A stretch of DNA of 50,456 bases from a virus. Each line of letters starts with the position of its first letter. Positions within the stretch are counted from its first letter, which is position 1. The position numbers and the translations under genes are program-made. Where the stretch lies: the IMG/VR virus record IMGVR_UViG_3300044800_000405, positions 1 through 50,456 of that record; one strand, 5' to 3'. The notes under the pieces were generated by a model. That model saw only the letters and a list, made by a program, of their open reading frames with translations. It made no database searches and had not been told where the DNA came from. Below are positions 1-50,456 of this stretch, piece by piece.

Positions 1-1
1 C

Positions 2-172
2 GACGATGTTTACGACGCCAACCTGGCATTTGTGCTTTCCAAGGCCCTGCCGCCCGCCTACTCGTGGCAGCCCATCTACACCAACGCCGCGCCCATAATG
101 GATTATCCCTACACGTTTACCGATACCAACGCCACCGACCCGGCGGCTCTTTACCAGGGCGGCTGGCAGTAA
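2..172 (+). CDS. C-terminal end of an unknown protein (partial)
   Basis: An open frame enters from the left edge and ends at TAA 170-172, giving 56 residues rich in Tyr, Pro, Ala and Asp and ending in QGGWQ. It is followed after about 30 bases by a strong terminator, so it closes a transcription unit. I recognise no domain. The composition would suit a virion or coat-type protein, but that is a guess from the phage context. Confidence 0.55.
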   Translation, partial: DDVYDANLAFVLSKALPPAYSWQPIYTNAAPIMDYPYTFTDTNATDPAALYQGGWQ

Positions 173-200
173 TTTCCCGTAATCCCCCCGCATAAAACCC

Positions 201-234
201 GGCCCGGCGGGCCTTCCTGCCGGGCCTCTTTTTT
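201..234 (+). terminator. Rho-independent terminator
   Basis: GGCCCGGC at 201-208 pairs with GCCGGGCC at 219-226, with extra pairs inside, and is followed at once by TCTTTTTT. This is the clearest intrinsic terminator in the window and separates the partial upstream gene from the operon that begins at 357. Confidence 0.85.
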
Positions 235-238
235 GGTG

Positions 239-267
239 TTGACACCACCACCAGCCAAACTTATTCT
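239..267 (+). promoter_or_regulatory. Sigma70-type promoter with CACCACCAGC motif
   Basis: TTGACA at 239-244 is a perfect -35 and TATTCT at 262-267 a good -10, with 17 bp between them. The spacer holds CACCACCACCAGC, a motif that recurs in other promoters of this window. It should drive the operon of small genes and transferases from 357 to about 7235. Confidence 0.75.
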
Positions 268-356
268 GGTTTCCATGAAAAAGCTGTCCACAATTTTTCC
301 CAAAACGGGCAGAATTGCGCGTGCCTTTTTCACCAACCCCTACCCCATAAAAAAAC

Positions 357-701
357 ATGAGAAATAGAATAGACCTCACCCCCGAAGAAAAAAAACTACT
401 GTTCACCGAAGCCAACCGTCTGCTCACCGACATTCCCAAACTTCCCAAGGGCCAACTGTGGCAGACCGCCCAAAAGGTTCTCCCGGCAGACCGCCAGCGC
501 GAAATCATCTATAACGGTGCGCAAACCAACCTCAACAGACAATTCAAAGCCTGGCTCAAGCCGGCTCGCACCATCAAGGGGCCCTACGTCCGCCGCGCCC
601 AACTGTCGGCCCTCGTGCCCTTCTCTTTGCCGGTCCCAGGACAACCGTTTAATTATTGTCCCGGTTGCGGTTTTGATCTGCGCAAAGTCAAAGTCAGTTA
701 A
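357..701 (+). CDS. Small protein with C-terminal CxxC knuckle
   Basis: The product has 114 residues. The N-terminal half is charged and probably helical, and the C-terminus ends with a YCPGCGF half zinc ribbon. It is the first gene after the promoter at 239-267. No family recognised. The single CxxC could bind metal only as a dimer or with other ligands. Confidence 0.6.
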   Translation: MRNRIDLTPEEKKLLFTEANRLLTDIPKLPKGQLWQTAQKVLPADRQREIIYNGAQTNLNRQFKAWLKPARTIKGPYVRRAQLSALVPFSLPVPGQPFNYCPGCGFDLRKVKVS

Positions 702-703
702 CC

Positions 704-832
704 ATGGCCATTTTAGGAGCAATCAGCCCGCGTGAAGGTTCCTTCCCGGAGGCTCCCATTCCTAGAACGGGTCCTTTCCGCATCCCTTTGCCAGACAGGC
801 CCCATGACATACTCCTCCACCTTCAACCCTGA
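704..832 (+). CDS. Possible 42-residue protein
   Basis: ATG at 704 follows the previous stop by two bases and reads 42 codons to TGA at 830-832. The product is Pro- and Arg-rich with no domain. The tight spacing fits the packed operon, but so short a frame could be chance. Confidence 0.35.
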   Translation: MAILGAISPREGSFPEAPIPRTGPFRIPLPDRPHDILLHLQP

Positions 833-874
833 TTGCTCCTTTTTTTCAAACTAAAACCACACACCACCACCTAT

Positions 875-1063
875 ATGGCAAAACGAGTCCACTGGGATGA
901 CGACCAGATCGAAAGCCTCGCCCAGGCCTTTGTCCGGGTCCGTCTCCAAGACCCCATCATCACCGTCCGTCCCATCTTAAGAAAAGTTCAGGAAGAAACC
1001 TTGGAGTTCCCTTACCAGAAATTCGGCAACTGCCTGTTCCGTTATCTCTCCCCACTCCCATGA
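875..1063 (+). CDS. Small hypothetical protein
   Basis: ATG at 875 gives MAKRVHWDDDQ, 62 residues. An in-frame TTG at 833 would add a hydrophobic stretch, but the ATG is the better start. The stop overlaps the next ATG at 1060 in an ATGA, so the two genes are translationally coupled. Function unknown. Confidence 0.55.
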   Translation: MAKRVHWDDDQIESLAQAFVRVRLQDPIITVRPILRKVQEETLEFPYQKFGNCLFRYLSPLP

Positions 1064-1527
1064 CCGAAGCCCAAGCCAGAAAAATCAAGGACCCGCGCTT
1101 AATCCCGTGGAATGAACCGTGTTTCGTTTACGTCGCTGGCCGTTATTACCTGGGCATGTGGTTTGTCGGCATTCCCAAGAACAAGGAATGTCCGCAAGGC
1201 GGCAACCTCACCCTTCAATGCTGGCGGTTCAATTCGTCCCCGGAGGATTGGGTTCTCACCTTCCGCTTCCGCTACTACACCGGCCATGACCCCTGGGATG
1301 GCCAGGACCGCAAAAGCTGGTACGCCGCCAAGATGTCCGGCCCCGAAGACACCATCGTAAAAGGAATGGCGGATTTTGTGTCTTACGTTCCGGGTTTAGC
1401 GGGCTTGTATTGTCTCTGCCACCCACCCCTGGGCCACTCCTTGATTTTCAAAGGCAACAGCGAAAAAGCCCTCGCCATCATCGAGAAGGAAAAACCCTTT
1501 TGGATGCACCTGAAAATTTCACCATGA
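1060..1527 (+). CDS. Hypothetical protein, aromatic-rich
   Basis: The product has 155 residues rich in Trp, Tyr and Phe, with alternating patterns such as WVLTFRFRYYTG that suggest a beta fold. It is joined to both neighbours by ATGA overlaps (1060 and 1524). No motif tells its job. Confidence 0.6.
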   Translation: MTEAQARKIKDPRLIPWNEPCFVYVAGRYYLGMWFVGIPKNKECPQGGNLTLQCWRFNSSPEDWVLTFRFRYYTGHDPWDGQDRKSWYAAKMSGPEDTIVKGMADFVSYVPGLAGLYCLCHPPLGHSLIFKGNSEKALAIIEKEKPFWMHLKISP

Positions 1528-2117
1528 ACTCCGTTTCCGCCCATCACGCCAAGGCCGATGCCTACGTCCAGCGTTGTTTCACCGCCCGGCCTGAGTTAAA
1601 ACCTTGTTGCGCCGCAGGCTGTCATGCCTGCTGTTCGGAGCCAGTCTATGCCAGTCAAGCCGAGGTTGAACACATCGTAGAGACCATGACCCCGGACCAG
1701 GTCGCCCAGGTAAAAACCCGCTTGCCCCGCTGGCTGGAACAAATTACCCAATCCATCCGGGACCAAAACATGCCGGACGCCCTTGCCTATCGCGCCCTAA
1801 ATGTTCCCTGCTTGTTGTTGGACACCGGCCTGGGGTTATGCACCGTTTATCCCCGGCGCCCTTTCAGTTGCCGCGTCTGGTTTGCGTTGCAGAATCCGGC
1901 GGACTGCGACCTGCCCGCGCGCGCCCATCAAAAGTTTGCCGATTTCCAGCCCGGCATTTTTTACGCCACCGGCATTCCCGTTGCCGTCCATGGCCAGGTC
2001 ATCCTGGATCACCTGGGCGTGTTGCTCGCTGAGAAACTATTGGGCCTGGATATTCCCAGCGCCTCCCGCAAAAGCCAGCCCTTGTTCAAACTCAAACTGC
2101 CCTATCGCGGTTTATGA
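1524..2117 (+). CDS. YkgJ-like cysteine-cluster protein
   Basis: The start at 1524 overlaps the previous stop (ATGA) and yields 197 residues. The N-terminal third has a CC-x3-C-x2-CC cluster (CCAAGCHACCSEP). The middle has C-x(n)-GLCTVYPRRPFSCR, the usual second half of the YkgJ family. That family is proposed to chelate zinc or iron-sulfur; its cellular role is poorly known. Its place among other cysteine-rich genes suggests a metal-linked module. Confidence 0.7.
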   Translation: MNSVSAHHAKADAYVQRCFTARPELKPCCAAGCHACCSEPVYASQAEVEHIVETMTPDQVAQVKTRLPRWLEQITQSIRDQNMPDALAYRALNVPCLLLDTGLGLCTVYPRRPFSCRVWFALQNPADCDLPARAHQKFADFQPGIFYATGIPVAVHGQVILDHLGVLLAEKLLGLDIPSASRKSQPLFKLKLPYRGL

Positions 2118-2584
2118 ACTCAAAACTCACCTCTGCCGAAAATGAAATCCTGGGCAACGGACGCTGTCCCGATTGCGGCTCGCACATGCTCATAAAAGGC
2201 CCGTGCGGCGGGCAGTCCCGGAATGTTCTGTGTGGCGCCTGCCATGCCGAGTTTAACACGGGTCCCGTATCCCAGGAACGCCTGGCCTACTCCTGTGACC
2301 CCGCCCGCATGGAGGAAATCTACGGTATTACCGCCGCGCATTATCCCGTGACCGCCCTGCCCGCGCGCCGGCCCCAAAATCAAAAGTCACTGGATGCCGC
2401 CCTGGCCGCCGGTTGTCAGGTGCCCGGCTGCACTCATTCCCATCCCCCGCTTACTGAAATTTATCTCAAGAGCATTTGCCACCCCGCCGCCGGCCTCTCC
2501 GCCTGTTACTTGGCCGAGGGCGTCTTGGTGCTGGCCTGTCACGAGTGTAAAAGGGTGGTGGTTCACATCGCCGTCCAACCATGA
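2114..2584 (+). CDS. Zinc-ribbon protein
   Basis: The product has 156 residues. CPDCGSHMLIKGPCGG and LCGACHAEF near the N-terminus form a two-knuckle ribbon like those of phage small zinc proteins. The C-terminal half holds two more Cys/His groups (GCTHSHP and ACHECKR). ATGA-type overlaps link it to both neighbours. Likely a metal-stabilised binding protein, partner unknown. Confidence 0.6.
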   Translation: MNSKLTSAENEILGNGRCPDCGSHMLIKGPCGGQSRNVLCGACHAEFNTGPVSQERLAYSCDPARMEEIYGITAAHYPVTALPARRPQNQKSLDAALAAGCQVPGCTHSHPPLTEIYLKSICHPAAGLSACYLAEGVLVLACHECKRVVVHIAVQP

Positions 2585-2910
2585 TCCAACCCCTCACCGA
2601 AATTCTCGTGGGTATGCCCGTGGACGTTGGCTGCTTGCCGGGCCTCGTTTTGAAATATGTGCCGCCGGCTGGGGCCATTCAAATGCCCTGTGAGCGGTGT
2701 TCGCAACCCGCCTGGCAGGGACCCCACCAGCAAGCCTACTTGCGCACCCATCCGCCCACCGAATTCATTTGCGCCATTTGCCTGGCCGCGCAAATGAAAA
2801 ACCATGCCGCCGAAGTGGCCATTGGCAGTTGCGGTGGCGCCGCCGCCGGCGGCAGCATATTCCTGGCCGATGGCAGAGCCTTTTTGCCCTCACCGCCCAA
2901 AGAGAATTAA
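2581..2910 (+). CDS. Cysteine-pair small protein
   Basis: The product has 109 residues with CERC and CAIC pairs about 25 residues apart, a plausible zinc site, then a Gly/Ala-rich tail. It starts inside the previous stop (ATGA at 2581). No family recognised. Confidence 0.5.
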   Translation: MIQPLTEILVGMPVDVGCLPGLVLKYVPPAGAIQMPCERCSQPAWQGPHQQAYLRTHPPTEFICAICLAAQMKNHAAEVAIGSCGGAAAGGSIFLADGRAFLPSPPKEN

Positions 2911-2939
2911 AACCCCGGCCTTGAAAGTCCCCCTTACCC

Positions 2940-3662
2940 ATGCCAGTTTTGGGCATGTCTGTTCGCTTAAAATCTCGCACCGAATGTCCGCCCGGCGGGT
3001 TCATAGTCACCATTGCCGCACTAAACCTCACCCGCAACTTTTGGTCCCTGCGCGAGGCAGTCACTTGGTTTGGGGACATTGCCCGCGATAACCCCTTCTT
3101 AAAACTGCCCACCGACCCCGTTATCATTGCCAATTTCATAGACCAGCAAAACGCGCTGCGCTGCCTGGGCATTTCCGGCGCCGATTCCTACGTCATCCAG
3201 GAAGGAGGGCCGATCCAAAATCTGGAAACAAAAAAAGCGAGCCTCCTAAAGCCACTCGTTGCTGTGGCCGATAAACTCCGGCAGCTTGCCGCCGGCACCG
3301 TGCTCTTGGAGGAATGGGGCGCCGAAGGGTTTCCCACCGAACCGCCCGCAGCATCCGCCCGCCGCGCCGCCATCTGTGCCGGTGGCCCCGGCGGCTCCCC
3401 GTGTCCGCAAAACGGCCTGGGTGATCTCACCCGCTGGTTTACCGTCTTCGCCTCGGAGGGCATCCGCCGCCGCATTGAAGCCGCCCAAAAGTTGGACCTC
3501 AAAACACCGTCCGATTCCCAGCTTGGCATTTGCGAAGCCTGCCTGTGCCCCCTCCGGCTCAAGGTCCACGTCCCGCTGGCCAACATCCAAAAACATCTCA
3601 CCCCCGCCAGCCAGGCCGCGCTCGATCCCCGCTGCTGGATTTTAACCCAGCCCAAACCATAA
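2940..3662 (+). CDS. Hypothetical protein with CEACLCPLRLK motif
   Basis: The product has 240 residues: an N-terminal part with a beta-rich look, a central Ala/Pro-rich stretch, then ICEACLCPLRLKVHVPL near the C-terminus. The CxxC-type motif may hold metal or be a structural turn. Its TAA overlaps the ATG of a nine-codon mini-ORF (TAATG at 3660-3664) that bridges to the glycosyltransferase gene. An alternative start lies at 2955. Confidence 0.55.
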   Translation: MPVLGMSVRLKSRTECPPGGFIVTIAALNLTRNFWSLREAVTWFGDIARDNPFLKLPTDPVIIANFIDQQNALRCLGISGADSYVIQEGGPIQNLETKKASLLKPLVAVADKLRQLAAGTVLLEEWGAEGFPTEPPAASARRAAICAGGPGGSPCPQNGLGDLTRWFTVFASEGIRRRIEAAQKLDLKTPSDSQLGICEACLCPLRLKVHVPLANIQKHLTPASQAALDPRCWILTQPKP

Positions 3663-3691
3663 TGTTTCAGCCTTTAGCCTTTAGCCTTTAG
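3662..3691 (+). promoter_or_regulatory. Leader mini-ORF MFQPLAFSL
   Basis: ATG at 3662 overlaps the previous stop (TAATG) and reads MFQPLAFSL to TAG at 3689-3691, four bases before the ATG at 3696. The same mini-ORF occurs before other genes (15231, 15725, 17084). It probably carries ribosomes across the gap by stop-and-restart, or is a mobile repeat that happens to be readable. Confidence 0.55.
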
Positions 3692-3695
3692 CATT

Positions 3696-5138
3696 ATGAC
3701 CTGTGTCCTTCCCGTCCATGCCGGCGATGGTTTTCTCCTGCTCAACCTCCTGCGCTGGCTCAAACAGCTAGGGCCATGTCCCGGCCATTCCGCGCTTATA
3801 GTGGCGGATTGTTCTTTGTCCTGGCCCGTCGCCCAAACCGCCGTCGGCCTGGCCAAAGATATTTTTGATGACACCGTCTTCATCACCAACCACCAGACCG
3901 TTTCCGGCTGGGTGCCCGGCAGCAATTCTCTCTGGCAAACCGCCGCCCAACATTGTTCCACACAGAACATTGATGGCTGGTTGTGGCTTGAACCAGACGC
4001 CGTCCCCCTCCGCCCCGGCTGGCTCGATGTCTTGGATGGGGCGTGGCAGAATACCGTCGCCGATTTTCTCTCCGCCCTTTACCACTGCACCCGTGCCGAT
4101 TGTCCTGCCATTATGATGACCGGCATTGCTGTTTATCCCGCCAACGCCATTGATTTTTTCAAGCCTGTGGCCGAAGCGTTCGACATTCAACTCTCCCGCT
4201 CCGCCATTGACTACGTTCAGGATACGCCACTCATCCATCAATTTTGGGGTCAGCCCGGTTTGGCGCCCACTTTTCGTAATACCCTAAACGGCGCACCCCG
4301 GCACGCCTTCACCCTGTTCCAGCTTGATCCCGCCGCCGTCATTTTCCACCGCAACAAAGACGGCTCCCTCATCGAACTTTTACGTTCCCAACTTCCTCAA
4401 CCCTCAACCCTCAACCCTCAACTATTGGTCGTCCTGCCCGTTTGTTCCAAAGACTCCGACCTCATGCTCAAGTGTTTGGGGTGGATTGCCCAACTCGATG
4501 GCCAGAACCCATTCGACTGTCTCATTGCGCACGATTCCACCCTGGGTCCCGTCCGCCTGGCGCCCCTGCGCGCGGCGGCCAGCCGCGCCTTCCGCACCGT
4601 GCAGGAATTCACCTATCCCCGCCCCGTGCGCGAGTCTCACCCGGATGCCGCCAACCATGCCTTCGCCTGCACCGCCCGGCACATCGCCCAAGTCCTGCAC
4701 CGCCCCTGGCTGTGGTTTGAGGCCGACTGTGTTCCGCTTAAACCCAACTGGCTGCCCACGCTTGATCTGGAGTACCGCAACTGTGGCCAGCCCGTCATGG
4801 GGCCGGGCGTGCCGGACCTGGGCCATTTCAACGGCACCTCCATTTACCCGGCGGACTTCCCCGCGCTTTCACCCCGCGCCATGAGCGTGCCCCTGGGCCA
4901 GGCCTTTGACACCTACATGACGCCCGACCTCGTCAACCGCTCGCACGATTGTTCCCGGCTGTGGTGTCACGCCTGGGGCCTGGTGGATGGCCGTCTTCAT
5001 CCGCACACCGGCCCGGCCCCTCACTTTTCCTCCACCCTTTGCGTGGACCAATGGCTCCCGCCGGACGCCGTCATTTTCCACCGCTGCAAAGATGGCTCGC
5101 TCATAGACCAGCTTCGTGCTAAAAAAACGCAGCCATGA
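3696..5138 (+). CDS. Tandem-duplicated glycosyltransferase-like protein
   Basis: The product has 480 residues in two homologous halves. Each has an acidic motif (LEPDAVPLRPGWL near 98-110, FEADCVPLKPNWL near 341-353) resembling the DxD metal and nucleotide-sugar site of GT-A enzymes. Each also ends alike (AVIFHRNKDGSLI near 214, AVIFHRCKDGSLI near 458). The halves are joined by a Pro/Ser/Thr linker coded by CTCAACC heptads (4396-4423). The likely role is sugar transfer to DNA, virion or host surface; the acceptor is unknown. It overlaps the next transferase by ATGA. Confidence 0.6.
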   Translation: MTCVLPVHAGDGFLLLNLLRWLKQLGPCPGHSALIVADCSLSWPVAQTAVGLAKDIFDDTVFITNHQTVSGWVPGSNSLWQTAAQHCSTQNIDGWLWLEPDAVPLRPGWLDVLDGAWQNTVADFLSALYHCTRADCPAIMMTGIAVYPANAIDFFKPVAEAFDIQLSRSAIDYVQDTPLIHQFWGQPGLAPTFRNTLNGAPRHAFTLFQLDPAAVIFHRNKDGSLIELLRSQLPQPSTLNPQLLVVLPVCSKDSDLMLKCLGWIAQLDGQNPFDCLIAHDSTLGPVRLAPLRAAASRAFRTVQEFTYPRPVRESHPDAANHAFACTARHIAQVLHRPWLWFEADCVPLKPNWLPTLDLEYRNCGQPVMGPGVPDLGHFNGTSIYPADFPALSPRAMSVPLGQAFDTYMTPDLVNRSHDCSRLWCHAWGLVDGRLHPHTGPAPHFSSTLCVDQWLPPDAVIFHRCKDGSLIDQLRAKKTQP

Positions 5139-5977
5139 ACACTGAAATTTTTCTTTGCACCCACGCCAAGGATTTCCCCTGGCTCAAATACTGTTTGCGC
5201 TCCATCGCCAAATTTGCCACCGGCTTTGCCGGGGTTACCATCGTCGTGCCCCTCGCTGACTTCCTCTTGCTGCAAACCCTCGTGGAGGAAACCGTGCCCG
5301 ATTTGGGCTTTCACGTTCAATGTTTCACGGGGGAGGAATGGCCCGGCCTGGGCATGCTCTGGCACATGAATGAAATTATGCACGCCGATTGTTATTGTCC
5401 CGGCGCCGATTTCATCGCCCATCTGGACCCAGACTGTGTTTTCACCGCTCCCGTCAGCCCGGCCACCTTCATGGTTTCTTCTCCCTCAACCCTCAACCAT
5501 CAACCCTCAACCCTCCAGCAGCAGCCCATCCTGCGTTTTGAAAAATTCTCTATCATCGGCCTGCGCCACCCCCCCGTCCTGCGCTGGCAGGAATGCACCG
5601 CCCGCTGCCTGCCCTTCCCCGTCGAGAACGAGACCATGCGTTGCCACCCATCGGTCTATCACCGCGCCCTCTACGCCGCCGCGCGCAATCAAATGGTGCT
5701 CAAGACCGGCCAGCCCGTGCCGGCTTACATCCGCTCCTGCCAGAACACTTTTCCCCAGGGCTTTTGTGAGTTCGTCACCCTGGGCAACGTGGCCCTCCAA
5801 CTGTTTCGCCACCTGTATTTCCCCATCGAACAATTGAACGACCACGTCATCCCGTCCAATCATCTGCAACAGTTTTGGTCCCATGGCGCGCTGGATCAGC
5901 CGCAACCAATTTTTGTGCTCGGCGAACAGAAAGTCGTCGTCCCCATCGAGATGATTAAACAACTCGGCCTCGCATGA
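5135..5977 (+). CDS. Glycosyltransferase-like protein (DUF6492-like)
   Basis: The product has 280 residues. It opens with a GT-A-like pattern (MNTEIFLCTHAKDFPWLKYC) and has HLDPDCVF near residue 97, a DxD-type metal site. A heptad-repeat linker (SPSTLNHQPSTL, near residue 116) sits inside. It overlaps the methyltransferase gene by ATGA at 5974. The overall pattern reminds me of the DUF6492 family, not certain. Acceptor unknown. Confidence 0.6.
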   Translation: MNTEIFLCTHAKDFPWLKYCLRSIAKFATGFAGVTIVVPLADFLLLQTLVEETVPDLGFHVQCFTGEEWPGLGMLWHMNEIMHADCYCPGADFIAHLDPDCVFTAPVSPATFMVSSPSTLNHQPSTLQQQPILRFEKFSIIGLRHPPVLRWQECTARCLPFPVENETMRCHPSVYHRALYAAARNQMVLKTGQPVPAYIRSCQNTFPQGFCEFVTLGNVALQLFRHLYFPIEQLNDHVIPSNHLQQFWSHGALDQPQPIFVLGEQKVVVPIEMIKQLGLA

Positions 5978-6579
5978 CTCTGGACAACATCGGCATCATG
6001 TACGGGTGTGATAAAGCCAGTCCCTGGCACAATTACTGTCGCACTTACTCCCACTTCTTTGACCCCTTGCGGGACAGGCCCGTTTTTTTGCTGGAACAAG
6101 GCGTGGCCCAAGGCGCGTCCATCCGCATGTGGTTGGATTATTTCGACCGTCCCCTCTCCCGGTTTTACGGCTTGGATACCAACCCCAACGCTTATCCTTC
6201 CGTTGGCCGTTACCAGTTCATCCAGCAAGACCAGCGCACCGTGGTCTCCCTCCCGCTGCCCGCCTTCGACATCATCATAGACGACGCCAGCCATCATGCC
6301 GAGGATATGCGTCCGGCCTTTGAGGCGCTCTGGCCCAACGTCCGGCCCGGCGGCTTCTACTGCATTGAGGATGTCGCTGTGTTTTGGGACCCGGATTTTG
6401 CCGCCACCGCTCCCGGCCAAAAATGGCTTCTGGACCTGCTGGGCGAGGTAAACCATCACGGCCTTGATTACGTCGGCAAGCCCAAGCCCGTCCCCCAGGT
6501 GCAACTCACGCCCTTGGCCGCCTCCATTGCTTTCATGCACTGCACGCGCGGCCTGGTCATCCTCAAAAAGAAAACATGA
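5974..6579 (+). CDS. Class I SAM-dependent methyltransferase
   Basis: The product has 201 residues. FLLEQGVAQGASIRMW (39-53) is the SAM-binding first strand and Gly loop, YGLDTNPNA (65-73) the acidic end of strand 2, and IIIDDASHHAEDM (100-112) the motif common in sugar and antibiotic O-methyltransferases. Near 125, GGFYCIEDV continues the fold. It lies between glycosyltransferase-like genes with ATGA overlaps, so it probably methylates a sugar they attach. Confidence 0.75.
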   Translation: MTLDNIGIMYGCDKASPWHNYCRTYSHFFDPLRDRPVFLLEQGVAQGASIRMWLDYFDRPLSRFYGLDTNPNAYPSVGRYQFIQQDQRTVVSLPLPAFDIIIDDASHHAEDMRPAFEALWPNVRPGGFYCIEDVAVFWDPDFAATAPGQKWLLDLLGEVNHHGLDYVGKPKPVPQVQLTPLAASIAFMHCTRGLVILKKKT

Positions 6580-7235
6580 ACCCCCAAGCAACCCTGGTCT
6601 CCGCCGTGTTCGGCTGGGAAAAACATTCGGCACCCTGGCGCCAAAACATCCTGCGCGCCCTGCGTAGCTGGCTGGCCCAGGGCTTTGCTGTCGTTTACTG
6701 TTCCCAACCCATCCCAGACCTGCAACTCTCTGCGTCCGTTTCCTTCACCGGCGACAACGATTTTCCCGAAATAAAAAAACTGCTGGACCTCTGCGCCCTC
6801 CAACCCGGTTTGGTTGGTTTGCTGGATGCCGACCTCGCCCTTGGCCCCGGAATTTTCGACGCGCTAAAAATGATTGATGGCACCACCATTGCCCTCTTGG
6901 TTTCCAAGCGTTGGACCTATGACCCGGCCACCGGCATAGTGGCAAACGCCCAAGTGTTGCCAGACGACCATGCCTTCGATTTTTTCCTGGGCGATGCCTC
7001 GCTTTTTTCCGCCCCGGCCCGGCTGATTGGTCCCGGTACTCGTGTGGCTCATAATCTTTGGGACTCCTGGCTGATTGGCTATTTCAACCTCGCCCTTGGC
7101 TCCAAGGTCCGTTCCGCCACCAAATTCCGGTTCTTGTTTCACCCCCGGCATGCCGAGCGCAGCCAGCCCTTTGGCACCGCCGATTTTGTTCACGATAAAT
7201 TTGCCGCCGCCGCCGGCGATCCCGCCGAACTTTAA
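6576..7235 (+). CDS. Glycosyltransferase-like protein
   Basis: The product has 219 residues. VGLLDADLALGP near 80-91 gives a DxD motif, and the C-terminal half has HNLWDSWLIGYFN, a pattern shared with the protein coded at 7608 (ITWDNWMLNFFMAEF). The two are probably diverged relatives. It starts in an ATGA overlap with the methyltransferase. It is the last gene before a new promoter at 7237. Confidence 0.5.
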   Translation: MNPQATLVSAVFGWEKHSAPWRQNILRALRSWLAQGFAVVYCSQPIPDLQLSASVSFTGDNDFPEIKKLLDLCALQPGLVGLLDADLALGPGIFDALKMIDGTTIALLVSKRWTYDPATGIVANAQVLPDDHAFDFFLGDASLFSAPARLIGPGTRVAHNLWDSWLIGYFNLALGSKVRSATKFRFLFHPRHAERSQPFGTADFVHDKFAAAAGDPAEL

Positions 7236-7236
7236 C

Positions 7237-7265
7237 TTGACACCACCAGCACTTTGGGAAAAATG
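7237..7265 (+). promoter_or_regulatory. Promoter-like site with CACCACCAGC motif
   Basis: TTGACA at 7237-7242 begins one base after the previous stop codon and runs into CACCACCAGC. The -10 region is poor (AAAATG at 7260-7265, 17 bp away). The -35 and motif match the promoters at 239 and 8664. Transcription would begin close to the ATG at 7271, leaving almost no leader. Confidence 0.45.
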
Positions 7266-7270
7266 TTCAC

Positions 7271-7603
7271 ATGGCCGCAGTCAAAAAAATAACCAAGTCC
7301 CCCAAAGAAATCCTGCCCGGTCAAACCGCCTGGGGAATTTTTGACCGGCGGGATGGGAGTTGGATAGGGAATGATGACGGCCCGCAATTATACATAGATT
7401 GCCAACACAATGGCCTTCCCTTGTCCGGTCGGGAACTGGCGCAATTAGGCGCGGCTGTTATTGGTCAACGCATGCGGCTTCCCATGGGCCAGCTTATTGC
7501 CCGCCAATATAATGAAAATGCCAACCAGGAAAAAGAAACCATCTATCCGGCCATTTCCGCCGAGCAGGCATTGAGTGAAATTGAAGCCGGACGTTTTATT
7601 TAG
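7271..7603 (+). CDS. Hypothetical protein
   Basis: The product has 110 residues: a basic N-terminus (MAAVKKITKSPKEI), then an Asp/Gly-rich section and a helical C-terminus. No domain recognised. It begins directly after the TTGACA promoter-like site and ends five bases before the next gene. Confidence 0.5.
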   Translation: MAAVKKITKSPKEILPGQTAWGIFDRRDGSWIGNDDGPQLYIDCQHNGLPLSGRELAQLGAAVIGQRMRLPMGQLIARQYNENANQEKETIYPAISAEQALSEIEAGRFI

Positions 7604-7607
7604 CCTT

Positions 7608-8249
7608 ATGATAATTGTTTCCTCCTTCCGCCCCTTTGACGGCTGCCCGGAGCCAATCTGGCAGCAACAACTCGCCGCCAACCGTTCCTGGACCAACATT
7701 TTCGAGCGCATCTTTTATTTCAACCAGCGCGATCAGCGCCTGACCTCCGCCAAGACCGCTTTCCTGCCCACCAACGGCAAGCCCGCCATCCGCGCCCTGG
7801 CCGCTTTCTGTGGCGGCCTCAACGACTGGTCCGCCATTGTAAATGCAGACATCGTCATCCCCTCCAACTTCCGCCGGGTGGAGGAAGCCTTGCGCAAAGG
7901 GCCCGCCGGCTGTGCCGTCAGCCGCCGCTACACCCTCCCGCCGGATGGCGAGACCTCCGGCGCCCGGCTCACAGACCTGGGGCTGGACTTCTTTTGCGCC
8001 ACTCCAATTGTCTGGAAAACCGCCGCCGAAAAAATCCCGGATTCCTTCCGCCTGGGCCGCATCACCTGGGACAACTGGATGCTCAACTTTTTCATGGCGG
8101 AATTTGGCAACCATTGTTACGACCTCACCCCTTCACACGTTGTCTTCCACCCCATGCACGAGCACCGCATTGACCAGAATTGGTCTTTCCCCAAAGACGA
8201 CCCCTACCTGCTCAAAAACAACTGGCCCTTTCACTCCATTGAAATATGA
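7608..8249 (+). CDS. Glycosyltransferase-like protein
   Basis: The ATG at 7608 gives 213 residues. MIIVSSFRPF is a typical first strand of a GT-A fold and AIVNADIVIP near 77-86 offers the acidic site. ITWDNWMLNFFMAEF is the shared motif with the protein coded at 6576. It overlaps the next gene by ATGA. Substrate unknown. Confidence 0.5.
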   Translation: MIIVSSFRPFDGCPEPIWQQQLAANRSWTNIFERIFYFNQRDQRLTSAKTAFLPTNGKPAIRALAAFCGGLNDWSAIVNADIVIPSNFRRVEEALRKGPAGCAVSRRYTLPPDGETSGARLTDLGLDFFCATPIVWKTAAEKIPDSFRLGRITWDNWMLNFFMAEFGNHCYDLTPSHVVFHPMHEHRIDQNWSFPKDDPYLLKNNWPFHSIEI

Positions 8250-8629
8250 GGGACTGGTCTTTTCTAAACCGCCACCGCATCCGGCAGGGGCCATTGGCGT
8301 CCGCCGATGCCCAGGGTTTCAAGGGCGCATTTAGTTTTCCCCTGCCCGGCGAACCCCGCCGGGTTTATTGCATCATCAGCGACGGGCTGGGCTGGGAACA
8401 TGTCTCCGTTTCCTTTGGCCACAACCATGCAATCCCATCGTGGCTTGTCATGGAAAAAGTAAAGAACCTTTTTTGGAATGACGATCAGTGGGTAATTCAG
8501 TTTCATCCACCGGCCAAAGAATACGCCAACAATCACCCCGGCTGTCTGCATCTCTGGCGGCCCCTTGGTAAAGAATTTCCCACGCCGGATTCCATCCTGG
8601 TCGGGTTGAAAGGGGTCGCTCTTTTTTAG
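8246..8629 (+). CDS. Phage protein, DUF7694-like
   Basis: The product has 127 residues. The C-terminal two thirds (WEHVSVSF, MEKVKNLFW, VIQFHPPAKEYANNHPGCLHLWRP) match my memory of a widespread small phage domain, DUF7694. Its function is not known to me. The conserved His, Pro, Asn and Trp suggest a binding pocket. Its TAG stop lies in a TTTAGCC repeat just before the bL35 promoter. Confidence 0.6.
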   Translation: MRDWSFLNRHRIRQGPLASADAQGFKGAFSFPLPGEPRRVYCIISDGLGWEHVSVSFGHNHAIPSWLVMEKVKNLFWNDDQWVIQFHPPAKEYANNHPGCLHLWRPLGKEFPTPDSILVGLKGVALF

Positions 8630-8656
8630 CCTTCAGCATTCAGCCTTTAGCCTTCG
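8627..8656 (+). repeat. TTTAGCC/CAGCC dispersed repeat
   Basis: A run of AGCCTTCAGCATTCAGCCTT-type hexamer units between the DUF7694-like gene and the bL35 promoter. Same family as the copies at 9344, 12365, 15231, 15421, 15725, 17084, 22791 and 26503. No mini-ORF start is present in this copy. Confidence 0.6.
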
Positions 8657-8663
8657 TTTTTCC

Positions 8664-8693
8664 TTGACGCTCACCACCACCAGCGCCTATCGT
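8664..8693 (+). promoter_or_regulatory. Promoter of the bL35-bL20 pair
   Basis: TTGACG at 8664-8669 and TATCGT at 8688-8693 are 18 bp apart with CACCACCACCAGC between them, as in the promoter at 239. The start of transcription would fall about five bases before the ATG at 8705, so the message would have a very short leader. No autoregulatory bL20-type leader is visible. Confidence 0.6.
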
Positions 8694-8704
8694 TTGCGCT
8701 CTTT

Positions 8705-8914
8705 ATGCGACGACCCAAAGGCATCAAAACCAAAAAGTCCGTGTCCAAGCGGTTCAAAATCACCGCCACCGGCAAAGTCCTGCGCCGCCACGCCGGCAGG
8801 CGCCACCTGGCCCAGACCAAAAATCCCAAGCGCCGCCGCCATCTCCGCCGGGCGGTAATTGTTGACGCCACCGATGCCTGCCGCATCACCCAAAACCTGC
8901 CCTTCCACCACTGA
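8705..8914 (+). CDS. rpmI: Ribosomal protein bL35
   Basis: The product has 69 very basic residues, near the normal 64-66 of bL35. It shows the family pattern: GIKTKKSVSKRFKITATGK, then HAGRRHLAQTKNPKRRRHLR, and a C-terminal NLPF. bL35 sits in the 50S subunit. In bacteria it is normally coded with bL20 behind infC; here infC is absent and phage-type genes flank it. It could replace or compete with the host copy. All core residues look intact. Confidence 0.9.
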   Translation: MRRPKGIKTKKSVSKRFKITATGKVLRRHAGRRHLAQTKNPKRRRHLRRAVIVDATDACRITQNLPFHH

Positions 8915-8920
8915 TTATTC

Positions 8921-8950
8921 TCTCAACCCTCAACCCTCAACTCTCAACCA
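8921..8950 (+). repeat. CTCAACC heptad repeat between bL35 and bL20
   Basis: About four CTCAACC/CTCTCAACC units fill the gap between the two ribosomal protein genes. In other places the same heptads are translated as STLNPQP linkers; here they are non-coding and lie just before the bL20 start, where a Shine-Dalgarno site would be expected and is not seen. Confidence 0.65.
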
Positions 8951-8954
8951 TTTC

Positions 8955-9329
8955 ATGCGAGTCACCAACGCCGCCGCCTCCCGCAAACGCCGCAAACGCA
9001 TGGTCCGCTCCGCCCTCGGCTTTCGTGCGCGCCGTTCCAAGCTTTACCGCTACGCCTCTGACGCCCTGGATCATGCCCGCCAGTACGCCTACCGCGACCG
9101 CCGCGTAAAAAAACGCGTCTTCCGTTATCTCTGGCAGGTGCGCATCAATGCTGCCGCTCGTGCCGCCGGCCTCACTTACAGCCGGTTTATTGCGGGCCTC
9201 AAGGCCGCCCGGTGCGCGCTCAACCGCAAAATACTTGCTGACCTTGCCGCCACCGACTCCCCCGCCTTTGGTGAACTCGTGAACATCGCCCGAAACGCTG
9301 GGACAAACCCCAATAAACCCCCGGTATGA
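8955..9329 (+). CDS. rplT: Ribosomal protein bL20
   Basis: The product has 124 residues (family about 118). The match is strong: RVTNAAASRKRRKRM, FRARRSKLYRYASDALDHA, QYAYRDRRVKKRVFRYLW, RINAAARAAGLTYSRFIAGL and NRKILADLAATD follow E. coli bL20 closely. bL20 is needed for early 50S assembly and binds 23S rRNA; in E. coli it also represses its own operon. It follows bL35 as in bacterial operons. The start at 8955 is set by homology. Confidence 0.92.
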   Translation: MRVTNAAASRKRRKRMVRSALGFRARRSKLYRYASDALDHARQYAYRDRRVKKRVFRYLWQVRINAAARAAGLTYSRFIAGLKAARCALNRKILADLAATDSPAFGELVNIARNAGTNPNKPPV

Positions 9330-9343
9330 TTACTCGTGTTTGA

Positions 9344-9376
9344 CTTTAGCCTTCAGCCTTCAGCCTTCAGCCTTCG
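9344..9376 (+). repeat. TTTAGCC/CAGCC dispersed repeat
   Basis: Five units of the CTTCAGC/TTTAGCC family lie between bL20 and the portal promoter. A five-codon frame, MITRV, overlaps the bL20 stop (ATGA at 9325) and ends just before the repeat. Confidence 0.6.
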
Positions 9377-9389
9377 TTTTCCCGTCCCA

Positions 9390-9418
9390 TTGACAGACCG
9401 CCATTCCACCTTTAACGG
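9390..9418 (+). promoter_or_regulatory. Promoter of the portal gene
   Basis: TTGACA at 9390-9395 and TAACGG at 9413-9418 are 17 bp apart. The box TTAACGGTAAAGTGTG that spans the start of the portal gene resembles TTAACGATAAAGTATG before the gene at 14978. It may be a phage-specific late promoter element. Confidence 0.45.
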
Positions 9419-9424
9419 TAAAGT

Positions 9425-11809
9425 GTGGAATTTACCCATGCTCAATCCGTCGAGCAAGTTGTCTGGCAAATGCGTTTAGCCGACTGGCCCCGTGCTCAAA
9501 ACCGTGCTCGCATCAACAATCTGGCCAACGGCTGGCCGCCCTATTCAGATACCGAGGCTGCCGCCAACCAGATCGCCGTCAACTACAACGACCTTTCCCT
9601 CTCCAACATCGCCCACAACGCCCGCCGCCAGTTGTCCAACGCCCTTATCACGCCAGACCCGCTTTTTTCCGTAGAGCTGGACCACGGCCCCGTCTGGCGC
9701 CGGCAAGAATGGGCCGGCATCATTCAAAAGCATCTGAACCAAATCATCCGGGGTTCGCTGCCCTACCTGGAAACCCGGCGCAGCGTCTTCGCCCTTTTAT
9801 CCCTGCAAGGCATCGCCCCCTCGTCCTGGCCAGACGCCTGCTCGTGGTGCCCGGAGGCAGACGGCGTCGAAGATATTCTCGTCCCCTCCAACATGCTCCT
9901 GTCCCTCAAAAATCTTCCCTTTATCGCCCGCTACCGTCAGTACACCGGGCGCGAATTGTGGGAAATGACCCATCGGCCCCAGGTTGACCCCGGCTGGAAC
10001 GTGCCCGTGGCGGAAAAAGCTGTTCGGTGGGTGGACCAGCAGGCCAAGCAACTCATGTCCGCCTCCTGGCCGGAAGTCTGGTCCCCGGAAAAAATGGAGG
10101 AACGCCTCAAGCAGGATGGCGGCCTCTATTCGTCCGATGCCATCCCCACCGTGGACTGTTTTGAATTCCTGTACTGGAATGACGAAGGCAAGCAATCCGG
10201 CTGGCGCAAAAAAATCATTCTCGATGCCTGGGGCGAACCCGGCGTGGGCGGCGCCGGCGGCATGCTTATAGACTCGCGCCCCAGCAAGCAGCAAGGCAAG
10301 CACGGCGTCTGGAACTTTGACAAGGCCGAGTTCCTTTACGATTCCGAGGCCCGCGCCAACCCCGTCTTTTGTTCCCGGCTGGACCAGGCCATACATTTTC
10401 AATTTGCGGATTGTTCCTGTGTCGCCCCCTTCCGTTATCACAGCGTCCGCTCCCTGGGCTTTTTGCTCTACTCCATCTGCCACCTGCAAAACCGCCTCAA
10501 CTGCAAGTTTGACGAGTCCACCTTCGAGCAACTCATGCAGTACTTCCGCGTCTCCAATCCCAGCGATGCCGAACGCGCCTGGAAAGTGGACCTTACAGAT
10601 AAAAAGGCGCTCCCCGATGGCCTCCAATTTGTCAAGCGCGATGAGCGGTGGGAGGTGGATCACCAGCTCATTCAAATGGCCCTCGCCAAAAACCGGCAAA
10701 TCATGGCCGATAATTCCGCCAGTTTCACCCAGGATTTTGATATGGAGTCGGGCGAGAACGAGACCGCCACCCGCACCATGGCCAAGGTCAACACCAGCGC
10801 CGCGCTAGTCAGCGGCATGCTCAACCAGGCGTACAACTACCAGAAGTTTCAGTACGATGAAATCTGCCGCCGCTTTTGCCTGGCCAACTCGCGGGACCCG
10901 GACGTGCGCAAATTCCGCCTGGCCGTCCTGCGCGCCGGCGTGCCGGAAGAAGCCCTGAACATCGAGCGTTGGAACATCCAGCCCGTCCGCGTCATGGGTG
11001 GCGGCAACAAAATGCTCCAGACCGCCATCTTTGATAAAATCATGGTCCTCTACTACAACAAGCTGGACCCCTCCGCCCAGCGCCACTTTCTCCGCGCCGG
11101 CATCGCCGCCCTCACTGATGATTACGAACTGGCCCGGCAATCCGTGCCCGAAGAACCCGTTATCAGCGATTCCATTCACGATGCCCAGTTGGCCGCCGGC
11201 GTCATGCTCCAGGGCCTGCCCGTGGCGCTCAAGGAAGGAGTAAACCATGGAGAGTATGTCGAGGCCCTCTTGCTGGCCATGGCCGTCAAGGTCCGCCAAA
11301 TCGGCGGCGCCCAACGGCCCATCACGCCCGATGAACTCACCGGCCTGCAAAACCTGGCGGGTGAGACCATCCAGGGCCAGCCCGTCCAAGGCAACGGCGT
11401 CCGCAATCACCTGGCATTGATGGCCGAGGATGAAAAACCGCTGCACGTCAAAGGCGTGCCCCCGGATCACATCGTCAAGCAAAAGGTCAAACAGTACGAG
11501 GACGCCCTGGCCAAGCTTATGAACCAGGTCAAGGCCCTGGCCCAGCGCGCCGCCCAGGCCGCGCAGAAACAAAAGGGCCAGAACGGCGGCGGACTCGATC
11601 CTGAAACCGCCACCAAGCTGCAAGGCCAGATGATCCTCGCCCAGGCCAAGGCCCAGAACACCCGCGAGTCCCACGCCCAGCGCACCGCCCAGCGCCAGAT
11701 ACAATTCGAGCAACAAATGCAGCAGGACGCCCAGAAACATTTGCAGGAACTCCAGCACGACCGCCTCAAACAAATGTTTGAATATGGAAATGACGCCGCA
11801 ACCAACTAG
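9425..11809 (+). CDS. Portal protein
   Basis: The product has 794 residues and probably starts at GTG 9425 (MEFTHAQ). The N-terminal half has the look of podovirus-type portals (NRARINNLANGWPPY, ALLSLQGIAPSSW). The region with MLNQAYNYQKFQYDEICRRF and NKMLQTAIFDKIMVLYY matches their stem and wing helices. The last 150 residues are Gln/Ala/Lys-rich coiled coil. A portal ring forms the DNA entry vertex and docks the terminase. Scaffold-like and tail genes follow. Family assignment is by pattern and context. Confidence 0.7.
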   Translation: MEFTHAQSVEQVVWQMRLADWPRAQNRARINNLANGWPPYSDTEAAANQIAVNYNDLSLSNIAHNARRQLSNALITPDPLFSVELDHGPVWRRQEWAGIIQKHLNQIIRGSLPYLETRRSVFALLSLQGIAPSSWPDACSWCPEADGVEDILVPSNMLLSLKNLPFIARYRQYTGRELWEMTHRPQVDPGWNVPVAEKAVRWVDQQAKQLMSASWPEVWSPEKMEERLKQDGGLYSSDAIPTVDCFEFLYWNDEGKQSGWRKKIILDAWGEPGVGGAGGMLIDSRPSKQQGKHGVWNFDKAEFLYDSEARANPVFCSRLDQAIHFQFADCSCVAPFRYHSVRSLGFLLYSICHLQNRLNCKFDESTFEQLMQYFRVSNPSDAERAWKVDLTDKKALPDGLQFVKRDERWEVDHQLIQMALAKNRQIMADNSASFTQDFDMESGENETATRTMAKVNTSAALVSGMLNQAYNYQKFQYDEICRRFCLANSRDPDVRKFRLAVLRAGVPEEALNIERWNIQPVRVMGGGNKMLQTAIFDKIMVLYYNKLDPSAQRHFLRAGIAALTDDYELARQSVPEEPVISDSIHDAQLAAGVMLQGLPVALKEGVNHGEYVEALLLAMAVKVRQIGGAQRPITPDELTGLQNLAGETIQGQPVQGNGVRNHLALMAEDEKPLHVKGVPPDHIVKQKVKQYEDALAKLMNQVKALAQRAAQAAQKQKGQNGGGLDPETATKLQGQMILAQAKAQNTRESHAQRTAQRQIQFEQQMQQDAQKHLQELQHDRLKQMFEYGNDAATN

Positions 11810-12161
11810 CTCCCCACTCCCTCTCCCCGCTGGGCGGGGAGAGGGCCGGGGGGAGGGGCCAGCTTTTATAGAACGAACCCCGCAACAAATTGACGAGGCC
11901 CGCACCCAGGCCGAGATCGCCCGGCAGGTCAAGCGCGCCGCGCCGCCCATGAATTTCGCGGCGGTGGAGAAACGCGCCCTGCGCCAGCATCCGCCCCTGT
12001 TCCGGTCCACCCAGCCCGTCCCCGCCTCAGTCCGTCAGGCCGAGGCCGCCATGGTAAACGCCGCCGCGAAACCTTCCCCTTCTCCTGGGGGAGAAGGCCG
12101 GGATGAGGGCGGTTGTAAATGTGCGCGCACACCCAAACGCAAGCGCCACGTCCTGCCATGA
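11790..12161 (+). CDS. Small protein rich in dispersed-repeat sequence
   Basis: The frame overlaps the portal stop and ends in an ATGA overlap with the next gene. The start may be 11790 or 11778, giving 123-127 residues. Two copies of the CCCTCTCC/GGAGAGGG palindrome are read in frame as LPAGRGEGRGEG and SPGGEGRDEGG, leaving only about 60 residues of other sequence. It may be a virion-associated small protein or a degraded gene. Confidence 0.45.
   Translation: MTPQPTSSPLPLPAGRGEGRGEGPAFIERTPQQIDEARTQAEIARQVKRAAPPMNFAAVEKRALRQHPPLFRSTQPVPASVRQAEAAMVNAAAKPSPSPGGEGRDEGGCKCARTPKRKRHVLP
11814..11857 (+). repeat. CCCTCTCC/GGAGAGGG palindromic repeat
   Basis: CCCTCTCCCC then GGGGAGAGGG form a hairpin, followed by the usual CCGGGG-GAGGG tail. 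It is one of about ten copies (others near 12074, 13869, 15880, 17277, 22737, 32366, 38446, 38559 and 49684), a REP-like element found both inside and between genes. Confidence 0.75.
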
Positions 12162-12526
12162 ACATCACCATCCAAACCGTCCCGCATTCCCAGCAACGCT
12201 ACGACACCGCCGGCGACTGGTTTTATATTGGCGATGACCTCTGCATTCGCGTTTCCAAACTGTCCGACTGGCGGCATGAAATGCTCCTGGCCGTCCACGA
12301 ACTTTACGAGGCCATTTTGTGCGAGCAAGACGGCGTCACCCAAAAGGCTGTGGATGATTTCGATTCAGCCTTTAGCCTTCAGCCTTCAGCCTTGGGTGAG
12401 CCGGGGGATTCCCCCAATGCCCCCTATCGGGTGCAACACTTCCGCTCCACCAACATTGAGCGCCAGCTTGCCGATCACCTGGGCGTCAACTGGCCCGAAT
12501 ACGAGGCCGAGATTAACGCCCTATGA
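12158..12526 (+). CDS. Phage protein with HExxE motif
   Basis: The product has 122 residues and begins in an ATGA overlap. LLAVHELYEAILCEQDGV (43-60) holds H47-E48-x-x-E51. This resembles a small phage family with a putative metal-binding helix; peptidase activity is not proven. A CAGCC/TTTAGCC repeat (12365-12393) is read in frame as SAFSLQPSALG. The C-terminus (ERQLADHLGVNWPEYE) looks helical. Confidence 0.5.
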   Translation: MNITIQTVPHSQQRYDTAGDWFYIGDDLCIRVSKLSDWRHEMLLAVHELYEAILCEQDGVTQKAVDDFDSAFSLQPSALGEPGDSPNAPYRVQHFRSTNIERQLADHLGVNWPEYEAEINAL

Positions 12527-12564
12527 GCAGCACCAACCGGCCTTTTTCGACTCTGGACTGATTC

Positions 12565-13869
12565 ATGGACTTTTCCAATAAAACCTGCCTCGTCGTGGAC
12601 CACGGCTTTTTCCTGCCCGTGGCCCGCCGGCTCGCGCAAGATTTTGGCCGCGTCCTCTACTACACCCCCTGGGAGCGCGCCTATCCCATCCTCAACGAGG
12701 GCATCATCGGCGCCGGCTTCGCTGACATCATCCGCTGTAACGATTTCTGGCCCTTGCTTAAACAAATAGACCTCGTCGTATGCCCGGATATTTACCACGC
12801 CGGCCTGCAAGCCTACCTCCGGTCCCAAGGCATCCGCGTGTGGGGCGCCGGTCCCGGCATGAAGCTGGAAATTGACCGCGAATTCTTTCTTAAAAAACTG
12901 GCCGAGCTTGGCCTGGATGTCGCCCCGCACCACCGGGTTGTCGGCCTCTCCGCACTCGCCGATTTTCTCCGGGATAAAACCGACCAATACATCAAGGTCT
13001 CCCAATGGCGCGGTTCATGGGAAACCAGGCACTGGCGGTCCTGGGAACAAGATGCGAACAACTTGGATGTCTGGGCCGTCCGTCTGGGCGGCCTCAAAGA
13101 GCATGTCCCCTTCCTCGTGTTTGAAGAAATTGACACCCGGCTTGAAATTGGGGCCGATACTTATTGCGTGCATGGCGCCTGGCCGGACACTATGTTGCAC
13201 GGAATAGAAAAAAAAGATGAAGCGTACTTCGCCGCCGTCACGCCCTACCGCGAAATGCCGGATGAACTTACCCATATCATGGCCGCCTTCTCCCCCTTTC
13301 TCCGTGCCTGTGGTTATGCGTGCCCCTGGTCCATGGAAGTCCGCGTCACCAAAGACCAGGCTTATTTTATTGATGCCACCACGCGCGGCGGCCTCCCCTC
13401 CACCGCCTCCTTCCTAGCCGCCAAAAATGTTTCTGAGATTTTCTATCACGGCGCGGCGGGTGACTTGATCCAGCCGGATTACGGCTTCAAATTCTCCGCC
13501 GAGTGCATGGTCAAATTAAAGGGCGAGCCGGATGCCTGGGCCTCCCTCATCCTCCCCCCAGAACTTCAAGACGCTCTTTGTGTGTATGATTGCTGCCTGT
13601 TGGATGGCAAACTCTGGTGGCCGTCCGATGGTTCCAAGCCCATAGATGAAATCGGCTGGCTCCGCGCCACGGGCGATACGCCCCTTGAGGCTGCGCGCCG
13701 CATGAACGAACTGGCCGATCTCCTGCCCGAGGGTGCCGATGCCTGTGTTGAGAGCCTGGCCGACATCCTCCGTGAAATCCCCGCCGAGCAAGCCGCCGGC
13801 ATCAAGTTTAGCGACCAGGAAATCCCCCCGCCCGAAATCGTCCTCGAACCATCCGCCGCCGCCGATTAA
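12565..13869 (+). CDS. ATP-grasp-like enzyme
   Basis: The product has 434 residues. An N-terminal Rossmann-like part (KTCLVVDHGFFLPVARRLA) is followed by GMKLEIDREFFLKKLAELGLDV, the entry of PurD/CarB-type ATP-grasp folds. Then come FEEIDTRLEIGADTYC and a metal-site-like YFIDATTRGG near 267-276. ATP-grasp enzymes join an acid to an amine or thiol using ATP. Substrate unknown. Its place after the portal gene is unusual for metabolism and may indicate peptide or tail modification. Confidence 0.55.
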   Translation: MDFSNKTCLVVDHGFFLPVARRLAQDFGRVLYYTPWERAYPILNEGIIGAGFADIIRCNDFWPLLKQIDLVVCPDIYHAGLQAYLRSQGIRVWGAGPGMKLEIDREFFLKKLAELGLDVAPHHRVVGLSALADFLRDKTDQYIKVSQWRGSWETRHWRSWEQDANNLDVWAVRLGGLKEHVPFLVFEEIDTRLEIGADTYCVHGAWPDTMLHGIEKKDEAYFAAVTPYREMPDELTHIMAAFSPFLRACGYACPWSMEVRVTKDQAYFIDATTRGGLPSTASFLAAKNVSEIFYHGAAGDLIQPDYGFKFSAECMVKLKGEPDAWASLILPPELQDALCVYDCCLLDGKLWWPSDGSKPIDEIGWLRATGDTPLEAARRMNELADLLPEGADACVESLADILREIPAEQAAGIKFSDQEIPPPEIVLEPSAAAD

Positions 13870-13962
13870 CTCCCTCTCCCCGCCAAACGGGGAGAGGGCC
13901 GGGGTGAGGGGTTTAAGTTTTTCCCGCTTCGGGAACAGGTTGCCGGGCGGGAATTTCACTCA
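13869..13962. repeat. Palindromic repeat in a convergent gap
   Basis: The 94-bp gap between the ATP-grasp stop and the minus-strand operon end is filled by a CCCTCTCC/GGAGAGGG element (13869-13912) and a small CCCGCTTCGGG hairpin (13922-13932). The two hairpins could stop transcription from both sides. No gene is seen. Confidence 0.6.
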
Positions 13963-14361
13963 TTAGCTGTCCTTCAAATCCCGTATCGCGGCATCCCCTT
14001 GTTCCGCGTAGTGTTCCATTTGAGTGGGCGTTTTGGCGGCCAGCATGCCCGCCGTGCTGTCTTTGAGCGCGCGCAAAAAATGTGCCTGCCGCCGCATTTT
14101 TCGCGCGCCCAAAAAACTTAACCCGGCCACGGGCAACGAGCACCCCGCCAGTCCCGCCCGCCATGGGGTGTCGGTTGCCCAGGCCCAAACAAATCCCTGC
14201 ACCGCCAGTCCCGCGTTGCCCAAGCCCAGGCACCAATAAATAAAACCATATCGGTGCAATCGGCGAATATCATGGTCCAGCCGGGTAATAAACGTGTACG
14301 CCCGCCGTTTGTTTCGCCGGGCCTCCCGTTCCGTGCTGTCCTGCCATTCACTCATGCTCAT
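13963..14361 (-). CDS. Small membrane protein
   Basis: The ATG at 14361 overlaps the stop of the gene at 14358-14576 and gives 132 residues. A charged N-terminal helix precedes two hydrophobic spans (FIYWCLGLGNAGLAVQGFVW and the AGLAGCSLPVAGLSFLGA stretch), then a basic helix. This topology is common for phage accessory membrane proteins. Function unknown. Confidence 0.55.
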   Translation of the reverse strand: MSMSEWQDSTEREARRNKRRAYTFITRLDHDIRRLHRYGFIYWCLGLGNAGLAVQGFVWAWATDTPWRAGLAGCSLPVAGLSFLGARKMRRQAHFLRALKDSTAGMLAAKTPTQMEHYAEQGDAAIRDLKDS

Positions 14362-14576
14362 TCCTGGGTTATCTCCACAAATCCCAGCCCGGCCAAATTC
14401 TGGCCCGTGATCCCGTGCAGGGCTATAAAATGGCGCGGCACCAGCCAGGTCCGCGTGTCCACCGTCACCGGCACGGTCGGCCCCAGTTCTTTTATCATGG
14501 TATGGATCAACCGCTCCACCATCGGGTCCGTGTAATGCAGCGGTCGCCCGCACGCGCATAGTTCAATGGCCGGCAT
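14358..14576 (-). CDS. Small protein with CACGRPLHYTD motif
   Basis: The product has 72 residues. The N-terminal CACGRPLHY could ligate metal; the rest reads like a compact alpha/beta domain. It lies in the middle of a three-gene minus-strand operon with overlaps on both sides. Confidence 0.55.
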   Translation of the reverse strand: MPAIELCACGRPLHYTDPMVERLIHTMIKELGPTVPVTVDTRTWLVPRHFIALHGITGQNLAGLGFVEITQE

Positions 14577-14914
14577 TACTCGTTTTCTCCTAAATTTTCA
14601 ATAACCGTCTGCACCATCAACACGGTGGGTTCGCTCTTGTCTCCCCACAGCCACAGTGCCTTTATCAATTCCAACCCGTCAAAGTTGGCTGACACAAACC
14701 CCTTTTTTAACGCCTGGCTGATCGTTGCAATCACCTCCACCTTGGGCGGGTAATTATATTGAATCAAAACTTTTGCCTGGGGATGTTCCGCCCGCCACCG
14801 CCGGCCATGCTTGCACATGGTCGTGAGTTGCTCGCCATATTGTCGTGCCAAATTTTCAGGAATCGGCTTGCCCATAAAATCAGATGCACCTTTTACCAGT
14901 CTCACCACCACCAT
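14576..14914 (-). CDS. Hypothetical protein
   Basis: The product has 112 residues starting MVVVRLVKGASDF. A longer frame reaches 15232 but would run antisense through the plus-strand gene at 14978, so the inner ATG at 14914 is preferred. Alternating hydrophobic patterns (AKVLIQYNYPPKVEVIATISQ) suggest an alpha/beta fold. Unknown role. First gene of the minus-strand operon. Confidence 0.5.
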   Translation of the reverse strand: MVVVRLVKGASDFMGKPIPENLARQYGEQLTTMCKHGRRWRAEHPQAKVLIQYNYPPKVEVIATISQALKKGFVSANFDGLELIKALWLWGDKSEPTVLMVQTVIENLGENE

Positions 14915-14934
14915 GTCAATCTTGTTTGCGCGAT

Positions 14935-14980
14935 TTGACAAACCCACCACCCAATGCTTGTGTATTAACGATAAAGTATG
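14935..14980 (+). promoter_or_regulatory. Divergent control region with TTGACA and TTAACGATAAAGT
   Basis: TTGACA at 14935-14940 lies between divergent genes, followed by CCCACCACCC and then TTAACGATAAAGT abutting the ATG at 14978. The last box matches the one at the portal start. The spacing of TTGACA to a usable -10 is not standard, so the promoter is uncertain. Confidence 0.35.
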
Positions 14981-15217
14981 AGCGAACCGTCCACCGCCAG
15001 CATACCGGCTTTGCCTGCATTTTTGCCCAATCCGCGCGGCATTCCCGTGGCGCCCTTTGCCATGCAAAAAATTCTCACCAAGGCCATTCGCAGTCACAGC
15101 GCCAATCAAAACCTGCGTTCCACCGCCGTCAAGGGGCCGGATAAAATGGGCGGCAAACGCGGCAGCGGCAAATCCAGCCGGGCAGGCGCCCGCGCCGCCG
15201 GCGCCGCCAAAAAATAA
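14978..15217 (+). CDS. Small basic protein
   Basis: The product has 79 residues with a Pro-rich N-terminus and a Lys/Arg/Ser/Gly-rich C-terminal half (GGKRGSGKSSRAGARAAGAA). The tail looks able to bind nucleic acid. No family recognised. The gene after the mini-ORF at 15231 is also small and basic. Confidence 0.5.
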   Translation: MSEPSTASIPALPAFLPNPRGIPVAPFAMQKILTKAIRSHSANQNLRSTAVKGPDKMGGKRGSGKSSRAGARAAGAAKK

Positions 15218-15230
15218 ATCCCACACCATC

Positions 15231-15260
15231 ATGTTTCAGCCCTTAGCCTTTAGCCTTTAG
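15231..15260 (+). promoter_or_regulatory. Leader mini-ORF MFQPLAFSL
   Basis: ATG 15231 reads nine codons to TAG 15258-15260, nine bases before the ATG at 15270. Identical peptide to the mini-ORF at 3662. One silent change (CCC for CCT) is consistent with either selection on the peptide or chance. Confidence 0.5.
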
Positions 15261-15269
15261 CCTTTTTTT

Positions 15270-15410
15270 ATGCCTCCCCTGCCTTCACCTGCCGGCGCCT
15301 GTGGCACCCCGCAAAAAACGGTCAACCAGCAGCCCGTCTTCGACCGCCGCCTGCGCGTCCACCGCCCGCGCAAAAAGAAAGGCCGTGGCTCCCAGCCCAA
15401 GTTTGTATGA
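15270..15410 (+). CDS. 46-residue basic protein
   Basis: ATG 15270 gives 46 residues ending in VHRPRKKKGRGSQPKFV. It sits between two leader mini-ORFs: the first stops nine bases upstream, and a second (MIHLTLAFSL, 15407-15439) begins in its stop codon (ATGA). This framing supports it as a real gene in spite of its size. The highly basic C-terminus suggests nucleic-acid binding. Confidence 0.5.
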   Translation: MPPLPSPAGACGTPQKTVNQQPVFDRRLRVHRPRKKKGRGSQPKFV

Positions 15411-15439
15411 TCCATCTAACTTTAGCATTCAGCCTTTAG
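15407..15439 (+). promoter_or_regulatory. Leader mini-ORF MIHLTLAFSL
   Basis: ATG at 15407 overlaps the previous stop and reads ten codons to TAG 15437-15439, ten bases before the ATG at 15450. The peptide shares the LAFSL end with the other mini-ORFs although the bases upstream differ. Confidence 0.45.
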
Positions 15440-15449
15440 CCTTTTTCCC

Positions 15450-15719
15450 ATGACCCCCCGCGAAAAATTCCGCCAGGACCGTTCTCTCACGCGCGGTTAC
15501 AACGACCTCATTGGCGGCACTCAAATGCAGGCCGCCCTTGACGCTGCCGAGTTGGAGCTGGACCGCCTGGTTGTCACCACCGGAGACGTTTCTGCCGCCG
15601 CCGCGCACCGCTGGCGTCGTGAAGGCGCCAACTGGTTCCGCCAGATTTTGGAAAACCTGAACGCCTCCATCATTCCCCTCACCACCAAAAACACCGGCGC
15701 GCTTGACCACAAAGCATAA
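15450..15719 (+). CDS. Small helical protein
   Basis: The product has 89 residues, mostly helical by pattern (MQAALDAAELELDRLVVTTG, RWRREGANWFRQILENLN). It lies between portal-side genes and the scaffold-like gene, so a virion assembly role is possible. No family recognised. Confidence 0.5.
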   Translation: MTPREKFRQDRSLTRGYNDLIGGTQMQAALDAAELELDRLVVTTGDVSAAAAHRWRREGANWFRQILENLNASIIPLTTKNTGALDHKA

Positions 15720-15724
15720 CTAAT

Positions 15725-15754
15725 ATGTTTCAGCCTTTAGCCTTTAGCCTTTAG
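15725..15754 (+). promoter_or_regulatory. Leader mini-ORF MFQPLAFSL
   Basis: ATG 15725 to TAG 15752-15754, seven bases before the ATG of the scaffold-like gene at 15762. Same nine-residue peptide as at 3662, 15231 and 17084. Confidence 0.5.
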
Positions 15755-15761
15755 TTTTTTT

Positions 15762-17072
15762 ATGGACGCCCCTACCACCACCGCACCCGCACCCAGCACC
15801 CAGCCCAACCCGCCCGGCCCCAACATGGCCGAATCCTTTGCCGGCTTCGATGCCCTCGTGGCCGCCCCCGAATCTTCTCCCTCGCCCCCCGCAGGGGGAG
15901 AGGGCCGGGGTGAGGGGCAGGCATCCGACGCTCAACCCTCAACCACCAACCCGCAACCACCAACCAAGCCCGCCCCTGACACCAAACCGACAGACGAAGG
16001 GAAGCCCCCCTCAACCCTCAACCCTCAACCCTCAACCAAGCCCGCCAAAGCCGCCACCCTGCGCGAAGAACTCGACCGCACCCGCACCGAAGCCGCCGAC
16101 TGGCGCGGCAAGTACGAGAAATTGCAGGCCGACCTTTCCAAGCCCAAACCAGACCCGGAAAAGGATCAGCTCCTCAAAGACCGCGAGACCTGGAACAAAT
16201 CCCGCGCCGATCTTGAAAATGAACTCAAGTTCGCCAACTACGAGCGCAGCCAGGAATACAAAGACAAGTACCAGCAGCCATTTTTGAAAGCCTACGAGTC
16301 CGCCCAAAAACTCGTCAGCGCCCTTACCGTCAAGGAACCGGATCAGAAAGACCAGTACGGCGAAGTCACCGAGCCGGGCAAAACCCGCAAGGGCACGGAG
16401 GCAGATTGGGACGCCCTCATGGCCATCACCGACGAGAACGCCGCCAGCGAATTCATTGCCGAACATTTTGGCCACTCCGCCGCCCGCGTCACCGTCCTGC
16501 GCGACAAGGTCCTGGACCTTCACGGCCAGATGCGCGCCGCGGTCGAGGACTTCCGCAAGCAGGCCGGCGAGCGCGAGACTCAAATGCGGGGCACCCTGGA
16601 AAAACAGCAGAAAGAAATCAGCACCCGCTGGCACGCGGCCAACGCCCATGCCGCCCAAAAGTATCCGCAGTATTTCGCGCCCGACCCTGCCGACCCCAAG
16701 GCCACCGCCCTGTGGGAGGCCGGCACGCGCCTCACGGACCTCGCCTTTGGCGTGCTGGACCCTGCCGATGTTTCCAAGCTCCCGCCCGCCATCCAGTCCA
16801 AGTTTGTCAACGGCCAGTTGCCGCTCGCTGACCGCACCTTGTTGCACAGCGCCATCCGCAACCGCGCCGCCGCCTACGACCGCCTCGTTTACAAGCTCGC
16901 CATGAGCGAGGCCGCCAAAAAGGAACTGGCGGACAAACTGGCCGGCTTTGAAAAGTCCGAGCCGGGCCGGGGCCAGGCCCGCAAGGTCGAAACTTCCGGC
17001 AAGCCAGGCACGCCCTCCACCCTGGACGAGGTGGATTCCGCCTTCGACCAACTCGCCGCTGCCAACGGCTAA
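15762..17072 (+). CDS. Scaffold-like coiled-coil protein
   Basis: The product has 436 residues. The first 100 are Pro/Thr-rich and disordered, with one palindromic repeat read as PSPPAGGEGRGEG and two heptad blocks read as STLNPQPST. Residues 105-300 are charged coiled coil (LREELDRTRTEAADWRGKYE, RETQMRGTLEKQQKEIS). The C-terminus ends SAFDQLAAANG. Length, composition and position after the portal gene suit a procapsid scaffold. The capsid gene, however, is 20 kb away. The repeats fall only in the disordered part. Confidence 0.5.
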   Translation: MDAPTTTAPAPSTQPNPPGPNMAESFAGFDALVAAPESSPSPPAGGEGRGEGQASDAQPSTTNPQPPTKPAPDTKPTDEGKPPSTLNPQPSTKPAKAATLREELDRTRTEAADWRGKYEKLQADLSKPKPDPEKDQLLKDRETWNKSRADLENELKFANYERSQEYKDKYQQPFLKAYESAQKLVSALTVKEPDQKDQYGEVTEPGKTRKGTEADWDALMAITDENAASEFIAEHFGHSAARVTVLRDKVLDLHGQMRAAVEDFRKQAGERETQMRGTLEKQQKEISTRWHAANAHAAQKYPQYFAPDPADPKATALWEAGTRLTDLAFGVLDPADVSKLPPAIQSKFVNGQLPLADRTLLHSAIRNRAAAYDRLVYKLAMSEAAKKELADKLAGFEKSEPGRGQARKVETSGKPGTPSTLDEVDSAFDQLAAANG

Positions 17073-17083
17073 AACCAACCATT

Positions 17084-17113
17084 ATGTTTCAGCCTTTAGC
17101 CTTTAGCCTTTAG
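17084..17113 (+). promoter_or_regulatory. Leader mini-ORF MFQPLAFSL
   Basis: ATG 17084 to TAG 17111-17113, eight bases before the ATG at 17122. Fourth exact copy of the peptide. Confidence 0.5.
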
Positions 17114-17121
17114 CCCTTTTT

Positions 17122-17370
17122 ATGAACCACCAGGAACAATTCCAAAATCGCATCACCGATGCCGTCAACAAAGCCGCTGCCAACGCGGTCCATCCCGCCA
17201 TCATTTACATGGTCCTGGGCGGCATTCAACAGGACGTGCTTAATTCCGTCCGCGCCGCCAACCGCGCCGCCGCCGCCCCTCCCTCGCCCCCCGCAGGGGA
17301 AGATGGCCGGGGTGAGGGGCGGGAAAATTCTCAACCCTCAACTCTCGACTCTCCACCCCCAGCCAATTAA
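17122..17370 (+). CDS. Small protein with repeat-coded C-terminus
   Basis: The product has 82 residues. The first 50 form a helix (MNHQEQFQNRITDAVNKAAA, IIYMVLGGIQQDVLNSVRAA). The rest is coded by one palindromic repeat (PSPPAGEDGRGEG) and one heptad block (QPSTLDSPPP). It follows the scaffold-like gene, so an assembly role is possible. Confidence 0.45.
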   Translation: MNHQEQFQNRITDAVNKAAANAVHPAIIYMVLGGIQQDVLNSVRAANRAAAAPPSPPAGEDGRGEGRENSQPSTLDSPPPAN

Positions 17371-17371
17371 A

Positions 17372-17854
17372 ATGCGCCCCGCCACCGGCAGTTTTTGGTA
17401 TCGCCTGTTGTTCCCCAAACGATCCCGAATCATTTCCGCCTACATTCACTCCATGAATGTTGCTTTGGCAGACACCTATGATTACGTTGTGGGAGATAAA
17501 CCTTGGCCGAATGGGTTGCAAACATTGTTGAATGTCGGTGCGGCGGACCTGTCCGCCAAAGCGTTCAACGATGTTTGCATCCGCTTGGTTGACTTTTTTA
17601 AGAATCCACACACCGACAATGGGTTGTCAGGTTCTTGGCAGGAAAACTCGCCCTATAAAAAATCCACGACCTCCTTTTTTATTCCCTGGGAAACCGACCC
17701 CAATCCTCTGTATCCCATGCTGCCAGACAAGCAGGTGCTGCCCTTTCTGCGCTACTGCAAGAAATACCAGTTGAGCATCACCCCTCTTTACAACGCAGCC
17801 TTTGAAGCCAGCCGCTTTCTCTCAAACTTGCCAACTGTTTGTTATGAACGATAA
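17372..17854 (+). CDS. Hypothetical protein
   Basis: ATG 17372 gives 160 residues with no repeat insertions. It has aromatic-rich loops (SFWYRLLFPKRSR, FFIPWETDPNPLYP) and helical parts. Base composition is a little lower in GC than its neighbours. The end overlaps the GroES start by 11 bases. Unknown role. Confidence 0.5.
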   Translation: MRPATGSFWYRLLFPKRSRIISAYIHSMNVALADTYDYVVGDKPWPNGLQTLLNVGAADLSAKAFNDVCIRLVDFFKNPHTDNGLSGSWQENSPYKKSTTSFFIPWETDPNPLYPMLPDKQVLPFLRYCKKYQLSITPLYNAAFEASRFLSNLPTVCYER

Positions 17855-18179
17855 ATGCCCCCACCTGATCCCCCTGCTTGACCGTGTCATCATCGAGCCG
17901 ATTGCCGGCCCGGAAAAAATCGGCGCCATCTTCGTGCCCGACCAGGCGCGGGAGAAGCCGGATACCGGGCGTGTGCTCGCGCGCGGCCCTGGCCGCGTGT
18001 CCGAGCACGGCACCCGCATTCCCATGTCCGTTGAGGTGGGCGACCAGGTGGTTTTCAACCGCTACTCCGCCAGTCAAATCCGGGTGGCTGGGCGCGACCT
18101 CTGCCTGGTCCACGAGTCCGATATTAACTGCATCGTAAAAACCCCCTCCACCCTCAACCCTCAACCCTCAACCAAATAA
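17844..18179 (+). CDS. groES: GroES-type co-chaperonin
   Basis: The product has 111 residues. LIPLLDRVIIEPI is the classic Cpn10 N-terminal strand, followed by a mobile-loop region (GPEKIGAIFVPDQAREKPDT), GRVLARGPGR and VEVGDQVVFNRYSAS. The family caps the GroEL barrel. Phage versions (T4 gp31) help fold the capsid protein. The last ten residues (PSTLNPQPST) come from a CTCAACC heptad block. No GroEL is in the window, so it would work with the host chaperonin. Confidence 0.85.
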   Translation: MNDKCPHLIPLLDRVIIEPIAGPEKIGAIFVPDQAREKPDTGRVLARGPGRVSEHGTRIPMSVEVGDQVVFNRYSASQIRVAGRDLCLVHESDINCIVKTPSTLNPQPSTK

Positions 18180-18180
18180 C

Positions 18181-18471
18181 ATGCACTACCGAAACGGCAA
18201 AGAAGCGCACGATGGCGACCCCGTCATTGGCCAGACCTACAAAAACTCCGGCGTCGTCATTGCCGGCAAAATTCACAGCATCAATCCCGGTCAAAACACC
18301 TGCAACTGCACCGTGGCCGTTCCCGTCATGGGCGGTGTCGAGCACCTGTCCTGCCGCAACGTGGATGAATTCTACTCCGCTGCCGATGCCTTCGCCGCCA
18401 TGGAGCAGGCCCTGCGCTGCCCGGCGGTGGAAGTCCCGCCTCCGCCCGCGCCAACTCCCAAATTCTTGTAG
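18181..18471 (+). CDS. Small beta-type phage protein
   Basis: The product has 96 residues starting MHYRNGKEAHDGDPVI, a pattern I associate with small SH3-like phage proteins. It follows GroES by one base. A Pro-rich tail ends the protein. Role unknown. Confidence 0.5.
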   Translation: MHYRNGKEAHDGDPVIGQTYKNSGVVIAGKIHSINPGQNTCNCTVAVPVMGGVEHLSCRNVDEFYSAADAFAAMEQALRCPAVEVPPPPAPTPKFL

Positions 18472-18481
18472 CCGCATGTGG

Positions 18482-18508
18482 CACAGACCTCTGGTCTGTG
18501 TTATCTTT
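18482..18508 (+). terminator. Hairpin, probable terminator
   Basis: CACAGACC (18482-18489) pairs perfectly with GGTCTGTG (18493-18500) across a three-base loop, followed by TTATCTTT. The U tract is imperfect, but the place, after the GroES unit and before the tRNA, fits a terminator. Confidence 0.55.
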
Positions 18509-18522
18509 CGCAAATTCATCGG

Positions 18523-18597
18523 TGCGGGGTAGAACAGTGGTAGTTCGGCAGCCTCATAAACTGCTTGTCGGTGGTTCGATTCCACCCTCCGCAACCA
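18523..18597 (+). tRNA. tRNA with CAT anticodon (Met or Ile2)
   Basis: All arms can be drawn. The acceptor TGCGGGG pairs with CTCCGCA, the D stem is GAAC/GTTC, and the anticodon CAT lies at 18555-18557. The T arm is GGTGG/CCACC with loop TTCGATT, and CCA is coded at 18595-18597. The anticodon stem has one C-A mismatch. The first pair is T-A and there is no GGG/CCC anticodon stem, so it is not a standard initiator. It could be elongator Met or, if lysidine-modified, Ile(AUA). Confidence 0.88.
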
Positions 18598-18610
18598 CTT
18601 TATTTCCGAC

Positions 18611-18638
18611 TTGACCCTGTCTGCTGGTGGTGTAAATT
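18611..18638 (+). promoter_or_regulatory. Promoter of the CRISPR effector
   Basis: TTGACC (18611-18616) and TAAATT (18633-18638) are 16 bp apart. The spacer holds GCTGGTGGTG, the reverse complement of the CACCACCAGC motif in other promoters here. Transcription would begin near 18645, three bases before the ATG, so the mRNA would be nearly leaderless. It may also carry the array. Confidence 0.6.
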
Positions 18639-18647
18639 CCCGCCACC

Positions 18648-20141
18648 ATGAGAATGTCCCTAAGAAAGCATCGCCGTGTGCGGGCCAGCGCCGCCAAAAC
18701 TCAACGCCGCTACATGCGGCTGGCGGCGAAGGTGGTTAAAAATGTTTTTGTCCCGGCCCAAAAAGGAACCCCCCTGGGACCACCCGCCCCACTGGTCCAG
18801 AAACTTCCCCTGCCCTCGTCCGTCGCGCCTTCCGTCCCTGCCGTCCCTTCGGCCACCCCCGCGCCCGGAAAAAGTTTGGTTTGCAGCCAGTGCGGCACCG
18901 CCCCCAAAACCCCCCTTATCGGCCGTCTCCCGCGCGGGTGGAAAAGGATGGAGGCCGAGGTCGTCTGCCCCAAATGCTGGCATGACAAGTTTTTCCTCCG
19001 CGCCATCACCTTTGCCGTGTCCGGCCCCATCGTAAAAGAGGACTGGCCGGCCTTGCGTGAAGCCTTGCAGGCAGGCTGGGCGCAATCCACCCGGCTCTGC
19101 AACTGGGCCGTTACCGAACTCGCCAAGGCCGATGTCACCCGCCAGCCAGACATGGCCAAACTGCCCAAGTTCGCCCTGCCGTATTTATACCCGCCCGCGC
19201 GCAAGTTGTTCCCCGGCCTGGCCAGCCAAACGGTCGTGGCCCTGCTCAACACCGTCCAGCGCAAGTATGCCCAGACCCGCTTTGAACGCATCTGGCTTGG
19301 GAATGTCTCCCTGCAAAGCTACAAGTACCCCGTGCCCGTGCCCGTGCCCGCTGCCGGCTATTCCTGCGAACTGATGAAGCGCGGGCCGGACCGCGTGCCC
19401 GTTGTCCATCTGCGCATCGGCGACCAGCGTTTTTCCTTGTTATTGCGTGGCGGCGTTGAATGGGCGCGCCAGTTACATGACTTCACCCAAGTGGTGCATG
19501 GCCACGGTTTGCAGTGCGAGGCCGCCATTGGCCGGCGGCGCGTGACGGACTCCGATACCTGGAACGGCGTGGCCGAGCGTCAGGCCGGCGGCGGCCAGCG
19601 CCAGCATTACCGCATCATGCTCAAGTTGGTTGCGTGGCTGCCCCGCAAACCTGTTGGCAAAAAACAGAAACCCAAAAACCTCACCTTGAATACCGGCCAA
19701 GACTTTTTCTGGCAGGCTGTTCTGGATGGCGGCCAGCCTTGGATTTTACATGCCGATCATGTCCGGGGCTGGGTGTTAAGCCATGCCCACCGGCTGCAAC
19801 ATTGGAGTGACGACCAGAAGTTTGAGCACCGGCGCAACGCGCGGGCGCGGCAGCCCCTTAACGAACACCGCGCAGCGGCGGCGCGCAAGCAAAACGACCG
19901 GCTCGATACTTGGTGTCATACTGCCGCTGCGCTTTTCACCCAATGGTGCTCCCGCCAGCGTGTAACACGGGTGCAATATGATGAAACCGGCGGCCATTTT
20001 CTTGAAAGTTTTCCTTGGCACCGGCTTAAAACCCTGTTACAAGAGAAACTGAACGTGGCCGGAATTGACTTTGCCGAAGTTGCGAGCGCCACAGTGCCGG
20101 AGGAATCCAGCACCAGCGCTCGCCAAAAGACAAAGTCCTGA
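18648..20141 (+). CDS. Compact Cas12/TnpB-like CRISPR effector, RuvC-III missing
   Basis: The product has 497 residues. A basic N-terminus (1-40) and Pro-rich linker lead to a zinc ribbon (CSQC 79-82, CPKC 107-110). Next are ALREALQAGWAQSTRLCNWAVTEL (136-159) and other helices like the recognition part of compact type V effectors. RuvC-I-like WILHADHVRGWVLSH gives D370. RuvC-II-like TRVQYDETGGHF gives D445/E446. After GIDFAEVASATVPEESSTS the protein stops, where relatives have a zinc ribbon and the RuvC-III Asp. It is therefore possibly a binder and not a cutter. A CRISPR array begins 119 bp downstream. Family assignment is by pattern and context. Confidence 0.75.
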   Translation: MRMSLRKHRRVRASAAKTQRRYMRLAAKVVKNVFVPAQKGTPLGPPAPLVQKLPLPSSVAPSVPAVPSATPAPGKSLVCSQCGTAPKTPLIGRLPRGWKRMEAEVVCPKCWHDKFFLRAITFAVSGPIVKEDWPALREALQAGWAQSTRLCNWAVTELAKADVTRQPDMAKLPKFALPYLYPPARKLFPGLASQTVVALLNTVQRKYAQTRFERIWLGNVSLQSYKYPVPVPVPAAGYSCELMKRGPDRVPVVHLRIGDQRFSLLLRGGVEWARQLHDFTQVVHGHGLQCEAAIGRRRVTDSDTWNGVAERQAGGGQRQHYRIMLKLVAWLPRKPVGKKQKPKNLTLNTGQDFFWQAVLDGGQPWILHADHVRGWVLSHAHRLQHWSDDQKFEHRRNARARQPLNEHRAAAARKQNDRLDTWCHTAAALFTQWCSRQRVTRVQYDETGGHFLESFPWHRLKTLLQEKLNVAGIDFAEVASATVPEESSTSARQKTKS

Positions 20142-20260
20142 ACGGCAGTATTTTGAGTGACCGATACACTCAGCGCGGTTGCGCCTTGGTACGCTTGCCG
20201 GCCCTGGCTCTCGCGGAACACCGTTTAAGTAGCGGGGATTACGCTGTTTACAGCCCGGCC
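20142..20260 (+). promoter_or_regulatory. Probable CRISPR leader
   Basis: The 119 bp between the effector stop and the first repeat hold no convincing gene. A short inverted repeat GCTGTTTACAGC (20243-20254) ends seven bases before repeat 1. The best-conserved repeats are on this side and the degenerate ones at the far end, as expected if this is the leader. Confidence 0.45.
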
Positions 20261-20869
20261 CCCGCAGCGACTAAAATTAAAGCTGTCGGCTTCGGGGGTT
20301 CCGTGTCAAACCGTTGCTTCTTTTGCCAGAAAGCCCGCAGCGACTAAAATTAAAGCTGTCGGCTTCGGGCGATGTCTTGTAGCGAAAGAGTTTAACACCC
20401 GACTCCCGCAGCGACTAAAATTAAAGCTGTCGGCTTCGGGAGTGTCCTGAAATAATTCCACGAGGTCGAAAGCCCCCCGCAGCGACTAAAATTAAAGCTG
20501 TCGGCTTCGGCTTCGCACCGCGAAATCAAGAAGCTGGACAAGCCCCCCGCAGCGACTAAAATTAAAGCTGTCGGCTTCGGGCGCACGCCGTTTGTGGAGA
20601 GCCGAACTGAATTCCTGCCCGCAGCGACTAAAATTAAAGCTGTCGGCTTCGGGGTGAAACGCGATGTTGACACCGGCAACAAACTTATTCCCGCAGCGAC
20701 TAAAATTAAAGCGGTCAGCTTCGGGTCGCCACCAGTAGAGAGTTTTGGAGAGGAAGAAATCCCGCAGCGACTAAAATTAAAGCGGTCGCCTTCGGGTTGC
20801 CTGTTGGGTTGACAGGATGACCACAACCCGCCACCCGCAGCGACTAAAATTAAAGCGGTCAGCTTCGGG
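20261..20869 (+). CRISPR. CRISPR array, nine 36-bp repeats, eight spacers
   Basis: Repeats start at 20261, 20334, 20405, 20476, 20546, 20618, 20690, 20761 and 20834. Each begins CCCGCAGCGACTAAAATTAA and ends AGCTGTCGGCTTCGGG. Spacers are 34-37 bp and unrelated to each other at full length. Repeat 4 has a changed last base; repeats 7 and 9 read AGCGGTCAGCTTCGGG and repeat 8 AGCGGTCGCCTTCGGG. The repeat folds into one long hairpin: CCCG with CGGG, AGC with GCT or GGC, GAC with GTC, and an AT-rich loop. No second copy of the repeat core is seen outside the array, so no tracrRNA is evident. The array ends 17 bp from the terminase stop. Confidence 0.97.
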
Positions 20870-20886
20870 CTTACAATCACAGATTC

Positions 20887-22728
20887 CTAAAACGTCAGCG
20901 CATGTTGCTTCCGTTGCTCCCGCAACTTGTCCTGCCGTTTCATAAACCAGTCCCAGGTGGAATTCTCCGCCGGCACATCCGCGCCCAGGCGTTTGATCTT
21001 GAACCCGCGTTGCCGCGCCCCTTCCAGCGCAATCGCCAGCCAGTCAAACAGGTCCGGGCTTTTGCCCATCCGCTCCTTGAGTTCATCCTTCGGCTCCACT
21101 TCAATCTTGTCGCCCGCCACCGTCTTGTACTCGCGCCAGCAGCCCTCGGCCATCACGTCCTCCGGCAACTCTCGCATCTGGCCGCTCTCTATCGTCTCCC
21201 GCACGCTAAACCACATCTCCGTTATGAACTTGCTGTAATGTTCCTCGCACCGTTTCAGCCGGCGCCGCCCGTCCTTTTCAGCTACCCATAAATCCCAACG
21301 CACGGGCCGCGTCGTCGTCCGCGCCCCGGCGTCCACCGGCACCGGCGGGTTAAAGCCAAACTTCCGCGCAAAGGCAAACCCCACCGTCCCCTTGCCGAAT
21401 GAATCGTAAAAACAATTGTCCGGCGCTATCCCGTTGGCTTCCAAATCCTCCTTCACCAGGTCCGCTATCTGGTCTTCCGGCGGCAGGGCCGGGTTCACAA
21501 TTATTTTCAATATGCGCGGCGGGTTCACCCGCAAAATCTGCGTGCCCTCGGCACTCTCCCCAAACTCTATCCATCCGCCCACGCAGCGGTCCCCGCCGCC
21601 ATAGGCCGGGTCCACGCTGTAAATGCGCGGGCGCGGTTTGCCCGCCCACACCGCGCGCTCGTGCGCCCCGTGCAGCCGGCACAATTGCCGGGTTATCACG
21701 CGCGAATGTTCCAGCCCTATCCGCATCCGGCCCATGATTTGCGTCTCATACTCCGGCGAGTTTTTCCCGTAATCATGCGCGATAATCCGCTCATAATCGT
21801 GCCCAATCAGTCCCTTGTATTGGTCTTGTGGCTGGTCAAAGTTCGGACTGTCCAGCCCAATCAAATTCACGCACACCCCGCCCAGCAGTTTGATGGGCCA
21901 CACCTGCGTCTTTTCCAGCCCGTCCACCGCCGGCCAGCCCTCCAGCGGCTCGCCCACAATGCCCAGTTGATCGTTCGGGTCGTGGCGCGGATTCCCGCTC
22001 CCAATCACCTTCAACCCGCCCGCGCCCGTGTTGCTCCGCATGTTTGGCAGGCAGCCCAGGAACGTCGGCGCCATGAACTGCAATTCGTCGCACTGAAACC
22101 GGAACCGTTTTTGTTTTATCCCCGCAAAGTTCCCCAGCCCCACCCATTGCTTGCCCACATAGCACGCCTTGCAGAAAATTCCCTTGCGCAGGTCCCGCGC
22201 GTCCTCGCTGTCGGCGGCGCGGTCGTCCGTCGCAATGCGCTGTTTGTATTCAATCAAGTGTCCCGCCAGCCAGGAATAATTTTCCCGGCCCGCCTTCCAT
22301 AAACTTTTCATCTCGCCCCACACGGCGTCTTCCAGTTTGTCCTTGGTCGTGCTGCTCACCAGCACCGCCGTTTCATCCGGGTAACACCAGTAATCAATCA
22401 GGCTGAACTCGCTCGCGTGGCTCGTCTTCTGGCTCGAAGCCGCCCCCATCAAAATCGTGATGCTGTTCTTGATTATCTCCCGGTAAATCAACTCGCTCCA
22501 ACGGTGGCAGTAACGGTCCGGCCAGATCAATTTGCGCGCGTTCAAATAATGCCGGAGCAACTCGCCTTCCCCCTCAGACTGTGGACTGTGGACTGTGGCC
22601 TCTGGACTGTGGACTGTGGACTGTGGACTCAAGACTTTTTTCCACGTCCTCCGTATCATGTTAAACTCCACGGCCAGCGCATCCGGTTTGCGCTGCCATT
22701 TCTGCCCGTATTGGTCCTCGTAAATCAT
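20887..22728 (-). CDS. Large terminase subunit (TerL)
   Basis: The product has 613 residues. The ATPase part has a Walker A-like GAASSQKTS (95-103, Gln in place of the usual Gly before Lys), Walker B FRFQCDELQF (209-218) and coupling-type IGSGNPRHDP (242-251). The nuclease part has IYSVDPAYGGGD (D373), CFYDSFGKG (D442) and SPDLFDWLAIALEG (D559, D562), the three acidic clusters of the RNase H-like fold. It packages DNA through the portal. ACTGTGG repeats code a TVHSP linker near residues 33-50. It is the only large gene on the minus strand and faces the array. Confidence 0.85.
   Translation of the reverse strand: MIYEDQYGQKWQRKPDALAVEFNMIRRTWKKVLSPQSTVHSPEATVHSPQSEGEGELLRHYLNARKLIWPDRYCHRWSELIYREIIKNSITILMGAASSQKTSHASEFSLIDYWCYPDETAVLVSSTTKDKLEDAVWGEMKSLWKAGRENYSWLAGHLIEYKQRIATDDRAADSEDARDLRKGIFCKACYVGKQWVGLGNFAGIKQKRFRFQCDELQFMAPTFLGCLPNMRSNTGAGGLKVIGSGNPRHDPNDQLGIVGEPLEGWPAVDGLEKTQVWPIKLLGGVCVNLIGLDSPNFDQPQDQYKGLIGHDYERIIAHDYGKNSPEYETQIMGRMRIGLEHSRVITRQLCRLHGAHERAVWAGKPRPRIYSVDPAYGGGDRCVGGWIEFGESAEGTQILRVNPPRILKIIVNPALPPEDQIADLVKEDLEANGIAPDNCFYDSFGKGTVGFAFARKFGFNPPVPVDAGARTTTRPVRWDLWVAEKDGRRRLKRCEEHYSKFITEMWFSVRETIESGQMRELPEDVMAEGCWREYKTVAGDKIEVEPKDELKERMGKSPDLFDWLAIALEGARQRGFKIKRLGADVPAENSTWDWFMKRQDKLREQRKQHALTF
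22579..22628. repeat. ACTGTGG heptad repeats inside terL
   Basis: About seven ACTGTGG/CTCTGG units in tandem lie inside the terminase coding region and are read on the minus strand as SPQSTVHSPEATVHSPQS. The repeat falls in a probable loop before the ATPase core and keeps the frame. Confidence 0.7.
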
Positions 22729-22736
22729 GGCTGGCT

Positions 22737-22818
22737 TCCCCCTCTCCTGGGGGAGAGGGCCGGGGTGAGGGCGGTCGTAAACATTTTTTTCAGCCTTTAG
22801 CCTTTAGCCTTTAGCCTT
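22737..22818. repeat. Palindromic repeat plus TTTAGCC repeat in a divergent gap
   Basis: The 148-bp gap between terL and the gene at 22877 holds a CCCTCTCC/GGAGAGGG element (22737-22772) and three TTTAGCC units (22791-22818). A possible promoter follows: TTGCGC at 22834-22839 and TAACGT at 22856-22861, 16 bp apart, with AACGGTAACG similar to the portal box. Confidence 0.55.
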
Positions 22819-22876
22819 CTCCTACCCTGCCCCTTGCGCATTACATTTTCAACGGTAACGTTAAAAATAAAGCATT

Positions 22877-23902
22877 ATGAGTATTCCAAGCGATTGTTGC
22901 TCTCCCTGTCCTTCTGTCACCGCCGTCAACGTCCCCGGAGTCCCCGGCGCCAACGGCAATAACGGCATCAACGCCTTCACCACCACTTTGGGCGTCATTA
23001 CCCTGCCCATTCCCCTGGCCAATGTCGGTCCCATTGCTGTTGCCAATTCCAGTTGGCTGACCCCCGGCCAGAGCGTCGTCGCCAGCAGCGATGCCTCCCA
23101 TGTCGGCACCTTCCGGGTCGTATCCGTCTCCACCGGCTTTGTCACCCTGCAATGGCTGGCTGCCACCGGAGATTCCGCGCAGGCCACGCCCATTCCCATT
23201 GGTGCCACCCTTTCCCCGTCCGGCGCTCCTGGCCTTTCCAGTTTTGGGGTTCTAGCCGTCACCTGTTTTGCCACTGCCGGCGCCTTTGCCTTCACGCCCA
23301 ACCCCAATGCCACTGCCCTTTATGTCGAGTGCATCGGGGCCGGCGGCTCCGGCGGCGGCGGCGGCTCCACCGCTGGTGATGCTTCCCTCGGCTCCGGCGG
23401 CGGCGGCGGCGCTTATTCCGCCGTGTTCCTCACCCCCATTTTGGCCACTTACTCCGGCATCGTGGGCGCGGGCGGTGCGGCCCCTGCCCCCGGCAACAAT
23501 CCCGGCATCCTTGGCGGCTTTACCAGTTTCATCGGCAACGCCTCCAATCTTTGTCTGGCCAACGGCGGCGCAGCGGGCGCGGGCGGCGGCGCCCCAGGCA
23601 CCACAGCCCTGTTAATTCTCGGCGGCACGGGCGCCTCCGTGGCCGGCGCTGTCGGTGATCTCGTGATGGATGGCGACGACGGCGGCATTAGCAATCGCGT
23701 CTCCGGCACGGTGGGCAGTTCGGGCCGGGGCGGCAGCGGGCCTTTTTCCGGCGGTTCCTCCAGCCTCATCGCCCAGGGCAACGGCAATACGGGCGGCCAG
23801 TACGGCGGCGGCGGGTCCGGCGGCAATACCCTGAATGGCGGCGCGGCCACCTCCGGCGGCGCCGGCGCCGATGGCCTGGTCCGCATCTGGCAGCTTGGTT
23901 GA
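22877..23902 (+). CDS. Glycine-rich fibre-like protein
   Basis: The product has 341 residues. A collagen-like NVPGVPGANGNNGINAF stretch near the N-terminus precedes beta-rich sequence. The last 190 residues are extremely Gly/Ser-rich (GGSGGGGGSTAGDASLGSGG), ending DGLVRIWQLG. Such Gly-rich domains are common in phage fibre tips and assembly proteins. It precedes the tail genes with an overlap-like junction. Confidence 0.55.
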   Translation: MSIPSDCCSPCPSVTAVNVPGVPGANGNNGINAFTTTLGVITLPIPLANVGPIAVANSSWLTPGQSVVASSDASHVGTFRVVSVSTGFVTLQWLAATGDSAQATPIPIGATLSPSGAPGLSSFGVLAVTCFATAGAFAFTPNPNATALYVECIGAGGSGGGGGSTAGDASLGSGGGGGAYSAVFLTPILATYSGIVGAGGAAPAPGNNPGILGGFTSFIGNASNLCLANGGAAGAGGGAPGTTALLILGGTGASVAGAVGDLVMDGDDGGISNRVSGTVGSSGRGGSGPFSGGSSSLIAQGNGNTGGQYGGGGSGGNTLNGGAATSGGAGADGLVRIWQLG

Positions 23903-23916
23903 TTCAAGAGCCTCCC

Positions 23917-26445
23917 ATGCCCAACCCCGTTTACGACTTCATTGGCAGTTTCAAGGATGGCATGAATTCGGGCATTGACCCCCTGCTCCTGCCCAAGACC
24001 CAACTCGCGTTTGCCTCCAACGGCACCCTGCGCGGCGACTTTTTCCAAACCCGGCCCGCCACGCAACAACTTGACCTGGCGTATGTCGCGCCATCTGTTC
24101 AAACCGATTTCCAAACCGGCCTGTTTCAGGGCGCCGCTTATTACAAGCCAGATGCCGGCCCGGAGGCCCTCGCCTTGCAAATCGGTGGCTGCCAATTCCT
24201 GGCCACCCCGGATTCCAGCGGCAATGCCCTGGTGCAGGAAATCACCATCCCCGGAGACCCTGATTCCGCCGCCCAGCCCCAAGCCTGGATTTGCCAGGCG
24301 GAAAACTTTCTCATCTTCAACGATGGTCTGGACCTCCCGGTGTTTTACGATGGCGCCACCAGCCGGCGGTCCCTGGGCGCCAGCCAGCCCCTGGGCACAG
24401 TCAACGCCGCCGCTTCCGCGCCGGCCATCGGCAGCACGACGGCCTTGCAACTTTTAGCCGACTACACCGGGCCGCTCAATCAGCCCATCTTCATTGGCAC
24501 GGCCATTTATGTTGTCACTGCGGTCGGCGGCTCAGGGGTCGCCTACTCTGTCGAACTGCAAACCCTGTATGACCCGGACACCAGTCACCCCGCCGGGACC
24601 CCCTTGTATCGGAAGGCCGCCCAAATTGGCGAGGCACAGGCGGTGTTCAATCCCATCATTCCCAATCAGCCGGTGGGCGTCGTCACCTTTGAACTCGTCG
24701 GCACCACCATTCCCACCAATGTCGGTGTGGGAGATTCCATTACCCTGTCCAACCCCACCGTTCCCCCCTCAGACCCCAGCTTGCAAACCATCAAAACCAA
24801 TGTGTTTGCCATCAACAAGCCGTCCCGCACCCGCATGGCCCTGGTCTTTTTCAGTTCCGCCGCGCGCACTGCCGCCACCACCGGCCTCTGGCTGGCCTCC
24901 CTTACCGGCGGCGGCGCCGTCACACAACAGGGAACCGTGGCCGTGGGTTTTTCTGTGCAAACCAGCGGCACAGACATCACCGTGGACCTTGCCTCCAATT
25001 TCAAAGGCTATGTGGGACAGATTATTTGGATCGGCAACGGCCAGTACCAAATCGTTTCCATCACCAACCTTGCCCCCATTCCCGACCTCAACATCACCGT
25101 CGAAAATATAACCGATACCCTCGGCACCAAGCTGCTCAACCTGCCCTTGACCACCCTGCCCGAATTGCCCGCCGGGCGTTCCCTGTGTTACGGCCAGGGC
25201 CGGGTGTGGGAGTCCATGATTGATGGCTTGAGTTTTCTGGGTGGAGACATCGTCAATGGCACCTCCGGCTCGCCGGGCTACAATTACCGCGATGCCGTCC
25301 TGCGCGTTACAGAAAATGACTCCATTGCCGGCGGCGGTTTGTTCCGCGTGCCCGGCAGCGCGGGCGACATCAAGGCCATGCAGTTTTGCGCCCTGCTGGA
25401 TGCCTCCCTGGGCCAGGGTCCGCTCCAGATTTTCACCCCCAACTGTGTATTCAGTTGCCAGGCCCCGGTGGACCGTTCCACCTGGGCCGCGCTCACCAAT
25501 CCCATCCTCACCCAATCGCTCATCGGCGCCGGCGGCGTGGCGCAAAATTCCGTGTCCCTCGCCAATGGCGACATTCTCTTTCGCTCCTCGGATAGCCAGA
25601 TTCGGTCCCTGCTCATGGCGCGGCTGGATTTCAACCGCTGGTCCAACACCCCCGTCAGCCGCGAAATGGCCCGCGTTTTGGACCAGGAAGATTCCACCCT
25701 GCTGGCTTACTCCACCTCTGCGGTTTTCGACAACCGCTTTTTGATGGGCGCCGGGTTGACTTCTTCCAACCGGGGCGTTTTTTCCCCATCCCTCATCGCC
25801 CTGAACTTTGACCCCGTCAGTTCCCTGCGCGGGGCCGATACCACCATTTATGACGGCCAATGGTCCGGCCTGAACGTGTTGCAACTCGTCAGTGGTTTTT
25901 TCAGCGGCGTGTCCCGTTGCTTTGCCGTTTGTCTCTCCACCGATCTCACCCAGATTGAAATTCACGAAATTTTGCCCTCGTCCGGCCCGGCGTCTTTGAC
26001 CCTCGATGATGGCGTCACAGCCATCACCGCTGCCTTTGAATCGCCCGTGCTGGATTTTGGCGACCGCCGCTCCGGCGCCCGCACCTACAAGCGCCTCCAG
26101 TACGGTGAAATCTTTGTGGATAACATCACCGGCCCCGTCACGTTCCAGGCTTTTTACAAACCCGACCAATGGCCCAATTGGGTCCCGTGGTATTCGTGGA
26201 CCCAGTCCTACTCTCAACCCTCAACTCTCAACCCTCAACTGCCTTCTGATCCGGGCTTTCGTCCCCGCGTCGGTCTGCCCATGCCGGACGGCACCGTGTT
26301 TGACACCGTGAACAACCGTCCCTTGCGCGAAGGGTTCACTTTCCAATTCCAACTCGTCGCCACCGGCTCCTTCCGTTTTCTGGGCGCGCGTTTTTCCGCC
26401 GACCTCATCCCTCAGCCCGAATTCGCCGTCCCCGTTTCTCCCTGA
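23917..26445 (+). CDS. Large tail structural protein (tail tube B/nozzle-like)
   Basis: ATG 23917 gives 842 residues, mostly beta strands by pattern, with repeated blade-like segments (GRVWESMIDGLSFLGGD, GVFSPSLIALNFDP). Length and place before a 341-residue protein and internal virion-type proteins suit the T7 gp12-like nozzle of podoviruses. A heptad block (26214-26240) is read as QPSTLNPQLP in a loop near the C-terminus. Role inferred from size, order and fold style only. Confidence 0.5.
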   Translation: MPNPVYDFIGSFKDGMNSGIDPLLLPKTQLAFASNGTLRGDFFQTRPATQQLDLAYVAPSVQTDFQTGLFQGAAYYKPDAGPEALALQIGGCQFLATPDSSGNALVQEITIPGDPDSAAQPQAWICQAENFLIFNDGLDLPVFYDGATSRRSLGASQPLGTVNAAASAPAIGSTTALQLLADYTGPLNQPIFIGTAIYVVTAVGGSGVAYSVELQTLYDPDTSHPAGTPLYRKAAQIGEAQAVFNPIIPNQPVGVVTFELVGTTIPTNVGVGDSITLSNPTVPPSDPSLQTIKTNVFAINKPSRTRMALVFFSSAARTAATTGLWLASLTGGGAVTQQGTVAVGFSVQTSGTDITVDLASNFKGYVGQIIWIGNGQYQIVSITNLAPIPDLNITVENITDTLGTKLLNLPLTTLPELPAGRSLCYGQGRVWESMIDGLSFLGGDIVNGTSGSPGYNYRDAVLRVTENDSIAGGGLFRVPGSAGDIKAMQFCALLDASLGQGPLQIFTPNCVFSCQAPVDRSTWAALTNPILTQSLIGAGGVAQNSVSLANGDILFRSSDSQIRSLLMARLDFNRWSNTPVSREMARVLDQEDSTLLAYSTSAVFDNRFLMGAGLTSSNRGVFSPSLIALNFDPVSSLRGADTTIYDGQWSGLNVLQLVSGFFSGVSRCFAVCLSTDLTQIEIHEILPSSGPASLTLDDGVTAITAAFESPVLDFGDRRSGARTYKRLQYGEIFVDNITGPVTFQAFYKPDQWPNWVPWYSWTQSYSQPSTLNPQLPSDPGFRPRVGLPMPDGTVFDTVNNRPLREGFTFQFQLVATGSFRFLGARFSADLIPQPEFAVPVSP

Positions 26446-26491
26446 CCACTCTGCCCCTTGCCAAACCGTATTTTTACCACGACAAGATATT

Positions 26492-26530
26492 ATGACCATT
26501 TTGTTTCAGCCTTTAGCCTTTAGCCTTTAG
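26492..26530 (+). promoter_or_regulatory. Leader mini-ORF MTILFQPLAFSL
   Basis: ATG 26492 reads twelve codons ending FQPLAFSL at TAG 26528-26530, ten bases before the ATG at 26541. It is an N-terminally extended form of the mini-ORF seen at 3662, 15231, 15725 and 17084. Confidence 0.5.
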
Positions 26531-26540
26531 CCTTTTTTTT

Positions 26541-27566
26541 ATGTTGCTCACTTACGGCGCTCTCAAATCCTCGCGCGTTTTGCAAATCGCGTCCGCGCCG
26601 CCCTCCAGTCCAGAATTCGCCTCGCTGGTCAACGCCGCCATCCGCCAGTTGATGACTCGTGGCAACTGGTTTGGCACCGTCCAGCCCCTGGAGGGTTGCG
26701 TGACCGATTCCTGTATTGTCTGGCCCCGTTACGTCGCCACTCCCCTGGCCATCAATATCTGTGGCCGGCCCACGGAACTGGCTAACCGCTGGTATCGTTT
26801 CCTCCCCTGGGACCCGTCCCACGTCGCCGCTGCCTGTAATTATTTCCAGCACGGCCAGGGGGGCGCCCTCACGGCAGAAATGGACGGCTCCCTGCCCGTG
26901 TTCAACCCCATCGCCTGTCTCGCCGGCATGTACCTGCAATTTTATATTGATAACATCGCCGATGTCGGCAGCACCATTACCATTTTTGGCATAGATTCCA
27001 ACGGCCAGGTTATTCGCACCACACATGCCGATGGCACCTTTCAGGAAGGCGTCGAACTCGCTTTGGCCGTCCCCTACGTTCAAACCCCCATGCTCATCCG
27101 CAAAGTTACCCGCGTGCTTAAAGATGTCACGCTGGGCATGGTGCGCGGCTATCAGTGGGATGGCACTTCCATGAACGGCGCCCTGCCGCTCCTGTTGGAC
27201 CTCTGCGCTTATTCGCCCGCTGAGACTTCCCCGGATTACCTGCACAGCCGGCTTCACGGCTACCGGCCCCACTCCGCGGGTTGCGCCTTCACCCGCGTCA
27301 CCGCCCTGGTCAAGCTCGGCTTCGTCCCCGTGGTGAATGATGACGACCTCGTGTTGATCGAGAATACGGATGCCATTCGGGACATGGTCCAGGCCATCAA
27401 GAAAAAAGAGGCGGGCGATGTCTCCGGCGCCGCCGCCGCCGAACTGTCCGCCTTTCGTGAACTCAACTATCAAATGCGCGACCGTTTCCCCATCGAGCAA
27501 CTCACCACCACCTTCCGCCCCTTCGGCGCCGCCAGCCTGGGCCGTGTCACCGCCGGCTTTATGTAG
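26541..27566 (+). CDS. Virion structural protein (adaptor/tail tube A-like)
   Basis: The product has 341 residues. The N-terminus (SAPPSSPEFASLVNAAIRQL) resembles the helical start of podovirus tail-tube adaptors. The middle is beta-rich, with SSP and TIFGIDSNGQVI patterns of a sandwich fold. It follows the 842-residue tail protein and its leader mini-ORF. Role inferred from context; no diagnostic motif. Confidence 0.5.
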   Translation: MLLTYGALKSSRVLQIASAPPSSPEFASLVNAAIRQLMTRGNWFGTVQPLEGCVTDSCIVWPRYVATPLAINICGRPTELANRWYRFLPWDPSHVAAACNYFQHGQGGALTAEMDGSLPVFNPIACLAGMYLQFYIDNIADVGSTITIFGIDSNGQVIRTTHADGTFQEGVELALAVPYVQTPMLIRKVTRVLKDVTLGMVRGYQWDGTSMNGALPLLLDLCAYSPAETSPDYLHSRLHGYRPHSAGCAFTRVTALVKLGFVPVVNDDDLVLIENTDAIRDMVQAIKKKEAGDVSGAAAAELSAFRELNYQMRDRFPIEQLTTTFRPFGAASLGRVTAGFM

Positions 27567-27577
27567 CCCTATCTCTC

Positions 27578-28177
27578 ATGGCTCCCATTACCCCCATCAA
27601 AACTACGCCGCCGGGTGTCGAGCCTTCCCGTGAGGAAGCCCGCGCTCAGTTCGACCATTGGACCCGCGCCCTTGGCCTCAAACACACTTTCTCCTTTGAC
27701 GAAATGTATAGCATCGGCCTGGAACTCCGCCGCCGTAAAGATTACCGGGCCAAGGTCACTGACTTTGAGGACCGCATCCGGCAGATAGATGGCGCGCTGG
27801 TGGGCAACTGTTTTCCCCTCGTCCACAAATTTGCAGATGGCCTCTACATCCGCCAGATCACCGTCCCGGCCCAGACGCTCACCGTCACCAAAATTCACGC
27901 CCAAACCCATCCCTTTTTCATTCTCCGGGGCACCGTTTCCATTCTCACCGAGGCCGGCGTGGCCCGGCACACTGCGCCCTATTCGGGCATCACCCAGGCC
28001 GGCACCAAGCGGGTCATCTGGCACCATGACGAAGTCGTGTTAACCACCGTCCACCGCACCGACAACACCGACATCGCCAAAATCGAGGCCGAGGTAACTG
28101 CCGCCGATTTCAACGCCCTGCCTGATTCTTTGGACCAGGCCAGAATTCTTGAATTTGTAAACTCCATCCAAGGTTAA
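27578..28177 (+). CDS. Cupin-like phage protein
   Basis: The product has 199 residues. The central FADGLYIRQITVPAQTLTVT, THPFFILRGTVSILTEAG and APYSGITQAGTKRVIWHHDE match a cupin beta barrel with H-x-PFFILRG as the first metal-type motif. Similar proteins are frequent among phage structural genes. It is probably a virion component; no enzymatic role is shown. Confidence 0.6.
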   Translation: MAPITPIKTTPPGVEPSREEARAQFDHWTRALGLKHTFSFDEMYSIGLELRRRKDYRAKVTDFEDRIRQIDGALVGNCFPLVHKFADGLYIRQITVPAQTLTVTKIHAQTHPFFILRGTVSILTEAGVARHTAPYSGITQAGTKRVIWHHDEVVLTTVHRTDNTDIAKIEAEVTAADFNALPDSLDQARILEFVNSIQG

Positions 28178-28179
28178 TT

Positions 28180-28953
28180 ATGTCTTTTATCGCTACTGCA
28201 CTTATTGGCGGCATCGGTTTGGCTGGTGTGGGAGCCGGCGGCTACTTCGGTTCTCAAGGCGCCGGCAGCAAGCCCAATTACAGCAATGTCCGGGACCCCT
28301 ACCAGCAGATGAAGCACCTGGTCCCCGGCCTGCCCACCATGACCAGCACCGCCGCTTCCAACATCCAGAACGAATTGTCCGGCAATCTGCCGTCCGATGT
28401 TACGGCTGATATTCGCAATGCCGGCGCCGCCTGGGGTGTGTCCAGCGGCATGCCCGGCAGCGGGGCGTCAATGGATGTCACCCTGCAAAGCCTCGGCCTC
28501 AGTTCCTTGTCGGAAGAACAGCAAGGCATGGGCAACTACCTGAACTTCCTCACCGGCGTTGGCTCTCAGCTAATGCCCATTAGCGAGCAAATGGGCGTGG
28601 CCAATGCCGCCGCCGCGCCCAACCCCCAAGACCAGTATCTTTCCAGTTTGTTCGGCAGTCTTGGGGGGCTTGCGCTTGGCGGTGTTGGTGGCGGGGGCGG
28701 GCTGGGCGGGGGTTTATCTAGTTTATTGGGTGGCGGCACGGGGGCCAGTTCCACGGGCGCCCAGGTGGATTCCGGCTCCTACGAAAATTGGAGCAACCCC
28801 AGCTCCATCTCCGTCCCGGCTGATGCTGGCACTTCCTCTGCCTTTGGCACCCCGGATCAGGACAGCGCCCTCATGGATTTTCTTTACGGTGGCGAAGGCG
28901 GTTCGGGTGGCGCTCTCACCGGCAGTCTGTTTGCTGATTCCTCCAACCAATAA
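28180..28953 (+). CDS. Internal virion or ejection-type protein
   Basis: The product has 257 residues. A hydrophobic Gly-rich N-terminus (FIATALIGGIGLAGVGAGGY) could enter membranes, the middle is helical, and there is a long Gly/Leu/Ser stretch (GGLALGGVGGGGGLGGG). T7 gp14-like ejection proteins have a similar start and place in the gene order. Role inferred. Confidence 0.45.
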   Translation: MSFIATALIGGIGLAGVGAGGYFGSQGAGSKPNYSNVRDPYQQMKHLVPGLPTMTSTAASNIQNELSGNLPSDVTADIRNAGAAWGVSSGMPGSGASMDVTLQSLGLSSLSEEQQGMGNYLNFLTGVGSQLMPISEQMGVANAAAAPNPQDQYLSSLFGSLGGLALGGVGGGGGLGGGLSSLLGGGTGASSTGAQVDSGSYENWSNPSSISVPADAGTSSAFGTPDQDSALMDFLYGGEGGSGGALTGSLFADSSNQ

Positions 28954-28957
28954 TTTT

Positions 28958-29734
28958 ATGGCTGAACTCCCTCCCTGGCTCGATATTAAACCAAACGAAT
29001 CGGTCAATTCCATGCTGGCCGGGTACAAGCTGGGCCTGGAAGAGCGCGAAGGCAACCAGCGTATGGCCCTGGCCAAACAAAAACTGGGCGCCTACGAGCG
29101 GAAATCCTCGTTGGATGCCCAGGTCAAACGCGAGCAAATCCTGTCCAATTTCCAGCGCGAGCAAACCCAGGCCGCCGTCGCCGACGCCTATCACAAGTCC
29201 ATGACCGGCCTGGCCAAACAGCGCCTCGATTTCGAGTATCAAAACAAACAGCGTGAGTTTCAAGCCAAGGCCGCGGAAATTTCCGATACCGTGGGTTACG
29301 CCAACGCCGTCGCCAACGGCACGCCCCCCATGCAAGCCCGCGCGCAATTTCCCCTGGCCAAAGTCCCCGGCACCGAAGACAAGCCGGCCACCTCTCCCAC
29401 AGAAACCGTCACTGAACGTTTTCCTGCCGTTGAAGGCAAACCGGCGGATGTAACCCCGGCTTACACCCGTGGCTGGTATAATCCGGCCCGGTGGGTGGAA
29501 GGTAAAAATGCCCCTGCCGTGACCAACGCCCCGGCCATTGAAGGCCATCCAGCTTATTCCGTCTCTCAAAAAATTCCTGCGAATGTTTCCCCAGCACAAG
29601 CATTCCGCGCGGTGGGTCCCGGAACCAATGCCGTTCCCGGCACAGGAGCCTCCGCGCCCAAAATCATCCGGGACAAAAACGGCAAATTCATTCTGGCCAA
29701 TCAGGCTGCCGAAGATGAAGCCGTTGAACCTTAG
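28958..29734 (+). CDS. Internal virion-type helical protein
   Basis: ATG 28958 gives 258 residues. The first 110 are a charged helix with Gln/Lys/Arg periodicity (REQILSNFQREQTQAAVADA). The rest is Pro/Ala-rich. It precedes the giant polyvalent protein, as podovirus ejection proteins do. No domain recognised. Confidence 0.45.
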   Translation: MAELPPWLDIKPNESVNSMLAGYKLGLEEREGNQRMALAKQKLGAYERKSSLDAQVKREQILSNFQREQTQAAVADAYHKSMTGLAKQRLDFEYQNKQREFQAKAAEISDTVGYANAVANGTPPMQARAQFPLAKVPGTEDKPATSPTETVTERFPAVEGKPADVTPAYTRGWYNPARWVEGKNAPAVTNAPAIEGHPAYSVSQKIPANVSPAQAFRAVGPGTNAVPGTGASAPKIIRDKNGKFILANQAAEDEAVEP

Positions 29735-29740
29735 AAAGCC

Positions 29741-32700
29741 ATGCTGGTACAAGTTCCAGAAGTCGGCCAGTTGGATTTCCCGGATGATGCCAAACCGGAC
29801 GAAATCCTCTCCTTCCTCAACGAGAAGTATCCCAAATCTGCCGCCCCCGCCCCGCCCGCCGAAACTCTTAGCGAGTGGAAACCTGGCGTTGCCGACCGCC
29901 TGAAAATGGGTCTGGGCGAATTGGCGCAAACCACCCCCTACCGCACCGCCGCCCAAATTCCCGGACTCATCAAAAAAGAAACCGGCGAGCTGGGAGAATT
30001 TACCAAAGCCCTTTTCGGTAGAAACGAACAACGCCCCCTGCCTCCCTCACCGCTGGCCGGCACCCGCTTTGCGCCGGAAAATGTCCCTTCGGGCGCGGAA
30101 CTTTCGCGCGATACCGGCCTGCCGTCCGCCGTCACCGAGACCGCCAGCGCCGTGGATAAAATCGTGGCCGGTCTGGCCCAGTTTATCACCTCGCCGCAAG
30201 GCGCGGTGCAAATGGCCACTTATGGCGTCCCCGTGCTCAAGCTGCCCATGGCCGCCAAATGGATTTCAGACATGGTCAAAGGCGGCTACCTGAACATCAA
30301 AGACGCCGTTGATGCCTTCCAGAAGGGCGACACCCAGCGTTTGCGCGACAACATCATTGGGGCCACCGCCAATTTTGTCGGCGCCCTTGGCGTTGGTGGT
30401 GGAGAAATTAAAAGCCTGAAAGATTATTTCAACCGCCTCGACTCGCCACAAACCGTCACCCCGCCCGCGTCCCGCGAAGCGCCCGCGCCCATGACCGCGC
30501 GAGACGCCACTGTTCCGCCCGTCAATTTGTCTCCCGTGCTGGCCGGCGCCGGTTTGCCGCCGGTTCAAGGCCCGCCCGCGCGTGGTGATGTTTTACCCAT
30601 GCCGCAAGGCGCTCAACCACCCCTTTTGAATCCAGAACAGCGCGCACGAGTAGCGGCTAAATTAAAAGCCGCTTGGGCAGAACGGGAAACTCCCGCGCCC
30701 AAAATTCCACTCTCACCAGAAGCCGCCGCAAAAGGTGAAACCTCCATTGAATCACCCTTGCCCTCTCAGGTATCTCCCGAATTATCTGCCGCTCTTTTGG
30801 CTGACGGGTTCAAACCAGAAGTGGCGAATTGGACAGATGAAGATTTTGCAAAAGCCGGCTGGCCTGCTGCCTTTAAATTAAGAGTCAAAAAAATCATAGC
30901 TCAACATCAAGGAGAACCAAATGCCCAAACAATACGAGGAAATACGGGACAGCTACCTCCGCCGGGGCAAGTCCCCCCAGCAAGCCAAGAAACTGGCGGC
31001 CATGACGTGGAACGCCCGGCACCCGTCCAACCCCAACCCCTGGACCCACGAGAAACAAAAGCCGGTCAAGTACCACTGACGCCGCTCGACCAGATTAAAA
31101 AAATCTCGGCCATGTCCGGCCCGGATTTTGTCCAGCACATCCGCGACCAGAATAACCCGCAAGCCCTCACCCAAAACGCCTACGATTTGGGATTGAGCCT
31201 CACCACCCCCGAAGAATTGGCCGCCCTCAAAAAAGCCCAAGCCGACAATCAAGCCGCCCTTAACGCAGCGGATAAAGCCGGCGATAAAGAGTTGGCAAAC
31301 AATCTGGCATGGAAGGGCCACCTGTTTGGCGAAGCCATCGGGGCCGCCACTGGCACCGGCAGCGCCGGGCGTTATCTCCAACAAGCTGATCCGAATTACA
31401 AGGCGCGCTTCCCGGATGAACCCACCGTTCCGGCCATGTTGACCGGAGAACCTATCCAACAGACGGCGGAAGGCGCCTGGTATCAAGACAAGGCAACCGG
31501 CATTAAATTTCTTGAGACCGATCTGGACCCCAAAACCCTCTCGCTCTCGCCGGACGTGCCCAATTTCAAACGCGGGGCCAGCACCGAGACTGGGGAGGTC
31601 CCCGGCCAGGAATTGCAGGGGGCCTACACCCGCATCAACACCGGGCGCGCGATGGTCTATGAACGGCTAAACGGAACCAGGGAGGTCATCACCGGGCGCC
31701 ATCGCTGGCAGCTTGCCTTGCGTACCAATGCGGACCTTCCCGTGCAACTCGTGCGCGAGGCGGACGGCTTTACCAAGGAACAAGCTTTGGTGATGGACGC
31801 CGAGGCCAACATCAAGGATAATCAAGGAGACGTATTTGACTATGCCCACTACTTCCGTGAAACCAAAGAAGCTTACACCGAAGAAACGGCGAGACGACGC
31901 GGCCTACTCCGCCTTGCTCCGGGGCGTCACGGCTGGGCACTTGGCAAAAACGCCGGTCCTGATCTCTATGCCCTCTGGCGAGACAATAAAATCGCCACCG
32001 AAAAAGCCGTTGCCATAGCCCGTGCCGCTCCTGGCAATGCCGACCTGCAAGCCTTGGGCATCAAGCAGGCGTTCAAGGGCGGCTCCCCGTCCGAGATTGA
32101 GAACTTCATCAAGGCCGTCCAATCGCAGACCGGCGGTGGCGCGTCTGAGCAGGTTGACCTTTTTGGCAGCCTCGAAGCTGGCGAGAAATTTCAGTCCAGC
32201 CCAACGGGTTCCAGTGAAGTGCTGGGCAACTTTTCCAAACTCAAAGACGCCCGCGCCCTCGCGCAAAAAACCGGCGGCAGCGTCAAGGGGTATTTGAATG
32301 GCAAATACAAACGCGGCTGGGTCGTCAGCAAATTCGTTGAACCACCAGAAGTCGCCGCGCCGGCTTCCCCCTCTCCTGGGGGAGAGGGCCGGGGTGAGGG
32401 CGGTCAACCCCCCGCCGCCCCCGGCGAACTTCTCCCCGCCGCCGAGCAACCCTTCAACCTGGTCGGTGAGAAAACGAAATTCGTTGAACCAAAGACCGAG
32501 CAAACCGCCTTCGGTGGCGAGACCCTTACTCAAAACGAACTGTTCGCCATTCAAGACGTGGTTCAGAGCAAGGACCCGCAAAAATCCGCCGATGTCATGC
32601 AAAAACGATTCGGCGCAGCCCAAGCGGTTAAGATTTTGGAGAACCAGCTCGCCGTCATGGCCAAGGACCCCAAATCGTACAAGGGTTACACCAAACCCCA

Positions 32701-35700
32701 GCGCGCCATGCTCCAAAACGTCATGGCCCTGCTCCGCCAGCGGGCGGAGAACGAAATGCCCCCCGGCCCCGGCGCGCTCACCGCCAAACCTTCCAGCCGG
32801 CCTGACGTGCCCGAAGCCTTCGAGGGCACCGCCCTTAAAAATGCCGTGGGCGAACTCGAACGCGCCGGCCTGGGCCTGCCAGACGCCACCCCCACACAGC
32901 AGCGCAAAATGGCCACTGCCTGGATCAATTCCGGCGAGACTCTTTCCCAAAATCCAGAAGCCGCCCGCCAGTTGGCCGACCTCTTGAAATGGAACCCGGA
33001 CATGGGCCTTACTGATGACCAGTCCGCTCTTGTGTTGCGCCACAAGGTTGCCCTCGGCAATTCCCTAAACGACGCCGCCGAGCGCACCAACCGCGCCGCT
33101 TCGCCCGAAGACCGCGCCGTGGCCCAGGCCGAGTACGCCCAACTCAGCAATGAATTTACCGAATTGTTGGACGCCATCAAACAGCGCGGCAGCGAGTGGG
33201 GCCGTGAAGGCCGCTGGCGCCAGGCCATCGCGTTTGAAGATTACTCCTTCGCCACTCAGGAACGCCTCTTGCGCGCCGCCAAAGGCGGTCAGCCTCTCAC
33301 CGATGCCGAACGCACCGACCTGCTTTCAAAAGTCGAGCAGTACAAAAAACTCGCTGCCGATGCCCAGGCTGAACTCACCCGGCTCAAGGAACAAAAAACC
33401 GCCACCGGCATAGATGAGATCATTACGGATGCCCGCAAGGAAGTCGCCGGGTCCAAACGCGCGGGCGTCAAGCGTGATATTGGCGCGGAACGCAACCGCC
33501 TCGTCAAGGGCATCAAAGAACGGCTGGACGAAGGCGAGGATATTGCCGACCTTGGCTCCTGGATTCAAAAGCTCGCCCGCAATTTTGTCGCCCAAGGCAT
33601 TGTCACCCGCGACCCCTTGCTGGATGCCGTCCATGAAGTTGTCTCAGAATTGGTCCCGGACTTTTCCCGGCGAGACACCATGGATGCCATTTCCGGCTAT
33701 GGCGATTTCAAGCAGCTTTCCAAGGATGAAATCAGCGTCAAACTCCGCGACCTCAATGGCCAGATGCAGCAGGTGGCCAAGCTTGATGACATCATGGCCA
33801 AACAGCCGCCCCTCAAAACCGGCCTGGAACGCCGCGCCCCCAGTGATGAAGAACGCCGTCTCATCAAACTTGTCAACGAGGCCAAGCGCCGCTTCGGCAT
33901 TGTCATTACAGACCCTGCTACGCAGTTGCGTTCCGCCCTTGATGCCCGCAAGACCTATTACCGCAACCAGATTGCCGACCTCGAAGCGCAGATCGCCCGG
34001 CGTGAGAAATTCATCAAAACGCGCACGCCTTCCCCCACTGATGCCGAATTGGAAAAATTGAAGGCCCGGCGCGATGAAGTTAAAAAGGAATTCGACACCA
34101 TCTTTCAAAAGCCCGGCCTTACAGATGCCGAGCGTTTGGGTTTGATGGAAAAATCCGTTGACCGCCAGATTGCCGAGCTTGAGCGCCAATTTAAGACTGG
34201 CGAGATTTTCCCCGCCGGCAAAAAACCCTCCACTCTTACCAGTCCCGCGTTGCGGTCCAAGCGCGCCGCGTTGGACGCGCTCAAGGAGCAACGCAAATAT
34301 CTGCGCGAGTCCTTGCAGCCCGGCCCAGAATTTGACCCCTTGGCCACCCTCAAAAAACGCCTCGATTCCCGCATCAAAGAATACGAGCGCCGGATGGCTG
34401 ATGGCGATTTCTCCCGCCGCGCCGCCAAACCCGTGCCCGCGTTGGATGAGGCCGCCACGCAAAAATCCGCCCGGCTCGCGCGCCTTAAAAAATCCTTTGC
34501 GGATGCCCGCCGCATTGCGGAGGCCAGTCAGCGCAACTTTGGCGAGCGTGTCCGGGATTGGGTTTCGCGCCTTCGCCGCGAGTTTCTTTTGTCCTCGCTC
34601 ACGTCCATTGCCAAGCTCAGTGCGGCAGCCATGGAAGGCATTGTGTTTGAGTCCGTCAAGGAACTGCCCGCCCGCGCCGTCGCCGCCATTTTTCCCAAGT
34701 TCGCTGAACGGCTGGAAACACAGATGCCTGCCAGTTTCCGCATGGTTGGCAAATCCCTGGCCGCCGCCTTTATGAAGTCCGCGCGCGACTCCGCGCAGAC
34801 CTTCAAGACCGGCTCGCCAGATTTTGAAATGGCCTATGGCGACCGCAAATCTGTGCCGCCCGAAATGCAGGTCTTCATGGGCCGCATTCACGCCATGCTC
34901 AAAACGCCGCTCAAGCGGTTTGGGTTTGAGAAGACCTACGCCAAAATCGCCGCCCGCTATCACGCCCAGGGCTTGGATGTCACCGACCCCCTCGTGCAAA
35001 CCCGCATCGGCACCCTTGCGCTCAAGGAGGCCAATCGCTACCTCTTTTTGGAAGACAACCGGGTGACGGACGCCTATCAGCGGTTCATGTCCCGCTTTTA
35101 CCAGGCGGATAAACTTACCGGCAAACCCACCCCGGCAGACATTGCCGCCGGCACCGCCATGCGGGTGGCCCTGCCCATTGTTAAAATTCCCACCAACCTG
35201 GTCGCCCGCACCTTTCAAGCCGCGTTCGGTCTGGAAGTTGGCGGTCTTCGTCTCGCCCGTGCTTACGCCAAAGGCATCGAATCGCTGCCGGGGGAACAGG
35301 CAGATGCCATCATGCGCCAAATCAAGCAGGGTTCCTTGGGCACCGCCCTTTTGCTGGTCGGTTATTTTAACCCAGATGTCGTTGGCGGTTACTATCAGCC
35401 GCGCGAGAAACGCCGCCCCGGCGAACCCGGCCCTGGCGAGATTCTGGTCTATGGCCACGCCATTCCCACCTACTGGTTGCATCATCCCTTGCTAGAAGTG
35501 GTACAGTTGGGTGCCACCATCCGGCGCGTGTCCGATTCCAAACTTCGCAAGCGTGATTTGCAAACCCAGGGCATCACCAACGGCATGAAAGCTGGGTTGT
35601 TCGGTTTACTGGATGAAACCCCGATGGCCCGTGAAATTTTCGATCTCGACAAACTGCATGAACCTGGCGGTCCCGGCCAATACATCAATGCTTACGCCGC

Positions 35701-35869
35701 CAGCCTCACCACCCCGCAACTCGTTTCCTGGCTCGCCCAGCGTTTTGATATTGACCCGCGCACCGGCAAACCCGTCAAACGCGCCCCGCAAAATTTGACC
35801 CAGGCGGTGGAAATGGGCATCCCCGGCCTTCGCCAGAATGTCCCGCTCAAGAAGAAGACGGCCCCCTGA
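29741..35869 (+). CDS. Giant polyvalent internal virion protein
   Basis: The product has 2042 residues. The N-terminus (QLDFPDDAKPDEILSFLNEK) is a short motif common at the start of large phage ejection proteins. Near 640-700, VITGRHRWQLALRTNADLPV and ANIKDNQGDVFDYAHYF look like a ParB-type fold. Long helical and coiled parts follow. The C-terminal 200 residues (MRVALPIVKIPTNLVARTF) look like the polyvalent-protein tail with a membrane-type helix. A palindromic repeat is read in frame near residue 877. It may be injected with the DNA. No catalytic site is proven. Confidence 0.6.
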   Translation: MLVQVPEVGQLDFPDDAKPDEILSFLNEKYPKSAAPAPPAETLSEWKPGVADRLKMGLGELAQTTPYRTAAQIPGLIKKETGELGEFTKALFGRNEQRPLPPSPLAGTRFAPENVPSGAELSRDTGLPSAVTETASAVDKIVAGLAQFITSPQGAVQMATYGVPVLKLPMAAKWISDMVKGGYLNIKDAVDAFQKGDTQRLRDNIIGATANFVGALGVGGGEIKSLKDYFNRLDSPQTVTPPASREAPAPMTARDATVPPVNLSPVLAGAGLPPVQGPPARGDVLPMPQGAQPPLLNPEQRARVAAKLKAAWAERETPAPKIPLSPEAAAKGETSIESPLPSQVSPELSAALLADGFKPEVANWTDEDFAKAGWPAAFKLRVKKIIAQHQGEPNAQTIRGNTGQLPPPGQVPPASQETGGHDVERPAPVQPQPLDPRETKAGQVPLTPLDQIKKISAMSGPDFVQHIRDQNNPQALTQNAYDLGLSLTTPEELAALKKAQADNQAALNAADKAGDKELANNLAWKGHLFGEAIGAATGTGSAGRYLQQADPNYKARFPDEPTVPAMLTGEPIQQTAEGAWYQDKATGIKFLETDLDPKTLSLSPDVPNFKRGASTETGEVPGQELQGAYTRINTGRAMVYERLNGTREVITGRHRWQLALRTNADLPVQLVREADGFTKEQALVMDAEANIKDNQGDVFDYAHYFRETKEAYTEETARRRGLLRLAPGRHGWALGKNAGPDLYALWRDNKIATEKAVAIARAAPGNADLQALGIKQAFKGGSPSEIENFIKAVQSQTGGGASEQVDLFGSLEAGEKFQSSPTGSSEVLGNFSKLKDARALAQKTGGSVKGYLNGKYKRGWVVSKFVEPPEVAAPASPSPGGEGRGEGGQPPAAPGELLPAAEQPFNLVGEKTKFVEPKTEQTAFGGETLTQNELFAIQDVVQSKDPQKSADVMQKRFGAAQAVKILENQLAVMAKDPKSYKGYTKPQRAMLQNVMALLRQRAENEMPPGPGALTAKPSSRPDVPEAFEGTALKNAVGELERAGLGLPDATPTQQRKMATAWINSGETLSQNPEAARQLADLLKWNPDMGLTDDQSALVLRHKVALGNSLNDAAERTNRAASPEDRAVAQAEYAQLSNEFTELLDAIKQRGSEWGREGRWRQAIAFEDYSFATQERLLRAAKGGQPLTDAERTDLLSKVEQYKKLAADAQAELTRLKEQKTATGIDEIITDARKEVAGSKRAGVKRDIGAERNRLVKGIKERLDEGEDIADLGSWIQKLARNFVAQGIVTRDPLLDAVHEVVSELVPDFSRRDTMDAISGYGDFKQLSKDEISVKLRDLNGQMQQVAKLDDIMAKQPPLKTGLERRAPSDEERRLIKLVNEAKRRFGIVITDPATQLRSALDARKTYYRNQIADLEAQIARREKFIKTRTPSPTDAELEKLKARRDEVKKEFDTIFQKPGLTDAERLGLMEKSVDRQIAELERQFKTGEIFPAGKKPSTLTSPALRSKRAALDALKEQRKYLRESLQPGPEFDPLATLKKRLDSRIKEYERRMADGDFSRRAAKPVPALDEAATQKSARLARLKKSFADARRIAEASQRNFGERVRDWVSRLRREFLLSSLTSIAKLSAAAMEGIVFESVKELPARAVAAIFPKFAERLETQMPASFRMVGKSLAAAFMKSARDSAQTFKTGSPDFEMAYGDRKSVPPEMQVFMGRIHAMLKTPLKRFGFEKTYAKIAARYHAQGLDVTDPLVQTRIGTLALKEANRYLFLEDNRVTDAYQRFMSRFYQADKLTGKPTPADIAAGTAMRVALPIVKIPTNLVARTFQAAFGLEVGGLRLARAYAKGIESLPGEQADAIMRQIKQGSLGTALLLVGYFNPDVVGGYYQPREKRRPGEPGPGEILVYGHAIPTYWLHHPLLEVVQLGATIRRVSDSKLRKRDLQTQGITNGMKAGLFGLLDETPMAREIFDLDKLHEPGGPGQYINAYAASLTTPQLVSWLAQRFDIDPRTGKPVKRAPQNLTQAVEMGIPGLRQNVPLKKKTAP
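30921..31079 (+). CDS. Nested 52-residue protein in another frame
   Basis: AAGGAG at 30909-30914 lies six bases before ATG 30921, one of the few good Shine-Dalgarno sites in the window. The frame gives 52 residues: MPKQYEEIRDSYLRRGKSP, then QQAKKLAAMTWNARHPSNPN. This is the pattern of small stand-alone phage proteins (K-x-AAMTWN-x-HP). It lies wholly inside the 2042-residue gene, where that gene codes a Pro/Gln-rich linker (residues about 393-445). An overprinted or inserted gene is likely. Confidence 0.65.
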   Translation: MPKQYEEIRDSYLRRGKSPQQAKKLAAMTWNARHPSNPNPWTHEKQKPVKYH

Positions 35870-36065
35870 GTAATCCGGCCCGGTCCATCAACCACGCGGT
35901 TAACAGGGGACAGCCAAACCAGCGCGCTATACCACAGCCTTCACTGTTCAAGAGCAGGTAATAATCATGCCCGCCCTGCGTCAACAACCAGAGCACCAGC
36001 TTGAACAATTCGTCCCATCCGAACATCAACACCAGCACCAGCAAAAACCAATAGCGTTGTTTCAT
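35847..36065 (-). CDS. Small membrane protein
   Basis: ATG 36065 gives 72 residues and has a good AAGGAGG site. The N-terminus MKQRYWFLLVLVLMFGWDEL and the following LFKLVLWLL form one or two membrane spans. It overlaps the 3' end of the giant gene by 23 bp on the other strand. A lysis or exclusion role is possible; not shown. Confidence 0.55.
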   Translation of the reverse strand: MKQRYWFLLVLVLMFGWDELFKLVLWLLTQGGHDYYLLLNSEGCGIARWFGCPLLTAWLMDRAGLLRGPSSS

Positions 36066-36421
36066 GGTGCTTCCTCCTTGGATTGTCCCGGTGCCAATGT
36101 TTTGTCCGCGATGTTCCTGAGCGATTTCCATAACAAAAAAACGACCATAGGAACTACACGATTAAATGTTTCTTGTGTCTCGCACAATGTTTCCAGTTTC
36201 TTGCGATTGATGGCCGTAAAATACGGGCGCCGCACAATGAAAATGCCTTTTGGAGATGAGAACCAGCCGGCGGACATGCCCGGCGCAAATCGGTTGAGCC
36301 ATTCTTCGTCTTTGTAAGTTGAGGAAAAATCTTTGGAGAGGACTTCTTGGAGTCCTATTTTTTCCACCATCAATTTCCAGTCTGCAACAGAGCAAGACTC
36401 GGGAATAATCGGCATTTGCAT
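36062..36421 (-). CDS. Hypothetical protein with C-terminal membrane span
   Basis: ATG 36421 gives 119 residues: MQMPIIPESCSVADWKLMVE, then an aromatic-rich centre and a C-terminal hydrophobic span (RVVPMVVFLLWKSL). Its stop overlaps the start of the gene at 36065. The -10 of the promoter at 36428-36456 places the transcript start at the ATG itself. Unknown role. Confidence 0.5.
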   Translation of the reverse strand: MQMPIIPESCSVADWKLMVEKIGLQEVLSKDFSSTYKDEEWLNRFAPGMSAGWFSSPKGIFIVRRPYFTAINRKKLETLCETQETFNRVVPMVVFLLWKSLRNIADKTLAPGQSKEEAP

Positions 36422-36427
36422 AATTCA

Positions 36428-36456
36428 ATTGTGCCTTCTCTTGCTGGTGGTGTCAC
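36428..36456 (-). promoter_or_regulatory. Minus-strand promoter with CACCACCAGC motif
   Basis: Read on the minus strand, GTGACA (36456-36451) and CACAAT (36433-36428) are 17 bp apart, with CCACCAGC in the spacer as in the plus-strand promoters at 239 and 7237. Transcription would begin at about 36421, the ATG of the small gene, so the message would be leaderless. Confidence 0.55.
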
Positions 36457-36751
36457 CCCAAAAGTTTTCCCCGTTTTACCCTCTTGACAGTTCTATAATC
36501 CAACGGGACGTTGCCTTGTCCGCAATTTGGTCCTTGGGCAAGACCCGCCAGCAGTCGCGGCACTGCTAGTCCTTCGGTCGCAGCTAGGACGGCTGCTTTA
36601 GCGCCCGTCAACGCGGGCAAGACTCCGCAGGTTCCTGCCAGTCATGGGTTGGCTTCCATAAAGTCGTAAGTCTCGGTGTCGTTTTGTGCGGCGCACGAGC
36701 AATTGTCGGCGGTTGTAATACCGCCGGGAAAAATTTGTCCGTTACGATTTT
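36457..36751 (+). promoter_or_regulatory. Upstream region and leader of the capsid gene
   Basis: This 295-bp gap holds no convincing gene. TATAAT at 36494-36499 is a perfect -10, but no -35 stands at the right distance (a TTGACA at 36484 is only four bases away). Several inverted repeats follow: GTCC and GGAC around 36570-36590, and CCCG and CGGG around 36605-36620. A structured 5' leader of about 245 bases for the capsid mRNA is plausible. Confidence 0.4.
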
Positions 36752-38413
36752 ATGCCAACTTTTGCGCCCTGTCCCACGCCCGGCACCGTTACCGGCTGTC
36801 AGTTCACCCAGCAACTCGTCTCCCAGGAGCCGGTCTATGACAAGCTCATCCTCGAAGACATCCGGCCAGAGGACGGCTGGATTCTCCACGTCGAGACCGG
36901 CGAGTTCCCGGCCTATTCTGGCGTCCAGCACACGCTTGACCGCTTCAATCATGTCTGGCCCAACGTCACCAAGACCTGGAAACCCACCCAGGCCGGCAAC
37001 TGTCTGGGCACGCCCTGCGACAAGACCGAGAATTACATCACCTGGGGCGCCACCCGGCTGACTTACTTCCTGGAGGAACAATCCTGGGCCACGCCCCTCC
37101 TCTGTTACGACCAGGATATGCACGTCACCCACGCCAAGGAACATTTCCGCCAGATCATCACCGATATCCTCAAGCCCGCCACCAGCGCCATCAACTCCAA
37201 CTTCCTCCGCAAGCGCGCCGCGCAGTTCGCCAACTACCAGTGGGTGGCCAACGCCAATTTTGGCAACACCTCCACCGGCACCTTTCAATTCCAATGGGTC
37301 CTGGCCGGCACCAACGCGGACGAGGAATGGTACATAGATACCAACATTCCCGCCGCCAACATCTACAAGCTCACGCCCCAGATGTTGCAGCGCCGGTTCC
37401 AACCCCTGTGCCGCGTCGGTTACTTCGGCAAGCAGCCTTTCAAGGACATGCCCCCCAACATCGAGTTGGTCACGGACATGGACACCACCTGGGAACTGGA
37501 TCACCTCGGCGGCCAGCAGGGCGTCGGCGGCATCCCCTCCATTCAAGGCAACTGGCGTTTCGATCAGTGGGACAGTTCCACCAAGTACTGGAAGTACGGT
37601 TTTTCCGGCTCCATCGGCAACTACGTTGTTCGCGCGGACCCGTTCAACCTCCGGTTCAACTACCTCGGCGCCGTTGGCACCACGCCCGGCCTGCCCTATC
37701 GCTACCAGGTCGTTTTACCGTTCAAGAACATGGCGTCCAGCGGCGCGGGCGGCGCTCCCGGCACCAAGGACATCCCCAATCCTGACTTCGACAACGCGCA
37801 ATACCGTTGGTCCTACATCTGGCACCGCAAGTCCATTCAGTGTCTCGTGGCCGATGCCACCCCGGTTAATCCTGAAATGCCCTTTAGCTCCCGCAACTTC
37901 GGCGGACGCTGGCAGTTCGTCATGGACAACCTGGGCGCAGACCAAAACGGCCTGCCCATCGAGAACAAACGCCGCAACAAGGGCATGTTCATTGCGGACT
38001 TCAAGATGGCCATTCGCCCGCAATACACGGAATTCCTGGAACTGATTTTCCACCGCGCCGAGCCGCAGTGCATCATCCAGATTGCCCCCTGCAATCCTGA
38101 TCCCGGCTATCCCACCCAGAATTACGAGTCGGATACCAACATCTCGTGTACCAACACCAGTTCGTCCTACACGCTCCCCTTCACCCCGTCGCTGGATGTC
38201 ACCACGGCCACTTACGAGGTCGAGGCCAACACCATCATGTGCAATGGCGTGGCGGTCGAGCATGGCCGCATCACGGGCACCGCGACCCTCGCCGCGCTCG
38301 TCACCCAACTCAACCAGTTGGTTGGGGTCTTGGGCGTCTGGGCCGTCAGCGGCGTCACCATCACCCTCAAAGGCCCGTGTTCCACCGCAACCGTGCCGTG
38401 GATTTTGTCGTAG
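36752..38413 (+). CDS. Probable major capsid protein
   Basis: The product has 553 residues. Mixed alpha/beta patterns, many aromatic residues (YDKLILEDIRPEDGWILHVE, FRQIITDILKPATSAINSNF) and a late NKGMFIADFKMAIRPQYTEF segment suit a large HK97-type capsid protein. The C-terminal 90 residues (NTIMCNGVAVEHGRITGT) may be an added surface domain. A long leader precedes it, which fits strong expression. No direct family match; context and size only. Confidence 0.5.
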   Translation: MPTFAPCPTPGTVTGCQFTQQLVSQEPVYDKLILEDIRPEDGWILHVETGEFPAYSGVQHTLDRFNHVWPNVTKTWKPTQAGNCLGTPCDKTENYITWGATRLTYFLEEQSWATPLLCYDQDMHVTHAKEHFRQIITDILKPATSAINSNFLRKRAAQFANYQWVANANFGNTSTGTFQFQWVLAGTNADEEWYIDTNIPAANIYKLTPQMLQRRFQPLCRVGYFGKQPFKDMPPNIELVTDMDTTWELDHLGGQQGVGGIPSIQGNWRFDQWDSSTKYWKYGFSGSIGNYVVRADPFNLRFNYLGAVGTTPGLPYRYQVVLPFKNMASSGAGGAPGTKDIPNPDFDNAQYRWSYIWHRKSIQCLVADATPVNPEMPFSSRNFGGRWQFVMDNLGADQNGLPIENKRRNKGMFIADFKMAIRPQYTEFLELIFHRAEPQCIIQIAPCNPDPGYPTQNYESDTNISCTNTSSSYTLPFTPSLDVTTATYEVEANTIMCNGVAVEHGRITGTATLAALVTQLNQLVGVLGVWAVSGVTITLKGPCSTATVPWILS

Positions 38414-38445
38414 GCGACTGCGACAACTACGGTGGACCGCCCCGC

Positions 38446-38486
38446 CTTCTCCCTCTCCTGGGGGAGAGGGCCGGGGTGAGGGCGGT
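38446..38486 (+). repeat. CCCTCTCC/GGAGAGGG palindrome after the capsid gene
   Basis: The element fills most of the gap between the capsid gene and the next start. A nearly identical copy lies 113 bp later inside the coding region at 38559-38598. The stem could act as a weak terminator or mRNA 3' end. Confidence 0.7.
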
Positions 38487-38507
38487 TAAAAAAGAAAGGA
38501 AAAATTT

Positions 38508-38858
38508 ATGCCCGATGAATCCGATGGTTTCTATGGTGGCGACACTGCCGCCGCTGCTTCTCCCTCTCCTGGGGGAGAGGGCCGGGGTGAGGGCGGTTCC
38601 TCCTCCCCAAACAAATCCGATCAGGACCACGAATCGGAGTCCGAGACCGCGCTTTTGCCCAAATCCCTTTTCCCAGGCGAGCCTCCGGCCATTGGCGAGG
38701 TCTGCCAGTTCCGGGTCGAGCACATCTGGGAAGATGAAATCGAGGTCTCCCACGTCAAGGAAGGCGAAGACCAGGAAAAATCCGGCGCCCAGCCTGGCCG
38801 CTCCCAAATGGACACCGCCACCGACTCCTTTGACCAAATGGCCGGCCCGGCAGCTTAA
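38508..38858 (+). CDS. Acidic small protein after the capsid gene
   Basis: The product has 116 very acidic residues. A palindromic repeat is read as SPGGEGRGEGG near the N-terminus. The middle (IGEVCQFRVEHIWEDEIEVS) may be a small beta domain. It could be a capsid-associated or scaffold-type protein from its place. Confidence 0.45.
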   Translation: MPDESDGFYGGDTAAAASPSPGGEGRGEGGSSSPNKSDQDHESESETALLPKSLFPGEPPAIGEVCQFRVEHIWEDEIEVSHVKEGEDQEKSGAQPGRSQMDTATDSFDQMAGPAA

Positions 38859-38887
38859 TCACACCTCGCCTGCCTCCCATTATTCCC

Positions 38888-39391
38888 ATGCCCACATCCT
38901 CAGATGCCGCGACTCTGGCAGGCGATGCCGTTTGCATTCAATCGTGCGTCCCGGATGGCCTCCGCGTCCCCGCGCTCATCTCCCTGTTTGCGGATATTGC
39001 CGGTGTCAGCAAGGACCCCTCGGACCTCATTAAAAACTCCGTCATCATCAATTGCTGCATCCCCTTGGGCCTGCAAATGGCCGTGCTGGTAAGTCTGTTC
39101 GCTCAAATTACCGGCGGCTCTCCTGTGCCATCGCCCTGTATCAACCTCATTCCTTCCAACTCAGTATATGACCAAGGCGGCACGTTCCAACTTAACGGAC
39201 TCACTCCCGGAACGTCCTACTATGTTTATTTTGGTGCCAATGATGCGGCCATGACCAATCCATTTGCCGGCACAATTAACAATCCCGGAAACTCCCATCC
39301 TATTCTATTCGTGGCCACTTCCACTTTCGTCGTATTCGATTCTGTCGGTCTGGCCGGTTCTTCCGTCACCGCCACCCTTTGCGCCATTTGA
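38888..39391 (+). CDS. Protein with repeated ACI-x-SC-IP-x-GLQ motif
   Basis: The product has 167 residues. Two related segments, AVCIQSCVPDGLRVPALISL and INCCIPLGLQMAVLVSLFAQ, are followed by a beta-sandwich-like C-terminus (GTFQLNGLTPGTSYYVYFG). The motif returns in the next gene. Likely fibre-associated or surface-exposed virion proteins. Confidence 0.5.
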   Translation: MPTSSDAATLAGDAVCIQSCVPDGLRVPALISLFADIAGVSKDPSDLIKNSVIINCCIPLGLQMAVLVSLFAQITGGSPVPSPCINLIPSNSVYDQGGTFQLNGLTPGTSYYVYFGANDAAMTNPFAGTINNPGNSHPILFVATSTFVVFDSVGLAGSSVTATLCAI

Positions 39392-39394
39392 CCA

Positions 39395-39420
39395 CGCTCT
39401 CAACCCTCAACCCTCAACCA
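39395..39420 (+). repeat. CTCAACC heptad block before the gene at 39425
   Basis: Three to four CTCAACC units fill the short gap and end four bases before the ATG at 39425, similar to the block before bL20 at 8921. Confidence 0.6.
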
Positions 39421-39424
39421 CCCG

Positions 39425-39682
39425 ATGACCACCGAACAAATTGAAACCCTCGTTGCGGATGCCGCCTGCATCAACTCCTGCATCCCCCAAGGAATGCAAC
39501 TGGCCGTGCTCATCTATCTGGCCGACCAGATCGTTACGAATGGGGTTGGCGGCAGTGGCGAAATCCAGGCCGGCAACTACGGCGGGGCCAAGCCCACCTG
39601 GGTTCCTGCCAGTGGCGCGGGCATCGCCTTCGACACATCAACGGGAGTCCAATGGAACTATTATGGCGGAGACTGGAATTGA
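39425..39682 (+). CDS. Small protein with ACINSCIPQGMQ motif
   Basis: The product has 85 residues. LVADAACINSCIPQGMQLAV repeats the motif of the preceding protein; the tail (GIAFDTSTGVQWNYYGGDWN) resembles the end of a carbohydrate-binding or fibre domain. It lies just before the tailspike gene. Confidence 0.5.
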   Translation: MTTEQIETLVADAACINSCIPQGMQLAVLIYLADQIVTNGVGGSGEIQAGNYGGAKPTWVPASGAGIAFDTSTGVQWNYYGGDWN

Positions 39683-39684
39683 TT

Positions 39685-42471
39685 ATGAAAAAACTACTAT
39701 TGACCATTTTGACATTGATTCCGGCGGTTTGTTTGGCCGCGTGGTATCCGAATGCCTATGACCAGACCAACACGGCGGCGGTTGACGCCCATGTGCTGTC
39801 CCTCATAACCAACACGGTCCCCACCAACATTGAGGTGAATTTCCAGATGGGGCAAAGCTACACCAATCATTACGCCCCGGTCATCACGATTGAAAACCTG
39901 GCGGTGTCCTTTGCTATGGGATCGTCCAACAATTTCGCGGTCACTTATGGTGTGGTGGGAGATTTCACCAACCTGATGACCTACGGAGTTCCCATCTATG
40001 TCACCCCTTTTGCCACGGCAATATGGCCATTCATACCAACCTTTGATGTAAAAACCAACCAGGTCTATTTCTTTGTTGATTCCAGCGGGGTTGGTGTTAC
40101 CGCAGGCTTCCCATACGCCGCCCAAATCCACTACCTGATTCCTGGCGCGGGCGGTGGCGGCGGTGGCGGGGGCAGCGGAACCAATGGCCTGAATGGCGTC
40201 AATGGCACGAACGGTTTGCCGGGAACGAACGCAATCAACTGGCATTTCTCTACCAACTTTTCAGTTACGAGTGTAACAAATGTTGACGTGACCAACTCGC
40301 CTTACGCCACCGCCGCCGGTTCCGCCACCACGGCGACGAATCTGGCGGGCGTGTCAACGGTGAGCATTTCAACGAACCGACCCAACTCAGTTACGCCTGA
40401 AATGTATGGCGCATACGGTGATTGTATTGAGTTGATGGATGCACGAATTGCGACTGGTAGCTCTAATCTTTTTTCTCCATCCAGTCCTTTTGTTTTAACG
40501 GATACCAACAAGAATGCTGAAATAGTTCTGGCGGGGGGCAGTGGCGGTACAAACCTTTCCGTCAAAATCGTTGCCTTTGTAAATCCGTCAAATGTTTTAG
40601 TGTCGGCGGTGGCAGTGAGTGGTGTTACCAATGCCCAATGTTATTATGGTCACGATGACAGTGCTGCCTTCATCACGGAAGTAAATCTTGCAACAAATTT
40701 CTCCAACGGTAACGTGCTTATCAAGTTGTCAAGCGGGAAGAAATACTTTATAGACGGCCCTTGGGTTAATACCACTGGGGGATGGAGCTTGTTGCCGTTA
40801 CCCATCAGCAGCAATCTTTTTAGCAACATTCAGCAGATGACTATTACCATCGAGGGCGACACTGAGCCTTCGGTTATAACGGCAGGGTATCAGTCAGGCG
40901 CCCCGGTTTTGATATTTGCCCGCTCTCCTACTTTCAGCACTAATTTGGATAATGGTGTAACAAATTGCACAGCCATTGGACAAGCCCAGGGTGTTCCGGG
41001 TTATTACTATGGTTTTAACTACATCAAGCTGGTGTTGAAGAATCTGACCGTTAGAACATTTGACAACCCAACCATCAGCGCAATAGACGGGTATCGTCTC
41101 GGTCAAATGCGATTACGCGAGAAAGTGACTGTTGACACTGGAATTGACAACTTTTTACGAGGGTCAACTCAACCAACATTTAACACCTACGCAATCCGGT
41201 TTGGTGCCCAGTCTGACAACATTGACCACGGGGGGGACTCACTGGTGACAATGGGATATAACACCGGCGTTTCGCTTGGTGAATGCACTCACATTGGAGA
41301 CTTGTGCGCTGTTTCTTGCAACTCAGCCTTAAAACTGTTCTCTGGCCACGGCAACGAGATTGATTACATGTATTCGTTTTTGTGCCCTACCGGCGTTTGC
41401 CCTACACCCGATATTAGCGGTGGTGCTTCCATTCATATCGGCATGTACGATTCTGAGTCCAACAACGTTGCCAGCCAGCCTTGGCAGGCATTGGTTTGGG
41501 ATGTGGCAGACAAAGGGGCTGGTTACATTTACGGAACCATAAACTTCGGGGTGGGTCAGTTCACCTATCACCCTAAACTGCTCAATGCAAATAATCTTTA
41601 TTACCATTCATTCATTGATAACAAAATGACCATGCCCAATCTGGTTGTCACCAAGAACTTTTCTGTTACCGGAACATTCCCCGCCAATGGCGCAATTCAG
41701 ATACCCGGTTCTGATGTGATAAATGGACTGGTGCGCTGGTGGCGTTTTGATGAACCAACCAACGCTACTATTGATGTTGACTTCACCGACACTGGCACCT
41801 CTCAAAGCATGACCAATACTGGATTTCTAAAATCCGGCGCAATAAACAGCGGATTGATTGGCAGTTGCTTGACCTTCATTCCCGGCACCATGTATTCATA
41901 CGGCAATGGTTACGCTTTTGGGACGGGAGATTTTACCCTGTCTCTTTGGGTGAATCCGGTTTACATAATAGACGGAACAATGTTTGACTCAACTCCTTAT
42001 TCTGGAAGTTTTGCCAATTCATTCTTCATCTACTTTCATGGCACCATTCTGGCCCCCTATTTGTTCCAAAACGGGAATTCATTGTCTGCCGATATTCCCT
42101 GTATTACGAATGTGTGGAACCATGTAGTGTTGACGCGGTCTTCCGGCCTTTGTCGTTTCTGGATAAATGGCGTAAAGGGAACCAATACAGTCTCAAACAC
42201 TTGGAATGACGCTGGGGCATCTGCCGTAGTTGGGGCTGCTGGACTACCGGGCGCATCGCACAACTTATGGGGAAGCGAAGATGAAGTCCGAATGTACAGT
42301 CGCGCATTAACAGATGCGGAGATTGGCCAGTTATATAATCTTGGGCACGGAACGGTTGCGTTGCTCGCCCAAGCCCCATCAATAAACACGTCGAGCCTAA
42401 CACTTACAAACTGGCCAATCTATCCACACATCGGAGTTGCTGGCGCGGTAACATGGACGACAAATCAATGA
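39685..42471 (+). CDS. Tailspike or fibre with signal peptide and LamG-like lectin domain
   Basis: ATG 39685 gives 928 residues. A clear signal peptide MKKLLLTILTLIPAVCLAAW leads into beta-rich sequence, a collagen-like GTNGLNGVNGTNGLPGTN stretch near 180 and a beta-helix-like part (TPEMYGAYGDC, YYGHDDSAAF). A C-terminal concanavalin/LamG domain follows (NGLVRWWRFDEP, FTLSLWVNP, WNHVVLTRSSG, EVRMYSRALTDAEI). The DNA is visibly richer in AT than its neighbours. A spike that binds host polysaccharide is likely. A signal peptide is unusual for a virion protein. Confidence 0.65.
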   Translation: MKKLLLTILTLIPAVCLAAWYPNAYDQTNTAAVDAHVLSLITNTVPTNIEVNFQMGQSYTNHYAPVITIENLAVSFAMGSSNNFAVTYGVVGDFTNLMTYGVPIYVTPFATAIWPFIPTFDVKTNQVYFFVDSSGVGVTAGFPYAAQIHYLIPGAGGGGGGGGSGTNGLNGVNGTNGLPGTNAINWHFSTNFSVTSVTNVDVTNSPYATAAGSATTATNLAGVSTVSISTNRPNSVTPEMYGAYGDCIELMDARIATGSSNLFSPSSPFVLTDTNKNAEIVLAGGSGGTNLSVKIVAFVNPSNVLVSAVAVSGVTNAQCYYGHDDSAAFITEVNLATNFSNGNVLIKLSSGKKYFIDGPWVNTTGGWSLLPLPISSNLFSNIQQMTITIEGDTEPSVITAGYQSGAPVLIFARSPTFSTNLDNGVTNCTAIGQAQGVPGYYYGFNYIKLVLKNLTVRTFDNPTISAIDGYRLGQMRLREKVTVDTGIDNFLRGSTQPTFNTYAIRFGAQSDNIDHGGDSLVTMGYNTGVSLGECTHIGDLCAVSCNSALKLFSGHGNEIDYMYSFLCPTGVCPTPDISGGASIHIGMYDSESNNVASQPWQALVWDVADKGAGYIYGTINFGVGQFTYHPKLLNANNLYYHSFIDNKMTMPNLVVTKNFSVTGTFPANGAIQIPGSDVINGLVRWWRFDEPTNATIDVDFTDTGTSQSMTNTGFLKSGAINSGLIGSCLTFIPGTMYSYGNGYAFGTGDFTLSLWVNPVYIIDGTMFDSTPYSGSFANSFFIYFHGTILAPYLFQNGNSLSADIPCITNVWNHVVLTRSSGLCRFWINGVKGTNTVSNTWNDAGASAVVGAAGLPGASHNLWGSEDEVRMYSRALTDAEIGQLYNLGHGTVALLAQAPSINTSSLTLTNWPIYPHIGVAGAVTWTTNQ

Positions 42472-43370
42472 CCCGCTGCCTCCAACTGTTCATCGCCATC
42501 AGCCTCACCATCGGCTGCTTCTACTGGTTCCGAGGCGGCGCTGTGCCGTGGATGTCCGACATCCAATCCGTAAACGGCAACACGATAAACGCCTGCGTGT
42601 TCCTGCATGGCTTTGAAAATAAAACCACGCTCCCCCATTGTTGGGACAGCCGCGTGATCCCCCTCCAGATGTCGCACCAATGGGCGCGGCTTTGGGACGG
42701 CAAACCGTTCGCAAACGCCTTCGCCAGCTACAACGCGCTTTGCCTGTTCGGCACGTTCCTGCTCCTGATATTCGCCGTCGAGCGACCGCTCATCCCAATG
42801 CTCGGCACCGTTGCCGGCCTCATCTATTCCGCCGCGCCCCAGTTCCAGCCCTACTGTTTCCCGTTCGACATGCCCGTCATGTTCTGTTTCACAGCCGCCT
42901 TCATCTGTTACGACAAAAAACTCTGGTGGCCCCTGCTCGCCGTCGTCTTTGCCGGCGGTATGCTCAAGGAATCCGTCCTCGTCACCGCCCTGTTCCTACT
43001 CGGCGCGTCGTGGACCTGGTTTCGGCGGCTCGGAGTGATTGGAATTATCAGCCTGCTCGTTCTCTTTTGCAACGGCCTGATAATGCCGCCTGGAGGACAC
43101 GAGAGCTTTCTAGTTTCGCTCGTCGGCCCGCATGACAACCTCAAGACCCTGCTCGACCCGCGCCTGGCGCATCCGCTATTCGTCAACGCGGGTGGCCTGG
43201 TCCTGCTCGTCGTCTGCTTGTTCAAGACCGTGGATTGGCCATTGCGCGCCGTGGTCGCTGCGTTTCTGGCTGGTGAATTCTTTTGCGGCTGGTGGGCTGA
43301 GTTCAGAATCTTTTTTGAAGTCCTACCGCTCGGCTGGATTCTCGCCCAGCGCACTTTCCCGAAGTTATGA
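42468..43370 (+). CDS. Polytopic membrane protein
   Basis: ATG 42468 overlaps the spike stop (ATGA) and gives 300 residues with about eight hydrophobic spans (LCLFGTFLLLIFAVERPLIP, LVVCLFKTVDW). The loops FEN-KTTLPHCWD and PFDMPVMFC recall integral membrane sugar transferases, but no catalytic motif is certain. It may alter host surface glycans and so block rival phages. Confidence 0.5.
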   Translation: MTRCLQLFIAISLTIGCFYWFRGGAVPWMSDIQSVNGNTINACVFLHGFENKTTLPHCWDSRVIPLQMSHQWARLWDGKPFANAFASYNALCLFGTFLLLIFAVERPLIPMLGTVAGLIYSAAPQFQPYCFPFDMPVMFCFTAAFICYDKKLWWPLLAVVFAGGMLKESVLVTALFLLGASWTWFRRLGVIGIISLLVLFCNGLIMPPGGHESFLVSLVGPHDNLKTLLDPRLAHPLFVNAGGLVLLVVCLFKTVDWPLRAVVAAFLAGEFFCGWWAEFRIFFEVLPLGWILAQRTFPKL

Positions 43371-43816
43371 CTCAAGCCACTAAAGACTATGTGCGAGTGA
43401 CAGTCTTAGTGACGCTGTTCATCTTGGCGCTGGTGTTGCTGGCTACACAGGCCATTGGTGCAGGCATGACGCCAAAGGCGGCAAAGAAGTCCGTGCCAGT
43501 CAACGCAAAACAGTCCTGGCAGTTGACGCAGATAACAAGGAAGCCCGGCCCTTCTTACAACATCACCACGCTTTCGGTTGTGTGGGACTTTTTGAATGAT
43601 GGTCACACTTCGTTTTGGGTGTATTCCAGCCAAGATATTAGCAAGCCAAAACAAATCTGGCCGTTGAAAGCCATCGTGGCAACGAATGGCCTGCCTGTGA
43701 AACTGGCCGTTGGTGGGCATGAGTTCTACGCTGTTCGTGCAAGCAATTCGGTGTACAAAACACTGTCAGATTACGCCGTCACCAAACCGATGAAGCCGAG
43801 GCTTTACCAGCCATGA
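43367..43816 (+). CDS. Membrane-anchored beta-domain protein
   Basis: The product has 149 residues: one N-terminal membrane span (VTVLVTLFILALVLLATQAI) and an outer beta domain (YNITTLSVVWDFLNDGHTSF, GHEFYAVRASNSVY) like a fibronectin/Ig type. ATGA overlaps join it to both neighbours, so it is co-translated with the membrane protein. Confidence 0.5.
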   Translation: MTQATKDYVRVTVLVTLFILALVLLATQAIGAGMTPKAAKKSVPVNAKQSWQLTQITRKPGPSYNITTLSVVWDFLNDGHTSFWVYSSQDISKPKQIWPLKAIVATNGLPVKLAVGGHEFYAVRASNSVYKTLSDYAVTKPMKPRLYQP

Positions 43817-44046
43817 ACGCCGACCTCAAAAACACTTTGAACGAACGTCAGGCCGAAGTTGTTCGGCTCCTGTCGCTCGGCATGAACATCAAAGGTATCG
43901 CGGCCCTGCTCGGCCTCAGCCCAAAGACCGTCGAATATCACAAACACAATGCCGGAAAGATAATCGGCACGCAAAATCCCGTCATTATGACCCGGTTCGC
44001 TTTGCTGACCGGAATGACGACCTTAACCGAGAGGGTGAATGGATAG
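43813..44046 (+). CDS. LuxR/GerE-type HTH protein
   Basis: The product has 77 residues: LNERQAEVVRLLSLGMNIKG and LLGLSPKTVEYHKHNAGKII are the four-helix GerE DNA-binding domain, with no receiver or ligand domain. Stand-alone GerE proteins act as small regulators. It could control the phage late genes or host surface genes. Confidence 0.75.
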   Translation: MNADLKNTLNERQAEVVRLLSLGMNIKGIAALLGLSPKTVEYHKHNAGKIIGTQNPVIMTRFALLTGMTTLTERVNG

Positions 44047-44449
44047 CATGACAGGCATAAAAATAGCAGCACTGATTGCAGGGGTAACGGGCATGGGCGC
44101 GAGCGTTGTGCCGGGACTTCCCGAAACAAGCACTCTTGATGCTCTTGGCCGCTGGCCATTAACGGTCATTTTGGGGGCGGTCTGCGTAACCTGCGTCTAT
44201 TTCATGTACAAGCAGAGCAAGGACAACGCTGACCGCAACGTGGTTTCATCAACCGAAAATGGAAAGATGTTTCTGGCGATGATTGAAGGCGAACGGCTGG
44301 CAACAGAAAAACGTATTACCAGCAATGCGCTGGTCACAAAAGAATTGGCGGAGAACAATGCCAAAATGGTCCGGGAGCTTGCCGAGAGTCACGCGAAGGA
44401 GATACGAACCTTGCTTGATGAACTCAGTAAACAGACAAAACCAAACTAA
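44039..44449 (+). CDS. Holin-like or spanin-like membrane protein
   Basis: The product has 136 residues (start 44039, or 44048). Two membrane spans (IAALIAGVTGMGASVVPGL, LTVILGAVCVTCVYFMYK) are followed by a coiled coil (NNAKMVRELAESHAKEIRTL). The topology suits an inner-membrane spanin-like or holin-like protein of a lysis cassette. Confidence 0.5.
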   Translation: MDSMTGIKIAALIAGVTGMGASVVPGLPETSTLDALGRWPLTVILGAVCVTCVYFMYKQSKDNADRNVVSSTENGKMFLAMIEGERLATEKRITSNALVTKELAENNAKMVRELAESHAKEIRTLLDELSKQTKPN

Positions 44450-44453
44450 AATT

Positions 44454-44756
44454 ATGTCAAACTGGAAAACAAATCTTGGTGGAGCAATCGGCATGATCGG
44501 CACCGGACTGATTGGCATTGGCGTGCTGGGTGGCGCCAATCCCAAATATCAGGCCGTGTGCTGGTGGATTGCGCTTATCGGGTTTGTCATCAGCGCCTTT
44601 GGCAAGGGCCTCACCGCTCTTTTTGCCGCTGACGCCGCAACGGTCCAAAACGTTGCCTCCGCTGTTGACCATATCAACCAACTGGGTGCCAGCCCGCTGG
44701 CTGCGCCTTTGGCAACCAAACCGCCGGATGTTCCGGCCTCACCAACCAAAATATGA
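44454..44756 (+). CDS. Holin-like protein
   Basis: ATG 44454 gives 100 residues with two spans (IGMIGTGLIGIGVLGG, VCWWIALIGFVISAFGKGLT) and a short C-terminus. The pattern resembles small phage holins of two-span type. It overlaps the lipoprotein gene by ATGA, typical of lysis modules. No endolysin is identifiable in the window. Confidence 0.55.
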   Translation: MSNWKTNLGGAIGMIGTGLIGIGVLGGANPKYQAVCWWIALIGFVISAFGKGLTALFAADAATVQNVASAVDHINQLGASPLAAPLATKPPDVPASPTKI

Positions 44757-45115
44757 AATTCATAAAATCCATCGCCCTGGCCTGCTGCGTCTTCTACACG
44801 GCTTGTTTTGGCCTGTCCCTGCTCGTCTCCGGCTGTCGCACTTCCCAGCAACAAGCCGCCTTTAATACGCTCTACTCCGTTGAGCACGTCACCGTCTCCG
44901 CCTATGACGGCTATCTCGACCTCGTAGTAACCGGCAAAGTATCCACCAACGATGTCCCCCGCGTGTCCAAATCGTTCAACACGTTCCAGGCATCCTTCCT
45001 TATTGCGCTGGATGCCGCGCAATACAACACCAACGCCCTCGCTCCCGCGAGCCTCCTGGTTGAATCCCAGGATGTCATCAACCTTATCACCGTCATCAAA
45101 AAGGACCTCAAATGA
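44753..45115 (+). CDS. Lipoprotein (possible outer spanin)
   Basis: The product has 120 residues. The signal peptide ends with the lipobox LLVSGC near residue 28, so the mature protein should be lipid-anchored. The rest is helical. Beside two holin-like genes, an outer-membrane spanin role is plausible but not shown. Confidence 0.55.
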   Translation: MKFIKSIALACCVFYTACFGLSLLVSGCRTSQQQAAFNTLYSVEHVTVSAYDGYLDLVVTGKVSTNDVPRVSKSFNTFQASFLIALDAAQYNTNALAPASLLVESQDVINLITVIKKDLK

Positions 45116-45339
45116 ATTGGGCCATTCTCATCCCCATCATCGCACAGTACGGCTTGCCCCTGGCTGAAAGCCTGTTTCAAAAATGGTCGGCGGGCGCTGT
45201 CCCCACCCAGGCGGACTTCGACCAGCTACGCGCCTTGGCCGCTCAAACGGCTTCCGACCGCATGAAGCTCGCGCTCGCCCGCGCCGGCATTCCCTTGGAT
45301 GATCCCAAGGCGCTCGCCCTGCTTGCGCTCACCGCGTAG
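45112..45339 (+). CDS. Small hypothetical protein
   Basis: The product has 75 residues. A hydrophobic N-terminal helix (MNWAILIPIIAQYGLPLAES) is followed by amphipathic helices. ATGA overlap with the lipoprotein gene. Last gene of the lysis-type cluster. Confidence 0.5.
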   Translation: MNWAILIPIIAQYGLPLAESLFQKWSAGAVPTQADFDQLRALAAQTASDRMKLALARAGIPLDDPKALALLALTA

Positions 45340-45369
45340 TCGTGCCAGATTGTTTTCGCCAGCGTTTTC

Positions 45370-45495
45370 ATGGACCGCAACGGACGCGGGGGAATGCTGG
45401 GTGCTGGCACACGGGTCTTACTCATACCGGGCATTCCAGGTTTAGGCCGGGCCGGGGCCTGTCCGCACGGCCAACCTTCCTATGACACAAGATGA
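45370..45495 (+). CDS. Possible 41-residue protein
   Basis: ATG 45370 reads 41 codons to TGA 45493-45495, overlapping the next gene's start by 14 bases. Gly-rich with no motif. It lies in a 142-bp gap that otherwise holds nothing I recognise. Confidence 0.25.
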   Translation: MDRNGRGGMLGAGTRVLLIPGIPGLGRAGACPHGQPSYDTR

Positions 45496-45784
45496 ATGGT
45501 ACCTGGCCAATATTCCCCGCCGGCTGGCTTACGAACAATCCTTTTTCACCAGCCCCACTCCCGGTATTGCCCATGAACACCGCGTCAAACACGCCGACCT
45601 GCTCGCCCGGCAGGCCGCGCTAAAAAAATCCATCCGGCGCATGAAAGCTGGCGACCGCTGGTGGCGTTGGAAAGAACGGCAAGAAAATTCTCGGAGGGGC
45701 GAGTTACACGAGACCCCATCTTGCCTTTCTCCCATGCTCATAGATGAAGTCATCGAGCACGGCAGAATTGTGGACCAGGGCTGA
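45482..45784 (+). CDS. Hypothetical protein
   Basis: The product has 100 residues. It is charged and helical (LLARQAALKKSIRRMKAGDR) with a Trp-rich turn (WWRWKERQE). No domain. It faces the minus-strand SSB-like gene across a 102-bp gap with no clear terminator. Confidence 0.5.
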   Translation: MTQDEWYLANIPRRLAYEQSFFTSPTPGIAHEHRVKHADLLARQAALKKSIRRMKAGDRWWRWKERQENSRRGELHETPSCLSPMLIDEVIEHGRIVDQG

Positions 45785-45886
45785 ACCCTCACAGGCAATC
45801 AAAACAAACCCAGGCCCGGTGCTGGTAAGACCATCGCACCCGCCGCCGCCGCCGGCATAACTCACATTCCTCCCCTGACTCCCATT

Positions 45887-46339
45887 TCAAAAAGGGACAT
45901 CGTCTCCTTCAATCGGCGCCTCCGCTTCCTCTGCCGTTGCTGGCACTGGCCGGGCCGGGGCTGCCTTCGCCGTGGCCGGGCGGGGCGCGGGCGGCACCGG
46001 GGTTGGTGTCGGCGCAATCTTTGGTGCGCGCACGGCAATACCACCCACCACGCGGCCTGCCATCGAAACATTCGGGTCGTGATACGCCACTATCCGGTAT
46101 CCCACCCACCCGTCAAAATCCTCGGCGCCGCAAATCTTGGCTATGATGTGCCCCTTCGTGCTGTTCAGCACCAGCGGCTTGTCCGTCTCCTCAAAGTCCA
46201 GGCAGTATTTATTTGCCTCCGCCTCGCCGCTCATCGCCACGTTTTCCTCGTGCCAGCCTTTGATCGTCAGCAACATCCCCCGGCCAACGTCCCCCTTGGT
46301 TAAAAACCGGCTCTGTTTCAAATCATTGATGGTGGGCAT
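45887..46339 (-). CDS. SSB-like protein with DDVPF tail
   Basis: ATG 46339 gives 150 residues. The first 100 read like an OB-type beta barrel (GMLLTIKGWHEENVAMSGEA, VLNSTKGHIIAKICGAEDF). A Pro/Ala-rich linker follows and the protein ends EGDDVPF, almost the SSB C-terminal tip DDIPF that recruits partners. A phage ssDNA-binding protein is likely. Loss of typical SSB core motifs leaves some doubt. Confidence 0.6.
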   Translation of the reverse strand: MPTINDLKQSRFLTKGDVGRGMLLTIKGWHEENVAMSGEAEANKYCLDFEETDKPLVLNSTKGHIIAKICGAEDFDGWVGYRIVAYHDPNVSMAGRVVGGIAVRAPKIAPTPTPVPPAPRPATAKAAPARPVPATAEEAEAPIEGDDVPF

Positions 46340-46341
46340 AA

Positions 46342-46587
46342 TTATTTCACTCCTTGGGGCAAAATGGTTTGGTTCGCCCGGTTTTTGTTCCACGCCGGCG
46401 AGAAACAGCGCGGGCACCGCGCCGGCAATTCTCCTGTTTTGCGCGCCTTCCATTCCGCGTTACAGCGCACACAATGGTAATCCTTGGCCGGGTCCGACGG
46501 GGTTGCCAGCCGGATCGTGCCGGTCGGCAGTTTTAAATCCAGGCGGGGTTGATTGTTTGGCTTCAATTTCTTTTTTATGATGCTCAT
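46342..46587 (-). CDS. Zinc-ribbon protein
   Basis: ATG 46587 gives 81 residues. YHCVRCNAEWKARKTG and LPARCPRCFSPAWN form a C4 ribbon in the second half. It is two bases from the SSB-like gene, so co-transcribed. A longer start at 46767 is possible but would run through the promoter. Confidence 0.55.
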   Translation of the reverse strand: MSIIKKKLKPNNQPRLDLKLPTGTIRLATPSDPAKDYHCVRCNAEWKARKTGELPARCPRCFSPAWNKNRANQTILPQGVK

Positions 46588-46599
46588 GGTGGTGTGCCA

Positions 46600-46628
46600 C
46601 TGTCCTCCAACCACCAGCAACTTGTCAA
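46600..46628 (-). promoter_or_regulatory. Minus-strand promoter-like site with GCTGGTGG motif
   Basis: On the minus strand TTGACA (46628-46623) is followed by GTTGCTGGTGG within the spacer; the -10 (GGACAG at 46605-46600) is poor. The motif has the same orientation relative to TTGACA as in the effector promoter. Confidence 0.4.
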
Positions 46629-46787
46629 CGTAAAAACTTTTCCCGGCCCGGCGGCCCGGCCCCCAAATTCGCGGCCCGGCCTGTGAATAAGTGGGCCTCC
46701 CGCGCCATAACTGTCCATAATCAACGCTTAAACACCTTTGTTTCTGTAATCTGGCATCTTGGGGCAAAACCTGCTCGCAAGTTTTTG

Positions 46788-46816
46788 TTGTCTTCTTCTG
46801 TCACCCCGCCAGAATA
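46788..46816 (+). promoter_or_regulatory. Possible promoter of the replication genes
   Basis: TTGTCT (46788-46793) and AGAATA (46811-46816) are 17 bp apart, 17 bases before the ATG at 46833. Moderate match only. It lies in the 245-bp divergent gap between the zinc-ribbon gene and the HTH gene, where I see no other gene. Confidence 0.35.
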
Positions 46817-46832
46817 AGGACGCTAGAACAGT

Positions 46833-47084
46833 ATGAATAAAAAATCAAAAACCGGCCATTCACCCACCACCACCAGCAGCGCCCCGCCGGGTCCCATTGG
46901 GGTCAACCTGTTCCTCAACATGCAGGATTATGGCGCCCGTTACGGGGTGTCCAAGCGCACCGTCTATCGCTGGATCGTCCATGGCCTGCCCCACCTGCGC
47001 ATCAACTCTCGCAACCTGCGCATTCCCACAGTGGAAAGCGACCGCTGGATGAAAGAAAACTATTTCCGTCAACGCGAAGTGTAA
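46833..47084 (+). CDS. Excisionase-like HTH protein
   Basis: The product has 83 residues. NMQDYGARYGVSKRTVYRWI then NSRNLRIPTVESDRWMKENY is the MerR/excisionase winged HTH (HTH_17 type). Such proteins are excisionases or small repressors of early phage genes. It is the first gene of the rightward early cluster, next to the divergent promoters, so a regulator is likely. Confidence 0.7.
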   Translation: MNKKSKTGHSPTTTSSAPPGPIGVNLFLNMQDYGARYGVSKRTVYRWIVHGLPHLRINSRNLRIPTVESDRWMKENYFRQREV

Positions 47085-47089
47085 TCGCC

Positions 47090-48112
47090 ATGCCCAATCG
47101 CATCCTCAAAGCCAGGCTGCGCCAATCCGAACGCTGGAACAAATGTTCCGAGCCGGCGCAAAACCTCTACGTCCGCCTGCTCATGTTGGTGGACGATTTT
47201 GGCCGGTATGAGGCCCATCCCACCCTTCTCGCCAGCGAGGGCTATCCCTATGGCGACCCCGAAGGCCACCCCATGCCCGTCGAGACCGTTACCAACCGAC
47301 TCCAAGAATTGACCGCGCACGACCTGCTTTTCCTTTACCAGGTTGAAGGAAAACCCTACTTGGAATTAACCCGCTGGCAGGAACGCACCCGCCGGGCCAA
47401 CAGCTTTTTCCCTGCCCCCAACCCAACAGACACCAGGCAGACACCAGGTGAACACCAGGCAGACACCAGGCAGACACCAGGTGAACACCAGGCAGACACC
47501 AGGCAGACACCAGGCAGACACCAGGCAGACACCAGGCAGACACCAGGCAGCCGCGCGGCCCTTACGCCTTCGCCTTCGCCTTCGCCTACGCCTACGCCTA
47601 CGCCTTCGCCTTCGCCTACGCCTACGCCTACGCCTACGCCTACGCCTTCGCCCGCGCCCGCGCCCGCGCCCGCGACGGTCGCCGAGTTGGTTTCTTCGGT
47701 TGTTAAAAGAATTGCAGAAAAGACCAAAGACACGCACGCAGATATAAAAAACCTTTTGTGCATCGCCTACAACCGCCCGGAGGACCAGTCTTGGTCTTAC
47801 GTCGAGGAAGCCACCCTGGCTGAAATTGCCCGGCGCCCCAAAGCCTTGGCCGAGGTTAAATTGCTTTTGGACTTCCGGCGCAAGCTGTCCCAGCCCGACC
47901 GCAAGTATTTTCCCCAATCCATTTTGTCCCTGCTCCAAAAATGGGATGAAAAATTGGATGCCTCACGGGGCCTCCAACCCCGCCCCATCAAATCTTCCCG
48001 TCCCTTTGCCCCGCCTCCCAACTCCAGGAAATTTATCCCTTCGGAGAATTTGGGCCGGCAATTCCGCAATCAGATTCAAACCATCATGGCAGAACCAGGA
48101 AAGGCCAAATAA
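47090..48112 (+). CDS. Replication-initiator-like protein with internal repeats
   Basis: The product has 340 residues. The N-terminal 100 (AQNLYVRLLMLVDDFGRYEA, NRLQELTAHDLLFLYQVEGK) resemble the winged-helix start of phage replisome organisers. Residues 112-152 are coded by eleven 11-bp direct repeats, then hexamers code Pro/Ser/Thr/Ala runs to about 198. The C-terminal part is helical (SYVEEATLAEIARRPKALAE). By analogy with lambda O, the repeats might be origin iterons. Role inferred. Confidence 0.55.
   Translation: MPNRILKARLRQSERWNKCSEPAQNLYVRLLMLVDDFGRYEAHPTLLASEGYPYGDPEGHPMPVETVTNRLQELTAHDLLFLYQVEGKPYLELTRWQERTRRANSFFPAPNPTDTRQTPGEHQADTRQTPGEHQADTRQTPGRHQADTRQTPGSRAALTPSPSPSPTPTPTPSPSPTPTPTPTPTPSPAPAPAPATVAELVSSVVKRIAEKTKDTHADIKNLLCIAYNRPEDQSWSYVEEATLAEIARRPKALAEVKLLLDFRRKLSQPDRKYFPQSILSLLQKWDEKLDASRGLQPRPIKSSRPFAPPPNSRKFIPSENLGRQFRNQIQTIMAEPGKAK
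47427..47547 (+). repeat. Eleven 11-bp direct repeats (iteron candidate)
   Basis: Eleven exact-length units CAGACACCAGG, with units 3 and 6 reading TGAACACCAGG, run end to end for 121 bp inside the initiator-like gene. The period is close to one helical turn, so bound proteins would line up on one face. Because 11 is not a multiple of 3 the array reads as an 11-residue protein repeat over 33 bp. Confidence 0.85.
47566..47671 (+). repeat. Hexanucleotide repeat CCTTCG/CCTACG/CCCGCG
   Basis: About seventeen hexamers, first CCTTCG and CCTACG in mixed order, then CCCGCG, code the PSPSPTPTPT and PAPAPAPA linker. This is a simple-sequence tract prone to slippage; each unit keeps the reading frame. 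Confidence 0.8.
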
Positions 48113-48363
48113 TGCGAACCATCCTAATCTGTTCCAAATGTTCCAAGCCCGTCCGTCTCAACCGCCGGGCAGTCCGCGTGTGGAACAACAAGGCCGGGTT
48201 CCCCTTCATTTGTGAAACCTGCCAGCAATCGGAGATTTCCCGCGCGGTCGAGGCCAGCCAGATCGCCAAGGCGGAGGCTGTCACCCGCGCTTTCCAAACC
48301 ATCCACCTAAACCCCACCACCCATGAAAATCCAAAAACTCGAACTCACCCCGCGCGGCTATGA
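48112..48363 (+). CDS. Small zinc-ribbon protein
   Basis: The product has 83 residues with ILICSKCSKPVRL and FICETCQQSEI, a C4 site, then a helix. It overlaps the initiator-like stop and the next gene by about 40 bp, an unusually long overlap here. Confidence 0.5.
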   Translation: MRTILICSKCSKPVRLNRRAVRVWNNKAGFPFICETCQQSEISRAVEASQIAKAEAVTRAFQTIHLNPTTHENPKTRTHPARL

Positions 48364-48553
48364 AAGGTTCACCTTCACCATCTACCGCGATGAAATGGGA
48401 ATCCTGGCCGCCCTGCTCGGTCACGTCAGGCGTTACACCCCGGACCATCCCTCAACCCATCAATTCCTGGAACATTGCCGCGCCCTGCACACAACCATAA
48501 ACAAGGCCCTCAAACTGTCCGTTTCCAACCCTCAACCACCCCCAAACCCATGA
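48323..48553 (+). CDS. Small hypothetical protein
   Basis: The product has 76 residues (MKIQKLELTPRGYERFTFTI). No motif; a CTCAACC unit is read near the C-terminus. Its end overlaps the ParB-like gene start (ATGA at 48550). Confidence 0.45.
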   Translation: MKIQKLELTPRGYERFTFTIYRDEMGILAALLGHVRRYTPDHPSTHQFLEHCRALHTTINKALKLSVSNPQPPPNP

Positions 48554-49359
48554 ATGCCACCATCTCAAAAATCAACGTCACTCCCACCTGGGCCGAAAAG
48601 TTCCTAACCAATCTGTTTGAGAACCAGCGCCCCGTTTCGGAAGGTTACATCGCCCGCCTGTCCAATGAAATGGCCAACGACGATTGGCGGCTGTCCCCCG
48701 ATTGTCTGGTCAAAATCAAGGGCAAGGGCGCCAATGGCCAGCACCGGATGCACGCCCTGATCCGGGCGAAAAAAAACCTGCCCTTCCTCCTGCTGGAAAC
48801 TGATGACGATGAACTCTACAAGGTCATTGACGCTGGCAACAAGCGGACGGTCGCCGATTGTATCTCCGGCGAATATCGCAAGGAAATTGCCACCTCCGCC
48901 CGGTGGGTGGTGTTGTACGACATGGACGGAATTTGCACCAGCGGTTTCAAAAACAACGAGGAAGCCCAATGCACCCGCAGCCTGTGCATTGACTTTGCCG
49001 AAACCCAGCACCACCTATTGCAACCGCTGGTATCCACCTGCTACCACTTGAACACCAAGTATCACATCGTCCCACCCAGCATGGCTGCTGCTGTGGCCTA
49101 CATCGCCAAGCGTGACTGCCCCAAAGCCGAAGCCGGCTTGGTGGACAAGTTTATCCAGAACATCTACGACGGCGAATCCCAAGCCGACGCGGCAAAGGAC
49201 TTCCGGGAACGTATCATCCGCAGCAAGGTCGGCAGCGCCCGCATTCACCGCTGTCATGTCATGGCCCTGCTAATCAAATCGCTCCGTTCCTACTTAAACG
49301 GGTCCCGCATGGCCGTGGTTCGGCTCCACGAGGGCGAAGCCTTTCCCCGCCTGAAATGA
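48550..49359 (+). CDS. ParB/Srx-like protein
   Basis: ATG 48550 gives 269 residues. LVKIKGKGANGQHRMHALIR (54-73) has the GQHR of ParB-type folds, followed by VIDAGNKRTVADC. The C-terminal half is helical. Phage proteins of this class are of unclear role, some nucleases or NTP-binding. It lies among replication and nuclease genes. Confidence 0.6.
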   Translation: MNATISKINVTPTWAEKFLTNLFENQRPVSEGYIARLSNEMANDDWRLSPDCLVKIKGKGANGQHRMHALIRAKKNLPFLLLETDDDELYKVIDAGNKRTVADCISGEYRKEIATSARWVVLYDMDGICTSGFKNNEEAQCTRSLCIDFAETQHHLLQPLVSTCYHLNTKYHIVPPSMAAAVAYIAKRDCPKAEAGLVDKFIQNIYDGESQADAAKDFRERIIRSKVGSARIHRCHVMALLIKSLRSYLNGSRMAVVRLHEGEAFPRLK

Positions 49360-49628
49360 AATATCCTGGCAAAATCCCGATCCCGGAAAATGACGCGCAA
49401 CTCAAATGGTTTGAAGTCGCCGCGCGGGACCTGCCCGCCAATCCCTGTGTCCGGGTTTACGGCCCCGGCCCGGAAGATAAACGCTGCAAAGATTGCCGCT
49501 TGTTCCTGCGCAAAGGAGGATACGAAAAAATCTATTTCAAATGCCTTTTGCGGGGCTGCACCAACGGTCCCGGCACCGATCACCGGGCCAACTGGCAGTC
49601 CTGCAAACGCTTTGTGCAAGACACATGA
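49356..49628 (+). CDS. Small cysteine-rich phage protein
   Basis: The product has 90 residues with RCKDCRLFL, KCLLRGCTNGPGTDHR and SCKRF, a five-to-six cysteine zinc pattern common in phage early genes. ATGA overlap with both neighbours. Confidence 0.55.
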   Translation: MKYPGKIPIPENDAQLKWFEVAARDLPANPCVRVYGPGPEDKRCKDCRLFLRKGGYEKIYFKCLLRGCTNGPGTDHRANWQSCKRFVQDT

Positions 49629-50056
49629 GCAACATCACCCGTTTTCAATTTGAGCAAATGCAAGCCCGCCTCGCCCGGCCCGCTTCTCCCCCTCTCCCCC
49701 CTAATGGGGGAGAGGGCCGGGGTGAGGGGACAACTTCCACTTCCCCCTTGGAAAAAGAATTACATCGCCAAATCATGGATTATTGCGATGCCCAATGGCC
49801 CCGCTGGAAGTACGTTCACTCCCGCATGGATAAATCCACCCGCAACGAACCCGGCGTGCCGGATTTCGCCATCTTCCTGCCCGAAAATAAAAAACTCGTC
49901 ATCGAAGCCAAACGTCCCGGTGAGAAATTGTCCCCCGCGCAACGGGACTGGCACGCGGAAATGGACCGGCTCGGCCACACCGTTCACCTCGTTTATTCTT
50001 TCGATGATTTTTTGTCCATCCTGCGCGACCTGGGACAGCAAGGTTCCAAACCATGA
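49625..50056 (+). CDS. VRR-NUC domain nuclease
   Basis: ATG 49625 gives 143 residues. EPGVPDFAIFLPENKKLVIE with EAKRPGEKLSPAQRDWHAEM is the VRR-NUC core: E75, D80, E94 and K96 form the PD-(D/E)xK site. The N-terminal linker is coded by a palindromic repeat (LPPNGGEGRGEG). VRR-NUC enzymes act on structured DNA in phage replication or repair. Confidence 0.75.
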   Translation: MSNITRFQFEQMQARLARPASPPLPPNGGEGRGEGTTSTSPLEKELHRQIMDYCDAQWPRWKYVHSRMDKSTRNEPGVPDFAIFLPENKKLVIEAKRPGEKLSPAQRDWHAEMDRLGHTVHLVYSFDDFLSILRDLGQQGSKP

Positions 50057-50332
50057 AAGGAAGAATTTTAATTGCCTGTGAGTTCAGTGGCCGGGTCCGG
50101 TCGGCTTTCGCCGCGTGCGGCTGGGATGCTTGGTCGTGTGATTTATTGCCGTCGGAAATTCCCGGCCAGCATCTTACGGGTGACGTGCGCGATTTGCTCG
50201 GTCAAAAATGGGATGTCCTGGTGGCCTTTCCTCCCTGTCGGCCCGCACAATGCCGAGGAACTCGGCTACACCGTTATTGAAGAAAATGGAAAGCTTTTCG
50301 GCATCCCAAATTTAACACCAACACCCTTATGA
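50053..50332 (+). pseudogene. Deleted C5-methyltransferase-like remnant fused out of frame
   Basis: ATG 50053 starts MKGRILIACEFSGRVRSAFA and LLPSEIPGQHLTGDVRDLLG, the usual start of a phage methyltransferase-like family, and reaches VAFPPC. It then leaves the family pattern and stops at 50280. In another frame HNAEELGYTVIEENGKLFGI continues to 50332. A deletion near 50236 probably joined two genes. The stop of the second part overlaps the next start (ATGA). Confidence 0.55.
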
Positions 50333-50456
50333 AAAAAAACACCACCAAAAAATCCACCACTCAACCCGCCAACAAACCCACCCTCGTAGCCTTCCTGCTG
50401 GACCGTTCCGGGTCCATGGACCAGTGCCTGGCCGAAACCATCCGGGGCTTTAACGG
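50329..50456 (+). CDS. VWA-domain protein (partial)
   Basis: ATG 50329 to the window end gives 42 residues. After a basic, Thr-rich start comes LVAFLLDRSGSMDQCLAETI, the DxSxS metal (MIDAS) motif of von Willebrand A domains. The rest lies beyond the window. Role unknown. Confidence 0.7.
   Translation, partial: MKKNTTKKSTTQPANKPTLVAFLLDRSGSMDQCLAETIRGFN

What the first reader, a model, noticed from the sequence alone, without database searches (positions are those of the whole stretch)
20297..20833. Spacers enriched for TTGACA, the -35 promoter consensus
Seen: spacer 1 has TGTCAA (20304-20309), spacer 6 TTGACA (20667-20672) and spacer 8 TTGACA (20809-20814); spacer 7 has GCCACCAG like the promoter motif of this genome. 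By my rough count about 0.1 perfect matches would be expected on both strands in eight spacers. Inference: targets may be promoters, which suits an effector that binds and blocks transcription without cutting.
Basis: partly seen in the sequence, partly recalled or inferred. Interest (0 to 1): 0.8.

Follow-up and report, generated by a model that had tools for sequence, protein, structure and literature searches.

The report
Phage CRISPR array with dead Cas12f
A virus of bacteria carries a small CRISPR array beside a Cas12f-like protein that has lost its cutting site; the promoter-like letters seen in three spacers are real but weak evidence that it targets promoters, because no target sequence could be found.

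Summary
In detail: TTGACA occurs exactly in spacers 1 (minus strand), 6 and 8. For a hexamer named in advance this would be unusual (at least 3 hits in 0.05-0.2% of random draws), but some hexamer recurs in at least 3 of 8 random spacers in 47-62% of draws. Other signs of promoter origin are missing: no enrichment of -10 hexamers or of -35/-10 pairs, no TTGACA in the related array (3 spacers), and GCCACCAG is not a promoter motif here. No protospacer was found in phage or plasmid records, in 13 related viral records, or in IMG/VR (exact cores of four spacers only), so promoter targeting remains untested.

The real find is the setting. The array (9 repeats, 8 spacers) follows a 497-aa Cas12f-like effector. 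RuvC-I Asp is replaced by Asn, RuvC-II Glu by Asp, and the protein ends before the C-terminal zinc ribbon and RuvC-III. A 35% identical homologue in an unrelated virus is degenerate in the same way and also sits beside a repeat array. Effector plus array form a 2.3-kb cassette between a tRNA-Met and the terminase gene; two close relatives have the empty site. Best reading: a phage-borne, non-cutting RNA-guided DNA-binding module, targets unknown.

The parts
18523..18597 (+). tRNA-Met (CAT) gene directly left of the cassette
   Evidence: ARAGORN and Rfam RF00005; same tRNA next to the empty site in L008/L009
18602..20886 (.). cassette of about 2.29 kb (effector gene + array), absent from the same place in close relatives; ends approximate to a few bases
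   Evidence: L008 and L009 run from the tRNA-Met 3' end straight into the terminase 3' end; effector absent from 12 related virus records, some of them fragments
18648..20141 (+). 497-aa nuclease-dead Cas12f-like effector: Cys motifs at residues 79-82 and 107-110; RuvC-I beta-strand LTLNTG (345-350, Asp to Asn348); RuvC-II QYDET (443-447, Glu to Asp445); ends after the fifth RuvC strand, no C-terminal zinc ribbon or RuvC-III
20142..20260 (+). 119-nt gap between effector and first repeat, probable leader (degenerate repeats lie at the other end); no anti-repeat detected
20261..20869 (+). CRISPR array: 9 repeats of 36 nt, 8 spacers; repeats 7-9 (20690, 20761, 20834) carry variants; each repeat folds as one hairpin pairing its two ends
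20297..20333 (+). spacer 1; TGTCAA at 20304-20309 (TTGACA on minus strand)
20370..20404 (+). spacer 2; no protospacer found
20441..20475 (+). spacer 3
20512..20545 (+). spacer 4
20582..20617 (+). spacer 5
20654..20689 (+). spacer 6; TTGACA at 20667-20672; 21-nt exact core in L003 but only 24 of 36 overall
20726..20760 (+). spacer 7; GCCACCAG at 20728-20735
20797..20833 (+). spacer 8; TTGACA at 20809-20814, also readable as a stop/start gene junction (GGT TGA C AGG ATG ACC ACA ACC CGC)
   Evidence: junction reading is inference
20887..22728 (-). terminase large subunit, right neighbour of the cassette; used to find the phage's relatives
   Evidence: PHROG 2, E=3.4e-12; 12 relatives in IMG/VR

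Best explanation
The locus is a two-part accessory cassette in a tailed phage: a Cas12f-like effector that can no longer cut, plus its own CRISPR array. Most likely the array is transcribed rightward from the leader side and processed into crRNAs. The effector uses them to bind matching DNA and hold on, acting as a roadblock to transcription or replication of rival phages or other mobile elements in the host. Shown: array, Cas12f relatedness, loss of the catalytic residues and of RuvC-III, cassette insertion, and a degenerate homologue beside another repeat array. Inferred: expression, crRNA binding, DNA binding, silencing, and the identity of the targets. The three TTGACA in the spacers are best taken as coincidence in spacers of unknown origin.
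For: Homologue P0003 hits the Cas12f profile (PADLOC 1.1e-13) and the window protein weakly hits Cas12u3/Cas12f (7.7e-4 / 2e-3). A two-sequence profile finds solved Cas12f chains by sequence, 9nzq 1e-5 and 9i8y 1e-3, and weakly the deactivated Cas12f 9n9c (E=0.15; 0.06 from P0003 alone). Both predicted models, from separate runs, return Cas12f structures as all of their top 18-20 matches, E down to 3e-9 and 1.6e-13. RuvC-I Asp is Asn in the window and Arg in P0003, RuvC-II Glu is Asp in both; the RuvC fold of the window protein stops right after its last strand, P0003 has only a helical tail there, and no zinc ribbon or RuvC-III lies in any frame behind the window gene. The homologue (35% identity over about 420 aa, no stops) also has a repeat array. 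Empty site in L008/L009. Precedents for binding-only interference: Cas12m (PMC11013384, PMC10442227).
Against: No protospacer is known, so no target class is shown. No cas1/cas2 in the cassette, so it is unclear how spacers were acquired. No anti-repeat/tracrRNA was found in the window, although Cas12f normally needs a tracrRNA; the L002 array has an inverted repeat copy that could be one. The structure models are of low confidence (mean pLDDT 48 and 55), and the RuvC-I residue assignment comes from the predicted strand order plus eye alignment, not from a solved structure. Only two family members are known.
Confidence: 0.6

Rival explanations
1. The spacers are chosen to match promoters of a host or rival phage, and the dead effector represses transcription start, as TldR does.
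For: TTGACA in 3 of 8 spacers (at least 3 hits in 0.05-0.2% of random draws if the hexamer had been named in advance). TTGACA is about twofold more frequent between genes than inside genes in this phage group (13 against 6.5). TldR proteins, nuclease-dead and phage-encoded, repress from a promoter (PMC13418256).
Against: Hexamer chosen after the fact; some hexamer does this in about half of random draws. No excess of TATAAT-like hexamers (P=0.98) or promoter pairs (P=0.72). Both strands, differing positions. None in the three L002 spacers. 14 of the window's 24 TTGACA are inside genes.
Confidence: 0.15
2. The effector recruits RNA polymerase or a sigma factor to guide-specified sites, as I recall for dCas12f partnered with an ECF sigma factor.
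For: The solved deactivated Cas12f (9n9c/9n9m) is among the matches of both models (E=1.4e-5 and 1.8e-11), and the deposited chain (365 aa) ends at the same point of RuvC.
Against: No sigma-factor gene was recognised; the cassette holds only effector and array. The active Cas12f structures match better than 9n9c. The sigma partnership is from memory, no paper was held.
Confidence: 0.08
3. It is an RNA-guided transposition module of the CasMu-V kind, in which Cas12 lost RuvC-III.
For: CasMu-V effectors are reported inactive through loss of RuvC-III (PMC10910872); the cassette is an insertion.
Against: No transposase was recognised among the 29 larger window proteins scanned with Pfam, and the cassette has room for none.
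Confidence: 0.03
4. The -35-like letters serve the array itself: the repeat core carries TAAAAT, a possible -10, and spacers supply -35-like hexamers, so that crRNAs are started inside the array.
For: Spacers 1, 2 and 4 have a 5-of-6 TTGACA match 16-18 nt before the TAAAAT of the next repeat; 3 such spacers in 0 of 4,000 shuffles and 0 of 10,000 fragment draws.
Against: Found after the fact; the perfect TTGACA of spacers 6 and 8 sit 28 and 30 nt away and do not fit; the L002 repeat has no AT-rich core.
Confidence: 0.07
5. The cassette is a decaying remnant without function.
For: Broken RuvC, no adaptation genes, variant repeats at one end.
Against: Two homologues at 35% identity both keep long open frames and both keep arrays; the first six repeats are identical apart from one base.
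Confidence: 0.07

Closest known systems
Type V-F Cas12f (AsCas12f, OsCas12f, Un1Cas12f1)
   Same: sequence profile and predicted fold; compact size; CRISPR array next to the gene
   Different: RuvC-I Asp and RuvC-II Glu replaced, C-terminal zinc ribbon and RuvC-III absent; no tracrRNA anti-repeat seen in the window
Type V-M Cas12m
   Same: non-cutting type V effector with array, no adaptation genes in the cassette, on a mobile element; H-D-D and N-D-D sites are known there
   Different: Cas12m is about 600 aa and keeps a third catalytic position; here RuvC-III is gone and the closest structures are Cas12f (Cas12m2 ranks far lower)
TldR (TnpB-like nuclease-dead repressors)
   Same: phage-encoded dead RuvC protein of the TnpB/Cas12 superfamily
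   Different: TldR uses a single guide RNA aimed at a flagellin promoter; here there is an eight-spacer array and no known target
Deactivated Cas12f of PDB 9n9c/9n9m
   Same: ends after the fifth RuvC strand; dead site
   Different: no sigma factor or other partner recognised; sequence similarity only marginal (E=0.06-0.15)
CasMu-V effector
   Same: inactivated through loss of RuvC-III
   Different: no Mu transposase here

Membership tests
CRISPR array | several near-identical repeats separated by unique spacers of even length | tested here: met
   9 x 36 nt repeats, spacers 34-37 nt, all different
CRISPR array | spacers match mobile elements | tested here: inconclusive
   no protospacer found; spacers 3, 4, 5, 7 not scanned in IMG/VR, no spacer scanned in genomes or metagenomes
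Type V-F (Cas12f) | Cas12f sequence and fold | tested here: met
   the PADLOC Cas12f profile also rings on well-known genomes, presumably on TnpB, so the PDB matches carry the claim
Type V-F (Cas12f) | intact RuvC D-E-D active site with C-terminal zinc ribbon | tested here: not met
   N/R at RuvC-I, D at RuvC-II, no zinc ribbon or RuvC-III at the C-terminus
Type V-F (Cas12f) | tracrRNA with anti-repeat | tested here: inconclusive
   none found in the window; L002 has an inverted repeat copy at 8405-8439, 30 of 35
Type V-M (Cas12m) | closest relatives are Cas12m | tested here: not met
   Cas12f structures lead; Cas12m2 at rank 32, E=1.9e-4, for P0003 and not in the 50 listed for P0001
Type V-M (Cas12m) | silences by binding without cutting | not testable with these tools
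   needs biochemistry
TldR | single guide RNA downstream of a dead TnpB, target in a promoter | tested here: not met
   multi-spacer CRISPR array instead of a single guide; promoter target unknown
CasMu-V | linked Mu transposase | tested here: not met
   no transposase family among scanned proteins

The most novel reading that the evidence does not exclude
A phage-borne, array-programmed transcription repressor: a dead Cas12f lineage that uses a multi-spacer array to shut off several promoters of host or rival phages at once.
Probability: 0.12. Interest if true: 0.85.

Novelty: new variant of a known kind. Interest (0 to 1): 0.45.

Why it matters
Non-cutting CRISPR effectors are known from plasmids (Cas12m), transposons (Cas12k, CasMu-V) and prophages (TldR). 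A dead Cas12f lineage with its own multi-spacer array in tailed phages, carried as a 2.3-kb accessory cassette, would add another route by which phages use RNA guides without cleavage. Whether such effectors are aimed at promoters is a clear, testable question, but the TTGACA count does not answer it.

Tried and rejected
Protospacers: concatenated spacers against 50,697 phage records and 72,556 plasmids; exact cores of spacers 1, 2, 6, 8 in IMG/VR. Hits were cores only: L003 21 nt but 24 of 36 overall, L019-L026 21-23 of 35, judged chance. 13 related or homologue-bearing virus records. Repeat sequence in IMG/VR: none. Effector and terminase in the genome collection: none, so no host was found. 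Self-targeting or seed matches of spacers in the window: as expected by chance. Coding-likeness of spacers: more like natural phage DNA than shuffles (P=0.002) but cannot separate coding from intergenic origin. Anti-repeat in the window: none. Literature on sigma-linked dCas12f: not held. The gene behind the L002 effector has no Pfam match.

Full report
What was checked. The array lies at 20261-20869 and consists of nine 36-nt repeats and eight spacers of 34-37 nt.

How unusual it is. For TTGACA named in advance, three or more hits in eight spacers occur in 7 of 3,000 dinucleotide shuffles and in 9 of 20,000 draws of random window fragments. But the motif was noticed afterwards. Some hexamer, counted on either strand, is shared by at least three of eight spacers in 47% of shuffles and 62% of fragment draws. 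Allowing one mismatch on the plus strand, 45 of the 4,096 hexamers (TTGACA included) do as well as TTGACA or better. The count is a mild curiosity, not a strong signal.

Tests of promoter origin. If spacers sampled promoters, -10 elements should also appear. The spacers have slightly fewer TATAAT-like matches than shuffles (P=0.98) and no excess of -35/-10 pairs (P=0.72). In spacers 1, 6 and 8 the place where a -10 would follow TTGACA falls outside the spacer, so the spacers themselves cannot confirm a promoter. TTGACA in spacer 8 can equally be read as a stop/start junction between two genes (inference). The related array in L002 has three spacers and no TTGACA. GCCACCAG is not a promoter motif of this genome: outside the array 6 of 7 copies are inside genes. 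In favour, TTGACA is about twofold enriched between genes in this phage group, so it probably is a -35 element for some of its promoters.

Search for targets. No protospacer was found among phages or plasmids, in 13 virus records including the closest relatives, or in IMG/VR with exact 17-19-nt cores of spacers 1, 2, 6 and 8. The hits of those scans match only the core. Spacers 3, 4, 5 and 7 were not scanned in IMG/VR, and no spacer was scanned in genomes or metagenomes. The negative result is limited.

The effector. The 497-aa protein at 18648-20141 gives weak family hits, but its homologue P0003 in L002 hits the Cas12f profile at 1.1e-13. A two-sequence profile finds solved Cas12f chains. 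The two predicted models, though of low overall confidence, both return Cas12f structures throughout their top matches. The PADLOC Cas12f profile alone is not decisive, since it also rings on 6 of 14 well-known genomes, presumably on TnpB.

Why it should not cut. The RuvC half is the better-predicted part of the window model: three strands, long helices, strand, helix, strand, then the end of the protein. In the first strand the catalytic Asp position reads Asn in LTLNTG, and Arg in the homologue. The second catalytic position, aligned by HMMER to the Glu of Cas12f, is Asp in both. Neither protein has a zinc ribbon or RuvC-III at its C-terminus, and no frame after the window gene supplies them. 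The RuvC-I assignment rests on strand order and eye alignment.

The setting. The terminase found 12 relatives in IMG/VR. In L008 and L009 the tRNA-Met gene is followed directly by the end of the terminase gene, exactly where the window has about 2.29 kb of effector and array. None of the 12 relatives' records has the effector, though several are fragments. Effector plus array is therefore an accessory cassette. L002 is from a different virus, has a different repeat (CTGCGCGCGACCCCGTTTTGAGGGCGCTGCGCAGG), at least three repeat copies, and an inverted copy 30 nt after the last one that could act as an anti-repeat.

Mechanism. The anatomy suits a binding-only RNA-guided module. Cas12m provides the precedent: it protects by binding, and silences both from promoter and from 3'-UTR sites (PMC11013384, PMC10442227). 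Promoter targets are therefore not required. CasMu-V shows loss of RuvC-III in a transposition system (PMC10910872), but no transposase was recognised here.

A post hoc oddity. The repeat core carries TAAAAT, and spacers 1, 2 and 4 have 5-of-6 TTGACA matches 16-18 nt upstream of it; none of 14,000 random draws reaches three. This could mean array-internal promoters, but it was found while looking, does not fit spacers 6 and 8, and is not shared by L002.

Verdict. Observation confirmed; promoter targeting neither shown nor excluded and indirectly disfavoured; the underlying object, a nuclease-dead Cas12f-like CRISPR cassette in phages, is the interesting part.

Noticed in passing
window 17091-17115, 22792-22818, 26508-26535, 4395-4422, 5483-5515, 16008-16037, 18144-18173, 22577-22629: Seven-base tandem repeats (AGCCTTT, CCCTCAA, GACTGTG) recur across the window, many between genes. 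CTTTAGCCT occurs 18 times, all on the plus strand, against 0.2 expected, and is absent from the loci of the close relatives L004-L009.
   Followed up: partly
window 20323-20350, 20392-20421, 20535-20562: TAAAAT in the repeat core with 5-of-6 TTGACA-like hexamers 16-18 nt upstream in spacers 1, 2 and 4: possible array-internal promoters, post hoc.
   Followed up: partly
L002 8405-8439: Inverted, imperfect copy of the repeat (30 of 35) 30 nt after the last repeat of the L002 array, possibly a tracrRNA anti-repeat.
   Followed up: partly
L002 7370-8005: Gene of about 212 aa between the L002 effector and its array, no Pfam match; no counterpart in the window cassette.
   Followed up: no
window 47427-47652: Eleven-base (CAGACACCAGG x 11) and six-base (TACGCC x 15) tandem repeats inside an ORF resembling replication initiation proteins.
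   Followed up: no
window 18882-18977 (P0001 residues 79-110): The effector's Cys-X2-Cys pairs stand near its N-terminus while the C-terminal zinc ribbon of Cas12f is missing; the first pair aligns weakly (about 0-1 bit) to the C-terminal ribbon of Cas12f.
   Followed up: no
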